From assembly GCA_016899975.1 (NCBI GenBank), contig JACJJN010000025.1, positions 1-49,085 on the forward strand: DNA of 49,085 bases. The letters are read 5' to 3'. The translations under genes and the position numbers were made by a program. Positions within the stretch are counted from its first letter, which is position 1, and every line of letters begins with the position of its first letter. The DNA is from Lacrimispora saccharolytica (lineage in GTDB: Bacteria > Bacillota > Clostridia > Lachnospirales > Lachnospiraceae). Of this stretch, positions 1 through 49,085 are shown piece by piece. The notes under the pieces were generated by a model, which was not told the origin of the DNA, ran no database searches, and worked only from the letters and a program-made list of their open reading frames with translations.

Positions 1-135
1 CTCAGGCAGGCGGCTGATCAGTTCCGGTTCCTGAAAGAAGCGATCCTGCGGGGAGAGCCCTTTCAGCGAGGAATGAGAGCTTTGGTTATAGCTTCTGACA
101 TAGGTCAACAAGCCCATAATTGTAGTGAAATAGTC
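1..135 (-). pseudogene. C-terminal remnant of a DDE-type transposase, cut by the window edge
   Basis: Read on the minus strand, positions 117 to 1 stay open and encode a stretch with LLTYVRSYNQ, then HSSLKGLSP and RFFQEPEL. A tyrosine/asparagine run, H-S-S-L-x-G-x-x-P and an R-F-hydrophobic helix are the usual C-terminal end of rve-type (IS481/IS3-like) transposases. Upstream in the same frame a TAA lies at 138-136, inside the 93-bp repeat that begins near 115, so the catalytic part is absent here. The reading continues off the left edge. I see a remnant, not an intact element; the family assignment rests on about 39 residues. Confidence 0.55.
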
Positions 136-207
136 TTAATATCTTCCGACTATAATTATAGGTGAAACTCGGGAATTAGAAAATTCACAGGAATATTTGG
201 CGCTTAC
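115..207. repeat. 93-bp direct repeat, copy A, with internal inverted repeat
   Basis: This stretch aligns without gaps to 4067-4159, 76 of 93 positions identical by eye. Mismatches show no three-base rhythm, which argues against coding. It holds an 8-nt inverted pair, ATTGTAGT (119-126) and ACTATAAT (149-156), which pairs with one G-U. It abuts the transposase remnant on its left and the glycosyltransferase pseudogene on its right. Confidence 0.75.
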
Positions 208-270
208 AATGCTTCACCACATTTGTGCTTTTATAGTATTTTAAATTCAAATAAAAGGAGCCTCACAGAC

Positions 271-1143
271 ATGATAAAGCAATTACGCAAAAAGCTAATA
301 TATGGTCCGCTGTCGCCAATCGCATCATTAGCATTTACAATCATTTCAAATCTTGAATACCGGTATTTTTCCAGAAAGTGGAAGAAGCAGAACTGGGAAA
401 AACCTGGACAAGACGAAATTGATTTTATCTGCAAAAATGTAACGGTTATTTTCAAATCTTTTGAACGCCAGAAGCTGGCTAAGCGCTTATATAGAAATCT
501 TCAGTATTATTATCCGGGAATTCAGGTGATCATAGCGGATGACAGTTCGCACCCTTTGGAACTTCAGGGCGAGTCACTTGAAGTTTTGCAATTGCCGTTT
601 AACAGCTGATTGAGCTATGGCCTGAATCGAGCACTGGAAAAGGTAAAAACTCCATATGTGATGCGTATGGATGATGATGAGCTGCTGACTTTAAAGACAT
701 GTTTAGGTGATCAGGTACTGTTTTTAGAACATCATCCCGAAATTGATTTGGTTGCTTTTTGTACACTGACAGCAATTCGCTGCAAAAATCCTGATGAAGA
801 AGTAAGCAGATTTACATCTTTCAGTATGCAAGGTGCTCCGAAGCCCCTTCGCATTCCACATATGACACAGATTGACGGCAATCATTTTGTCATGGGAAAG
901 GTTCCAAATTTATATGTAGCCAGGACAGAAAAGATTCGCAGCATTGGATGGGATGAAAAGATTCGTATGATGGATCATCAGGATTTTTTCTGGAGAGCAG
1001 CTGGGAATCTTGTGTCTGTAATCGCGCTTGGAACAGCAGTATTTCATTATCATAATCCATTTCAGAAGCATTACCAGAAATACAGGCAGGATGTAGAAAG
1101 GGATTTGGCATATATTTCTCATCAAAGAAGAAAAGGGTTATAA
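271..1143 (+). pseudogene. Family 2 glycosyltransferase interrupted by an in-frame TGA
   Basis: ATG at 271 follows an AAGGAG box (257-262). The frame runs to a TGA at 607-609 and then continues in the same frame to TAA at 1141-1143, about 290 codons in all. Before the stop lie VTVIFKSFERQKLAKRLYRN and VIIADDSS, the nucleotide-sugar binding start of a GT-A fold. After it come KTPYVMRMDDDELL with the metal-binding DxD, and later a DHQDFFWR segment typical of the acceptor side. The broken codon is probably an old GGA (Gly), a single G-to-T change. Base composition is AT-richer than the core genome, and a repeat copy and a transposase remnant sit next to it, suggesting transfer. No sugar-nucleotide or polysaccharide genes are nearby, so substrate is unknown. 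Confidence 0.8.
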
Positions 1144-1210
1144 AAAAATAAGTCAATATTTTTTTTAAGATTTATGGTACTTATATTTATTTTGTTCGAA
1201 TGTTCATTTC

Positions 1211-1239
1211 TTGACAATCCCCCAAAAAAAGGATAAGAT
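1211..1239 (+). promoter_or_regulatory. SigA-type promoter of the DUF6110 / P-type ATPase cassette
   Basis: TTGACA at 1211-1216, a 17-base spacer, then TAAGAT at 1234-1239. The first gene of the cassette starts at 1290, giving a leader of about 45 nt that contains an inverted repeat. Confidence 0.75.
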
Positions 1240-1244
1240 ATTAA

Positions 1245-1257
1245 TTGGTTAGACCAA
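1245..1257. promoter_or_regulatory. Palindromic operator candidate just after the -10 box
   Basis: TTGGT-TAG-ACCAA is a perfect 5+5 inverted repeat at the expected transcription start; overlapping half-sites TTAG (1249-1252) and CTAA (1259-1262) also face each other. A repressor bound here would block the promoter. No regulator gene is adjacent, so the protein is unknown; a metal-responsive or MarR-type repressor is an inference. Confidence 0.5.
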
Positions 1258-1289
1258 ACTAATCAAATCAAAAGAAACGGAGGAATATC

Positions 1290-1370
1290 ATGAAGCAGCA
1301 CAGGTTCTGGGCATGGGCGGCAGTCGTCTGCATGGCGATGGTGTTCTATACCGGTTACAAGCACAAGTAA
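1290..1370 (+). CDS. 26-residue single-pass membrane peptide (DUF6219-like)
   Basis: ATG at 1290 follows GGAGG (1279-1283). The product is 26 residues: a short basic-aromatic N-end (MKQHRFWAW), one hydrophobic helix (AAVVCMAMVFYTG) and a basic tail (YKHK), so one membrane span. It is the first gene behind the promoter at 1211-1239 and precedes a DUF6110 gene and a P-type ATPase gene on the same strand. I recall tiny proteins of this kind (DUF6219) beside such ATPases in gut Clostridia; the family name is from memory. A role as small regulatory or assembly partner of the ATPase is inference only. Confidence 0.65.
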   Translation: MKQHRFWAWAAVVCMAMVFYTGYKHK

Positions 1371-1431
1371 GTGGTAAAGGCAAGGTTCCATACTTACAAG
1401 TTACATTCCCTGAAAAGGAATATCAAATCCA

Positions 1432-1453
1432 GGACACATCAACGGATGTGTCC
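1432..1453 (+). other. Perfect 9-bp hairpin between the peptide gene and the DUF6110 gene
   Basis: GGACACATC (1432-1440), loop AACG, GATGTGTCC (1445-1453). No U-run follows, so it is not a classic terminator. It lies about 12 nt before the ribosome binding site of the next gene and could set relative expression or stabilise a processed end. Confidence 0.5.
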
Positions 1454-1478
1454 GCACAAATCAACGGAGGATAAGAAA

Positions 1479-1778
1479 ATGATCAACATCGATTGGAAAA
1501 AAGCAGCAATTTTCGCAGGTGGAGTACTGTTCGGTACTGCCGGCATCAAGGTTCTGGGAAGCAAGGACGCCAAGAAAGTATACACAAACTGTACGGCTGC
1601 AGTTCTGAGAGCAAAAGAGAGCGTTCTGGAAACTACAACAAAGGTACAGGAGAACGCAGAGGACATCCTGGCTGAGGCAGAGGCGATCAACGCGAAGAGA
1701 AAGGAAAAAGAAGCAGAGGACGCAAAAGCATGTGAGGAGGCCTGCGAGGATTCCTGTGAAGAAAGTGTAGAAGAGTAA
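1479..1778 (+). CDS. DUF6110 family protein (short membrane-anchored, acidic Cys tail)
   Basis: ATG at 1479 after ACGGAGG (1464-1470). The 99-residue product has a hydrophobic segment near residues 8-24 (AAIFAGGVLFGTAGIKVLG), a Lys/Ala helical region with KKVYTNCTAAVLRAKESV, then a long charged helix and a C-terminal tail with cysteines spaced in acidic sequence (ACEEACEDSCEESVEE). I recognise the GTAGIKxLxSKDAKKVYTNCTAAVLR core as DUF6110, a family seen next to metal P-type ATPases; function is unestablished. The acidic Cys tail could bind a soft metal and hand it to the ATPase, which is inference. It sits 19 nt upstream of the ATPase gene and surely shares its transcript. An upstream open stretch from 1371 lacks its own start signals, so I keep the shorter start. 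Confidence 0.75.
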   Translation: MINIDWKKAAIFAGGVLFGTAGIKVLGSKDAKKVYTNCTAAVLRAKESVLETTTKVQENAEDILAEAEAINAKRKEKEAEDAKACEEACEDSCEESVEE

Positions 1779-1797
1779 TCAGAAGAAGAGTGACATC

Positions 1798-3900
1798 ATG
1801 AAATTTCAAATCAAACATAAGATGGAGGGACGTATCCGTGTTCATCTGGAGCAGGGATCGATGACCTGCAGGGAGGCGGATCTGGTCTGTGCCTGGCTGG
1901 AGCAGGCTGCGTTTGTTCAGCGTGTGAAAGCTTATCCGAGGACCGGAGATGTGGCAGTCTGGTATCGGGGAGATCGAAAAGCGGTTCTGAAACGGCTTGG
2001 AGAATTCCACTATGAGATCGAGGGACTGGCTGAGCGTGTTCCGGAACAGTCGGGAAGAAGCCTGGCAATGCATTATCAGGACAGGCTGATCGAAACTGTG
2101 CTGACAAAAGCCGCCACCTCCTTTCTTCTCCCCGCTCCTGTGCGTGCAGTCTACACCACAGTGCAGGCTGTGCGGTATATCGCCAAGGGAATTCGCTCAC
2201 TGATCGCCAGAAAGCTGGAAGTGGAGGTTCTGGATGCCACGGCGATCACTGTATCGCTTCTGCGTGGGGATTTCAAGACAGCAAGTTCCGTAATGTTCCT
2301 TCTGAAGATTGGAGAGATTCTGGAGGAATGGACCCATAAAAAGTCTGTGGACGATCTGGCAAGAAGTATGAGTTTGCAGGTGGAGAAGGTCTGGAAAAAG
2401 GCAGGAGATCAGGAAGTGCTGGTGTCTGTGCGGGATGTGCAGCCGGAAGATGAGATTGTGGTGCGCATGGGAAATCTGATTCCGCTGGATGGTGTGGTGC
2501 AGAGTGGGGAGGCTATGGTCAATCAGGCGTCTCTGACCGGAGAATCCATACCGGTGTGGAAAGTGAAGGATGCCATTGTATATGCGGGAACCGTGGTGGA
2601 GGAAGGTGAGATCGTGATTCGGATCACCGGAATTTCCGGTTCCACACGGTATGAAAAAATTGTCCATATGATCGAAGAATCGGAACAGCTGAAGTCTTCC
2701 GTGGAAGGAAAGGCGGCTGCGCTGGCGGACCGTCTCGTTCCGTTCAGCCTCGGAGGAACGATCCTGACCTGGTTTCTGACGAGAAATGTGCAGAAAGCAT
2801 TGTCCATTCTGATGGTGGACTTTTCCTGTGCGTTGAAGCTGGCGATGCCCATTGCGGTTCTCTCGGCGATGCGGGAAGCCGGTCAGTATCAGATTACGGT
2901 GAAAGGCGGCAAATATCTGGAGGCAGTGGCTCAGGCAGACACCCTTGTTTTTGACAAGACCGGAACGCTCACGGAGGCGAAGCCGAGAGTGGCCTGTGTG
3001 ATTCCATTTGGAGGAAAAGCAGAAAATGAAATCCTGCGCACAGCGGCCTGCTTGGAGGAGCATTTTCCCCATTCCATGGCGACCGCGGTCGTTCAGGAAG
3101 CGAAGCGAAGAGGACTGCAGCATGAGGAGATGCATTCCAAAGTGCACTATATTGTGGCTCATGGAATTGCGTCTTCCATCGGAGAAGACAAAGTGGTGAT
3201 CGGAAGTTATCACTTTGTGTTTGAGGATGAAAAGTGCAGAATCCCGGAAAATGAGGAAGAAAAGTTCCAGGAGATTCCGGATGAGTTTTCCCATCTGTAT
3301 CTTGCGATCTCCGGGGTGCTGGCGGCGGTTATTTGTATTGAAGATCCGCTGCGGCCGGAAGTACCGGAAGTGATTGCGGATCTGCGTAAGAACGGTTTCA
3401 AGAATCTTGTGATGATGACGGGCGACAGTCACCGCACGGCCGCCGCCATCGCGGCAAGGATTGGCGTGGACAGCTTTGATTCGGAAGTGCTTCCGGAGGA
3501 TAAAGCTTATTTTGTCAAAAAGGAACAGGAAGGCGGTCATAAAGTGATCATGATCGGCGATGGAATCAATGATTCCCCGGCGCTGTCAGCCGCAGACGCG
3601 GGGATAGCCATCAGCAGCGGCGCGGCGATCACCAGAGAAGTGGCGGATATCATGATCACAGGGGATGGCTTGAACAGCCTGGTGCCTCTGCGTCAGATCA
3701 GTACAGGGTTGATGAAACGGATCCAAAGAAATTATCGATTTGTGATCGGATTCAATCTGGGATTGATTCTTCTGGGGGTCGCAGGGATCCTGATGCCGGC
3801 GACTTCCGCTCTGCTTCATAATTGTTCGACGTTGTACATCGGTATGAGCAGTATGACGAATCTGCTGAAGGACGGAGCTGCGGAACAGGAGAAAGAGTAA
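1798..3900 (+). CDS. Heavy-metal translocating P1B-type ATPase
   Basis: A 700-residue P-type ATPase that moves a metal ion across the cytoplasmic membrane using ATP. Seen in order: an N-terminal domain (about 1-75) shaped like a metal-binding HMA fold but without CxxC; actuator motif TGES (247-250); membrane motif S-C-A (343-345) where copper pumps have CPC; the phosphorylated aspartate D386 in DKTGTLT; TGD (541-543); and GDGINDS (587-593). The S-C-A site and absent CxxC make copper less likely; the metal (Mn, Fe, Zn or other) cannot be told from sequence alone. It follows the DUF6110 gene at 19 nt and appears to be the last gene of the cassette. The downstream gap carries no clear terminator. 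Confidence 0.9.
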   Translation: MKFQIKHKMEGRIRVHLEQGSMTCREADLVCAWLEQAAFVQRVKAYPRTGDVAVWYRGDRKAVLKRLGEFHYEIEGLAERVPEQSGRSLAMHYQDRLIETVLTKAATSFLLPAPVRAVYTTVQAVRYIAKGIRSLIARKLEVEVLDATAITVSLLRGDFKTASSVMFLLKIGEILEEWTHKKSVDDLARSMSLQVEKVWKKAGDQEVLVSVRDVQPEDEIVVRMGNLIPLDGVVQSGEAMVNQASLTGESIPVWKVKDAIVYAGTVVEEGEIVIRITGISGSTRYEKIVHMIEESEQLKSSVEGKAAALADRLVPFSLGGTILTWFLTRNVQKALSILMVDFSCALKLAMPIAVLSAMREAGQYQITVKGGKYLEAVAQADTLVFDKTGTLTEAKPRVACVIPFGGKAENEILRTAACLEEHFPHSMATAVVQEAKRRGLQHEEMHSKVHYIVAHGIASSIGEDKVVIGSYHFVFEDEKCRIPENEEEKFQEIPDEFSHLYLAISGVLAAVICIEDPLRPEVPEVIADLRKNGFKNLVMMTGDSHRTAAAIAARIGVDSFDSEVLPEDKAYFVKKEQEGGHKVIMIGDGINDSPALSAADAGIAISSGAAITREVADIMITGDGLNSLVPLRQISTGLMKRIQRNYRFVIGFNLGLILLGVAGILMPATSALLHNCSTLYIGMSSMTNLLKDGAAEQEKE

Positions 3901-4066
3901 GAAAAGAGAACATTCAAAAGGAAAAGTGCACTGGACGAGGGATCCATCTTAAGCTGGTCTTCGATAACAGCGCAGAGTCCGTCAATGGATAATATCCTTC
4001 TTAGCAACTTCAATCGTGTGTGAATTGTCAAGGTACGAGCGTTGCGAGTACCTGCCATAACCCATC
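3901..4066. other. Gene-free stretch after the ATPase gene
   Basis: No convincing gene on either strand. A minus-strand open frame that runs from 4058 into the ATPase gene is a shadow. A short inverted pair AGGTAC / GTACCT (4030-4052) is present without a U-run. The stretch may be eroded mobile DNA, since repeat copy B follows immediately. Confidence 0.4.
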
Positions 4067-4159
4067 CATCATTGTAGTGAAATCGTCTAAATATCTATCG
4101 ACTACAATGATAGGCAAACCTTGAGAATCAGGAAATCCGCAGGAATATTTGGCGCTCAC
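4067..4159. repeat. 93-bp direct repeat, copy B
   Basis: Same orientation and length as copy A at 115-207, offset 3952 bases. Its inverted pair ATTGTAGT (4071-4078) / ACTACAAT (4101-4108) is perfect: where copy A has a G-U pair, copy B has G-C, so the stem is kept although the bases changed. The two copies bracket the glycosyltransferase remnant and the ATPase cassette. Confidence 0.75.
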
Positions 4160-4182
4160 GATAAAAATCCTATTAACAGAAT

Positions 4183-4230
4183 CCCCATCTTTGTAATACC
4201 TTTGTATTACTTTGTATTACAAAGAAGGGG
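4183..4230. promoter_or_regulatory. Large inverted repeat, operator of a lost relBE-type operon
   Basis: CTTTGTAATAC (4189-4199) pairs exactly with GTATTACAAAG (4214-4224); CCCC (4183-4186) and GGGG (4227-4230) extend it. A third GTATTAC half-site lies in the middle. It sits directly before the relB remnant at 4236, where RelB-type antitoxins bind their own promoter. Confidence 0.65.
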
Positions 4231-4235
4231 ATTTT

Positions 4236-4462
4236 ATGGCAAGAGAAGCAACACTTCAAGTTCGTATGAATGCAGATTTAAAAGAAAAGGTAGAAACATT
4301 ATACAGAGAAATGGTATGCCGTTCGTAATTACAGCAAATCATAAAAATACTTATGGGCGTTTGTCCAGATATGCAAATCCAGGACTTATGGAGAAAGAGG
4401 CAGGTGCAATGGAAAGGGCGATGATAAATAAGCATGAAGAAACTGATTTTTATCTGCAGTGA
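4236..4462 (+). pseudogene. Decayed RelB/DinJ-type antitoxin gene
   Basis: ATG at 4236 behind AAGGGGA opens MAREATLQVRMNADLKEK-VETLYREM, the ribbon-helix-helix start of RelB/DinJ antitoxins, and stops at 4326-4328 after a frame change. In the +1 frame just downstream the C-terminal half reappears: GMPFVITANHKNTYGRLSRY, then ANPGLMEKEAGAMERAM, ending at 4462. The middle of the antitoxin (the FAEAVRIFA-type helix) is missing, so an internal deletion both removed about 30 codons and shifted the frame. No RelE/YafQ-type toxin gene follows. The operator upstream is still intact. Non-functional as an antitoxin, in my reading. Confidence 0.7.
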
Positions 4463-4626
4463 GTTATGATGGGACAAAGGATACGATAGAACTGAAAGTG
4501 GTTTCAAGCGATCAAATCAATAGAGTCATCGGTTTTGTCGTGGCGGCTGCAGGTACCGTGGTGTTTTTAATAGCAATCGGAGAGAAAAGATTAAAAGGGG
4601 ACAAAAAGAAAATGAAATTTGGCTGA
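4447..4626 (+). pseudogene. C-terminal fragment of an unknown membrane protein
   Basis: After a TGA at 4444-4446 the frame is open to TGA at 4624-4626. It reads a short soluble part (SYDGTKDTIELKVVSSD), one hydrophobic helix (VIGFVVAAAGTVVFLIAIG) and a basic end (EKRLKGDKKKMKFG). No ribosome binding site or good start is present; GTG at 4459 is the only candidate. It looks like the last 55 or so residues of a membrane-anchored exported protein left behind by a deletion. I do not recognise the family. Confidence 0.35.
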
Positions 4627-4689
4627 CGGACAGTGTACCTCCGGAGTATCTGAGTGTCTTTTGCGTGGAAGGATGAAAGGGGAGTTGAA

Positions 4690-5823
4690 ATGGAACGTTT
4701 TATTTTCACAAAAGAAAACATGCACCTGATGAGATACCGCTGGCAGTGGCGCCATGGTGCCGTGGGAATTTTCGGTCTGTACGGACCGATTGCCAGCGGG
4801 AAGGCTACCTTTTTGTCAGATTGTTTTGAAGACAGAGAGATATACCGTGTATCTGCCGGAGAATTATATCAGAAGTTTTTTAAGAATGATGAAACAGATG
4901 CTTCCGTCCCGTTATCTGATTTCCGCCAGTTTGTTCCCGGGGAGCCAATCATTCTGATCGATTATCTGAACGAACTTCAGGGAAAAGATAACATACGGAC
5001 AGCCTTTTATCAGATGGCAAAGGAATGGGCAGACAGAGGAAAGCTGGTGATTTTTACATCGGACTGCCGGGAAGATTTCCAACAGACGGAAAACTGGCTG
5101 ACCTTGATCGAGATCACTCCGGCGCCAGTGAATGAATTTACAGTGAACTGCATCTGTTATGAAAAAAATTTCTGGCCGGATGACGAGGGATACCGCACAC
5201 TGCTGAATAAAAATTCGTTGATCGAAGCAGAGGTATCTATGGAACTGGTGATGCTGTTCAGTGAAGCGCAGACGGAACCAAGACAGCAGTTTTCCATTTA
5301 TACCCCTACGGAGGCAGATCAAAACATGTATTTTCTGTTTTCTCCTCATCTCGATTATGAGCTGGCGCGGAGAAAGCTGAAGGATGAAGATACGGATGAA
5401 CTGGTCTATCTGAGAAGTTCAGCGATTCCGCAGGAAATCTGTGAGGAGTATCACAGGTGTTTTTCTGGAAATTCCTTTATTATGGCGAAGATGTTCTGGG
5501 AAAAACGGATGATACTGGGTTTGTGCCAACCGGAAAGATACCGGAATATGCTGGCGCAGCTGCAGGCGGTTCCGAAAAAAATTCAGGGCAGGGCATACCG
5601 GATTATTTACCGGTGCGTTGCGACAAGCGCTGTCGAAGTGGAAGGGCAGGGAAATGAGATTCCGGCGGCAGAGACATTGTTATGGACGATTTCTCCCGAT
5701 GAAAAGGAAGAAGAAGAACTTCCGAAAAAAATTCGCTGTTACTTTATCGAGAATGGGGAGCGGGCGGTGCTGGTTCCTGAAAGTCATTTTCGGGGAGCAG
5801 AACAGGGATTCTGGAGATTCTGA
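4690..5823 (+). CDS. Orphan DnaA-like AAA+ ATPase of unknown role
   Basis: ATG at 4690 follows AGGGGAG (4677-4683). The 377-residue product has a P-loop GPIASGKAT (residues 32-40; alanine replaces the usual Ser/Thr after the lysine), a Walker B-like IILIDYLNEL (87-96) and a sensor-like VIFTSD (120-125). The order and the segment LQGKDNIRTAFYQMAKEWAD before VIFTSD closely follow DnaA domain III (DD-x-Q-F-L-x-GK, FF-x-TFN, LTSD). Residues 130-377 match nothing I know; no DnaA-type DNA-binding helix-turn-helix (DHRT motif) is visible. It stands alone between the worn left edge and the convergent pot operon. It could be a degenerate DnaA/Hda relative or a helicase-loader-type regulator; the resemblance is what I see, the role is unknown. 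Confidence 0.6.
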   Translation: MERFIFTKENMHLMRYRWQWRHGAVGIFGLYGPIASGKATFLSDCFEDREIYRVSAGELYQKFFKNDETDASVPLSDFRQFVPGEPIILIDYLNELQGKDNIRTAFYQMAKEWADRGKLVIFTSDCREDFQQTENWLTLIEITPAPVNEFTVNCICYEKNFWPDDEGYRTLLNKNSLIEAEVSMELVMLFSEAQTEPRQQFSIYTPTEADQNMYFLFSPHLDYELARRKLKDEDTDELVYLRSSAIPQEICEEYHRCFSGNSFIMAKMFWEKRMILGLCQPERYRNMLAQLQAVPKKIQGRAYRIIYRCVATSAVEVEGQGNEIPAAETLLWTISPDEKEEEELPKKIRCYFIENGERAVLVPESHFRGAEQGFWRF

Positions 5824-5863
5824 GAAAATTGTAATGTCGAATGGATTGGGCGAAAGACAAAAA

Positions 5864-5905
5864 CCCTGGAGCAGCTGTGCCAGTAAAGGGCAAGCTGTTC
5901 CAGGG
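5864..5905 (-). terminator. Bidirectional terminator between the DnaA-like gene and potCD
   Basis: Stem CCCTGGAGCAGCT (5864-5876) with AGCTGTTCCAGGG (5893-5905), 13 bp with one G-U. On the minus strand it is followed by TTTTTGTCTTT, a good U-run for the pot operon; on the plus strand by ATCTTTTGATTTT, so it can serve both convergent genes. Confidence 0.85.
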
Positions 5906-5942
5906 ATCTTTTGATTTTGTGAAGAAATCGCGGCTGCTCCGA

Positions 5943-7841
5943 TCAGTTCGACTTCACTTCCCGCCAAAGCTGGTTATAGACTTCATCCGCGTCCTCGCCA
6001 AGATAAGTAAAGGTTTCACAGCGGCTGAGAATGGAATCCCCCGGGAACGCGATTTCGCTGTTGCGGATTGCCGGGTCTTCGATCAGCTCACGGGCCTTTT
6101 CATTTGGCGTTGAATAAGTAATATACTCAAAGTTCATCAGCGCAATTTCCGGACGGCACAGGAAATCGAGGAATTTCTCCGCGTTCTCCTTGTTCGGCGC
6201 ATTCTTTGGCATCACCCAGGAATCGATCCACATGTTGGAGCCTTCCTTGGGGACCACGTAAGCCAGATCCGGGTTTTCCGTCTGTGTATAAATGGCCTCC
6301 CCGGAGTAGATCACGCCGATGGCAGCCTCGTTGCCGATCATCTTGTCGCGCACCTGGTCGATGACGTAAGCCTGTACCAGCGGCTTCTGCTGTACCAGAA
6401 GATCTTTCGCCTGTGTCAGCTCATGGATGCTGGTGGAATTCAGAGAATAGCCGAGGGTCTTCAATGCTACCGCAAATGCGTCGCGGACGCTGTCCTGCAT
6501 CAGGATGTTGTCTTTGTACTGGGTATCCCACAGCACGGTCCAGGAATCGATGGGCTCCTCCACCATCTTTGTGTTGTAAAGGATTCCGACAGTTCCCCAG
6601 CAGTAGGGGATGGAGTACTGATTGTCCGGATCGAACTGGCGTGATTTTTCATAATAGACCTGTCCGATGTTCTTTGCGTTTGGAATGTTGTCAAAATTCA
6701 GCGGCTGGAGCAGGTCGTTCTGGATCATTTTCTGGATCATGTAATCGGAAGGGCATACCAGATCATAGGCGATGGCGCCGGACTGGATTTTCGGATACAT
6801 GATCTCATTGGTTTCAAATTCTTCATAGATGACCTGAATACCGGTCTCTTCCTCAAACATATCAAGGACTTCCGGGTCAATATATTCGCCCCAGTTGTAG
6901 ATGATCACCTGTTCTGTGCCGGAAGTCAGATTCGCTCTGCCGTAATAAATGCCGCCGCCGGCAATGACAACGACCATCAGCACAGGCAGCACGCGGCCGA
7001 CAATGATCTGCGGGATACGGCCGAAAGAGCGTTTCTTTTTTGAGAGACGATGTGCTTTCTGCGCTTCCTGTCCGGCGTTTTTGTCGGAAGGGCTGAAGTT
7101 TACCAGCAGAAGCAGGATCAGCACGGTGGCAAACAAAATGGTGGACAGGGAATACATCTCCGGTTTGATTCCCTTGCGCACTTCGGAATAAATCTTCGTG
7201 GACAGGGTATCGATTCCAGGCCCTTTGGTAAAGTATGTGATGACGAAATCATCCAGGGACATGGTAAAGGCAAGAAGAAAACCGGAAATCACACCGGGCA
7301 TGATATCCGGAAAGGTGATTTTCCAGAAGGCATACATCGGCGATGCGCCCAGATCCAGGGCGGCCTCATAGGTGGCGCGGCTGGTCTGCTTCATCTTTGG
7401 CATGACGCTCAGGATGACATACGGCAGGTTAAAGGTAATATGCGCCAGCAGGATGGTTCCGAATCCCAGCTCGATACGGCCGATGATAAACAGCAGCATC
7501 AGGGAAATTCCCATGACGATCTCGCCGTTGAGCATGGGAATGTTGGTGACACCCATAAAGACCGTCTTGGCGCGCGGTTTCATGCTGGTGATGCCGACGG
7601 AGGCCGCTGTTCCCAGCACGGTCGCGATGATTGCGGACAGAAGAGCGATCACCAGAGTGGTATAGAGGGCGTTCATGATATCTTCATTGGCAAACAGCGC
7701 CTGGTACCACTGCAGAGTGAAACCTCCCCATTTCGCCCTTGTTCTGGAAGAGTTAAAGGAGAGGACGATCAGGGTAAAGATCGGCGCATACAGAAGAAAG
7801 ATGATGAATGCCATATAAAGTTTTTCAAGTTTCCGTTTCAA
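5943..7841 (-). CDS. potCD: Fused spermidine/putrescine permease PotC + binding protein PotD
   Basis: One 632-residue chain. Residues 1 to about 255 are the PotC permease with six membrane spans and the EAA loop (YEAALDLGASPMYAFWKI). A basic linker (about 256-285) leads to another hydrophobic span (LPVLMVVVIAGGGIYYG, about 288-306), then the PotD-type periplasmic binding domain starting VIIYNWGEYIDPEVLDMFEE and running to the end. In other bacteria these are two proteins; the extra span tethers the binding domain outside the cell, replacing a lipoprotein anchor. Start ATG at 7841 overlaps the stop of potB by 4 nt. With PotA and PotB it should import polyamines. The fused form is known in Clostridia and some other Firmicutes. 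Confidence 0.93.
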   Translation of the reverse strand: MKRKLEKLYMAFIIFLLYAPIFTLIVLSFNSSRTRAKWGGFTLQWYQALFANEDIMNALYTTLVIALLSAIIATVLGTAASVGITSMKPRAKTVFMGVTNIPMLNGEIVMGISLMLLFIIGRIELGFGTILLAHITFNLPYVILSVMPKMKQTSRATYEAALDLGASPMYAFWKITFPDIMPGVISGFLLAFTMSLDDFVITYFTKGPGIDTLSTKIYSEVRKGIKPEMYSLSTILFATVLILLLLVNFSPSDKNAGQEAQKAHRLSKKKRSFGRIPQIIVGRVLPVLMVVVIAGGGIYYGRANLTSGTEQVIIYNWGEYIDPEVLDMFEEETGIQVIYEEFETNEIMYPKIQSGAIAYDLVCPSDYMIQKMIQNDLLQPLNFDNIPNAKNIGQVYYEKSRQFDPDNQYSIPYCWGTVGILYNTKMVEEPIDSWTVLWDTQYKDNILMQDSVRDAFAVALKTLGYSLNSTSIHELTQAKDLLVQQKPLVQAYVIDQVRDKMIGNEAAIGVIYSGEAIYTQTENPDLAYVVPKEGSNMWIDSWVMPKNAPNKENAEKFLDFLCRPEIALMNFEYITYSTPNEKARELIEDPAIRNSEIAFPGDSILSRCETFTYLGEDADEVYNQLWREVKSN

Positions 7842-8677
7842 AATACGCTTCCCTCCCCTTCTTTGTCATATTTGTTCATAAGGAACATGGAGAAGACGAT
7901 AAAGATCATCAGGATCATCGACAATGCGCTGCCGGCGTTCCAGTTGTTGGTCTGTTTGAATTCCTGTTCGATGACGTTGCCGATCAGCAGGATCTTGCTT
8001 CCTCCCAGCAGGTCGGAGATTACAAAGGTGGTCAGCGCCGGGATAAAGACCATGGTAACTCCGCTGACAATGCCGGGCATGCTCAGCGGCAGAAGGATCT
8101 GGAAGAAGGTCTGTACGCTGTTGGCGCCCAGATCCCGTGCGGCGTTGATGACATCCTTGTCAATCTTCAGCAGGATGTTGTAAAGAGGCAGCACCATGAA
8201 CGGCAGGAAGTTGTATACCATGCCAAGGACAATGGCCGCCGGTGTGTTGATGATATTCAGCGCCGGCAGATGCAGGAAAGAAAGGATGCTGTTGATCACA
8301 CCGTTTTTTTCCAATAGTGTCTGCCACGCAAGGGTGCGCAGCAGGGAGTTCATCCACATGGGCAGAATAAAGAGCAGCACAATAAAACTGGTCTGGCTGA
8401 CGTTCCGGCTTGTGAGGATCATCGCAAGAGGGTAAGCCAGCACCAGACAGATCACGGTACTTAAAAAGGAGAGCCACAGGGAAAGTCCCAGTGCCTTGAG
8501 ATTTTCTTTCGTCAGTACGTAGGAGAAATTCGCAAGGGTCAGCGCTCCTTCCTCGGAAGTGAACGCATAATAAAGGATCACAAACAGAGGAATGATGATA
8601 AAACCGACAGCCCAGACCGAATAGGGCGCTGCCAGCCATTTTCTTGTATTATTCTTCAAGGGACGGCGCCTCCTCAT
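7838..8677 (-). CDS. potB: Spermidine/putrescine ABC transporter permease PotB
   Basis: A 279-residue integral membrane protein of the binding-protein-dependent permease family. Six hydrophobic spans; the EAA loop that docks the ATPase is seen as [21 protein letters not shown]-terminal basic stretch MRRRRPLKN precedes the first span. The ATG at 8677 lies inside the 3' end of potA (29-nt overlap), so translation is probably coupled; no better internal start is visible before the first membrane span. It pairs with the PotC half of the downstream fusion to form the channel. Confidence 0.93.
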
Positions 8678-9722
8678 CTTCGGATTCCGGTTTGTTCATG
8701 ATCTGGATATCGAATGGATTCACCCAGAGTCCCACTTCCTCGCCTACCGGCACCATATCTGTGGAATGCACCAGCCAGGTATAGCCGTTGGCGGCGACTT
8801 CCATCTCATAATGGACGCCTTTGAAGATCAGGTGGGTCACCCGTCCGGTAATGATGCCGTCCTCCGGTTTTACCAGATTAATGTCCTCCGGGCGGATAAC
8901 AACATCCACCGGTTTGCGCACGCCGAAGCCTTCGTCTACGCAGGGAAACTTGGCGCCAAGGATCTCCACCAGGCGATCCTGGAGCATCAGTCCGTCGACA
9001 ATGTTGCTGTCTCCGATGAAGTCGGCGACGAAAGCGTTCTGTGGTTCGTTGTAGATATCTTCCGGAGTTCCGATCTGCTGGATATATCCCTGATTCATCA
9101 CGACGATGGTGTCGGACATGGTCAGCGCCTCTTCCTGGTCGTGGGTGACGTAGACGAAGGTGATGCCAAGCTCATTTTTCAGACGGATCAGCTCGTACTG
9201 CATGTCCTGGCGCAGCTTCAGATCCAGAGCGCCCAGGGGCTCATCCAGAAGAAGGACCTTCGGTTCATTGACGATGGCTCTCGCGATGGCGATCCGCTGC
9301 TGCTGTCCGCCGGACAGAAGCGCGGGAGAGCGGTTTTCGTAGCCTTCCAGGTTGACCAGTTTCAGCGCGTATTTGATCTTGTCATCAATATAAGCTTTGG
9401 ACTTTCCCTTGATCTTCAGGCCGAAAGCAATGTTTTCAGCGATGGTCATATGGGTGAAAAGTGCGTATTTCTGAAAAACGGTGTTCAGCTGCCGCTTGTT
9501 CGGCGGAAGTTTGGTGATGTCTTTGCCGTCAAAGAGTACGCGTCCCTCGTCAGGATTTTCGAATCCGCCCAGGATCCGGAGGGTCGTGGTCTTGCCGCAG
9601 CCGCTGGGACCCAGCAGAGTCAGAAATTCATTTTCCCGGATATAGAGGTTCAGGTTGTCCAGAATGGTGACTCCATCGTAGATTTTGGTGATATCCACCA
9701 GATTGATCAGTTTGTTGCTCAT
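8649..9722 (-). CDS. potA: Spermidine/putrescine ABC transporter ATPase PotA
   Basis: A 357-residue ATPase. Walker [10 protein letters not shown] (about 38-46), signature [14 protein letters not shown], Walker [13 protein letters not shown]-loop [13 protein letters not shown], then the C-terminal TOBE-type domain (about 280-345, with [12 protein letters not shown]) usual for the PotA/MalK group. RBS AAAGGAG lies 9 nt before ATG. It is the first transporter gene behind the cupin-HTH regulator gene, 44 nt downstream of its stop, so all four genes are likely one transcript. Confidence 0.95.
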
Positions 9723-9766
9723 GGCGGAACTCCTTTCAACGTTTTCTATGGTAATTCTTTTCTATT

Positions 9767-10306
9767 TTAAAAGCTTGGAGGGGAACTGACCCAGAGTACA
9801 ACGGCTCTGGTTTTTCCCGGGTTTTCCAGATAATGGACCGCGGACGGGGTAAAATAAAAGCTTCCGCCTTTTTTGATCCGGCAGATTCTGCCTCCCAGAT
9901 GCAGCAGGATCTGGCCGGACAGGACATAGCCGAATTCCTCTCCTTCGTGGGGGGAATCCGGAGCGGTGCTTCCGCCGGGTTCCAGCAGGAGCCGGATCGG
10001 TTCCATGGAGTTTTTCTGCGCGCTGGGGATGATCCAGGCAATCTCGTTGTTTCGCTGGGTATCCTGTTTGACCGAGTAATCTTCCGGGCCGAAGGCGATC
10101 TTCTGCTCCCTGTCATCGTCGAAAAAGGTTTTCAGATCCGTTCCCAGACAGGTGAGGATATCCACCAGTGTGGCGATCGAAGGGGAGGTGATGTCATTTT
10201 CCAGCTGAGAGATGAAGCCCTTGGAAAGTTCGCACCGGTCGGCGAGTTCTTCCTGTGTAAGACCGTACTGCATGCGCAGCTGTCTGATTTTTTCTCCTAT
10301 CTTCAT
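9767..10306 (-). CDS. XRE-cupin transcriptional regulator of the pot operon
   Basis: A 179-residue two-domain regulator. Residues 1-66 are an XRE helix-turn-helix (QLRMQYGLTQEELADRCELS, then KGFISQLENDITSPSIATL). Residues about 105-175 are a cupin barrel (PHEGEEFGYVLSGQILLHLG and FYFTPSAVHYLEN). This layout is that of PuuR-like and related regulators in which the cupin senses a small ligand. As the first gene of the pot operon it probably controls polyamine uptake and itself, through the palindrome at 10330-10344. Ligand (putrescine or spermidine) is inferred from context. Confidence 0.88.
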   Translation of the reverse strand: MKIGEKIRQLRMQYGLTQEELADRCELSKGFISQLENDITSPSIATLVDILTCLGTDLKTFFDDDREQKIAFGPEDYSVKQDTQRNNEIAWIIPSAQKNSMEPIRLLLEPGGSTAPDSPHEGEEFGYVLSGQILLHLGGRICRIKKGGSFYFTPSAVHYLENPGKTRAVVLWVSSPPSF

Positions 10307-10329
10307 CGATTTATTTTCAACCTTTCATT

Positions 10330-10344
10330 TAAACTCAAAGTTTA
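10330..10344. promoter_or_regulatory. Palindromic operator in the pot operon promoter
   Basis: TAAACT-CAA-AGTTTA, a perfect 6+6 inverted repeat, lies 24 nt before the regulator's ATG (10306). On the minus strand a TATAGT (10355-10350) sits just upstream of it, so a bound dimer would cover the transcription start. The -35 region is weak. Binding by the XRE-cupin regulator is inference. Confidence 0.6.
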
Positions 10345-10522
10345 GTCTTACTATACCGCAGACCGAAATGAATTATACAGGATGCTGTCGTTTCCTGTCA
10401 ACAGAAATTGTATCGGTTATGAAATGAATTTGCCGGGCATATTTATAGAAAAGGCCGGAGCTGTCCGTGCCGGCGGAAAGACCGTTGTCCGGACGGCGGC
10501 AGGAGTATCACGGGGGTGTGAA

Positions 10523-11770
10523 ATGGAAAAGAAAAAGATGAGAAAACGGCTGCTGGCATGGCTGCTGGCTGCTGTGGTGGCGATTCAGGGAGTGTTTCTG
10601 TGGAACGGACAGGCAGTTTCGGCGGAAGAGCCGGCGCCGGAGGATCTGTATGCCAAATCCGCCTGCCTTCTGGATGGGGATTCGGGAAGGGTCCTGTATG
10701 GAAAGGACGAGGCAGTACCTCTGCCGATGGCGAGCACCACAAAGATCATGACCTGTATTCTCGCGCTGGAGCAGGGGGATATGCAGCAGGTGGTGACAGC
10801 GTCGGCGCGGGCGGCGGGGCAGCCAAAGGTGCATCTGGGAATCCGGGAGGGGCAGCAGTTTATTATGGAAGATCTTCTGTATGCGCTGATGCTGGAATCG
10901 TTCAACGACGCGGCGGTGATGATCGCGGAGGGAGTTGCCGGGTCGGTGGAGGCGTTTGCCGGACAGATGAACCAGAAGGCGGAAGAGATTGGATGCAAGA
11001 ATACACATTTTGTCACGCCCAACGGACTGGATGCGTCGGACGATCAGGGCGAACATCACACGACGGCGGCGGATCTTGCCCTTATTATGCGGTACTGTAT
11101 CCGCCAGTCGCCGAAGGCGCAGGAATTTCTGGCGGTGACACAGACGGATCTGTATACCTTCTGGGATGTGGAGCATACACAGGTTTATACCTGCAGCAAT
11201 CATAACAGCTTTCTTCAGATGATGGACGGCGCCCTGTCCGGGAAAACAGGTTTTACCTCCAAAGCGGGCTACTGTTATGTGGGAGCTCTGGAGCGGGACG
11301 GGAAATGCCTGATCGTCGCGCTGCTTGCCTGCGGCTGGCCCAACAACAGATCCTATAAATGGACGGACACCCGGCTGTTGATGGAGTACGGGCTGGAAAA
11401 TTATCAGTACCGGGACGTTTTTCTTCATGACTGGACGCCCGGGGAGGTGGAAGTGTCTCAGGGACAGTATGAAGGGACTCTTGGGGAGACGGCTGCCAGT
11501 GTGCCGCTGAAGCTTTCCGTGGACCCGGCGGAGGAAACACTGGAACTGCTGCTAAAGGAAGAGGAAAAGGTGAAGGTGACGGCGCGGCTTCCCAAAGTCC
11601 TGGAAGCTCCGGTGGCGGAAGGGAAACAGGTCGGGGAGGTGGTCTATACGCTGGAAGGAGAGGAGATTGCGTCCTATCCGGTGTATACGGGAGAACGTGT
11701 GGAAAAGATCGATTTTTCCTGGTGTCTGGAGCAGGTGGCGGACAGATATGAACTGATGCAGGAGCGTTGA
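10523..11770 (+). CDS. D-alanyl-D-alanine carboxypeptidase (DacF/PBP5-like)
   Basis: Removes the terminal D-Ala from peptidoglycan stem peptides outside the membrane. Start ATG 10523 follows GGGGGTG; it opens a clear signal peptide (MEKKKMRKRLLAWLLAAVVA ... VSA, cut near residue 34). The serine-peptidase S11 motifs are complete: STTK (71-74), SFN (126-128) and KTG (241-243). The C-terminal 110 residues form the beta-rich PBP5_C domain. Length 415, in the family range. Longer open frame upstream to 10382 has no start signals. It ends in a strong terminator and is a single-gene unit. Sporulation-type DacF is plausible given the other spore genes here, but vegetative DacA cannot be excluded. Confidence 0.92.
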   Translation: MEKKKMRKRLLAWLLAAVVAIQGVFLWNGQAVSAEEPAPEDLYAKSACLLDGDSGRVLYGKDEAVPLPMASTTKIMTCILALEQGDMQQVVTASARAAGQPKVHLGIREGQQFIMEDLLYALMLESFNDAAVMIAEGVAGSVEAFAGQMNQKAEEIGCKNTHFVTPNGLDASDDQGEHHTTAADLALIMRYCIRQSPKAQEFLAVTQTDLYTFWDVEHTQVYTCSNHNSFLQMMDGALSGKTGFTSKAGYCYVGALERDGKCLIVALLACGWPNNRSYKWTDTRLLMEYGLENYQYRDVFLHDWTPGEVEVSQGQYEGTLGETAASVPLKLSVDPAEETLELLLKEEEKVKVTARLPKVLEAPVAEGKQVGEVVYTLEGEEIASYPVYTGERVEKIDFSWCLEQVADRYELMQER

Positions 11771-11800
11771 ATATACGGCGGAAACGAGAAAGAAAAGGAA

Positions 11801-11866
11801 AACCGGAAAGGCAAACGGATGCGGCAGGTGAGACAGTGCCGCATTCGTTTGCGTTTCCGGTTTTTT
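11801..11866 (+). terminator. Strong intrinsic terminator after the carboxypeptidase gene
   Basis: A long stem, CCGGAAAGGCAAACGGATGC (from 11803) pairing with GCATTCGTTTGCGTTTCCGG, loop around GGTGAGACAG, followed by TTTTTT at 11861-11866. Confidence 0.9.
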
Positions 11867-11951
11867 GTTGGACACCTTTCAGAAAGTTCGCACTGCTCTT
11901 TTTGAGAAAAACAAAAAATCTAAAATAACTATAAAAAATGCACAAATTCTG

Positions 11952-11980
11952 TTGCGTATTTTTGTGAAAGAGAGTAAACT
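11952..11980 (+). promoter_or_regulatory. Promoter of the marR-ABC exporter operon (TTGCGT type)
   Basis: TTGCGT (11952-11957), 17-base spacer, TAAACT (11975-11980), with the MarR-type palindrome immediately downstream. The -35 matches three other promoters in this window. Confidence 0.6.
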
Positions 11981-11983
11981 AAG

Positions 11984-11995
11984 TTAGTCGACTAA
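11984..11995. promoter_or_regulatory. MarR-type operator palindrome
   Basis: TTAGTCGACTAA is a perfect 12-bp palindrome placed 4 nt after the -10 box and 9 nt before the ribosome binding site of the marR gene. Its position fits autorepression. Binding by the encoded MarR is inferred. Confidence 0.75.
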
Positions 11996-12016
11996 ATAAA
12001 AAATGAGGTGATGAAA

Positions 12017-12496
12017 ATGGATCAGATGGAGGGGCGGTACCGGGATTCTGTCAATATGCTCCTTGGAAAAATAGCGCATATGAGCTATTCCATGATGTTC
12101 CAGGAAGCGAAAAATCTGGGAATCCATCCCGGCCAGGTTCCAATCTGCGGATATCTGTATCATCACGATGGCTGCCGTCAGAAAGAGATCGGGGAAGCGC
12201 TTCGGATCAGGCCTTCCACCGTCTCTGTTTCCATCGAGCGGATGGAGAAAAACGGCCTGATCGTGAGAAAACGGGATGCGATGCATCCGCGGATCGTGAA
12301 AGTATATGTGACGGAAAAACTGCGGGGCTGTTACCGGACCTTTGGAGAAATCCTGGAGAAAAATGAGAAAGCGATCATTCATGGATTCACAGAAGAAGAA
12401 AAGGAACAGCTGAAGGGTTACCTGAACCGGATCCTCAGCAATCTGGAGCAGGAATCGAAGAAGAGCGGCGGATGCTGCAGACAGGAGGAAGTATGA
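12017..12496 (+). CDS. MarR family transcriptional regulator
   Basis: A 159-residue winged helix-turn-helix protein. The HTH region reads YHHDGCRQKEIGEALRIRPS then TVSVSIERMEKNGLIVRKRD, followed by the wing (DAMHPRIVKVYVTEKLR) and C-terminal dimer helix; the end is Cys-rich (GGCCRQ), a possible redox or metal touch. I take ATG 12017 because GAGGTG (12005-12010) is six bases upstream; ATG 12011 would touch the RBS. It is followed at 1 nt by the ABC exporter pair, so it most likely represses the operon until an exported toxic compound binds it. Confidence 0.9.
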   Translation: MDQMEGRYRDSVNMLLGKIAHMSYSMMFQEAKNLGIHPGQVPICGYLYHHDGCRQKEIGEALRIRPSTVSVSIERMEKNGLIVRKRDAMHPRIVKVYVTEKLRGCYRTFGEILEKNEKAIIHGFTEEEKEQLKGYLNRILSNLEQESKKSGGCCRQEEV

Positions 12497-12497
12497 T

Positions 12498-14606
12498 ATG
12501 TTAAAAATGCTGAAGTATATGAAGAAGAGCATTGGCTGGATCGTGCTGATCGTTGCGCTTCTGTTTGTTCAGGCGTACAGTGATCTGGCATTGCCGGAGT
12601 ACACTTCACAGATTGTGGATACCGGTATCCAGCAGAAAGGAATTCCGGATGCGGTTCCGGAGAAAATCCGGGAGACGACATTAAACGGACTGACTATGCT
12701 GATGGAGCCTGACGATGCCGATCAGGTGACAGCGGCGTACACAGAGGCGGAAGACGGAATCTGTGAGCTGAAGGACATCCGTGACGAAGAGCGGGAAGAA
12801 CTGAATGATTCCCTGGGACTGGCAATGATGGTTTCCATGACCCTGTCTTCCGAGGGGATCGATATCAACCAGGTTCCCCAGGAACAGATCCAGATGATGC
12901 TGGAACAGGCGGATGAGCAGAAAGAGCAGATTTCCGACAGCATTGTCACACAGATGGCGGTGACTTTTGTACAGCAGGAATATGCAGCTATGGGTGAGGA
13001 TCTGGATCAGATTCAGATGAATTACCTGATCCGTTCCGGTCTGCAGATGCTTGGCCTCGCACTGATTTCCATGCTCGCGGCCGTGCTCGTGACTTTCCTT
13101 GCCAGCCGTGTGGCGGCGCTGCTCGGTCATGATCTTAGAAATATGGTTTACCGGAAAGTAATTTCTTTCTCCAGCGCGGAGATGAATCATTTTTCCACAG
13201 CATCTCTGATCACACGCTCCACCAATGACATCCAGCAGGTGCAGATGCTGATGACGATGGTTTTCCGTATTGTTCTGTATGCCCCGATCATCGGTATCGG
13301 AGGTATCACCAAAGTGCTGGAGACCGAGTCGGGAATGACCTGGATCCTTGCCGTTGCCGTAGCGGCTCTGGCGGTTCTGATCGTGACCCTTCTGGTGGTG
13401 GCGATGCCCCGGTTCCGGAAACTGCAGACGCTGATCGACCGGCTGAACCTGATCACCCGTGAAATTCTGACGGGACTTTCTGTCATCCGCGCATTCTCCA
13501 CCGAGAAGCATGAGGAGGAGCGTTTTGAGGAAGCCAATCACCGTCTGATGAAGACGAACCTTTTTGTCAACCGCTGTATGACGTTTATGATGCCGCTGAT
13601 GATGCTGATCATGAACGGAATTTCCGTACTGATCGTCTATGTGGGTGCGCATCATATCGATGAAGGCGCGCTGCAGGTCGGCGATATGATGGCGTTTATT
13701 CAGTACACCATGCAGATCATTATGGCATTTCTGATGATCTCCATGCTGTCGGTTATGCTGCCGAGAGCCAGCGTATCCGCAAATCGTATTGCCGAAATTC
13801 TGGATACGGAAGTATCGATCCGGGAACCGGAACAGCCGAAAAAGCCTTCCGAAGACCGCAAGGGCGAGGTAGCGTTCTCCCATGTTTCCTTCCGTTATCC
13901 GGGAGCGGAAGAGGAAGTGCTCCACGATATCACATTCACTGCGAAGAAGGGAGAGACCGTGGCGTTTATCGGAAGTACCGGAAGCGGCAAGAGTACCCTG
14001 GTCAACCTGATCCCGCGTTTCTTTGATGTTACCGAAGGAGCGATCTGTATCGATGGTGTGGATATCCGCGACATGGATATCAAGGATCTGCGCAGCCGTC
14101 TTGGATATGTACCTCAGAAAGGTGTCTTGTTTTCAGGAACTATTGAGTCCAACCTTCGTTTCGGCGCGCAGGAGGCTTCCATGGAAGAGCTGAACAAGGC
14201 GGCGGACATTGCCCAGGCAAGCGAATTCATCGCGGCAAAGGATGACGGTATGCAGTCTCCGATCGCCCAGAGCGGAACCAATGTGTCCGGCGGACAGAAA
14301 CAGCGTCTTTCCATTGCAAGAGCGGTTGCGAAACGGCCGGAAATCTACATTTTCGACGACAGTTTTTCCGCGCTGGATTATAAGACAGACGCAGCGCTGC
14401 GTCAGGCGCTGAAGAAAGAAACGTCCGAGGCCACGACCCTGATCGTTGCCCAGCGTATCAGCACCATTCTGCATGCGGATAAGATCATGGTACTGGACAA
14501 CGGAAACGTTGTGGGAAGCGGCACGCATAAAGAACTGCTGGAAAGCTGTGAAGTTTATCAGCAGATCGCAAAAAGCCAGTTGTCAAAGGAGGAATTGGAA
14601 GCATGA
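12498..14606 (+). CDS. ABC exporter half-transporter, degenerate-site partner
   Basis: A 702-residue fused membrane-ATPase protein. TM1 lies at about 12-31; TM2 only begins near 178, so about 140 residues form an unusually large, acidic and glutamine-rich extracytoplasmic loop between them. ATPase domain: Walker A GSTGSGKST (492-500), signature VSGGQKQ (596-602), Walker B ending D620-D621 where the second should be the catalytic Glu, and the H-loop reads VAQRIS with Gln in place of His. Thus its own catalytic glutamate and histidine are both replaced, as in BmrC/TM287-type partners of heterodimeric multidrug exporters. ATG follows AGGAGG; its stop overlaps the next gene's start (ATGA). Confidence 0.9.
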   Translation: MLKMLKYMKKSIGWIVLIVALLFVQAYSDLALPEYTSQIVDTGIQQKGIPDAVPEKIRETTLNGLTMLMEPDDADQVTAAYTEAEDGICELKDIRDEEREELNDSLGLAMMVSMTLSSEGIDINQVPQEQIQMMLEQADEQKEQISDSIVTQMAVTFVQQEYAAMGEDLDQIQMNYLIRSGLQMLGLALISMLAAVLVTFLASRVAALLGHDLRNMVYRKVISFSSAEMNHFSTASLITRSTNDIQQVQMLMTMVFRIVLYAPIIGIGGITKVLETESGMTWILAVAVAALAVLIVTLLVVAMPRFRKLQTLIDRLNLITREILTGLSVIRAFSTEKHEEERFEEANHRLMKTNLFVNRCMTFMMPLMMLIMNGISVLIVYVGAHHIDEGALQVGDMMAFIQYTMQIIMAFLMISMLSVMLPRASVSANRIAEILDTEVSIREPEQPKKPSEDRKGEVAFSHVSFRYPGAEEEVLHDITFTAKKGETVAFIGSTGSGKSTLVNLIPRFFDVTEGAICIDGVDIRDMDIKDLRSRLGYVPQKGVLFSGTIESNLRFGAQEASMEELNKAADIAQASEFIAAKDDGMQSPIAQSGTNVSGGQKQRLSIARAVAKRPEIYIFDDSFSALDYKTDAALRQALKKETSEATTLIVAQRISTILHADKIMVLDNGNVVGSGTHKELLESCEVYQQIAKSQLSKEELEA

Positions 14607-16429
14607 GCAGAGCAGGAGGATTCCATGGCCCCAATCGCGGGGGAGCCGGAGAAAAGGCAAAAGATTTTAAAGGATCGATCAAAAATCTGATCGTCTATAT
14701 GAGCAGATATAAAGTGCGTCTGTGTCTGGTGCTTCTGTGCGCGATCGCCGGAACGACCTTCAGTATTGTCGGCCCGAAGATTCTCGGAAAAGCCACCACG
14801 GAGCTGTTCAACGGTCTGGTGGCAAAGGTCCAGGGAACCGGAGGCATCGATTTTGAAAAGATCGGACAGATCCTTCTCAGTGTTATGGCACTGTATCTTG
14901 TCAGCGCTGCGTTCTCGCTGATCCAGGGATTTGTGATGACCGGAATTTCCAACGATGTCAGTTACAGCCTGAGAAAAGAAATTTCACAGAAGATCAACCG
15001 GATGCCGATGAAATATTTTGAGAGCAGAACCTACGGTGAGGTACTGTCCCGCGTGACCAACGATGTGGATATGCTGCAGCAGGGTATCAGCCAGAGCATC
15101 ACACAGCTGATCACATCTGTGACGACGCTGATCGGTGTTCTTATCATGATGATTTCCATCAACGGATGGATGACCCTGGCGGCCTTTCTGATCCTGCCGG
15201 TTTCCATGCTGATCATCACAACAGTGATGAAGCACTCTCAGAAGTTCTTCCGTGACCAGCAGAGTTATCTCGGAAACGTCAACGGGCAGGTGGAAGAGAT
15301 CTACTCCGGACAGAACGTGGTAAAGGCATTTAATAAAGAAGAAGATGTGGTCAGCGAATTTGAAAAAGCCAACAAGAAGCTGTATGAATCCGGGTGGAAG
15401 GCACAGTTCTTTTCCGGTATGATGATGCCGATCATGTCCTTTATCGGAAACCTGGGATATGTGCTGGTGGCAATCCTCGGAGGCTTTATGGCAATCCGCG
15501 GAGCGATCGAGGTCGGAGATATCCAGTCCTTCTTCCAGTACATCCGTAACTTTACCCAGCCGGTACAGCAGATCGCACAGGTGAGCAACATGCTCCAGCT
15601 GTCTGCGGCATCCTCGGAGCGCGTCTTTGAATTCCTCGCAGAGGAAGAGGAAGACCAGACCGTGGAACATCCGGTGGATATCACCAATCTGGAAGGAAAC
15701 GTTACCTTTGATCATGTTGGATTCGGATACAATCCGGAGCAGACGATCATCAAAGACTTTTCCGCAGACGTGAAGTTTGGCGAGAAAATCGCCATCGTCG
15801 GGCCTACCGGCGCCGGAAAGACAACGATGGTCAAACTGCTGATGCGGTTCTATGATGTGAATCAGGGAGCCATCTGCATTGACGGCCACAATGTAAAAGA
15901 TTTCAACCGCAGCGAACTCCGTGAAATGTTCGGAATGGTGCTGCAGGACACCTGGCTGTTCAACGGCACGATTATGGAAAATATCCGTTACGGCCGTCTG
16001 GATGCCACCGATGAGGAAGTCATCGAAGCGGCAAAAGCGGCACATGCCCATAAATTTATCATGCAGCAGCCGGATGGTTATCAGACGGTGCTGAATGAGG
16101 AGACCAGCAACATTTCCCAGGGTCAGAAGCAGCTGCTGACCATCGCCCGCGCGATCCTGGCGGACAATAAGATCCTGATCCTGGATGAAGCAACGTCCTC
16201 GGTAGATACGAGAACGGAAATCCTGATCCAGAAGGCGATGGATAACCTGATGAAGGGACGTACCAGCTTTATTATCGCGCATCGTCTGTCGACGATCCGA
16301 GACGCGGATCTGATCCTTGTTATGAAGGATGGAGATATCATCGAGCAGGGAAATCACGAAGAACTGCTGGCGAAGGGTGGATTCTATTCACAGCTTTACA
16401 ATTCTCAGTTCGAAAAAGTAACTGCTTAA
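14603..16429 (+). CDS. ABC exporter half-transporter, catalytically complete partner
   Basis: A 608-residue membrane-ATPase protein forming the heterodimer with the preceding product. Six spans in the first 320 residues; Walker A GPTGAGKTT (400-408), signature ISQGQKQ, Walker B with the intact catalytic pair D528-E529 (LILDEATSSVD) and H-loop IIAHRLST. It therefore supplies the working ATP site. The N-end is Gly/Arg-rich (MSRAGGFHGPNRGGAGEK). Start ATG at 14603 overlaps the stop of the first subunit gene. Likely exports drugs, peptides or lipids; MarR control supports a multidrug or toxin efflux role, by inference. Confidence 0.92.
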   Translation: MSRAGGFHGPNRGGAGEKAKDFKGSIKNLIVYMSRYKVRLCLVLLCAIAGTTFSIVGPKILGKATTELFNGLVAKVQGTGGIDFEKIGQILLSVMALYLVSAAFSLIQGFVMTGISNDVSYSLRKEISQKINRMPMKYFESRTYGEVLSRVTNDVDMLQQGISQSITQLITSVTTLIGVLIMMISINGWMTLAAFLILPVSMLIITTVMKHSQKFFRDQQSYLGNVNGQVEEIYSGQNVVKAFNKEEDVVSEFEKANKKLYESGWKAQFFSGMMMPIMSFIGNLGYVLVAILGGFMAIRGAIEVGDIQSFFQYIRNFTQPVQQIAQVSNMLQLSAASSERVFEFLAEEEEDQTVEHPVDITNLEGNVTFDHVGFGYNPEQTIIKDFSADVKFGEKIAIVGPTGAGKTTMVKLLMRFYDVNQGAICIDGHNVKDFNRSELREMFGMVLQDTWLFNGTIMENIRYGRLDATDEEVIEAAKAAHAHKFIMQQPDGYQTVLNEETSNISQGQKQLLTIARAILADNKILILDEATSSVDTRTEILIQKAMDNLMKGRTSFIIAHRLSTIRDADLILVMKDGDIIEQGNHEELLAKGGFYSQLYNSQFEKVTA

Positions 16430-16445
16430 AGAATATAAAACGGAC

Positions 16446-16511
16446 GAACCCAGGAAACGCCGGGAGCGGGCACAGACCCGCCTCCGGCGTTTCCTGGGTT
16501 CTGGTTTTCTA
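16446..16511 (+). terminator. Intrinsic terminator of the marR-ABC operon
   Basis: GAACCCAGGAAACGCCGG (16446-16463) pairs with CCGGCGTTTCCTGGGTTC (16484-16501), 18 bp perfect, with a loop that itself pairs GCGGG/CCCGC, then TGGTTTTCTA. Confidence 0.9.
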
Positions 16512-16823
16512 TATCTGGGGTGTGATAGAGGGTGAATTTTTGCGTAAAAGTGTGTTAAAAAGAAAGTTGACGAGGTGGATGGACAGATGTGTGGTATGGA
16601 GGATATTTGCAGTGCCGGTGTGATTGCTTAGTTGAAGGAATTTCTTTGTCATAAGATTGACAGAAAGTAAAAATCATCCTATGATAGAGATAGGTTTTTT
16701 GCTTTTTTCGGGAGGTTTCCGGAGTGGGATTTTTTAATTTCGGGAAGGTATGTTCCGGTACGTTTTTGTTGGGCGGAAAGGCGAAAAACTGGAGAGTCCA
16801 TAAATAAAGGAGGATGTTCAGAG
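16512..16823 (+). other. Gene-free region with promoter and a 130-nt leader
   Basis: No supported gene. It contains the promoter at 16657-16685 and then a leader of about 130 nt before the NifX-like gene at 16824. The leader is rich in T-runs and GGAGGTTTCCGG-like short palindromes (near 16709-16724) but matches no riboswitch class I can recognise. A 14-codon open frame at 16587-16631 lacks a ribosome binding site. Confidence 0.45.
16657..16685 (+). promoter_or_regulatory. SigA-type promoter of the NifX-like/pfp unit
   Basis: TTGACA (16657-16662), 17-base spacer, TATGAT (16680-16685): a near-consensus promoter. Confidence 0.8.
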
Positions 16824-17222
16824 ATGAAAATTGCTGTTACTTACGAAAATGGACAGGTGTTCCAGCATTTTGGCCACACAGAACAGTTTAAGGTATATGA
16901 AGTGGAGGATAAGAAGATTGTCGGTTCCAAAGTGATCGGCACCAATGGAACCGGTCATGGTGCGCTGGCTGGTTTTCTGCAGGAGGAGGGTGTCTCTGTC
17001 CTGATCTGCGGAGGAATCGGCGGAGGCGCAAGAAATGCGCTGGCGCAGGCTGGAATTGAACTGTATCCGGGTGTCAGCGGAGACGCGGACGCACAGGTAC
17101 AGGCGCTGTTGGATGGTTCTCTTGCTTTTGATCCGGATACTACCTGTGATCATCACGGAGAAGGCCATGAGTGCCAGGGACATCATCAGGAACACTCCTG
17201 TGGTTCCCACGGATGCCATTGA
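16824..17222 (+). CDS. NifX/NifB-type FeMo-cofactor-binding domain protein with His/Cys tail
   Basis: A 132-residue protein. Residues 1-105 form the ribonuclease H-like dinitrogenase cofactor-binding fold (MKIAVTYENGQVFQHFGHTE, ICGGIGGGARNAL and the GVSGDADAQVQALL helix). Residues 108-132 are a metal-binding tail with many His and Cys (TTCDHHGEGHECQGHH, then SCGSHGCH). There are no nif genes here; stand-alone members of this family occur widely in anaerobes and bind iron-sulphur or other metal clusters. ATG follows AAAGGAGGA. The PPi-phosphofructokinase gene begins 17 nt after its stop, so they are co-transcribed; a functional link is not known. Confidence 0.85.
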   Translation: MKIAVTYENGQVFQHFGHTEQFKVYEVEDKKIVGSKVIGTNGTGHGALAGFLQEEGVSVLICGGIGGGARNALAQAGIELYPGVSGDADAQVQALLDGSLAFDPDTTCDHHGEGHECQGHHQEHSCGSHGCH

Positions 17223-17239
17223 GTGAAAGGAGAGAGAGA

Positions 17240-18463
17240 ATGAGAAATCTTTTGGTTGCACAGTCCGGCGGTCCTACGGCTGCGATTAACGCGACACTGG
17301 CGGGTGTTTTTCAGGGAGCGATCGGTTCGGATAAGGTGGATCATATTTATGGAGCGGTCAACGGAATCCAGGGTGTTCTGGAGGAACGTTTTGTGGATCT
17401 GAGAGAACTGCTCTCCAATACCCAGGATCAGGAGCTTCTGAGCCAGACTCCGGCGGCGGCGCTTGGTTCCTGCCGTGTGAAGCTGAAGGATCCGGCAAAG
17501 GACCCTTCCGATTATGAGAAGATCATTTCCGTTTTCCGGAAACATGAGATCCATTATTTCATTTATATCGGTGGAAATGACTCCATGGATACTGTGGATA
17601 AGCTCTCCGCTTACGTTCGGGCTCATGGAATCGAAGATATCCAGGTCGTCGGCGCGCCGAAGACCATCGACAATGATCTGATGGGAACGGATCACTGCCC
17701 GGGATTTGGCTCCGCGGCGAAATATATTGCCACAACTTTTTCCGAACTGGAGAGAGACTGCCATGTCTATAATGTCAAGGCGGTTACGATCGTGGAGGTT
17801 ATGGGAAGAAACGCCGGATGGCTGACCGCGGCGTCTGCGCTTTCCAGATTGAACGGAGGAGAAGGACCGGCGCTGATCTATCTTTGTGAGACGGCGTTTG
17901 ATACAGAACAGTTCCTGAAAGATGTACAGGAACAGCTGAAAGTCCGTGACAGTGTACTGGTAGCAGTCAGCGAGGGAGTGAAAGACGCTCAGGGACGTTA
18001 CCTTTCGGAGCAGACACAGAGCGGAGCGGTGGACAATTTCGGCCACAGCTACATTGCCGGCGCGGCAGGAATCCTGGAGCAGCTGGTTCGTGACCGGATC
18101 GGCTGCAAGGTGCGCTCCATTGAGCTGAATCTGATGCAGAGAAGTGCGGCGCATATCGCCAGCGCCACCGATATCCGCGAATCTCAGATGCTGGGACGGA
18201 AAGCCTGCCAGTGTGCGCTGGATGGAAAAAGCGGACGGATGGCGTCGATCCGCCGGATCAGTGACGAGCCTTACCGGATCGAACTGACCGATGTGCCAGT
18301 CAGCGATTCCGCCAACGCGGAGAAAACCGTTCCGAGGGAATGGATCAATCCGAAAGGCAACGACGTGATGCCGGAGCTGATCGCGTATCTGAAACCTCTG
18401 ATCCAGGGCGAATCCCAGGTGATTTATCAGAACGGCATTCCGTGCCATATCAGGCTTTACTGA
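17240..18463 (+). CDS. pfp: Phosphofructokinase, pyrophosphate-dependent type
   Basis: A 407-residue PFK. It phosphorylates fructose 6-phosphate to the 1,6-bisphosphate in glycolysis, reversibly if pyrophosphate is the donor. The phosphate-donor loop reads GGNDS (111-115): an Asp (D114) sits where ATP enzymes carry the small Gly, and PKTIDND (140-146) has Lys where ATP enzymes have Gly. Asp and Lys at these two places are the hallmark of PPi use. The metal-site Asp that usually precedes D114 is Asn113, a variant I believe occurs in this bacterial subgroup. Start ATG 17240 follows GGAGAGAG. It follows the NifX-like gene and has no visible terminator before the next promoter. Confidence 0.87.
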   Translation: MRNLLVAQSGGPTAAINATLAGVFQGAIGSDKVDHIYGAVNGIQGVLEERFVDLRELLSNTQDQELLSQTPAAALGSCRVKLKDPAKDPSDYEKIISVFRKHEIHYFIYIGGNDSMDTVDKLSAYVRAHGIEDIQVVGAPKTIDNDLMGTDHCPGFGSAAKYIATTFSELERDCHVYNVKAVTIVEVMGRNAGWLTAASALSRLNGGEGPALIYLCETAFDTEQFLKDVQEQLKVRDSVLVAVSEGVKDAQGRYLSEQTQSGAVDNFGHSYIAGAAGILEQLVRDRIGCKVRSIELNLMQRSAAHIASATDIRESQMLGRKACQCALDGKSGRMASIRRISDEPYRIELTDVPVSDSANAEKTVPREWINPKGNDVMPELIAYLKPLIQGESQVIYQNGIPCHIRLY

Positions 18464-18508
18464 TTTTAAAAACTGTGACAAAATTCTGACAAAAACACGC
18501 AAAAACTA

Positions 18509-18537
18509 TTGAAAAAATCGGTGAAAACAGCTATGAT
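18509..18537 (+). promoter_or_regulatory. Promoter of the Na+ decarboxylase cluster
   Basis: TTGAAA (18509-18514), 17-base spacer, TATGAT (18532-18537), 65 nt before the first gene. The leader is AT-rich with no clear operator. Confidence 0.7.
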
Positions 18538-18601
18538 ATTACCATGTATAAAATTTTGTTAAAGATTTTATAATGAATTATATAAGATGGAGGTTTAAAG
18601 A

Positions 18602-20035
18602 ATGAGTAACACAGCACAAAGTTTAGCGGGCACAAGAATTGCCTCTTTGCTGGACGACAACAGCTTTGTTGAAATCGGCGGCCAGATTACGGCCAGAAGC
18701 ACAGATTTCAACATGGCGGCGATGGAGACGCCATCTGACGGTGTTATCACAGGCTATGGTGTTATCGATGGAAACCTGGTATATGTATACAGCCAGGACG
18801 CATCGGTTATGAATGGCACCGTAGGCGAAATGCACGCGAAAAAAATCGCAAAGCTGTATGAGTTTGCCCAGAAGACGGGCGCACCGGTGATCGGCCTTGT
18901 AGACTGCGCCGGTATGCGTCTGCAGGAGGCGACCGATGCCCTGAACGGTTTCGGACAGGTTTACATGGCGCAGGCGATGGCATCCGGAGTGATTCCGCAG
19001 ATCACAGCAATCTTCGGTACCTGCGGCGGCGGTATGGCGCTGATCCCGGCTCTGACAGACTTTACGTTCATGGAGGAGAAAAAAGGCAAACTGTTTGTAA
19101 ATTCTCCAAATGCGCTGGATGGAAACATCGCTTCAAAATGCGATACCGCAGCAGCGAAATTCCAGAGCGAAGAGACAGGCCTTGTAGACGGCGTCGGCAC
19201 GGAGGCAGACATTCTTGCACAGATCCGCGCGCTGGTTGGAATGCTTCCGGCCAACAATGAGGATGAGGCATACACCGAGTGCACCGATAACCTGAACCGT
19301 GCGTGCCCGGACCTTGCCAACTGTGCAGGGGATACCGGTATCCTGCTGTCTCAGATCAGCGACAATGGTGTTGTATTTGAAACCAAAAAGAATTATGCAA
19401 AAGATATGGTGACAGCCTTCATCCGCCTGAATGGTGCGACCGTCGGCGCTGTTGCGAACCGCAGTGAGATCTACGGTACAGACGGAACACTTGAGGAGAC
19501 CTTCGACGGCACCTTAAGCGCAAAAGGCGCGAAGAAAGCAGCAGCTTTCGTAAAATTCTGTGACGCATTCGGAATTCCGGTGCTCACGATCACCAATGTA
19601 AAAGGCTTTAAGGCAACCAAGTGCTCGGAGAAATTCATGGCACAGAATGTGGCGGAGCTGACCTATGCGTTCGCTGACGCGACCGTTCCGAAAGTAAACG
19701 TGGTTGTCGGACAGGCATACGGAAGCGCATACCTGGCAATGAACAGCAAATCCATCGGCGCGGATATGGTATTCGCATGGCCGAACGCTGAGATCGGCAT
19801 GATGGATGCAAAGGCTGCCGCAAAGATCATGTATGCGGATGAAGACCTGGCAACGATCAATGAGAAAGCAGCGGAGTATGCGACCCTGCAGAACAATGTG
19901 ACCTCCGCAGCGAGAAGAGGATATGTGGACACGATCATTGAGCCGGAAGACACACGTAAGTATGTGATCGGCGCATTTGAAATGCTTTACAGCAAGAGAG
20001 AAGACAGACCGGACAGAAAACATGGTACGGTATAA
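18602..20035 (+). CDS. mmdA: Acyl-CoA carboxyltransferase subunit (MmdA/12S-like)
   Basis: A 477-residue member of the carboxyl transferase family (crotonase fold, two halves). N-half has GLVDCAGMRLQEATDAL and the oxyanion turn GTCGGGMALIPALTD; C-half has the second repeat with TNVKGFKATKCSE and GQAYGSAYLAMNSKS. Such subunits move CO2 between acyl-CoA (methylmalonyl- or malonyl-CoA) and carrier biotin. It is somewhat shorter than MmdA (about 510), so the substrate is uncertain. ATG 18602 follows GGAGG. It leads a cluster with OadG-like, biotin carrier, OadB and OadA-like genes. A glutaconyl-CoA decarboxylase subunit is less likely on length. Confidence 0.8.
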   Translation: MSNTAQSLAGTRIASLLDDNSFVEIGGQITARSTDFNMAAMETPSDGVITGYGVIDGNLVYVYSQDASVMNGTVGEMHAKKIAKLYEFAQKTGAPVIGLVDCAGMRLQEATDALNGFGQVYMAQAMASGVIPQITAIFGTCGGGMALIPALTDFTFMEEKKGKLFVNSPNALDGNIASKCDTAAAKFQSEETGLVDGVGTEADILAQIRALVGMLPANNEDEAYTECTDNLNRACPDLANCAGDTGILLSQISDNGVVFETKKNYAKDMVTAFIRLNGATVGAVANRSEIYGTDGTLEETFDGTLSAKGAKKAAAFVKFCDAFGIPVLTITNVKGFKATKCSEKFMAQNVAELTYAFADATVPKVNVVVGQAYGSAYLAMNSKSIGADMVFAWPNAEIGMMDAKAAAKIMYADEDLATINEKAAEYATLQNNVTSAARRGYVDTIIEPEDTRKYVIGAFEMLYSKREDRPDRKHGTV

Positions 20036-20049
20036 GGAAGGTGGGGCAG

Positions 20050-20835
20050 ATGAATAAGAATTGGAAGAAACTTGTAAGCCTTCTCCTGAGTCTGGCCTGC
20101 GTTCTGGCGATGTCCGCAGTTTCCGTTTTTGCGGAATCCAATTCCACACCCGCTTACCTGCCGGTGGAGGAATCCACCCTGGAAAACATGCTCACCACCA
20201 GTGAGGCACTGATCGATGAGCTCTGCGCTTATGGAGACGAGGAACTGGAAGCTTTAAAAGCTTCGGAATACCAGTTCACGTCCCGCGCCGTAGAGGCATG
20301 GCAGTCCACAAAGGATGAGCTGGGCGCTCTGGTAAGTTATGATACAGAAGATGCTTCCTACGAAGTGGAAGGCGAATTCGTAACCTGCACGATTCCGGCG
20401 GAATTTGAGAAAAACCCTGCGACGATCCGGGTGTTCTGGAATATGGCCAGTCAGCAGGCAACGGATATGACTTTTACCGTTGAAAGCTCCAAAAGTGAAT
20501 TGATGGGTGAGGCAGGAATGAATACAGTTGTGGGACTGGTTACCGTATTTGCGGTTCTTATTTTCCTCATTCTGGTGATCATGGCGTTCGGCAAGATGGG
20601 TGGAAATAAAAATCAGGAACCGGCGAAAGAGAAGAAAGCGGCTCCGGCGCCAGCTCCGGCGGCCCCGGCAGCAGCACCGGTTGTTGCGGCGCAGCCGCAG
20701 GATGATATTGAGCTGCAGATCGTGCTTGGGATGGCGATTGCCATGTATGAGCAGGAAACAGGAGCAGCAGGCGGAGATGGTTATGTGGTACGGTCAATCC
20801 GCAAAAACAGAAAAAATAATTGGAAAAGAGCTTAG
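20050..20835 (+). CDS. OadG-like subunit of Na+-pumping decarboxylase
   Basis: ATG 20050 lies behind GGAAGGTGGGG; an upstream GTG at 20041 is inside the RBS. The 261-residue product has a signal peptide (MNKNWKKLVSLLLSLACVLA ... VFA), an extracytoplasmic domain of about 125 residues (DUF3887-like in look), one membrane span (VVGLVTVFAVLIFLILVIMA, about 163-182) and a cytoplasmic Ala/Pro-rich linker followed by a short helix and a basic end (YVVRSIRKNRKNNWK). OadG subunits have one span and anchor the carboxyltransferase to the pump; the large outside domain is an addition seen in Clostridia. It is 14 nt after the MmdA-like gene and 12 nt before the biotin carrier gene. Confidence 0.8.
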   Translation: MNKNWKKLVSLLLSLACVLAMSAVSVFAESNSTPAYLPVEESTLENMLTTSEALIDELCAYGDEELEALKASEYQFTSRAVEAWQSTKDELGALVSYDTEDASYEVEGEFVTCTIPAEFEKNPATIRVFWNMASQQATDMTFTVESSKSELMGEAGMNTVVGLVTVFAVLIFLILVIMAFGKMGGNKNQEPAKEKKAAPAPAPAAPAAAPVVAAQPQDDIELQIVLGMAIAMYEQETGAAGGDGYVVRSIRKNRKNNWKRA

Positions 20836-20847
20836 GAGGATAAGAAT

Positions 20848-21261
20848 ATGAAAAATTATACCATCACAGTGAATGGAAATGTGTACAATGTAACCGTTGA
20901 AGAGGGAATCACCACCGGCGCACCGGTGGTAGCAGCAGCGCCTGCTCCGGCTCCGGCACCAGCACCTGCAGCAGCACCTGCTCCGGCAGCGGCTCCGGCA
21001 CCTGCAGCAGCACCTGCTCCGAAGGCAGCTCCGGCCGGCGCAGCGGGAAGCATCGAAGTAACTGCATCTGTTCCTGGAAAGATCTGCAAGGTAGAGGCAT
21101 CTGTAGGAGCGGCAGTAAAAGCCGGCGATACCATCGTTGTTCTGGAAGCCATGAAAATGGAGATTCCGGTTGTTGCTCCATCTGACGGAACGGTTGCAAG
21201 CATCAACGTATCCACAGGCGATGCTGTAGAATCCGGTGACGTTCTTGCAACAATGGACTGA
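20848..21261 (+). CDS. Biotin carboxyl carrier protein of the decarboxylase
   Basis: A 137-residue protein: a short N-terminal beta segment (MKNYTITVNGNVYNVTVEEG), a flexible Ala-Pro linker (about 27-66) and a C-terminal biotinyl domain with EAMKMEIP, where K103 is the biotinylated lysine, 34 residues from the end as usual. It swings carboxyl groups between the transferase subunits and the OadB pump. RBS TTAGGAGG is strong. The Ala/Pro linker gives a low-complexity DNA stretch at about 20935-21030. Confidence 0.93.
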   Translation: MKNYTITVNGNVYNVTVEEGITTGAPVVAAAPAPAPAPAPAAAPAPAAAPAPAAAPAPKAAPAGAAGSIEVTASVPGKICKVEASVGAAVKAGDTIVVLEAMKMEIPVVAPSDGTVASINVSTGDAVESGDVLATMD

Positions 21262-21301
21262 TTTTAAAGCAGACGTTGTAAGATAGACCGGAGGTGGAAC
21301 A

Positions 21302-22453
21302 ATGATTTTAGATACTTTAAACAATCTCCTGAACCAGACAGCTTTTCTGAATCTGGAATGGGGAAACTATGTGATGATCCTGGTGGCATGCTTTTTCCTG
21401 TACCTGGCGATCCGGCACGGGTTTGAGCCTCTGCTGCTGGTTCCGATCGCATTTGGTATGCTGCTTGTGAACATTTACCCGGATATCATGGCAGAGCCTT
21501 ATACGGATGTTCAGGGCCTGGAACATGCGGGCGGATTGTTCTATTACTTCTTCCAGCTGGATGAGTGGAGCATTCTTCCGTCGCTGATTTTCCTTGGCGT
21601 AGGAGCGATGACGGATTTCGGTCCGTTGATCGCAAACCCGATCAGCTTTATTATGGGTGCGGCTGCGCAGCTTGGTATCTACGTTGCTTATTTTATCGCG
21701 ATTGGCATGGGATTCAACGGAAGAGAAGCGGCAGCGATCTCCATCATCGGCGGCGCTGACGGCCCGACTTCCATTTTCCTGCTGAACAAACTGGGACAGC
21801 AGCACCTGATGGGCCCGATCGCGGTGGCGGCATATTCCTATATGTCCCTGGTTCCGATCATCCAGCCTCCGATTATGAAACTATTGACGACTGAGAAAGA
21901 ACGTAAGATCAAGATGGAGCAGCTTCGTCCGGTTTCCAAACTGGAGAAGATCCTGTTCCCGGTCGTGATCACCATCGTTGTCTGCCTGCTTCTTCCGTCC
22001 ACAGCTCCTCTGGTAGGTATGCTGATGCTCGGAAACCTGTTCCGTGAGAGCGGCGTGGTACATCAGCTGGCAGATACCGCTTCCAACGCTCTGATGTACA
22101 TCGTAGTTATCTTGCTGGGCACATCGGTAGGCGCTTCCACAAGCGCAGAGGCGTTCATCAACATGGACACGCTGAAAATTGTTGCCCTTGGGCTGATCGC
22201 ATTTGCATTTGGTACAGCCGGCGGCGTCCTTCTTGGCAAGGTGCTGTGTATAGCGACGCGCGGCAAGATCAACCCGCTGATTGGTTCGGCGGGAGTTTCC
22301 GCTGTTCCTATGGCAGCCCGCGTTTCCCAGAAGGTTGGTTCTGAGGCGGATCCGACGAATTTCCTGCTGATGCATGCAATGGGACCGAATGTTGCCGGCG
22401 TGATCGGCACTGCGGTGGCGGCTGGTACGTTCATGGCAATTTTTGGAGTATGA
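21302..22453 (+). CDS. oadB: Sodium-pump decarboxylase beta subunit
   Basis: A 383-residue integral membrane protein with 8-9 hydrophobic segments. The ion-site motif IIGGADGPTSIF (about 150-161), including the Asp essential in OadB, and the second-half GTSVGASTSAEAF / GSAGVSAVPMAARVSQ segments are all present. It decarboxylates carboxybiotin and pumps Na+ outward, saving decarboxylation energy as a sodium gradient. RBS GGAGGTGG precedes ATG 21302. Followed after 81 nt, including a hairpin, by the OadA-like gene. Confidence 0.93.
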   Translation: MILDTLNNLLNQTAFLNLEWGNYVMILVACFFLYLAIRHGFEPLLLVPIAFGMLLVNIYPDIMAEPYTDVQGLEHAGGLFYYFFQLDEWSILPSLIFLGVGAMTDFGPLIANPISFIMGAAAQLGIYVAYFIAIGMGFNGREAAAISIIGGADGPTSIFLLNKLGQQHLMGPIAVAAYSYMSLVPIIQPPIMKLLTTEKERKIKMEQLRPVSKLEKILFPVVITIVVCLLLPSTAPLVGMLMLGNLFRESGVVHQLADTASNALMYIVVILLGTSVGASTSAEAFINMDTLKIVALGLIAFAFGTAGGVLLGKVLCIATRGKINPLIGSAGVSAVPMAARVSQKVGSEADPTNFLLMHAMGPNVAGVIGTAVAAGTFMAIFGV

Positions 22454-22461
22454 TAAAATGG

Positions 22462-22500
22462 CTGTGATCCGGTATGGCTGCTGCAGCCGTCGGATCACAG
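22462..22500 (+). other. Intercistronic hairpin between oadB and the oadA-like gene
   Basis: CTGTGATCCG (22462-22471) pairs exactly with CGGATCACAG (22491-22500), and inside GGCTG/CAGCC (22476-22488) forms a second stem. No U-run follows and the next RBS is about 25 nt on. Likely an RNA-processing or stability element that tunes subunit amounts. Confidence 0.6.
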
Positions 22501-22534
22501 TATCAAGAATGAGAACTGTTTTAGGAGGATAGAA

Positions 22535-23947
22535 ATGGCAGAAGTAGTAAAGAAACCTGTCAAAATTATGGAGACTGTGCTTCGTGATGCACATCAGTCC
22601 CTGATCGCGACGAGAATGACAACCGAGCAGATGCTTCCGATCATTGATAAAATGGATAAAGTCGGATACCATGCGGTAGAGTGCTGGGGAGGAGCTACTT
22701 TCGATGCTTCCCTTCGTTTCCTGCACGAAGATCCATGGGAGAGACTTCGCAAGCTCCGCGACGGATTTAAGAACACAAAACTTCAGATGCTGTTCCGCGG
22801 ACAGAATATCCTTGGATATCGTCCGTACGCAGACGATGTGGTAGAGTATTTCGTACAGAAATCTGCTGCAAACGGAATTGACATCATTCGTATTTTTGAC
22901 TGTATGAACGACCTGAGAAACCTGCAGACAGCGGTTCATGCCGCAAACAAGGAAAAAGCCCATGCGCAGGTGGCTCTGTCCTACACAACAGGAGATGCCT
23001 ATACTCTGGAATACTGGGTAGACATGGCAAAGAAAATTGAGGAAATGGGTGCAGATTCCATCTGTATCAAAGATATGGCTGGTCTGCTGGTTCCGTATAA
23101 GGCAACAGAACTGGTAACTGCGCTGAAAGAGGTTACCAATCTGCCGATCCAGCTGCATACACACTACACTTCCGGTGTTGCTGCCATGACCTACATGAAA
23201 GCAGTAGAGGCAGGCGTGGATATCATCGATACTGCAATGTCTCCGTTCGCTATGGGTACCTCCCAGCCGGCAACCGAAGTTATGGTGGAAACCTTCAAGG
23301 GAACTCCGTACGATACCGGCCTGGATCAGGGTCTGCTTTCTGAGATCGCGGATTATTTCCGTCCGATGAGAGACGAAGCTCTGGAGAGTGGTCTGATGAA
23401 CCCGAAGAACATGGGTGTAAACATCAAGACTCTGCTGTATCAGGTACCGGGCGGTATGCTTTCCAACCTGACTTCTCAGCTGAAAGAACAGCATGCAGAA
23501 GACAAGTTCTACGAGGTACTGGAAGAGGTTCCGCGTGTAAGAAAAGACCTGGGCGAGTGCCCGCTGGTTACTCCGTCTTCTCAGATCGTCGGAACACAGG
23601 CGGTATTCAATGTTATCATGGGCGAGCGCTACAAGATGGTAACGAAGGAGACCAAAGACGTACTCAGCGGAAAGTACGGTGCGACGGTAAAACCGTTCAA
23701 TCCGGAAGTACAGAAGAAGTGCATCGGAGATACAGAACCGATCACCTGCCGTTACGCAGATCTGCTTGAGCCGGAACTTCCGAAACTGGAAGCAGAGATG
23801 GCGAAATGGAAAGAGCAGGATGAGGACGTTCTGACCTATGCCCTGTTCCCGCAGGTAGCGGTTGAGTTTTTCAAATACCGTGAAGCGCAGAAGACAAAAG
23901 TAGATCCGGCTGCAGCCGACAATGAAAACGGCGCATACCCGGTTTGA
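22535..23947 (+). CDS. oadA: OadA / transcarboxylase-5S-like carboxyltransferase
   Basis: A 470-residue TIM-barrel carboxyltransferase without a biotin domain. N-end LRDAHQSL (16-23) is the catalytic metal and biotin loop; K179 in IKDMAGLL is the lysine that is carbamylated in the family; HTH (208-210) are metal ligands. Residues 300-450 form the conserved carboxylase domain. This domain moves CO2 between oxaloacetate/pyruvate and carboxybiotin. Length and lack of carrier domain fit the 5S subunit of transcarboxylase or an OadA whose carrier is the separate protein encoded upstream. RBS TTAGGAGG. Last gene of the cluster, followed by a terminator. Confidence 0.9.
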   Translation: MAEVVKKPVKIMETVLRDAHQSLIATRMTTEQMLPIIDKMDKVGYHAVECWGGATFDASLRFLHEDPWERLRKLRDGFKNTKLQMLFRGQNILGYRPYADDVVEYFVQKSAANGIDIIRIFDCMNDLRNLQTAVHAANKEKAHAQVALSYTTGDAYTLEYWVDMAKKIEEMGADSICIKDMAGLLVPYKATELVTALKEVTNLPIQLHTHYTSGVAAMTYMKAVEAGVDIIDTAMSPFAMGTSQPATEVMVETFKGTPYDTGLDQGLLSEIADYFRPMRDEALESGLMNPKNMGVNIKTLLYQVPGGMLSNLTSQLKEQHAEDKFYEVLEEVPRVRKDLGECPLVTPSSQIVGTQAVFNVIMGERYKMVTKETKDVLSGKYGATVKPFNPEVQKKCIGDTEPITCRYADLLEPELPKLEAEMAKWKEQDEDVLTYALFPQVAVEFFKYREAQKTKVDPAAADNENGAYPV

Positions 23948-23977
23948 TAAATTGAATAAAGTCCAAGCGTAAAGAAT

Positions 23978-24028
23978 CCGCCTGGCGGCCCGGACAATGA
24001 AGTCCTGGAAGCCGGGCGGTATTTTTTG
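23978..24028 (+). terminator. Terminator of the Na+ decarboxylase cluster
   Basis: CCGCCTGGCGGCCCGGAC (23978-23995), loop AATGAA, GTCCTGGAAGCCGGGCGG (24002-24019), then TATTTTTTG. Confidence 0.85.
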
Positions 24029-24036
24029 TTTTACAT

Positions 24037-24065
24037 TTGCGTATGGGAAAAAACCATGCTATAAT
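24037..24065 (+). promoter_or_regulatory. Promoter of the rpiR-cmk-ispH-rpsA operon (TTGCGT type)
   Basis: TTGCGT (24037-24042), 17-base spacer, perfect TATAAT (24060-24065). The leader to 24197 is about 125 nt and holds a weak 7-bp stem (ACCGAAG / CTTCGGT). Confidence 0.75.
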
Positions 24066-24196
24066 CGAAACCGGAACGCGTTAATGACCGAAGGAAGTAA
24101 AGAATTTGCTTCGGTGAAATACATATATGCAGGGGGAAGGGGAGTTTATCTGGAGCGCCGGAGATTCTTCCGATACTGCAGGAAAAGAAGTAAAAA

Positions 24197-25159
24197 ATGA
24201 CAGAAAAAAGTAATACAGAGAATCAAGAGGAAAAAGCCAGGGACAGCCGGAAGACAGAGCCGCAGGAGAACCTCCTGACCCGGCTCAATCAGCAGTATTC
24301 TTCCATGAGCAAGGGACAGAAACGTCTGGCGGATTATATTTCAGAACATTATGACCAGGCAGTTTTCATGACAGCGGCGAAGCTGGGGGCACAGGTGAAT
24401 GTGAGCGAATCCACGACCGTGCGGTTTGCGATGCAGCTTGGCTATGCCGGATTTCCGGAATTTCACCGGGCGCTGGAGGAGTTGGTCATGACGAGACTCA
24501 ACTCGATCCAGCGGATGCAGATGACTTACGGAAGAGTTCCGCAGGGGGAGATCCTCAATACTGTGCTCCAGTCTGATATTGATAAGATCAAAATGACCAT
24601 GGAGGAAGTCAGCAGCGCTTCCTTTGAGCAGTCCGTGGAAATGCTGTTGAATGCCCGGACGATTTATATCGTGGGAATCCGCAGCTGTGCTCCGCTGGCA
24701 AGTTTTCTCGCGTTTTATCTTCATATGATTTTTGACGATGTGCGTCTGATACAGACCAGCAGCGCCAGTGAGATTTTTGAGCAGATGATACGGATCGGTG
24801 AGGAAGATGTCATGATCGGGATCAGCTTTCCGCGCTATTCCCTGCGCACCCAGAAAGCGCTGGAATTTGCCAGCAAACGGCATGCGAAGGTCATTACGAT
24901 CACGGACAGTGTCCATTCACCGATCAATGCATGGTCTTCCTGCAGTCTGATCGCAAAAAGTGATATGGCATCCATCGTGGATTCCCTGGTCGCTCCGCTG
25001 AGCCTGATCAATGCGCTGGTGGTGGCGCTTTGCATGAAACGCCAGGAGGACGTGGTCGATACACTGGAGACCATGGAAGAAATCTGGGATGAGTACCAGG
25101 TATACAGCAGTGATGAAATCACCGCGGTCAAAGACAAAGGAGACATAAAATTATCATAA
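24197..25159 (+). CDS. RpiR/MurR family transcriptional regulator
   Basis: A 320-residue protein. After a charged, disordered start (1-28), an HTH_6 domain spans about 29-105 (YSSMSKGQKRLADYISEHYD ... AAKLGAQVNVSESTTVRFAM), followed by a SIS sugar-phosphate binding domain (about 140-270, with YIVGIRSCAPLASFLAFYLH and VMIGISFPRYSLRTQKALEF). The family senses sugar phosphates. ATG 24197 has only a weak upstream purine run. It precedes the flavoprotein gene by 13 nt, so it probably heads the housekeeping operon that follows; the target genes are unknown. Confidence 0.88.
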   Translation: MTEKSNTENQEEKARDSRKTEPQENLLTRLNQQYSSMSKGQKRLADYISEHYDQAVFMTAAKLGAQVNVSESTTVRFAMQLGYAGFPEFHRALEELVMTRLNSIQRMQMTYGRVPQGEILNTVLQSDIDKIKMTMEEVSSASFEQSVEMLLNARTIYIVGIRSCAPLASFLAFYLHMIFDDVRLIQTSSASEIFEQMIRIGEEDVMIGISFPRYSLRTQKALEFASKRHAKVITITDSVHSPINAWSSCSLIAKSDMASIVDSLVAPLSLINALVVALCMKRQEDVVDTLETMEEIWDEYQVYSSDEITAVKDKGDIKLS

Positions 25160-25172
25160 CCGGGAGAAAATT

Positions 25173-26405
25173 ATGGCTAAGGTAGGAATTATCGGCGGCG
25201 GCGCGGCGGGAATGTTCGCTGCTGTGCAGGCGGCGGGATACGGGCACGAAGTGCATCTGTATGAACAGAATGAGAAGCTTGGGAAAAAGTTGTTTATCAC
25301 CGGAAAGGGACGGTGCAATTTCACCAATGCCTGCCCGGCGGAAGAATTTTTCCAGAATATTGTGAGCAACGCAAAATTTATGTACAGCTCCGGTTACGGA
25401 TACACCAGCCAGGACATTATGGCTTTTTTTGAACAGCATCGTGTACCTGTGAAGGTCGAGCGGGGGAACAGGGCGTTTCCGGCATCGGATCATTCTTCGG
25501 ATATCATTCGGGGACTGGAGCGGGCGCTGAAGGAAGCCGGCGTTAAGATCCATCTTGGGACCAAAGTACGTCATCTCCAGTGTGCAGAAGGCGCTGTCAG
25601 GGGAATTGTGCTGGAAAACGGAACACGCCTGGCGATGGATGCGGTAATGGTCGCTACCGGCGGTTTGTCTTATCCGACCACCGGCTCTACCGGGGACGGC
25701 TACCGGCTTGCAAAGGAATGCGGGCACACGGTCACGGAACTGAAACCGGCGCTTGTGCCGCTGGAAACCGGGGAGACTTATATTCCGAAACTGCAGGGAC
25801 TTTCACTCAGAAATGTTGCCCTTCGTGTGAAAGGAAAGAAAAAGCCGGTGTATGAAGGCTTTGGGGAAATGATGTTTACTCATTTCGGAATCACGGGACC
25901 GCTGGTGCTGAGCGCCAGTTCCTATATCGGAAAATCCGGGCTTCCCTGGCCGATGGAGGCGGAGATCGATCTGAAGCCGGCGCTGACGGAGACACAGCTG
26001 GATGAACGTCTGCTCCGGGAGTTTCAGGCGGCACAGAACAAACAGTTCAAGAATGTGGTGCCGGAACTGTTTCCGTCCAGGCTGGTGCCTGTGATGATCG
26101 AACTGTCCGGGATCGCGCCGGACCGCCCGGTCAACGGAATATCCCGTGAAGAACGCCGGGTGCTGGTGGAGAAGACGAAGCATTTTCCGCTGACGATTGT
26201 CGGAACCCGCCCGTACCGTGAGGCGATCATTACTCAGGGCGGCGTTTCCGTAAAAGAGGTGAATCCGGGAACGATGGAGTCCAAAAAGGTGAAAAACCTG
26301 TATTTCATCGGTGAAGTGCTGGATGTGGACGCGCTGACAGGAGGATTCAATCTGCAGGTGGCATGGTCAACGGCATATGCGGCGGCATGTGCACTGCAGT
26401 TTTGA
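25173..26405 (+). CDS. HI0933-like FAD-dependent flavoprotein (NAD(P)/FAD oxidoreductase)
   Basis: A 410-residue protein with an N-terminal dinucleotide fold (VGIIGGGAAGMFAAVQAAG), then KLGKKLFITGKGRCNFTN, a signature of the HI0933/YhiN family, GLSYPTTGSTGDGY and a C-terminal FAD-closing segment (NLYFIGEVLDVDALTGGFNL). The reaction is unknown; this family commonly sits upstream of cmk in Clostridia. Start ATG is 14 bases after the rpiR stop with GGGAGAAA as RBS. Confidence 0.9.
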   Translation: MAKVGIIGGGAAGMFAAVQAAGYGHEVHLYEQNEKLGKKLFITGKGRCNFTNACPAEEFFQNIVSNAKFMYSSGYGYTSQDIMAFFEQHRVPVKVERGNRAFPASDHSSDIIRGLERALKEAGVKIHLGTKVRHLQCAEGAVRGIVLENGTRLAMDAVMVATGGLSYPTTGSTGDGYRLAKECGHTVTELKPALVPLETGETYIPKLQGLSLRNVALRVKGKKKPVYEGFGEMMFTHFGITGPLVLSASSYIGKSGLPWPMEAEIDLKPALTETQLDERLLREFQAAQNKQFKNVVPELFPSRLVPVMIELSGIAPDRPVNGISREERRVLVEKTKHFPLTIVGTRPYREAIITQGGVSVKEVNPGTMESKKVKNLYFIGEVLDVDALTGGFNLQVAWSTAYAAACALQF

Positions 26406-26515
26406 ACTACGGCGTGGAGAGGTCGGAAAACAAGTGTCCGGTCGGACGGAAATTGGAAAGAGACATCCGGTGAAAAGATGGGAGAACGAAAAAAGAGGAA
26501 GAAGAGGGAAATGCT

Positions 26516-27187
26516 ATGAGCTTTAATATTGCGATTGACGGACCGGCGGGCGCCGGAAAGAGCACAATTGCGAAAAAGATTGCGGCGGAACTGTCGTTTA
26601 TCTATGTGGATACAGGGGCTATGTACCGGGCGATGGGACTTCTGTTTTTGAGAAAAGGAATTGATCCGAAAGATTCCGCTGCCATTGAGGCTGCGGCTTT
26701 GGAAGCGGATGTGACCATCGGATATGAAAACGGTGAACAACAGGTTTATTTGAACGGGGAAAACGTGACTGCATCTCTGCGTAACGAGGAAGTCGGAAAT
26801 ATGGCTTCTGCCACCAGTATCTATCCTGGCGTCCGCAGGCAGCTGACGGCGCTGCAGAAAGAGATGGCGGCGAATCAGGATGTGGTGATGGATGGACGGG
26901 ACATTGGAACAGCGGTGCTGCCGGATGCACAGCTGAAGATCTATCTCACCGCCAGTTCTCACGTGCGTGCCGTGCGCAGATATGAAGAACTGAAAGCGAA
27001 AGGAATCGAAGGCGATCTGGCGGTGATCGAGGCGGATATCATTGAGAGAGACCAAAGAGATATGAACCGTGAAATCTCTCCCCTGCGCAGGGCGGAAGAC
27101 GCTGTGGAAGTGGACAGTTCCAATATGACCATTGAAGAAGTGGTGGAAACCGTGCAGAGACTGTGCAAGGAACGGCGCGGCGTATAA
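26516..27187 (+). CDS. cmk: Cytidylate kinase
   Basis: A 223-residue kinase making CDP/dCDP from CMP/dCMP with ATP. P-loop GPAGAGKST (9-17), DTGAMYRAMG for CMP binding, DGRDIGTAVLPDA and the RRYEELKAKG lid are all in place. RBS GAGGGA. The 110-nt gap before it shows no terminator, so it is probably still in the upstream operon. Its 3' end lies 19 nt from ispH. Confidence 0.95.
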   Translation: MSFNIAIDGPAGAGKSTIAKKIAAELSFIYVDTGAMYRAMGLLFLRKGIDPKDSAAIEAAALEADVTIGYENGEQQVYLNGENVTASLRNEEVGNMASATSIYPGVRRQLTALQKEMAANQDVVMDGRDIGTAVLPDAQLKIYLTASSHVRAVRRYEELKAKGIEGDLAVIEADIIERDQRDMNREISPLRRAEDAVEVDSSNMTIEEVVETVQRLCKERRGV

Positions 27188-27206
27188 AAAAAGAAGGAGA
27201 GAACCG

Positions 27207-28058
27207 ATGGAAGTGACAGTGGCAAAGAGCGCCGGCTTCTGCTTCGGCGTGAAGCGGGCAGTGGATACGGTCTATGAGCAGATTGAAAAAGGACAGAAGC
27301 CTGTCTACACTTACGGACCGATCATTCATAATGAGCAGGTGGTCGAGGATCTGGCAGCCCGGGGCGTCCAGGTGATCCGTTCGGAGGAGGAGCTGGAACG
27401 GATCACGGAAGGAACGGTGATCATCCGGTCCCACGGGGTGCCGCGAAGGATCTGTGACAAGATCAAAGCGCAGGGGCTGACATTGGTGGATGCCACCTGT
27501 CCCTTTGTGAGGAAGATCCACCGGATCGTCGAGCAGGAGAGTGAAAAAGGAAATCATATCGTGATCATCGGCAGCGAACCCCATCCGGAAGTAGAAGGAA
27601 TCAAAGGGTGGGCCAGCGGTCCGGTCACGGTGATTTCCACGGAGGAAGAAGCGCGCAGTTTTGTGCCGGAAAATGGAAAAAAAGTAAGTATCGTGGCACA
27701 GACGACATTTAATTACAACAAATTTAAAGATTTAGTTGAAATTTTTTCGAAAAAGAGTTATGATATTAGTGTTTTAAATACTATCTGTAACGCAACGGAG
27801 GAGAGACAGACTGAGGCGAGAACGCTTGCAGGGACTGTGGATACGATGCTTGTCATAGGCGGCAGGCACAGTTCCAATACTCAGAAGTTGTACGAGATAT
27901 GTAAGGAAGAATGTAAAAATACTTACTTTATAGAGACACTCGTTGATTTGGATACAAAGCCTTTTCAATCATTTGGTCGTGTAGGTATTACAGCAGGGGC
28001 ATCCACCCCAAATAAAATAATTGAGGAGGTTCAAAAACATGTCAGAATTAAGTTTTGA
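27207..28058 (+). CDS. ispH: 4-hydroxy-3-methylbut-2-enyl diphosphate reductase
   Basis: A 283-residue iron-sulphur enzyme doing the last step of the MEP isoprenoid path. The three cluster cysteines are in SAGFCFGVKRAV, DATCPFVRKIH and LNTICNATEERQTEA; the substrate motif EPHPEVEGIKGW is also present. ATG 27207 follows AAGGAGAG. From about 27,700 to 28,020 the DNA turns clearly AT-rich with TTA/TTT/AAA codons, unlike the first two thirds. The 3' end overlaps the rpsA start by 20 nt; in related Clostridia the two are fused into a single IspH-S1 protein, here they are separate. Confidence 0.95.
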   Translation: MEVTVAKSAGFCFGVKRAVDTVYEQIEKGQKPVYTYGPIIHNEQVVEDLAARGVQVIRSEEELERITEGTVIIRSHGVPRRICDKIKAQGLTLVDATCPFVRKIHRIVEQESEKGNHIVIIGSEPHPEVEGIKGWASGPVTVISTEEEARSFVPENGKKVSIVAQTTFNYNKFKDLVEIFSKKSYDISVLNTICNATEERQTEARTLAGTVDTMLVIGGRHSSNTQKLYEICKEECKNTYFIETLVDLDTKPFQSFGRVGITAGASTPNKIIEEVQKHVRIKF

Positions 28059-29145
28059 ACAAATGCTGGATGAATCATTTAAAACAATCAGAAACGGAGA
28101 AGTCGTTGAAGGAACGGTAATCGACGTTAAGGATGAGGAAATCATTCTGAACATCGGCTACAAGGCCGACGGTATTCTTACGAAAAATGAATACTCCAAC
28201 GATTCCAATATTGACCTTCACACCGTAGCACAGCCTGGGGACAAAATGGAAGTAAAAGTTCTGAAGGTAAATGACGGAGAAGGACAGGTACTTCTGACCT
28301 ACAAACGTCTTGCTGCTGAAAAAGGCAACAAACGTCTGGAAGAAGCATTCGAGAATCATGAGGTTCTTAAAGCGAAAGTTTCACAGGTACTGAACGGCGG
28401 ACTGAGCGTTGTGATTGACGAGGCAAGAATCTTTATTCCTGCAAGCCTGGTATCTGATGTATACGAGAAAGATCTTTCCAAATATGCAGATCAGGAAATC
28501 GAATTTGTGATCACTGAGTTCAATCCGAGAAGAAGAAGAATCATCGGCGACAGAAAACAGCTGATTGTAGAAGAGAAGAAGAAAATGCAGGAAGAGCTGT
28601 TTGCACGCATCGCTGTGGGAGACACAGTAGAGGGTGTTGTCAAGAACGTAACCGATTTCGGCGCATTTATCGATCTGGGCGGCGCAGACGGACTGCTTCA
28701 TATTTCTGAGATGTCCTGGGGACGTGTGGAAAATCCGAAGAAAGTCTTCAAAGTTGGCGATAACGTAAAAGTTCTGATCAAAGACATCAACGGTGACAAG
28801 ATCGCTCTGTCCATGAAATTCCCGGAGGAGAATCCATGGCTGAACGCTGCTGAGAAATACGCAGTGGGAAATGTTGTAGAGGGAACCGTTGCACGTATGA
28901 CTGATTTCGGTGCTTTCGTAGAACTGGAGCCGGGTGTTGACGCTCTGCTGCATGTATCCCAGATTTCCAGAGAGCATGTGGAGAAACCGGCAGACGTACT
29001 CCAGATTGGTCAGAACATCACTGCGAAAGTTGTTGATTTCAACGAGGAGGAGAAGAAGATTTCTCTGAGCATGAAAGTTCTGGAGACAGAAGCTCCGGCT
29101 GAGGAAGAGACCGTATACTCTGATGAGGTTTCTGAGGAAGAGTAA
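28039..29145 (+). CDS. rpsA: 30S ribosomal protein S1 homologue (four S1 domains)
   Basis: A 368-residue RNA-binding protein with four S1 repeats, roughly at 15-85, 100-165, 185-255 and 272-340. The last two are most canonical (GVVKNVTDFGAFIDLGGADG, LLHISEMSW; GTVARMTDFGAFVELEPGVD, LLHVSQIS). The C-end is acidic (EETVYSDEVSEEE). ATG 28039 lies in the ispH coding end, with TTGAGGAGG just upstream, so translation can be coupled or separately started. Firmicutes S1 homologues of this size bind mRNA and the ribosome less tightly than the six-domain form of Proteobacteria. Confidence 0.93.
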   Translation: MSELSFEQMLDESFKTIRNGEVVEGTVIDVKDEEIILNIGYKADGILTKNEYSNDSNIDLHTVAQPGDKMEVKVLKVNDGEGQVLLTYKRLAAEKGNKRLEEAFENHEVLKAKVSQVLNGGLSVVIDEARIFIPASLVSDVYEKDLSKYADQEIEFVITEFNPRRRRIIGDRKQLIVEEKKKMQEELFARIAVGDTVEGVVKNVTDFGAFIDLGGADGLLHISEMSWGRVENPKKVFKVGDNVKVLIKDINGDKIALSMKFPEENPWLNAAEKYAVGNVVEGTVARMTDFGAFVELEPGVDALLHVSQISREHVEKPADVLQIGQNITAKVVDFNEEEKKISLSMKVLETEAPAEEETVYSDEVSEEE

Positions 29146-29319
29146 GCTTACTGTTTGAAAGTGATTAATCATTAAGGGCTGTCACATTGACAGGGTTTCT
29201 GTCAAAACAGTGTATTTCGTTGTAAGGGATTGGCTGTTTTGATGGAACTGTCAGATGTGGCAGCTTTTTTCAGCAAAAGAGAGGACTGCCGGAACAGGAG
29301 GCAGTTTTATGAGGGGACT

Positions 29320-30321
29320 ATGTGGACGTTACAGATAGCAGGCATTGAGCTTTATTTTTTGTTGGGCTGGTTCTGGATCTATTGTTTTCTCGGCTGGGTT
29401 TGGGAAAGCTGTTATATGTCCGTGGTGGAAGGACATCCGGTGAACAGGGGCTTCGTTACCGGTCCGTTTTTGACAATTTATGGATTTGGGGCGCTTTCCG
29501 TTTACCTGATTTTGCGGCCTTTGGCTGGGCAATGGCTGCCGTTGTTTTTCTGCGGTGCTGTCCTTGCGACGATTCTGGAATTTGTAACAGCTGAGGTGTT
29601 GGAGGCTGTATTTCATACCAGATGGTGGGATTATACAGAGAAAAAGTGGAATTTTCAGGGAAAGATCTGCCCGGAGAGTACAGTCTGCTGGGGAGTGTTT
29701 ACGCTTCTGATGTTTTATATTCTGCAGCCATGGGTGAGTTGGATCTTCCGACAGATCGATGTCCGTGCGGGAAAAGTGGTAATTGTTGTAATTACTTTGA
29801 TCTACTGTATTGATTTCGGAATATCGGCGGCAGCGGCATTTACGATGGATCACAAGATCAGAAAAATGGAACAGCTTCGGGCAGAATTTCTGGAAATTCT
29901 GCAGAAAAACCGTCTCACCGGTGCGGCGGAAGAGGCCCGACAGAAATTTTCCGCTTTTCGCCGGGAGACAGGCCATAAGGTACGGGTTTATCCGGGAAAG
30001 GCGCGGAAGATCATGAAGAATTATATGGAAACTCTGCGTCAGGAAGGCAGTCAGAAGCTGGATGGACTGGTTGATTATGGAACAGGAAAAAAGGAAGAAC
30101 TGAACCAGCGAAGGGAGAAGGTGAAACGGGAGATCCTGGAACATGCGGAAAAGCTGGGAATTACCCGGGAAAAAAGCAAAAAGCTGCTGGATCGTTCAAT
30201 CCGACGGTTCGTGGATGCCTATCCACATCTGAACCATATTCAGAAGATGAAAAAGCAGGATGAGCGGAAGGAAGAGAATGCAGACGCAGAAAAAGACGGA
30301 TCAAAGGAAGGAAAGCTATGA
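29320..30321 (+). CDS. CmpB-like (DUF1113) membrane protein with long helical tail
   Basis: A 333-residue protein from ATG 29320. The first 190 residues hold about five membrane spans (LYFLLGWFWIYCFLGWVWES at the start is typical of the putative ABC-transporter type IV / CmpB family, PF06541), with RGFVTGPFLTIYGFG and WWDYTEKKWNFQGKICPEST motifs. The remaining 140 residues are charged helices, probably cytoplasmic, partly coiled coil. Function is unknown despite the family name. Open reading frame extends upstream to ATG 29242, but the family's usual start is 29320. It converges on the minus-strand nuclease gene with 7 nt between stops. Confidence 0.8.
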   Translation: MWTLQIAGIELYFLLGWFWIYCFLGWVWESCYMSVVEGHPVNRGFVTGPFLTIYGFGALSVYLILRPLAGQWLPLFFCGAVLATILEFVTAEVLEAVFHTRWWDYTEKKWNFQGKICPESTVCWGVFTLLMFYILQPWVSWIFRQIDVRAGKVVIVVITLIYCIDFGISAAAAFTMDHKIRKMEQLRAEFLEILQKNRLTGAAEEARQKFSAFRRETGHKVRVYPGKARKIMKNYMETLRQEGSQKLDGLVDYGTGKKEELNQRREKVKREILEHAEKLGITREKSKKLLDRSIRRFVDAYPHLNHIQKMKKQDERKEENADAEKDGSKEGKL

Positions 30322-30328
30322 GGCTGCT

Positions 30329-31399
30329 TCACAGGTGACCCTGGTGTGACAGTACAGCTGCTGCGTACTGAGAAAGAAGATCTTTTTCTTCCGATAGAGA
30401 ATCCTTCCACTCAAAGAAACATTCCTTTGCTTTATATTCTTCCCGAAAAACCGGCGAAATGATTTCGGACGGCTGTGGGAAGAACAGACTCTGATGGCGC
30501 TGATAGCAGTTGGATGCTTTGGCTTTTTCTCTGTGTTCGGCATCCACGTAAGCGCCGACGCTCTTATGGATCGCGGTGTCTTCCAGAGGGAGGTAATAAT
30601 AATCCTTATAATTTGGAAAGAAAAATTTCAGTTCTCTCCGCTGTCCCTGAATTTCCAGGCGAGCCAGCTTCTGGTCCGCCGTCACAGAAAAGACGCCTGA
30701 TTTCCTGGTAAACGGAAGAAAGACAGGAACTTCCAGGGACAGGCTGAGAATCAGCGAAGGAGGGCTGAGTGTAATCCCGGAAATCGTAAAATTGCCGGAG
30801 AAAAGATCTGCCAGCCCATAAAGAGAAAGAATCTGTACCATGCCCAACACATCCTCTTTGTTGTGAAGATACAGTGTTTTCAGCAGTGCAGGATTTGCAG
30901 AGGCAAGATATTCCTCATACGCATAGATCAGATCTCCGCCGCTGAAGGTATCCTCACGGGAAAAACCGGCAAATGCTTCCAGGGATTTCTGTTTCATGGA
31001 GGGAAGACCGAACAGTTTCTGAAATGGACGGAATTTGCGGTACAGATCCAGGGTATCCATCTCGCAAAAAGGAACTTCCCGGCGGTAAAACTCATATTTC
31101 TTCTGCAGATAAGGAAGGTCGAATCCGGCGCCGTTATAATGAATGATCCGTTGAAACGGCACAAGAAACTCCGCAAAAGCATCCAGCAGGTCCAGTTCCC
31201 GCGCCGGCTCATCCGCAAACCACTGGATCAGCTCCCAAATCTTCGATTCGGGATGGTAGATCGCGGCGCCGATCAGATAAAGATGCGACCTGCGCCAGTT
31301 CAGGCCGGTGGTTTCGATGTCAAAAAAAATATCCATCCCGGACAGAAAACGTTCCGGAACAGGAAAATCCGGAGTAAAAAAACAGGAAACAATTTTCAT
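30329..31399 (-). CDS. RNase H-like (YprB type) exonuclease
   Basis: A 356-residue protein with a DEDD-type 3'-5' exonuclease core: FFDIETTGL (D27, E29), HYNGAGFDLPYLQKKY with the second Asp, and HNKEDVLGMV near residue 180 with the last Asp. This matches the RNase_H_2 / YprB group. The C-terminal 150 residues carry no known domain. ATG 31399 follows GAGGTG. It has its own promoter and reads toward the CmpB-like gene. A role in DNA or RNA trimming is family-based; B. subtilis YprB is poorly characterised. Confidence 0.82.
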   Translation of the reverse strand: MKIVSCFFTPDFPVPERFLSGMDIFFDIETTGLNWRRSHLYLIGAAIYHPESKIWELIQWFADEPARELDLLDAFAEFLVPFQRIIHYNGAGFDLPYLQKKYEFYRREVPFCEMDTLDLYRKFRPFQKLFGLPSMKQKSLEAFAGFSREDTFSGGDLIYAYEEYLASANPALLKTLYLHNKEDVLGMVQILSLYGLADLFSGNFTISGITLSPPSLILSLSLEVPVFLPFTRKSGVFSVTADQKLARLEIQGQRRELKFFFPNYKDYYYLPLEDTAIHKSVGAYVDAEHREKAKASNCYQRHQSLFFPQPSEIISPVFREEYKAKECFFEWKDSLSEEKDLLSQYAAAVLSHQGHL

Positions 31400-31428
31400 A
31401 CGTACACCTCTGAAATAGAATTTCCTAC

Positions 31429-31458
31429 ATTATAAAACCCGCCATCCGCATAAAGCAA
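31429..31458 (-). promoter_or_regulatory. Promoter of the YprB-type nuclease gene
   Basis: On the minus strand: TTGCTT (31458-31453), 18-base spacer, TATAAT (31434-31429), 30 nt before the ATG. Confidence 0.7.
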
Positions 31459-31494
31459 CAGGAAAATGGTTTTTTTTTCGCCTGCCGGGTCCAC

Positions 31495-31523
31495 TTGCGT
31501 CTGCCGGAAACATCTGTTATAAT
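31495..31523 (+). promoter_or_regulatory. Promoter of ruvAB (TTGCGT type)
   Basis: TTGCGT (31495-31500), 17-base spacer, perfect TATAAT (31518-31523), 28 nt before ruvA. Divergent from and almost back-to-back with the nuclease promoter. Confidence 0.8.
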
Positions 31524-31551
31524 TGACGGGTGCATTGGAAAGGAAAAGAAA

Positions 31552-32160
31552 ATGATAGGATACATCAAGGGAATTGTAGAAGAAGTGACTTCCGATCGTC
31601 TGATCCTGGAAAACGGAGGGATCGGTTATGAGATATTTGTTCCCTCCAGCGTCCTGGATTCCGGGCTGCGGGAAGGAGAAGAACTGAAAATTTATACCTA
31701 TCTGAATGTCAGGGAGGATGCGCTCCAGCTGTTTGGTTTTCTGACCCGTGACGATCTGCAGGTCTACCGTCTGCTGATCGGCGTCAATGGAATCGGACCG
31801 AAGGCGGCAATCGGGGTTCTTTCTGCGATGAGCGCCGACACGCTTCGTTTCGCGGTGCTTGCCGACGATGCGGCGGCGATTGCCAAAGCGCCGGGGATTG
31901 GAAAAAAGACGGCGCAGAAGCTGATCCTGGAACTGAAGGATAAATTCAGTCTGGAGGAAGCTTTTGAACAGAAGCTTGCCGCAACTCAGGCGAAAGAGAC
32001 GGTGCAGGCCGGCGAGGATGCGTCCAGCGAAGCGGTGCAGGCCCTTGTGGCTCTGGGATATTCCGGTACAGAGGCGCTGCAGGCAGTGAAGAAGGTAGCG
32101 GGCGCGGCGGACATGGACACGGAAGCGGTCCTGAAAGCTGCACTGAAGTATCTGTTTTAA
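31552..32160 (+). CDS. ruvA: Holliday junction branch migration subunit RuvA
   Basis: A 202-residue DNA-binding protein. OB-fold domain I (MIGYIKGIVEEVTSDRLILE), the two helix-hairpin-helix motifs of domain II (LIGVNGIGPKAAIGVLSAM and IAKAPGIGKKTAQKLILELK), and the mobile domain III at the C-end (VQALVALGYSGTEALQAVKK) that touches RuvB. ATG 31552 after AAGGAAAAG. Followed by ruvB at 9 nt. Confidence 0.96.
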   Translation: MIGYIKGIVEEVTSDRLILENGGIGYEIFVPSSVLDSGLREGEELKIYTYLNVREDALQLFGFLTRDDLQVYRLLIGVNGIGPKAAIGVLSAMSADTLRFAVLADDAAAIAKAPGIGKKTAQKLILELKDKFSLEEAFEQKLAATQAKETVQAGEDASSEAVQALVALGYSGTEALQAVKKVAGAADMDTEAVLKAALKYLF

Positions 32161-32169
32161 GGAGCGGGT

Positions 32170-33174
32170 ATGGGAAAGAGAATGATTACCACAGAGGTGC
32201 TGGAAGAAGATATTAAAATAGAAGGGACTCTTCGTCCTCAGACTCTGGACGACTATATCGGTCAGGAAAAGACCAAGGAAAATCTGAAAGTTTATATCGA
32301 AGCGGCAAAGCAGAGAGGGGATGTGCTGGATCATGTCCTGTTCTATGGACCGCCCGGTCTGGGTAAGACGACGCTGGCAGGCATTATTGCCAACGAGATG
32401 GGGACGCATATGAAAGTCACCAGCGGTCCGGCGATCGAGAAGCCGGGTGAGATGGCGGCAATCCTGAACAATTTGCAGGAAGGGGATGTCCTTTTTGTGG
32501 ACGAGATCCATCGTCTCAACCGGCAGGTGGAGGAGGTCCTTTATCCGGCGATGGAAGATTATGCGATCGACATTATGATCGGCAAAGGTTCATCGGCACG
32601 GTCGATCCGGCTGGACTTGCCCCGTTTTACTCTGGTGGGCGCGACGACGAGAGCCGGTCTTCTGACCGCTCCGCTCCGGGACCGTTTCGGGGTGATCCAT
32701 CATCTGGAGTTTTATACGGAAGAAGAACTGGCTGCGATCATCCTGCATTCCGCGCGGGTGCTGGATGTGGAAGTAGATCCGGAGGGAGCCAGGGAGATGG
32801 CAAAACGTTCGAGAGGCACTCCTCGTCTTGCCAACCGGATCCTGAAACGTGTGCGGGATTTCGCACAGGTAAAATACGACGGACGGATCACCCGGGAGGT
32901 TGCGTCTTTCGCATTGGATCTCCTGGAGGTGGATAAATACGGTCTGGATCAGACGGACCGTCTGCTTCTGATTACGATCATTGAAAAATTTGCCGGCGGT
33001 CCGGTGGGATTGGATACCCTGGCGGCAGCTGTCGGAGAAGATGCAGGGACGATCGAGGAGGTTTATGAACCGTATCTGATCAAGAATGGATTCATCAATC
33101 GGACGCCCCGTGGAAGGGTTGCCACAGAGCTGGCCTGCTGCCATCTGGGTTTTGCGCTTCCGACGTCTGAATAA
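32170..33174 (+). CDS. ruvB: Holliday junction branch migration ATPase RuvB
   Basis: A 334-residue AAA+ motor. Start region [18 protein letters not shown], Walker [13 protein letters not shown], Walker [11 protein letters not shown], sensor region [20 protein letters not shown] with the arginine finger, and the winged-helix end [11 protein letters not shown]. With RuvA it drives branch migration in recombinational repair. RBS AGGAGCGG before ATG 32170. Confidence 0.97.
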
Positions 33175-33237
33175 CGGAGATAACCCTTCCGTCGGCTGCA
33201 CTGTTCTGGCGCAGATGGAGTATTTTGCAGAAAAAGG

Positions 33238-33266
33238 TTGTTTTTCTGGAATTTTCGTTATATGAT
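33238..33266 (+). promoter_or_regulatory. Promoter of zapA
   Basis: TTGTTT (33238-33243), 17-base spacer, TATGAT (33261-33266), 64 nt downstream of the ruvB stop. Confidence 0.6.
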
Positions 33267-33303
33267 AATCTATATGAGAATATTTGGAGGAAGTACAAAT
33301 AAG

Positions 33304-33711
33304 ATGGCAGTGAAAAACACGACACAGGTTTTAATAGATGGAAAGATCATCACGCTCAGCGGTTATGAAAGCCCTGAGTATCTGCAGAAGGTAGCTTCAT
33401 ACATAAACCAGAAGATCGGCGAACTGAGTCAGCTTCAGGGTTACAATCGGCTGTCGGTGGACACAAAACATACACTGATCTCCCTGAATGTGGCGGATGA
33501 TTACTTTAAGGCAAGAGAACAGGCAGAGATGCTGGAAGAAGATATGGAAGCCAAGGATGCTGAGAGCTATGAGCTGCGAAGCGAACTGGCAGAGACAAAA
33601 GTGCGTCTGGAGAGCATGAAGGAAGAACTGGAACAGCTCAGGAAAGAGAAAGAAGAGCTTTCCGAACAGCTTTCCAAGACAAATGAGGAACTGGAAGAGT
33701 TGTTAAAATAA
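33304..33711 (+). CDS. zapA: Cell division protein ZapA
   Basis: A 135-residue protein: N-terminal ZapA fold (VLIDGKIITLSGYESPEYLQ, ASYINQKIGELSQ) and a long C-terminal coiled coil (about 75-135, heptads of Glu/Leu). ZapA cross-links FtsZ protofilaments at the division ring. The RBS GGAGGA is 12 nt upstream of ATG 33304, rather far; an in-frame ATG at 33274 sits at the predicted transcription start, so I keep 33304. Confidence 0.9.
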   Translation: MAVKNTTQVLIDGKIITLSGYESPEYLQKVASYINQKIGELSQLQGYNRLSVDTKHTLISLNVADDYFKAREQAEMLEEDMEAKDAESYELRSELAETKVRLESMKEELEQLRKEKEELSEQLSKTNEELEELLK

Positions 33712-33723
33712 GAAGAAGAAAGA

Positions 33724-33761
33724 AAACGGGGGATTGCAGATAAGAGTAATCGCCCGTTTTT
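33724..33761 (+). terminator. Terminator between zapA and the U32 gene
   Basis: AAACGGGGGATT (33724-33735) pairs with AATCGCCCGTTT (33748-33759), 11 of 12 pairs, followed by TTTT. The next RBS (AGGAGATAGAGG) starts right after, so read-through probably feeds the U32 gene. Confidence 0.75.
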
Positions 33762-33773
33762 AGGAGATAGAGG

Positions 33774-35972
33774 ATGAAAACAGAGTTATTGGCGCCGGCA
33801 GGCTCTTATGAGGCGCTGACGGCGGCTCTGGCGGCGGGGGCGGACGCGGTCTATCTGGGCGGCGCGGCTTTTGGCGCAAGAGCGTATGCAAAGAATCTGA
33901 CGGAGGAGGAAATCCTCCGGGCAATCGATTTCGTGCATCTTCATGGAAAAAAACTGTATCTGACCGTCAATACTCTCTTTAAAGAGGAAGAACTGGAAGA
34001 ACAGCTCTACGAATATCTTCTGCCTTACTATCGGCAGGGGCTGGATGCGGTCATTGTCCAGGATCTGGGAGCGCTGCGGGCGATCCGCCGCTGGTTTCCG
34101 GATCTGGCGGTTCACGCCAGCACGCAGATGACGGTGACCGGTTCCGCGGCGGCGCGGATGCTGGAACAGCAGGGAGTGAGCCGTGTGGTTCCGGCACGGG
34201 AGCTGTCATTGGCAGAGATCCAGAAGATTCACAAAACCACAGGACTGGAAATCGAATGCTTTGTTCATGGAGCGCTGTGCTACTGTTATTCCGGACAGTG
34301 CATGATGTCCAGTTTGATCGGAGGCAGGAGCGGAAACAGGGGAAGATGCGCGCAGCCCTGCCGTCTTCCTTACGAGGTGTATGAGAAAGGCAGAAGGCTG
34401 GGGGAACCGGGCGATGAATATCCGCTCAGTCCCAAAGATATGTGTACCGTGGAGCTGCTGCCGGAGATTCTCCGGGCGGGAGTGACCTCCCTGAAGATCG
34501 AAGGCAGGATGAAAAAGCCGGAATATACGGCAGGTGTTGTGAGTATTTACCGGAAATATCTGGATCTTTATGAGCAGAATCCGGGCAGGTACAAGGTGCT
34601 GCCGGAGGATCTGAAGAAGCTTTACGATATTTACAACCGGGACGGATTTAATCAGAGTTATTATAAAGTGCGCAACGGCCGGGACATGATGGCGCTGAAG
34701 AATGAGAAGCAGACGGTCGGAAGCCGGAGAGGACGCAGGAACGAGCAGCTGTTCTATGAGATCCAGAGAGATTATCTGGATACCATGCCCAAAGAGCCGG
34801 TGAGCGGCTATCTGACGCTGTGCGGAACGATGCCGGCTGCACTGACCGTGTATGCAGGGGAAGCCTGCGTGACCGTGGAAAAGGAAGGAATCCAGAAAGC
34901 GCAGAAACAGCCTCTGACGGAAGAAAGGGTGCGAAGCCAGATGGAAAAGACGGGAAATACACCGTTTTATTTTGAACATCTGGATATTATCATGGATGAG
35001 GATATCTTCCTTCCCATGCAGTTTCTCAGCGAACTGCGCCGGGAAGCGCTGGACCGGCTGGAACAGGAGCTTGTACTGCCGTTCCGCCGCCGGGCACCAA
35101 AAAAGACAGAGGATCCGGCAAAACAGAACGCAGAGAATACAGAGATCAAAGAAATCAAAGTGACGGCTCTGGCGGAAACAAAGAATCAGCTCGGGACTCT
35201 GATGGAGATCCCGGAGATATCCAGAATCTATGCGGATATGTTCTGTTTTTCCCAGGAGAATTATACGGAAGAAGTTCTGATGACACTGGCTGCCGCAGAG
35301 GCGCAGGGAAAAGAACTCTGGCTGGCGCTGCCCCACGCGGTGAGAGACGGGCAGCTCAATCCCTGGAGGGATACTTTCCGGGAGCTGGTTCAGGAAGGCC
35401 TGGGCGGTTTCCTGATCCGGAATCTGGAAACCAGTGCCTTTTTGCAGGAAGCAGGGCTGGCTGACCGGATCCTAACGGATTACAGCCTGTATACGATGAA
35501 TCATGAGGCTCAGCAGTTCTGGGAGGAGCGAAAGACCGCCGGAGATACAGTGCCTTATGAGCTGAACCAGTATGAACTGGCACAGCGGGACAACAGCCGT
35601 AGTGAACTCGTGGTCTATGGCTATCTGCCGATGATGGTATCCGTTCAGTGTGTGAAAAAGACCATGGACGGGTGCAACCGGAAGAAGGCGATGGTTTCTC
35701 TGAAAGACCGTTACGGGAAGTCTTTTCCGGTGAAATGTTACTGCGATTTCTGTTATAATGTGGTTTACAACAGTGTGCCGCTGGGGCTTTTGAAGGAAGC
35801 GGAGGCGGTGAAAAAATTGTCGCCGCGTTCCGTACGGCTTTCCTTTTCCTTTGAGAGCGCAGGGGAGACGAAAGAGATTGCGGAGCAGTTTCTTCGGGCG
35901 TATCTGCATGGCAGTGTGCCGGAAACGGACAGAGAATATACCAGGGGGCATTTCCGCCGCAGGGTAGAGTAA
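33774..35972 (+). CDS. U32 family peptidase-like protein (RlhA/TrhP type)
   Basis: A 732-residue protein. Residues 1-330 are the U32 core: ELLAPAGSYEALTAALAAGA, DAVYLGG, FVHGALCYCYSGQCMMSSL and RGRCAQPCRLPYEV, whose cysteines (with others near the C-end, VKCYCDFCYN) may bind an iron-sulphur cluster. The middle carries a DUF3656-like collagenase-type domain. Named peptidases, U32 members RlhA, TrhP and UbiU/V in E. coli act in hydroxylation of RNA or ubiquinone, so tRNA or rRNA hydroxylation is a fair guess; the substrate here is unknown. Confidence 0.88.
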   Translation: MKTELLAPAGSYEALTAALAAGADAVYLGGAAFGARAYAKNLTEEEILRAIDFVHLHGKKLYLTVNTLFKEEELEEQLYEYLLPYYRQGLDAVIVQDLGALRAIRRWFPDLAVHASTQMTVTGSAAARMLEQQGVSRVVPARELSLAEIQKIHKTTGLEIECFVHGALCYCYSGQCMMSSLIGGRSGNRGRCAQPCRLPYEVYEKGRRLGEPGDEYPLSPKDMCTVELLPEILRAGVTSLKIEGRMKKPEYTAGVVSIYRKYLDLYEQNPGRYKVLPEDLKKLYDIYNRDGFNQSYYKVRNGRDMMALKNEKQTVGSRRGRRNEQLFYEIQRDYLDTMPKEPVSGYLTLCGTMPAALTVYAGEACVTVEKEGIQKAQKQPLTEERVRSQMEKTGNTPFYFEHLDIIMDEDIFLPMQFLSELRREALDRLEQELVLPFRRRAPKKTEDPAKQNAENTEIKEIKVTALAETKNQLGTLMEIPEISRIYADMFCFSQENYTEEVLMTLAAAEAQGKELWLALPHAVRDGQLNPWRDTFRELVQEGLGGFLIRNLETSAFLQEAGLADRILTDYSLYTMNHEAQQFWEERKTAGDTVPYELNQYELAQRDNSRSELVVYGYLPMMVSVQCVKKTMDGCNRKKAMVSLKDRYGKSFPVKCYCDFCYNVVYNSVPLGLLKEAEAVKKLSPRSVRLSFSFESAGETKEIAEQFLRAYLHGSVPETDREYTRGHFRRRVE

Positions 35973-35982
35973 GGGGAAATAT

Positions 35983-37500
35983 ATGGTTAATGTTATCGTA
36001 CAATTATCAAAATATCTGATCACGCTTCTGATGGTGCTTTTTACCGTTCAGTCTTTTCTGGCGCTGCGGGAGAGGGATGAGGAAGAGAGAAGCTACATTC
36101 TTGAAAAGCAGATCCTTATGATCCTGCTGATGAACTTTATCTGCTTTTTCGTCATGTACCTTCAGGAACGGGAGTTTTATATTATCAAGATGTTCCTGTG
36201 CACGCTGGGATATCTTCTGGGTGTGCAGGTGGTGTACCGGCTGTTGTTTAAAAAGGCGTCCATGATCCTTCTGAACAATATGTGTATGCTGCTGTGTATC
36301 GGTCTGATCATGCTTACAAGGCTGAACGCTGCCAGAGCGGAGACGCAGTTTAAGATCATTGTGATATCCACGCTGCTTTCGTTCATCGTTCCGGTGATCA
36401 TCCGCAAAGTAAAAATACTGAAAGATCTGACCTGGCTGTACGGAATCGCCGGTCTTTTGATGATCGGAGCGGTGCTTGTGCTTGCTGTGACCTCGAGAGG
36501 CGCCAAGCTTTCCATCCAGTTCGGAGGGGAAAACGGATTTACCTTCCAGTTTTCTGAATTTGTCAAGATCACTCTTGTATTCTTTATGGCCGGTATGCTC
36601 CGGGAGGACAATTCCTTCCGGAAGGTTGTGATCACTACCGTGGTGGCGGCGCTGCATGTGCTGATCCTGGTGGCATCCACGGACCTTGGAACCGCGCTGG
36701 TGTATTTTGTGGCTTATGTGGTGGTCATTTATCTGGCGACGCGAAAGCCCGTGTATCCGCTGCTTGGTCTGGGAGGCATGGCGGTCGCCTGTGTGGCGGC
36801 GTATTTTCTTTTCAGTCATGTGCGTACCAGGGTTCAGGTCTGGAGGGATCCTTTCAGCAATTATGATGCGGGTTACCAGGTGATCCAGGCGCTGTTCGGA
36901 CTGAGCTCCGGCGGCTGGTTCGGAACCGGATTGTTTGAGGGATCGCCCACAAGCATCCCGCTTGCGACGATGGATGCGACGTTCTGTGCGATCTGCGAGG
37001 AGATGGGCGTTATTTTTGGAATCTGCCTGATCCTGCTCTGTATGTCCATGTTCCTTTTGATTGTCAACATTTCGATGAAGATGAACAAAAGATTTTATAA
37101 ACTGATCGCGATGGGCCTCGGCTCTGAGTACGCGATCCAGGTATTCCTGACCATCGGGGGGATCACAAAGTTTATTCCGCTGACAGGTATCACGCTGCCG
37201 CTGGTAAGCTACGGCGGAAGCTCCATGCTGTGTACCATTTTGATGTTCTCGATCATTCAGGGACTGTATATCTTAAGGGAAGACGAAGGTGAAGCGCTTG
37301 CGAAAAGAAACAAACAAAAACGGAAAAAGTCAAAAACAACCGCAAAAACCGGCTCGGGACCGGCAGACAAAACGTCAGGGAACGCCGGCAGGAAAAAGCC
37401 GCAGCCAACAGGCCGCGGAACGGGAAGAACAGACATCCCGGAAGAAGACGACCTCGGACGGAGAATCGAAGAACAGACAGAAAAAAGCCTCCGCTGGTAA
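35983..37500 (+). CDS. FtsW/RodA/SpoVE-family peptidoglycan polymerase
   Basis: A 505-residue SEDS protein with about ten or more membrane spans. The family marks are seen: QFSEFVKITLVFFMAGML, STDLGTALVYFVAY, the loop YQVIQALFGLSSGGWFGTGL and the C-terminal KFIPLTGITLPLVSYGGSSM. It polymerises lipid II into glycan strands with a partner class-B PBP, here encoded next door. The last 75 residues are a cytoplasmic Lys/Arg/Pro-rich tail (ALAKRNKQKRKKSKT on) that is also read in the +1-shifted frame as the start of the PBP. RBS AAGGGGA. An extra set of spans precedes the usual start of the family, as in actinobacterial-like rodA-pbpA pairs. Confidence 0.9.
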   Translation: MVNVIVQLSKYLITLLMVLFTVQSFLALRERDEEERSYILEKQILMILLMNFICFFVMYLQEREFYIIKMFLCTLGYLLGVQVVYRLLFKKASMILLNNMCMLLCIGLIMLTRLNAARAETQFKIIVISTLLSFIVPVIIRKVKILKDLTWLYGIAGLLMIGAVLVLAVTSRGAKLSIQFGGENGFTFQFSEFVKITLVFFMAGMLREDNSFRKVVITTVVAALHVLILVASTDLGTALVYFVAYVVVIYLATRKPVYPLLGLGGMAVACVAAYFLFSHVRTRVQVWRDPFSNYDAGYQVIQALFGLSSGGWFGTGLFEGSPTSIPLATMDATFCAICEEMGVIFGICLILLCMSMFLLIVNISMKMNKRFYKLIAMGLGSEYAIQVFLTIGGITKFIPLTGITLPLVSYGGSSMLCTILMFSIIQGLYILREDEGEALAKRNKQKRKKSKTTAKTGSGPADKTSGNAGRKKPQPTGRGTGRTDIPEEDDLGRRIEEQTEKSLRW

Positions 37501-38902
37501 TCCGGGACGGCCGTATTTTATCGTGTCTTATCTGTTTATCGGTATTTTCCTGTCTCTGATCGCGTACCTGGTTTACTTCAATGTGACACAGAAAGAGACG
37601 TATCTGAGCGATTCTCATAATACCCGACAGAAGGATTATGCGGAGAAGGTCATCCGCGGAAGCATCATTTCCTCGGACAATGTGGAACTGGCGCGTACCG
37701 ATGTGGATGAGGAGGGAAATGAGACAAGAGTATATCCTCATGCGGAACTTTTTGCCCATGTGGTCGGGTATCTGAGCAAAGGAAGCAGCGGCCTGGAGGC
37801 CACGCAAAACTATCAGCTGCTGGAATCCCATGCCGATCCGCTGGAACGGCTGAAAAACGAGTTTAAGGATCAGAAGAATATTGGTGACAATGTGATCACC
37901 ACCATCAACTCCCATATGCAGCAGGTAGCCTACGATGCATTGGGGGATCATAAGGGCGCGGTGATCGCTCTGGAACCGGATACGGGAAGGGTGCTGGTGA
38001 GCGTCAGCAAGCCTTCCTTCAATCCGAATAATATTGATGAGGAATGGGAAAGCCTGAACGCGGACAGTGACAGCGGAGTGTTCCTGAACCGGGGACTTCA
38101 GGGCCAGTATCCGCCGGGATCAACGTTCAAGATCGTAACGGCCCTGGCGTATCTGCGTCAGAATCAGACGGTGGACGGCTTTTCCTTCGACTGTGAGGGA
38201 GAACTGACCAGCGGAAACTATACGCTCCACTGCGCGGGCAACAGCGTTCATGGGCAGCAGGATTTTTACGAAGCGTTTGCCAATTCCTGCAATACGGCGT
38301 TTGCTACGATCGGACTGTCTCTGGACAAGGGAGGATTTCAGACGCTTGCAGACAGCCTGTATCTGAACAGCAGGCTGGATCTGGAACTGCCGACCAGCCG
38401 CTCCCGCTTTTCTGTGGACAGTTCCACGGCGGAGGCGCTGATGATGCAGACTTCCATCGGTCAGGGAAATACGGTGGTTACGCCGATGGAGATGGCTCTG
38501 ATCACCGCGGCGGTGGCAAATGACGGTGTGATGATGAAACCATATTTTGTAGACCGGGTGGAATCGCACGACGGAACACTGGTGGAGGAATACGAATCCG
38601 AACGTCTGGCGGAGGTGATGAGTACCTCGGAAGCAGATAAGCTGACGGAGCTGATGCTTGGCGTTGTGAAAGACGGTACGGCAAGATCCCTCAATGATCT
38701 GGATTACAATATTGCGGGAAAAACCGGTTCGGCGGAACATGGAGATATGACGGAGGATACTCATTCCTGGTTTGTCGGATTTTCCAACGCGGAGGATCCG
38801 GATCTGGTGGTTGCTGTGATCGCGGAGGCTGCCGGAAGCGGAAGTTCCGTGGCGACTCCGATCGCCCGTCAGGTTTTTGAAGCATATTACGGAGACCGTT
38901 AA
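37289..38902 (+). CDS. Penicillin-binding transpeptidase (class B, PBPA-like)
   Basis: A 537-residue D,D-transpeptidase. Start GTG 37289 behind AAGGGA (8-nt spacing) lies 212 nt inside the preceding SEDS gene. The N-terminal 72 residues are basic, low complexity and cytoplasmic; one span follows (IVSYLFIGIFLSLIAYLVYF), then the outside part. Catalytic motifs: STFK (278-281), SCN (333-335), KTG (478-480). No in-frame ATG, GTG or TTG with an RBS exists before the membrane span; GTG near 37522 would cut into it. Size and the SEDS partner recall mycobacterial RodA-PbpA. It cross-links new glycan made by its partner. Confidence 0.88.
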   Translation: MKRLRKETNKNGKSQKQPQKPARDRQTKRQGTPAGKSRSQQAAEREEQTSRKKTTSDGESKNRQKKASAGNPGRPYFIVSYLFIGIFLSLIAYLVYFNVTQKETYLSDSHNTRQKDYAEKVIRGSIISSDNVELARTDVDEEGNETRVYPHAELFAHVVGYLSKGSSGLEATQNYQLLESHADPLERLKNEFKDQKNIGDNVITTINSHMQQVAYDALGDHKGAVIALEPDTGRVLVSVSKPSFNPNNIDEEWESLNADSDSGVFLNRGLQGQYPPGSTFKIVTALAYLRQNQTVDGFSFDCEGELTSGNYTLHCAGNSVHGQQDFYEAFANSCNTAFATIGLSLDKGGFQTLADSLYLNSRLDLELPTSRSRFSVDSSTAEALMMQTSIGQGNTVVTPMEMALITAAVANDGVMMKPYFVDRVESHDGTLVEEYESERLAEVMSTSEADKLTELMLGVVKDGTARSLNDLDYNIAGKTGSAEHGDMTEDTHSWFVGFSNAEDPDLVVAVIAEAAGSGSSVATPIARQVFEAYYGDR

Positions 38903-38907
38903 GATAC

Positions 38908-38962
38908 GCTGCCGGCCACACGGGGAACAGGAAAAGAACTGTTCCGCTGTGCGGCCGGCAGC
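38908..38962 (+). terminator. Long hairpin after the PBP gene
   Basis: GCTGCCGGCCACACGGGGAA (from 38908) folds back on TTCCGCTGTGCGGCCGGCAGC ending 38962 region, with internal GAACAG/CTGTTC. Only ACTTTATGG follows, so a weak U-run; termination is likely but not certain. Confidence 0.65.
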
Positions 38963-38971
38963 ACTTTATGG

Positions 38972-39000
38972 TTGCGTCTGCGAAGAAAATGGCGTATACT
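38972..39000 (+). promoter_or_regulatory. Promoter of the Nudix gene (TTGCGT type)
   Basis: TTGCGT (38972-38977), 17-base spacer, TATACT (38995-39000). The transcription start would fall at about 39006-39008, directly at the AGGAGGA ribosome binding site (39008-39014), leaving a leader of only about 14 nt. Confidence 0.75.
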
Positions 39001-39020
39001 TTGACTCAGGAGGACGCAAG

Positions 39021-39473
39021 ATGATAGAAGCAGTAAGCTGTGGAGGAGTTGTCATTCATCGCGGGAAGATTCTGACACTGTATAAAAATTATAAAAATAA
39101 ATATACCTGCTGGGTGCTCCCGAAAGGCACTGTTGAGGAGGGGGAAGATTTTAAGGAAACTGCTGTCCGCGAAGTGTATGAGGAAGCGGGAGCCCTTGCG
39201 TCGGCGGTCCGGTATGTGGGCAAGAGCCAGTACAGCTTTAAGATTCCTGAAGGAAACGTACACAAAGTGGTACACTGGTATCTGATGAGTTCTCAGAGTT
39301 TTCACAGCAGGCCGCAGCGGGAGGAATACTTTGTGGATTCCGGTTATTACAAATTCCATGAGGCTTACCATCTGCTGAAATTTTCCAATGAGAAACAGAT
39401 ACTGGAGACTGCCTATGAGGAATACCTGGAGCTGAAAAAAGCAAATCTCTGGGGAAATCGGAAATATTATTGA
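39021..39473 (+). CDS. Nudix hydrolase
   Basis: A 150-residue protein. The Nudix box is complete: G36-x5-E42-x7-R50-E51-x2-E54-E55-x-G57 (KGTVEEGEDFKETAVREVY then EEAGA). It cleaves a nucleoside diphosphate linked to another group; the substrate cannot be read from the sequence, though the small size and CWVLPKGTVE opening fit the diadenosine-polyphosphate / diphosphoinositol-type group. ATG 39021 follows AGGAGGA. The longer frame upstream to 38877 is noise. Followed after 13 nt by a conserved hypothetical gene. Confidence 0.9.
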   Translation: MIEAVSCGGVVIHRGKILTLYKNYKNKYTCWVLPKGTVEEGEDFKETAVREVYEEAGALASAVRYVGKSQYSFKIPEGNVHKVVHWYLMSSQSFHSRPQREEYFVDSGYYKFHEAYHLLKFSNEKQILETAYEEYLELKKANLWGNRKYY

Positions 39474-39486
39474 AGGATGGGATTTC

Positions 39487-39819
39487 ATGCTGACATGGTA
39501 TAAAAATCTGTATCTGGGAAATACTGTCAGAGGACAGGAAAGAAAGCTGATCCGGCGGCTGGAGAAAGGAAAACCGGTGCCGGGCGTATGGCTTGTGACG
39601 ATTGCTTCCAACGAGGAAAACAATCTGGATCTGATACCGTCAGAGCTTCTGCTTCAGAAAGCGCTGAGGGTTCAGTGCCCGATGATCGTGGGGATCGGTT
39701 TTACCCGCCTGGAGGCGTTGTTGATTTTGGTGCAGATCGTACAGGAGGTTTACCGGGAGACAAAAGATATGAATATCAGAGCCTGGCTTCTGGAGCGGGC
39801 AGATGGAGGTAAAATTTAA
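39487..39819 (+). CDS. Conserved hypothetical protein, 110 residues
   Basis: ATG 39487 with GGATGGG upstream. The product begins MLTWYKNLYLGNTVRGQERK, then a basic stretch and a beta-rich core (GVWLVTIASNEENNLDLIPS, LLLQKALRVQCPMIVGIGFT) ending in a helix (EALLILVQIVQEVYRETKDM). No signal peptide or membrane span. I recall similar uncharacterised proteins in Lachnospiraceae but know no function. It lies between the Nudix gene and DUF2953 gene at short distances (13 and 12 nt), so it is co-transcribed with them. Confidence 0.7.
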   Translation: MLTWYKNLYLGNTVRGQERKLIRRLEKGKPVPGVWLVTIASNEENNLDLIPSELLLQKALRVQCPMIVGIGFTRLEALLILVQIVQEVYRETKDMNIRAWLLERADGGKI

Positions 39820-39831
39820 CAGGAGTTACAA

Positions 39832-40908
39832 ATGGTACATATTTTGTTGCTGATACTGAAAATAATAGGAATTGTACTGCTGGTTCTCCTTTTCCTGCTG
39901 CTTCTGATCCTTTGTTCGCTTCTGTTTGTCCCTGTCCGCTATTACGGAGAGATCCACAAACAGGAAGATGGTCTGGAAAAACTGGCGGTCCGCGGGAAAG
40001 TTTCCTGGTTGTTCCGGCTGTTTGTACTGGAGGGCATCTATCGGAACGGACAGGCGAAAGGCGCTGTCAGAGTGCTGGGAATTCCTCTGCACAGGTTCGG
40101 CAGAGGAGACCGGCCAGGGAAAGAAAAGCAGGAAGGCGAAAGAACGGCCGCAAAGGCAGAAAAGGGAGAGAACGTAGAAACTCCGGAGAAAGAAGCCGCA
40201 AAAAAAGTGATTGCGGAAAAAGAAACCCTGAAAAAAGAAACTGCGAAAGCGAATTATGAACCGGAGGAAAGCGTTTCGGGAAAGGAACTGGAGCGTGATG
40301 CAAAGCAGGAGAGCAGGAGACAGATGGAAGCAATCTCTGCGGAAGAACATCCGGAACAAATAACGCAGGATTCCGGAGAGATTCCATGGGAGAAAGCCGT
40401 ACGGTTTCTTCAGTGGATCGGAAGAAAGGTTTCCGGATGTTTTCGCATGGTATTCCGGTGGCTGGGAAAACTTTTTGGATTCCCGCAGCGCATCGCCGGT
40501 ATTCTGAACCGAACCCGGGAATCGCTGCAGCGTTTGAAGAGAACCTGCAGGGAGTGGAAACGATTTTTGTCCTCGGAGCCTTTTCAGGAAGGTATGAAAC
40601 TGCTGATGAGGGAAATCCTCGGGCTGCTCCGGGAAATACGTCCGAGAAAGGTAAAAGGCGAACTGAAATTCGGTTTTGAGGATCCGGCTGTGACCGGTCA
40701 GGCGCTTGGAGCGCTGAGCCTGTTTTATCCGGCGCTTCCGCAGGAACTGAAGATCATGCCGGTATTTGAACAGAAACTTTTCCGCACGGATATGAGTTTT
40801 GCGGGCAGGATTTATGGAATTACACTGGTCCGGATGCTTTGGCATCTGTATCGTGACAGAAATATCAGGATTCTATACAGAAAATTCCGTAACAGTTCAG
40901 CCGGCTGA
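39832..40908 (+). CDS. DUF2953 (YtfI-like) sporulation-associated membrane protein
   Basis: A 358-residue protein. N-terminal span (ILLLILKIIGIVLLVLLFLL), then VPVRYYGEIHKQEDGLEKLA and the conserved KVSWLFRLF segment of DUF2953; a long charged region (about 90-185, Lys/Glu-rich) and a helical end with LLREIRPRKVKGELKFGFED, the usual second conserved block. In Bacillus ytfI lies beside ytfJ (gerW), as here. The last residues (SSAG) and the stop TGA (40906-40908) are provided by the palindromic element that starts at about 40885, so the native C-end has been replaced. Confidence 0.82.
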   Translation: MVHILLLILKIIGIVLLVLLFLLLLILCSLLFVPVRYYGEIHKQEDGLEKLAVRGKVSWLFRLFVLEGIYRNGQAKGAVRVLGIPLHRFGRGDRPGKEKQEGERTAAKAEKGENVETPEKEAAKKVIAEKETLKKETAKANYEPEESVSGKELERDAKQESRRQMEAISAEEHPEQITQDSGEIPWEKAVRFLQWIGRKVSGCFRMVFRWLGKLFGFPQRIAGILNRTRESLQRLKRTCREWKRFLSSEPFQEGMKLLMREILGLLREIRPRKVKGELKFGFEDPAVTGQALGALSLFYPALPQELKIMPVFEQKLFRTDMSFAGRIYGITLVRMLWHLYRDRNIRILYRKFRNSSAG

Positions 40909-41026
40909 ACTGTTACGGCATCCGCCTATGAAAAATCGCTCTGCGATGGGGCGGATGCATGCAGCCATTATGTTTTCATACGGTTTGCGCAGTAAATGCG
41001 CAAACCTGGGCTGAATAGTTACAGAA
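40885..41026. repeat. MITE-like palindromic element between the DUF2953 and gerW genes
   Basis: About 140 bp bounded by inverted ends TTCCGTAACAGTTCAGCC (40885-40902) and, on the other strand, TTCTGTAACTATTCAGCC (41026-41009), 15 of 18 identical. Inside are a perfect 15+15 palindrome (40888-40917), GCATCCGCC/GGCGGATGC (40918-40926 with 40950-40958) enclosing ATCGC/GCGAT, and GGTTTGCGCA/TGCGCAAACC (40982-40991 with 40997-41006). No coding capacity. Its look is that of a miniature inverted-repeat or REP-type element. Confidence 0.7.
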
Positions 41027-41049
41027 TTTCAATACAAGGAGGCAGAAAA

Positions 41050-41457
41050 ATGGCAGAAAAAGAAAATAATTTTCAGTCGACGGTGGAAGCGCTGTTCAAG
41101 GGAATGGACAGCTTTATCACCACAAAGACCGTTGTAGGAGAAGCGATCCACATTAACGATACGATCCTGCTTCCGCTGGTGGACGTATCCTTTGGTGTTG
41201 CGGCAGGAGCATTTCAGGAGAATGCCAAGAGCAATGGCGGCGGAGGAATGGGAGGAAAAATCTCACCCAGCGCCGTTCTGGTGATCAACAAAAACGGAAC
41301 CCGTCTTGTAAATATCAAGAATCAGGATGCGGTGTCCAAAGTGATCGATATGGCTCCGGACATCATCAGCCGTTTCAGCCAGAAGGGCGGAGAAAAGGAG
41401 TATACAGCGGAAGAAGTAGAGCATATAATAAATCAAGAGGGAAGTCAAAAGGAGTAG
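41050..41457 (+). CDS. gerW: GerW/YtfJ family sporulation protein
   Basis: A 135-residue protein: VEALFKGMDSFITTKTVVGE, ILLPLVDVSFGVAAGAF, a Gly-rich loop SNGGGGMGGKISPSAVLVIN and KNGTRLVNIKNQDAVSKVID. These are the family marks of YtfJ/GerW, made in the forespore and needed for normal germination in Bacillus. RBS AAGGAGG, ATG 41050. The palindromic element lies between it and the DUF2953 gene. Its stop is followed at 4 nt by a small membrane protein gene. Confidence 0.92.
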   Translation: MAEKENNFQSTVEALFKGMDSFITTKTVVGEAIHINDTILLPLVDVSFGVAAGAFQENAKSNGGGGMGGKISPSAVLVINKNGTRLVNIKNQDAVSKVIDMAPDIISRFSQKGGEKEYTAEEVEHIINQEGSQKE

Positions 41458-41461
41458 ACAT

Positions 41462-41599
41462 GTGTGTCGGATTCTTGGCTTTTTACTGTTCTGGATCGGT
41501 ATCGGGATTCTGATCGGAATGCTGATACCGAATTCGTTCCTTTGTGTGCTGGCTGCGGCATTGCTGCTCCTTTTGGGGTATAATATTTTCTGCAGTTAA
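41462..41599 (+). CDS. 45-residue two-span membrane protein downstream of gerW
   Basis: GTG 41462 with GGAG seven nt upstream. Product: MCRILGFLLFWIGIGILIG, then MLIPNS, then FLCVLAAALLLLLGYNIFCS, i.e. two hydrophobic helices joined by a short polar turn. Too short for standard gene calling. A start in another frame (ATG 41460) gives only 17 residues. Short proteins of the same shape and ending (GYN-x-F-C) are, in my recollection, found after gerW in other Clostridia, but no function is known to me. Confidence 0.6.
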   Translation: MCRILGFLLFWIGIGILIGMLIPNSFLCVLAAALLLLLGYNIFCS

Positions 41600-41667
41600 T
41601 ACTTCATTCAAGAATCTTTAAGAAAAAGTGTCATGTTTTTTTAATATTTCTCTGTTATAGTAGAGTC

Positions 41668-41797
41668 ATAAGAAATACAGAGAATATATTAGACTAACAT
41701 GTCCGCAAAAAAGCCGTCGTGCATCGAAAGAATGCCGGCGGCTTTTCTGAGTATATTTTGCAGCTGCTCCGTCAGACGGGCAGCTGATGTATTTTTA
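41668..41797 (+). ncRNA. Possible small RNA or double terminator region
   Basis: An extended -10 TGTTATAGT (41653-41661) without a good -35 could start a transcript near 41668. It would run into stem AAAAGCCGTCG (41709-41719) / CGGCGGCTTTT (41736-41746) and then CAGCTGC-T-CCGTC / GACGG-GCAGCTG (41761-41786) followed by ATGTATTTTT. Both stems also suit termination of the gerW transcript, so an RNA gene is only a possibility. Confidence 0.3.
41709..41750 (+). terminator. Terminator after the gerW unit
   Basis: Stem of 11 bp (41709-41719 with 41736-41746, one G-U), loop GCATCGAAAGAATG-like, ending in TTTT of the stem and CTGAG. A second, stronger hairpin at 41761-41786 follows with TATTTTT. Confidence 0.65.
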
Positions 41798-41799
41798 AA

Positions 41800-41854
41800 A
41801 TGAAAAAGAGGGCTGCCGCCCGCCGATTTCCATCAGCACTGCGTCAGCCCCTCT
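41800..41854 (-). terminator. Terminator of rpmB
   Basis: On the minus strand AGAGGGGCTG (41854-41845) pairs with CAGCCCTCT (41815-41807), one bulged base, followed by TTTTTCATTTT. Confidence 0.8.
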
Positions 41855-41873
41855 GCCGAAACATCTTAAAAAA

Positions 41874-42059
41874 TTAAGCACGCTCAACTTTTCCGGATCT
41901 CAGACAGGAAGTACATACGTACATTTTCTGCGGTACGCCGTTTACTTTAACTTTTACTGATTTTACGTTAGATTTCCACATTTTGTTGGTTCTTCTATGT
42001 GAATGACTTACGTTGTTTCCGAAATGAGCACCTTTTTCACAAATTGCACACTTTGCCAT
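41874..42059 (-). CDS. rpmB: 50S ribosomal protein L28
   Basis: A 61-residue basic protein: MAKCAICEKGAHFGNNVSHS, HRRTNKMWKSNVKSVKVKVN and VCTSCLRSGKVERA. It keeps both CxxC pairs (C4-C7 and C49-C52 region), the zinc-ribbon form of L28. RBS GGAGGTGCG before ATG. Divergent from asp23 as in many Firmicutes; own promoter and terminator. Confidence 0.97.
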   Translation of the reverse strand: MAKCAICEKGAHFGNNVSHSHRRTNKMWKSNVKSVKVKVNGVPQKMYVCTSCLRSGKVERA

Positions 42060-42123
42060 GATCGCACCTCCTTGACATACGTTCTAAAGCCTGATATGGT
42101 AATCCAGGCTCACAACATAGATT

Positions 42124-42152
42124 ATTCTAACAGATTCGGTCTTTTTTTGCAA
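42124..42152 (-). promoter_or_regulatory. Promoter of rpmB
   Basis: Minus strand: TTGCAA (42152-42147), 17-base spacer, TAGAAT (42129-42124), 65 nt before the ATG. Confidence 0.65.
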
Positions 42153-42190
42153 GTAAAAAATGAAAAATATGATTGTTTTTCATTTTCAAC

Positions 42191-42219
42191 TTTCATTTTC
42201 AGCAAAAAGCGGTTATAAT
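42191..42219 (+). promoter_or_regulatory. Promoter of asp23-fakA-recG
   Basis: TATAAT at 42214-42219 with a poor -35 (TTTCAT at 42191-42196, 17-base spacer). Leader of about 40 nt to the asp23 ATG. Confidence 0.5.
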
Positions 42220-42265
42220 ATATCATAATGTTTCACTCAATTTAATAGAATTGGAGGGTTAAGGC

Positions 42266-42622
42266 ATGAAAGGTCGAATGAATACAGGCTTGGGAGAAAT
42301 CGTTATCAATCCGGATGTCATTGCCATGTACGCAGGCAGTGTGGCGGTGGAATGCTTCGGCATTGTCGGTATGGCGGCAGTCAACATGAAAGATGGTCTG
42401 GTCAAGCTTCTGAAGAGGGACAGCCTGAAGCATGGAATTAATGTTGTGATCAACGACAATAAAATTTCCCTGGACTTCCATGTGATCGTTTCCTACGGCG
42501 TCAGCATCAGCGCCGTGACGGACAACCTGATCAATAATGTGAAGTATAAAGTGGAAGAATTCACCGGTATGGAGATTGAACACATCAACATCATGGTGGA
42601 AGGCGTTCGCGTCATTGATTGA
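42266..42622 (+). CDS. Asp23/Gls24 family envelope protein (YloU-like)
   Basis: A 118-residue protein: GLGEIVINPDVIAMYAGSVA, VECFGIVGM, VVINDNKISLDFHVIVSYGV and VEEFTGMEIEHINIMVEGVR, the Asp23 fold. No signal peptide; family members act at the cell envelope or in alkaline stress, and YloU always sits upstream of the FakA-like gene in Firmicutes. RBS GGAGGG, ATG 42266. Fourteen nt to the next gene. Confidence 0.93.
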   Translation: MKGRMNTGLGEIVINPDVIAMYAGSVAVECFGIVGMAAVNMKDGLVKLLKRDSLKHGINVVINDNKISLDFHVIVSYGVSISAVTDNLINNVKYKVEEFTGMEIEHINIMVEGVRVID

Positions 42623-42636
42623 TGATATAGGAGGAA

Positions 42637-44328
42637 ATGAGAGAAGTGGATACAAATAAGATAGACGCCGGGCTTTTTACAAAAATGTTTCTGGCGGGTG
42701 CAAAGAATCTGGAAGTGAAAAAGGAATGGATCAATGAATTAAATGTATTTCCTGTTCCGGATGGCGATACTGGTACCAATATGACGCTGACGATCATGTC
42801 GGCGGTAAAGGAGGTCAACAGCCTTACAGATCCGAGCATGTACGATCTGGCGAAAGCAATCTCTTCCGGTTCTTTACGGGGAGCCCGTGGAAACTCCGGA
42901 GTTATTTTATCACAGCTTCTGCGTGGATTTACTAAGGTAATCCGCGAACATGACGAGATTGACGCCCTTGTGCTGGCTGCAGCCATGGAGAAAGCGGTGG
43001 AGACAGCGTACAAGGCGGTTATGAAACCGAAAGAGGGAACCATCCTTACTGTTGCGAAGGGAGCTGCTGCGAAAGCGGCGGAGCTTGCGATGGATTGTGA
43101 GGATCTTGGAAGCTTTATTGAGGATGTGATCGCTCACGCCCAGTATGTGCTGTCCCAGACGCCGGAGATGCTGCCGGTACTGAAGGAAGCAGGCGTTGTG
43201 GATTCCGGCGGACAGGGTCTGGTTACGGTGCTTGAGGGAGCGAGAGACGCGTTCCTGGGCAAGGAGATCGATCTGAATTTTGAGACTCCGGAGGCAAAGA
43301 CAGAATTTGTTAAACCGTCCAAAGAGACTGAGCAGGAGATCAAATTCGGATACTGCACCGAGTTCATTATCATGCTGGAACAGCCGATGACGGAGGAGGA
43401 AGAGTTGTCATTCAAGGATTTCCTCAATTCCATCGGTGATTCCATTGTACTGGTGGCGGACGATGAGATTGTCAAGGTTCATGTACATACCAATGATCCT
43501 GGCAAGGCAATCTCCAAAGCGCTGACCTATGGCCAGCTGACGAGAATGAAGATCGACAACATGCGCGAGGAACATCAGGAGCGTTTGATCAAGAACGCAG
43601 AGAAGATTGCCAAGGAGCAGGCGGAGGCAGATGAAAAACGCCGCCATGAGCTGGAGGAAGCGGAACAGAAAGAGATTGGTTTCCTGGCTGTTTCCATCGG
43701 TGATGGTATTGCGCAGATCTTCAAAGAGCTGGGCGTGGACTATCTGATCGAAGGCGGACAGACGATGAATCCGAGTACGGAAGATATGCTGACGGCAATC
43801 GGAAAAGTAAATGCCAAGAATATCTTTATCTTCCCGAACAATAAAAATATTATCCTGGCAGCCAACCAGGCGCAGGCGATGACGAAAGATAAAAAGGTAT
43901 TTGTCATTCCAACCACTACGGTTCCACAGGGCATCACTGCGATGATCAGCTATGTGCCGGAGAAGAGCGCGGAAGAAAACGCAGAGGAAATGACCGAGGC
44001 GATCAAACAGGTAAAGACCGGACAGGTGACCTACGCGGTGCGTGATACGCACATCGACGACAAGGAGATCCGTCAGGGAGACATTATGGGAATCGGCGAT
44101 CGTGGAATCCTGGCGGTAGGACAGGACGTACTGACGGTTGCCAAAGAAATGGTTGACGCGATGATGGATGAGGACAGTGAACTGATCAGCATCTATTACG
44201 GAGCGGACATGAGCGAGGAAGATGCCGAAAAACTGGGTGAAATGGTCGGCGAGGCATATCCGGACTGCGACGTGGAAGTAAACTGCGGCGGCCAGCCGAT
44301 TTACTACTGCGTGGTTTCGGTGGAATAA
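42637..44328 (+). CDS. fakA: DAK2-domain fatty acid kinase-like protein (FakA/YloV)
   Basis: A 563-residue protein. N-terminal DhaL/DAK2 ATP-binding domain (NVFPVPDGDTGTNMTLTIMS with the Mg-binding aspartates, GARGNSGVILSQLLRGF), a middle domain (about 220-320, GYCTEFIIMLEQPMTEEE, SIVLVADDEIVKVHVHTNDP), an acidic linker helix and a C-terminal DegV-like part (GGQTMNPSTEDMLTAI, FIFPNNKNIILAANQA). FakA with a FakB carrier phosphorylates fatty acids for phospholipid synthesis. ATG 42637 is very close to AGGAGG; an in-frame GTG at 42646 is better spaced and may be the true start. Confidence 0.9.
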   Translation: MREVDTNKIDAGLFTKMFLAGAKNLEVKKEWINELNVFPVPDGDTGTNMTLTIMSAVKEVNSLTDPSMYDLAKAISSGSLRGARGNSGVILSQLLRGFTKVIREHDEIDALVLAAAMEKAVETAYKAVMKPKEGTILTVAKGAAAKAAELAMDCEDLGSFIEDVIAHAQYVLSQTPEMLPVLKEAGVVDSGGQGLVTVLEGARDAFLGKEIDLNFETPEAKTEFVKPSKETEQEIKFGYCTEFIIMLEQPMTEEEELSFKDFLNSIGDSIVLVADDEIVKVHVHTNDPGKAISKALTYGQLTRMKIDNMREEHQERLIKNAEKIAKEQAEADEKRRHELEEAEQKEIGFLAVSIGDGIAQIFKELGVDYLIEGGQTMNPSTEDMLTAIGKVNAKNIFIFPNNKNIILAANQAQAMTKDKKVFVIPTTTVPQGITAMISYVPEKSAEENAEEMTEAIKQVKTGQVTYAVRDTHIDDKEIRQGDIMGIGDRGILAVGQDVLTVAKEMVDAMMDEDSELISIYYGADMSEEDAEKLGEMVGEAYPDCDVEVNCGGQPIYYCVVSVE

Positions 44329-44329
44329 A

Positions 44330-46387
44330 TTGAGAGACGAACCTTTAAGAAATCTGAAGGGGATCGGAGAAAAGACGGAAAAGCTGTTCGCAAAAGTGGG
44401 AGTTACCACTTTGCGGCAGCTTTTGCATTATTATCCCAGAGAATACGACCAGTATACGGCTCCGGTTCCCCTGCAGAACCTTCGGACAGGCACAAAATGC
44501 GCGGTACAGGGAAGGATCACTCACAGCCCTTCGGTGAAGGGGAATACGAGAAAATCCGTGATCCTGCTGGAACTCACGGAGGGGACAGCCAGACTCCAGC
44601 TGACCTGGTTTAACATGCCGTTTCTCCGCTCCACGCTGAAAAAGGGAGCGTCCTACGTGTTCCGGGGAAAGGTACAGGAAAAATCCGGGCGGCTGGTGAT
44701 GGAACAGCCGGAAATCTTTACCCTGGGAGCTTACGATGAGATGATCAGCCACCTGCAGCCGGTGTACGGTCTGACCAAAGGTCTGACCAACAAAATGGTC
44801 GTTCGGGCGGTCCGTCAGATCTTTGAGGACCGGGCGCTGGAGCAGGAATACCTGCCGGAAGAGATCCGGAGGGAAAACGGCTTGTGCGAGATTAATTTTG
44901 CCGTGGAGCAGATTCATTTTCCCGACAATATGGAAATGCTCCGGAAAGCGAGAAAGCGCCTGGTCTTCGATGAATTTTTCTTCTTCCTGCTGGCGATGCG
45001 TCAGCTGAAGGAGCGGACGGAAGACATCCGCAATGCATTCCCCATCCACGCTGTATGGGCGACGGAGGAAGTGATCGAAAATCTTCCGTTTCCTCTGACC
45101 AGGGCGCAGATGCGGGTGTGGAATGAAATCGAAAATGATTTGAAGAGCACCACGAGAATGGCACGGCTGGTTCAGGGAGACGTGGGAAGCGGAAAGACCG
45201 TGCTGGCTTTCCTGGCGATGATACTGACTGCCGAGAACGGCTACCAGAGTGCGCTGATGGTGCCTACGGAAGTTTTGGCACGGCAGCATTACGATTCCCT
45301 TTGTGAGCTTCTGGAAAACAACCATCTCACAGATTACAGACCGAGGCTTCTGACTGGTTCCACAACTGCGAAAGAAAAAAGAGAGATCTATCAGGAGCTG
45401 GCGGACGGCAGCTGCCGGATGGTGATTGGCACCCATGCGCTGATCCAGGAGAAAGTGCAGTATCAGAACCTTGCGCTGGTCATTACCGACGAGCAGCACC
45501 GATTCGGTGTGCGCCAGAGGACAGCCCTGGCGGAAAAAGGCGAGCCGTCCAACGTGCTGGTTATGAGCGCAACGCCGATTCCGCGGACACTGGCGATCAT
45601 TCTGTACGGCGATCAGAGCATCTCCGTCATCGATGAACTTCCGGCGAAACGTCTGCCCATCAAAAACTGCGTGGTGAATACGGGATACCGTCCCAATGCC
45701 TACCGTTTTATCCAAAGACAGGTGGATCAGGGACGGCAGGCTTATGTGATCTGCCCGATGGTGGAAGAGAGTGAAGGGATGGATGCGGAAAATGTTCTGG
45801 ACTATGCGGAACGGCTGAAGCAGGTACTGCCGGATAAGATCTGTGTCCGGTACCTTCACGGAAAGATGAAACCGGCAGAGAAAAATGAGATCATGGAACA
45901 GTTTGCCCGAAATGAGATTCAGGTGCTGGTCTCCACAACGGTTGTGGAGGTCGGCGTCAATGTGCCAAACGCGACGGTCATGATGGTAGAGAACGCCGAG
46001 CGTTTCGGACTGGCGCAGCTTCATCAGCTCCGGGGGCGGGTAGGACGCGGAGAACATCAGTCTTACTGTATTTTCGTACAGGGAACCTCCGATGAGGGAA
46101 CGATGAAACGCCTGGATATCCTCAATCACTCCAACGATGGATTTTATATCGCCAATGAAGATCTGAAACTGCGCGGTTCCGGAGATCTGTTGGGAACAAG
46201 GCAGAGTGGAGAGATGGAATTTGCCCTTGCGGATATTTTCCGTGATTCCGAAGAACTGGTGAAAGCCAGCCAGTCGGCTGCGAAGCTTCTAGCGGAAGAT
46301 CCGGAATTGGAAGAGCCGGGACACGAACTACTGCAGGAGGCATTGACGGAGTTTGCAGCTTTCGAGGAGCATGATATAGGAATTTAG
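44330..46387 (+). CDS. recG: ATP-dependent DNA helicase RecG
   Basis: A 685-residue helicase that reverses stalled forks. N-terminal wedge/OB domain (about 60-150, VQGRITHSP, LTWFNMPFLRSTLKKGASYV), Walker A GDVGSGKTV with K289, DEQH box (387-390), VMSATPIPRTLA, and the C-lobe VSTTVVEVGVNVPNATVMMV, QLHQLRGRVGRG. The start is TTG 44330, one base after the fakA stop; the first in-frame ATG is far inside the wedge domain, so TTG with translational coupling is likely. Ends before a strong hairpin. Confidence 0.95.
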   Translation: MRDEPLRNLKGIGEKTEKLFAKVGVTTLRQLLHYYPREYDQYTAPVPLQNLRTGTKCAVQGRITHSPSVKGNTRKSVILLELTEGTARLQLTWFNMPFLRSTLKKGASYVFRGKVQEKSGRLVMEQPEIFTLGAYDEMISHLQPVYGLTKGLTNKMVVRAVRQIFEDRALEQEYLPEEIRRENGLCEINFAVEQIHFPDNMEMLRKARKRLVFDEFFFFLLAMRQLKERTEDIRNAFPIHAVWATEEVIENLPFPLTRAQMRVWNEIENDLKSTTRMARLVQGDVGSGKTVLAFLAMILTAENGYQSALMVPTEVLARQHYDSLCELLENNHLTDYRPRLLTGSTTAKEKREIYQELADGSCRMVIGTHALIQEKVQYQNLALVITDEQHRFGVRQRTALAEKGEPSNVLVMSATPIPRTLAIILYGDQSISVIDELPAKRLPIKNCVVNTGYRPNAYRFIQRQVDQGRQAYVICPMVEESEGMDAENVLDYAERLKQVLPDKICVRYLHGKMKPAEKNEIMEQFARNEIQVLVSTTVVEVGVNVPNATVMMVENAERFGLAQLHQLRGRVGRGEHQSYCIFVQGTSDEGTMKRLDILNHSNDGFYIANEDLKLRGSGDLLGTRQSGEMEFALADIFRDSEELVKASQSAAKLLAEDPELEEPGHELLQEALTEFAAFEEHDIGI

Positions 46388-46496
46388 AGCGAATTTCCCG
46401 CAAACTGGGACGTGCAGATTGCAGGAATGAATTTTCGAACATGCTTTTGCACATTGGAAAGCAGCTGTATGAGACAGGACAAAAAAGCATAAGAAA

Positions 46497-46575
46497 CAGC
46501 CGGAGCAGTCAAAAAAAGTGCGGTACGTACGGTTTATCAGGAATGTTGACTGCTCCGGCTGATTTTGCGTTTTAA
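46497..46575 (+). terminator. Perfect 16-bp stem terminator after recG
   Basis: CAGCCGGAGCAGTCAA (46497-46512) and TTGACTGCTCCGGCTG (46546-46561) pair fully; the 33-nt loop contains the palindrome GTACGTAC. Followed by ATTTTGCGTTTT on the plus strand and, read from the minus strand, by TTTCTTATGCTTTTTTG, so it can stop both recG and the convergent ABC operon. Confidence 0.85.
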
Positions 46576-47143
46576 AAGCTGCCGTTTCTGCCGCATCTCC
46601 AACCAATGATCCCCCACAGAAGCAGACCGGATACGGCAAGTATTCCCTTATTCCATAGCCAAATATGATTTTGATCGCCGGTATACCGAATAAACAAATA
46701 AATGTATTCGATTCCCGGAATTCTCAGAAGGCTGCGAGTTAACAGAAAGATTAGCCAGACGATACCGCAGAATAGCGTTGCAGCATGCTCCTGTGCATAT
46801 AGGATTCCCAACAGTGCGCATAAGGAGGATAAAAAGAATGCCGGCGACAGATACATGACAAGCAGTTCCCACATCGGTAATTCATATCGTATCATAGAGG
46901 AACCCGCCATACAAAGAACAGCAAATGCGCTGGACAAGCCAAAAACGGTCACATATCGAAACAGTACCCATTGAAACAGAGATTTGCTTTGCGCAGCGAT
47001 GATATCAAAATTGCTGTCTGCTCTTGTTTTTCCCCATTCGCCTACGGCAATCGTTGTAAAAAACGGGAAAAGAACTTCAAAGCTGACAGGATAAAAAAAT
47101 TTATTCCGATGACTTTTATTTCACTTTCAATTTTCTTATTCAT
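46572..47143 (-). pseudogene. ABC-2 type permease gene, frameshifted
   Basis: ATG at 47143 after GGAGGT, overlapping the preceding gene's stop. The frame opens MNKKIESEIKVIGINFF and would stop at 47042. The homologous reading moves to the next frame at a run of seven T (47092-47098, minus strand), giving YPVSFEVLFPFFTTIAVGEW, then GKTRADSNFDIIAAQSK and ending at 46572 with four membrane spans (e.g. LLVMYLSPAFFLSSLCALLG). One base lost from the T-run explains it. About 190 residues if repaired: the second permease of an ABC-2 exporter. A sequencing error at the homopolymer is possible. Confidence 0.65.
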
Positions 47144-47824
47144 TCCGACCTCCAGAAGCTGTGCTTCAAAAACAGCAGGCTTCCGGCAAGAAGACCGCTG
47201 CCGATAAGAAAAACTCCATTTGCCAGAACGCTTCCCGGATGAAGAAAAGGCCATTTTGGATGTACCCATATCAGCCGGATCAGATCGCCGGAAGTAATCA
47301 GGTAAAACGGAACAGTGTCTGCCGAACCAACATAAGTGGCATTGAAGCCAAAGAAGACAGCCGCAAGGATATAAAACAGGCGAATGTCCATGATTGCCGG
47401 TAAAGCAATCGAACAGAAGCTGACAAACAGGCTGACAGGAAAGCCGGAAATTAAAATTGCTTTTGTCAGTGGAATGAGACAGTCAGGCAGACGGATTTCC
47501 TCCGCATAATTTTCCTGTCACGTACTGCCACTTCCGTAAAGGGGTGGACATCAGCAAAGATTTCATTTCTGTTTTCCCGTCCAATGGGAAACGTCCTCCC
47601 AACAAAAACATGAAACCAAATAGGAAAACCAGCGTATCAAGGCTCATAATCCGATAAACAAAGTAAGCCGGTTCGTTCAAAAATTCCAGTCGGGCCAAAT
47701 TTTCTGCGGAGGGGAAGTTGTCCAGCATGGAAAGCAATGTTGCTGCCAAAAGTACGCCCCATGCAGCAGGCTGTCCGAACTGCATTTTGTATTCATAATG
47801 GATGATGGAAATTATTTTACGCAT
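47140..47824 (-). pseudogene. ABC-2 type permease gene (first), frameshifted
   Basis: ATG at 47824 overlaps the ATPase stop. Reads MRKIISIIHYEYKMQFGQPA, membrane spans and PLRKWQYVTGKL, then hits a TGA near 47483. The sequence continues in the next frame from about 47508 (AEEIRLPDCLIPLTKAILIS ...) through MDIRLFYILAAVFFGFNATY to the stop at 47140. The switch is at an A4/T2 run (47508-47513). Repaired length about 228 residues. Both permeases of this operon are thus broken at short homopolymers. Confidence 0.65.
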
Positions 47825-48402
47825 GCTCTTTGCCTCCCATACAATAGACATAGGCATCTTCCAAAGTCGCCGCAGCGGGTTCGATTTTCGGGAAATATCC
47901 TTCGTCGTCCATGATTCGCGCGGTCAGACCGTGGCTTTCGTAAGTAGTCGACAAGACTACCGATTTCTTTTGCAGGTCAATCAGTTGACTTTCACTTTCC
48001 AAATGCAGAACTTTGACCTTGCCATTTACCTGTTCCAATAGGGCGACAGAGGTACCGGCATAAAACAAACGTCCTTTCCGCAGGACAGCCAGTTCCTTGC
48101 ATAGCTGGTGAACATCTTCCACGATATGGGTAGAGAGCAGGACGGTACGCCCTTTCTGTGCATAGCGTGAAAGTACACCGCGAAAGCGCACGCGCTCTTC
48201 CGGGTCAAGCCCTGCGGTCGGCTCATCAACAACAAGAATCTGCGGATTGCCGATCAGTGCCTGTGCGATTCCAACCCGGCGTTTCATTCCGCCGGACAGC
48301 TGTCCTATTTTGCGCTTGGAAAATTCCAGCATCTCCACTTGCTTTAATACTTCGCTGACAGCATTTTTGTCATGGACACCTTTCAGTGCAGCCATATAGG
48401 TT
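47817..48402 (-). pseudogene. ABC transporter ATPase, 5' end removed by an insertion sequence
   Basis: The surviving 193 or so residues begin TYMAALKGVHDKNAVSEVLK, keep the signature LSGGMKRRVGIAQALIG, Walker B LVVDEPTAGLDP, H-loop LLSTHIVEDV and the C-terminal part, and stop at 47817. The Walker A and Q-loop are absent: in frame, a TAG lies just upstream at the junction with foreign sequence near 48403. The reading is otherwise intact. Bacitracin/antibiotic-type ABC-2 exporters have this arrangement (ATPase then two permeases). Inactive as it stands. Confidence 0.75.
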
Positions 48403-49085
48403 ACAAACTATGAATGAGCAAATCCAAAATATTGCACAAAAGAAAGACACCCTCTGTAGAATGATGTATAATTGAAGTACCAAAAAACAACATACTCACT
48501 CAAACAAGGGGGTGTCCGTTGCAAACAGTATACATCATTCCAACCATATTTACAATTACCTGAAAGCATTAAATCTCGGTTTATTTTTATCCGATGTGTA
48601 TCTGAACCACTTATTGACCATCATCCTTTCTGTTTTCCTCCGGGGATACCGGGGAAAAACGGTTGATTTCCAAGAGATCAGCCAGTGCCACAGGACAACA
48701 ACCGCCTATTTCCTGAACCACGGAAAATGGAATGACCATGCTTTACAAGATATTCTAAAAAGCAGCATTCTCCAAATTATTTACAGGGAAGCACAGCGTT
48801 CCGGACAACCGATTTACTGTATTGTGGATGATACGATTGCCTCACATACCCAGCCTTCGTCACAGGCGGTTCATCCAATCGAGGCTGCGTATTTCCACCA
48901 ATCACATTTAAAAGGCTGCCAGGACTATGGGCATCAGGTTGTCTCTGTCATGCTTTCCTGCAACGGGATTACCCTGAATTATGCCGTCATCCTGTACGAT
49001 AAATCAAAATCAAAGATCCAGATCGTACAGGAGATCGCGGAAGAACTTCCCGCTGCGCCGGTCATTTCCTATTTTCTTTGTGACA
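48403..49085 (+). mobile_element. Insertion sequence, left part, running off the window
   Basis: The sequence changes within the ATPase gene near 48403. A promoter-like TTGCAC ... TATAAT region (about 48433-48475) and then a transposase open to the window end follow. The exact left end and any target duplication cannot be set without the right end; an inverted end is not recognisable alone. Confidence 0.7.
48512..49085 (+). CDS. DDE transposase (IS4/IS701-like), partial at the right edge
   Basis: Open from GTG 48512 to the window end, 191 codons without stop. Key parts: FLRGYRGKTVDFQEISQCH near the N-end, CIVDDTIASHTQPSS with the first catalytic Asp, HPIEAAYFHQSHLKG, CQDYGHQVVSVMLSCNGI and LYDKSKSKIQIVQEIAEELP. 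The pattern VDDT-x-x-S-K/H-T and H-x-S-H-L-K-G is that of transposases of the IS701/IS4 group, by memory. Start codon is uncertain: the RBS-like AAGGGGG overlaps it. The C-terminal catalytic residues lie outside the window. Confidence 0.75.
   Translation, partial: MSVANSIHHSNHIYNYLKALNLGLFLSDVYLNHLLTIILSVFLRGYRGKTVDFQEISQCHRTTTAYFLNHGKWNDHALQDILKSSILQIIYREAQRSGQPIYCIVDDTIASHTQPSSQAVHPIEAAYFHQSHLKGCQDYGHQVVSVMLSCNGITLNYAVILYDKSKSKIQIVQEIAEELPAAPVISYFLCD

Follow-up and report, generated by a model that had tools for sequence, protein, structure and literature searches.

The extracts consulted of a 338-genome survey (PMC2478687) report that none of the co-directional overlaps longer than 60 bp is real and class such cases as annotation errors; the longest real one, holD-rimI of Enterobacteria, reaches up to 56 bp, is conserved and is visible as similarity in the ends of both proteins, which are unrelated to each other. 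The NTGA (-4) and -8 nt coupled pairs, as the consulted parts of PMC12548453 and PMC10666635 present them, are co-directional overlaps between genes for subunits of one complex. In overprinted bacterial genes, exemplified by extracts of PMC4683798, new coding content lies over an existing frame, and long phase-1 overlaps have been explained without selection (PMC3887535, in extract). SEDS-PBP pairs with a PbpA-type PBP consist of a PF01098 gene followed by a PBP gene with a PBP_dimer_2 domain.

The SEDS-PBP overlap described here shares features with each of these systems. Like holD-rimI in the extracts of PMC2478687, it is conserved and affects similar ends of both proteins; unlike holD-rimI, it extends over 203–212 nt, joins presumed complex partners, occurs in most of a family-level set of loci, and selection was measured in both of its frames. 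It is co-directional and links presumed partners, as in the -4/-8 coupled pairs, but is far too long for termination-reinitiation; the homologous junction of Actinobacteria mostly has the -4 form, and overlaps of 8–14 nt are possible in other Clostridia. Overprinting yields a new gene in PMC4683798, as far as the extracts go, whereas here a terminal motif of an existing protein overlies the tail of its partner. Outside the family-level set, SEDS-PBP pairs mostly overlap by 4 nt and their tails are short, whereas the tails here are long and apparently doubly coded. A search of titles and abstract beginnings in the open-licence literature found no publication on a SEDS-PBP overlap. Measured against the extracts of the 338-genome survey (PMC2478687), the pair seems to be a counterexample for which many loci can be compared; it combines presence in most of the family-level sample, constraint in both frames, a shorter outgroup form and a clade-limited motif. 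About 200 bases in a gut bacterium are apparently read in two frames, both kept by selection, which is rare for neighbouring bacterial genes; the passage from short overlap to long double coding, and the steering of a cell-wall synthase by doubly coded tails, thereby become testable. The explanation that we consider best as a whole, at a probability of roughly 85%, is a genuine long same-strand overlap with two functional frames, independent initiation of the PBP, and tails grown by internal insertion.

The window, i.e. the whole stretch of 49,085 nt from Lacrimispora saccharolytica that was analysed, carries a SEDS-family glycosyltransferase gene on the forward strand at 35983–37500 (505 aa; PF01098, E = 1.5e-53), one of four PF01098 matches in its own genome of 3.25 Mb. 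It is followed on the same strand by a class B PBP gene, which in its longest form, from a GTG, occupies 37289–38902 (537 aa) and in a Pfam search matched PBP_dimer_2 (PF21922, E = 3.6e-11), the PbpA-type domain, and the transpeptidase domain (PF00905, E = 1.8e-55). The locus is thus a SEDS-class B PBP pair of the PbpA type, and the families suggest that the products are partners of one enzyme complex with polymerase and transpeptidase activity. The genes overlap at 37289–37500 on the forward strand (212 nt from the GTG, 203 nt from a TTG at 37298), the PBP being read in the +1 frame relative to SEDS, so that PBP codon position 1 is SEDS position 2. The PBP frame is open from 37277, with the GTG at 37289 as its first start, and both frames run uninterrupted across the overlap in proteins assignable to known families. 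The original prediction of a 212-nt same-strand overlap in different frames agrees with these coordinates, and the AAGGGA that it placed 8 nt before the GTG is found at 37275–37280. The PBP transmembrane span, as read from the translation (37514–37579, forward strand), begins 14 nt after the SEDS stop codon ends. At the other end of the SEDS protein, about 95–99 N-terminal residues, hydrophobic stretches included (window 35983–36280), precede the family match.

To compare this junction among relatives, we assembled a family-level set of 158 loci, of which three are in-frame SEDS-PBP fusions and 155 are non-fused. The set includes 30 loci and the 60 next-ranked ones, the best among 183 family genomes that gave a PBP match, together with genus-level loci and the family-like part of the best 80 of 594 named loci; a few family-like loci are named only as Eubacteriaceae, Clostridia or Bacillota MAG. 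The loci come mainly from the top of the similarity ranking, and near relatives of the window are over-represented. The larger junction set leaves out the window itself (L001), a locus that is cut off (L008) and two paralogues (L009 and L010), and L078, L099 and L102 are without a SEDS match. The nearest among the best 80 of the 594 named loci is a Fusicatenibacter MAG (L039; 82% PBP identity), which is probably the same as L003; it is within the 155 but was excluded from the pair, codon-bias, start, tree, recoding, distance, motif and charge counts. Some near-duplicates (L046/L162) stay in the set.

The results showed that the PBP frame enters the SEDS gene in the same phase in all of the first 34 family loci and in 142 of the 155 non-fused family-level loci. 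Possible PBP starts before the membrane span lie only inside the SEDS gene in 121/155 loci, both inside and outside it in 21, and in 13 there is none inside; several of these 13 have a poor SEDS match that is perhaps not the true neighbour (L061, L082, L153, L189 and L197). Thus the overlap is conserved in orthologues, as expected of a true long co-directional overlap, and an artefact of start-site choice is unlikely from these sequences, since the phase is so widely shared and most loci offer a pre-span start only inside SEDS. Among 20 extra family regions outside the 155, one had no SEDS match (L203) and one was a fusion (L198); of the other 18, 16 had phase +1 and 15 an internal start, with none in L204, L215 and L217, although L200 and apparently L210 repeat loci already counted. 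Four further family loci (L219–L222) all combined phase +1 with a start inside SEDS. Outside the family-level set there were 31 non-fused loci, mostly Actinobacteria: 28 were in the other phase, and among the 29 whose starts were all internal, 27 overlapped by 4 nt when the nearest start was taken.

If the SEDS frame alone coded within the overlap, its synonymous sites would vary freely, and the same holds for the PBP frame, so that suppression in both frames indicates coding in both. At positions where two relatives share an amino acid, we therefore set the observed codon differences against those expected from non-overlapping sequence, amino acid by amino acid (O/E). Over 57 disjoint family pairs, O/E was 0.57 (0.48–0.68) in the SEDS frame and 0.44 (0.34–0.55) in the PBP frame. 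The corresponding values were 0.54 and 0.33 within the genus, and 0.62 and 0.36 in a clade of 25 loci, where control blocks of 70 codons gave 0.96–0.99. Two further controls, the PBP membrane span and the unshared PBP tail past the SEDS stop, gave 0.93 and 0.85, respectively, the latter from few sites (44 vs 51.9). Observed changes were fewer than expected in 43/57 pairs for the SEDS frame and 40/57 for the PBP frame; the 14 and 17 pairs not below expectation mostly had 10 or fewer comparable sites. The pair L036/L040, which is long and of low complexity, showed no suppression in either frame (31/25.9 and 16/14.6). These two loci have very long low-complexity SEDS tails, inside which the PBP frames are open for 419 and 674 nt.

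The distribution of variable sites over SEDS codon positions in four genus members points in the same direction. In the overlap the values were 0.33/0.22/0.42, a pattern not expected from either frame by itself; the SEDS core gave 0.13/0.06/0.65, and the PBP past its span, by codon position, 0.18/0.10/0.70. The most conserved position of the overlap is non-synonymous in SEDS and is the first in the PBP codon. Alignment of the junction across relatives with measurement of synonymous-site constraint, the comparison proposed together with the original prediction, thus gave a shared phase and suppression in both frames. Purifying selection in both frames is what a true long co-directional overlap should show, and it supports dual coding as judged from the sequences; the two-frame constraint goes beyond the selection-free model in the extracts of PMC3887535.

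Only the PBP frame might be functional, with the SEDS tail being a run-off that ends at whichever stop comes first by chance. Outside the clade with a C-terminal motif (see below), many SEDS tails indeed look of low complexity and vary in length, and overlap length is labile on the tree. However, such a run-off does not account for the suppression of PBP-frame synonymous changes (0.44 over the family pairs and, within the genus, 0.04 for the final 20 codons), nor for the conserved motif ending in W-stop. Simulated run-off had a median length of 26 nt, against 98 nt observed, and the SEDS stop lies no more than 40 nt upstream of the PBP span, or inside it, in 98/131 loci. When the PBP amino acids of the window were fixed and the codons redrawn, the SEDS frame was open for as long as observed in 1.5% of draws; the same recoding gave P ≤ 0.05 in 63/131 and P ≤ 0.01 in 41/131 loci (131 of 136 loci were used, the remainder having short or unreadable tails). 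Taken together, we consider a run-off very unlikely.

Conversely, the SEDS frame might be the only functional one in the overlap, and the PBP might start later, e.g. at the GTG at 37523, which would retain most of the membrane span. In the reverse recoding, the PBP frame stayed open in 64% of draws for the SEDS tail of the window (median over loci 58%), so that its openness alone proves little; it is unremarkable because hydrophilic tails rarely yield +1 stops. Against a late start, the first start past the SEDS stop in congeners lies only from 91 nt (L003) or 82 nt (L004) on, at or beyond the end of the span, and 121/155 loci have no outside start before the span. The suppression of SEDS-frame synonymous changes (0.57) and the constraint on TTG-forming third bases at one codon of the SEDS gene, described next, also argue against it, and a late start is highly improbable. 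Functional coding in both frames remains the preferred reading.

To locate the PBP start, we compared relatives around a conserved arginine of SEDS, using an R-E-D-E anchor pattern whose narrow form matched 63 loci and whose widened forms matched 93/154 loci (codon bias) and 108/141 loci (start positions). Possible starts recur at R+2, R+4 and R+7. At R+7, T stands in the third place, where it makes TTG, in 51 of 54 L/I/V/F codons preceding G (21.9 expected), and in 24/26 (11.8 expected) when one locus per 70% cluster is taken. In the window, this codon gives the TTG at 37298–37300 on the forward strand, with a Shine-Dalgarno-like GAAGG at 37285–37289, 8 nt upstream. The earlier statement that no alternative PBP start with a ribosome-binding site exists before the membrane span therefore did not hold, the TTG being backed by relatives. 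Judged by this third-base constraint, the likeliest start is the TTG, with an overlap of 203 nt, and not the GTG at 37289. The GTG is possible with the Shine-Dalgarno-like AAGGGA (37275–37280, forward strand), which lies inside the SEDS codons for L-R-E; the GGT from which it derives is retained in the six genus members listed. The start codon is thus uncertain among R+2, R+4 and R+7, but both the GTG and the TTG lie deep within the SEDS gene. Gene callers that penalise overlap may misplace such a start.

Codon usage around the arginine is of the kind that an embedded Shine-Dalgarno sequence would need. The leucine codon before it is TTA in 38 of the 72 loci having leucine there, compared with 434 of 5136 leucine codons elsewhere in the same genes, and the arginine codon itself is AGA or AGG in 67/93 loci, against 496/1199 for other arginine codons; P values for this bias are overstated, as the loci are related. 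We infer that translation of the PBP most likely begins independently on the SEDS mRNA. It would start just behind the last SEDS membrane helix, from a Shine-Dalgarno-like sequence and a start codon of the PBP's own, the TTG at 37298 being the likeliest and the GTG at 37289 the alternative, while the SEDS frame would continue and stop beside the PBP membrane span.

The overlap might instead serve chiefly to couple translation, by reinitiation or by ribosome-driven unfolding, and so keep a 1:1 ratio of the products. That SEDS and PBP are presumed partners of one complex would fit such a role, as would the short overlaps that other Clostridia may have, given that termination-reinitiation needs short overlaps according to the extracts of PMC10666635. 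In the extracts of PMC12548453, however, reinitiation is reported to fall off with overlap length and to be lost by -25 nt (Tian and Salis as cited there), whereas stop and start here are 203–212 nt apart rather than within about 25 nt, and termination-reinitiation over such a distance is unlikely by this comparison. Three predicted folds of the window at the PBP start showed nothing unusual (z 0.42, 0.60 and 0.71), and thus gave no sign of a start sequestered in a stable structure, as coupling through RNA unfolding would involve. Coupling also does not predict constraint in two frames along the whole overlap. The suggestion that the overlap locks the translation of the two partners together thus found no support, the PBP having its own Shine-Dalgarno-like sequence, and we regard coupling as the chief role as improbable.

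Another way to produce the PBP would be mainly as a SEDS-PBP fusion, through +1 frameshifting or slippage within the overlap. In-frame fusion genes exist: L055, L073 and L076 (3/158 family-level loci) and, in addition, L198 are SEDS-PBP fusions in a single frame, accounting for four changes on the tree. Near the end of the overlap there is also a run of A's within GAAAAAAG, a sequence present in 19 of 26 motif loci inspected. The run is, however, explained by the E-K-S codons, and the conserved start codons, the Shine-Dalgarno-like codon bias and the separate start of the homologous pairs outside the family set, mostly with a 4-nt overlap (27/29 as above), all speak against production by frameshifting, which we hold to be extremely unlikely; independent initiation is preferred. 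In the window, GAAAAAAG lies at 37480–37487 with six A's in a row and could allow slippage between frames. With neither frame interrupted, one small insertion or deletion within the overlap could be enough to produce a fusion. The linkers of the fusions L055, L073 and L076 are hydrophilic. An Actinomycetota MAG (L112) also has a single ORF with SEDS and class B PBP domains.

The origin of the long overlap was approached with 45 loci from other families of Clostridia, 43 of them with a SEDS match. The phase was the same in 36/43, and 8/43 had no internal start. In the 34 phase-1 loci with an internal start, the start nearest to the SEDS stop gives an overlap of 8–14 nt in 27 and of 8–23 nt in 33. 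If the first possible start is taken instead, 8–14 nt is obtained in only 15/34, with overlaps of up to 86 nt, which weakens any claim about the older state; the true PBP starts in other Clostridia are uncertain. A median of 115 nt separates the SEDS GGSS motif from the PBP span in other Clostridia, compared with 223 nt in the family, where the first PBP start stays close to the SEDS core, 70–85 nt behind GGSS (middle half; starts less than 60 nt behind GGSS were set aside in the distance table). These sequence comparisons suggest that Clostridia probably had at first a short overlap in the same phase, within which the long one probably arose as both tails gained length. On the simplest reading, the SEDS C-terminal and PBP N-terminal tails would have grown together through insertions in threes between ends that stayed roughly in place. 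The overlap length is labile, as the label 'at least 60 nt' changes 34 times on the tree.

Two earlier expectations can be read against these distances. Over-extension of tails had been offered as a source of the gene pair: both tails did apparently grow between roughly fixed ends, but the distances do not indicate that one gene ran over the other. Orthologues lacking one of the tails had been named as evidence against the overlap. Such orthologues turned up only in part: by median, the two tails are jointly shorter in other Clostridia, and within the family-level set 13/155 loci have no PBP start inside SEDS and 21 have starts on both sides of its end.

In the family, the tails are presumably cytoplasmic and membrane-proximal, and may serve localisation of the synthase or partner contact within the SEDS-PBP complex. 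Both had been described as basic, which holds for the PBP tail of the window (+15 over 73 residues) and for its SEDS tail as a whole (+9 over 69), but not for the last 19 SEDS residues, which have a charge of -3 and hold a conserved motif. In the window, this region of SEDS reads EEDDLGRRIEEQTEKSLRW-stop (37441–37500, forward strand), and the same bases encode the PBP segment KKTTSDGESKNRQKKASAG. The motif, with the consensus [LFIM]xxxIxE(E/Q)TxxS(L/I)xW-stop at the SEDS C-terminus, was found in 27/136 loci, and in every case it overprints the basic juxtamembrane segment of the PBP before the span. It requires two changes on a FastTree tree of 218 rows, and its history would be either one gain and one loss or two gains. 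A conserved SEDS motif ending in Trp, tightly clustered on the tree, is overprinted on the PBP segment in one clade of Lachnospiraceae. Over the last 20 codons, synonymous O/E in the PBP frame amounted to 0.04 within the genus and to 0.25 within the clade.

Modelled as a helix, the 17-residue SEDS end is amphipathic, with a moment above 95% of shuffles in 15/27 motif loci. In all 27 motif loci its net charge lies between -4 and 0 (median -1); the roughly 51 bases that encode it yield PBP residues with a charge of +1 to +9 (median +7). The SEDS C-terminus and the basic PBP segment encoded by the same nucleotides might bind each other at the inner membrane face, although we consider this improbable. 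A single insertion could create such matched partners, since GA-rich codons encode Glu in one of two frames offset by +1 and Lys or Arg in the other. It speaks against a general contact of this kind that in 72 other loci with an overlap of at least 54 nt both segments are basic (medians +2.5 and +3).

A GpsB-binding pattern is [ST]RxxR[KRG]. A match to it is absent from the PBP tail of the window; among 135 PBP tails, 11 have one, compared with 5.4 expected from shuffles. The PBP tails of L019, L022, L028, L035, L038 and L157 contain stretches similar to it, SRRDRK for example.
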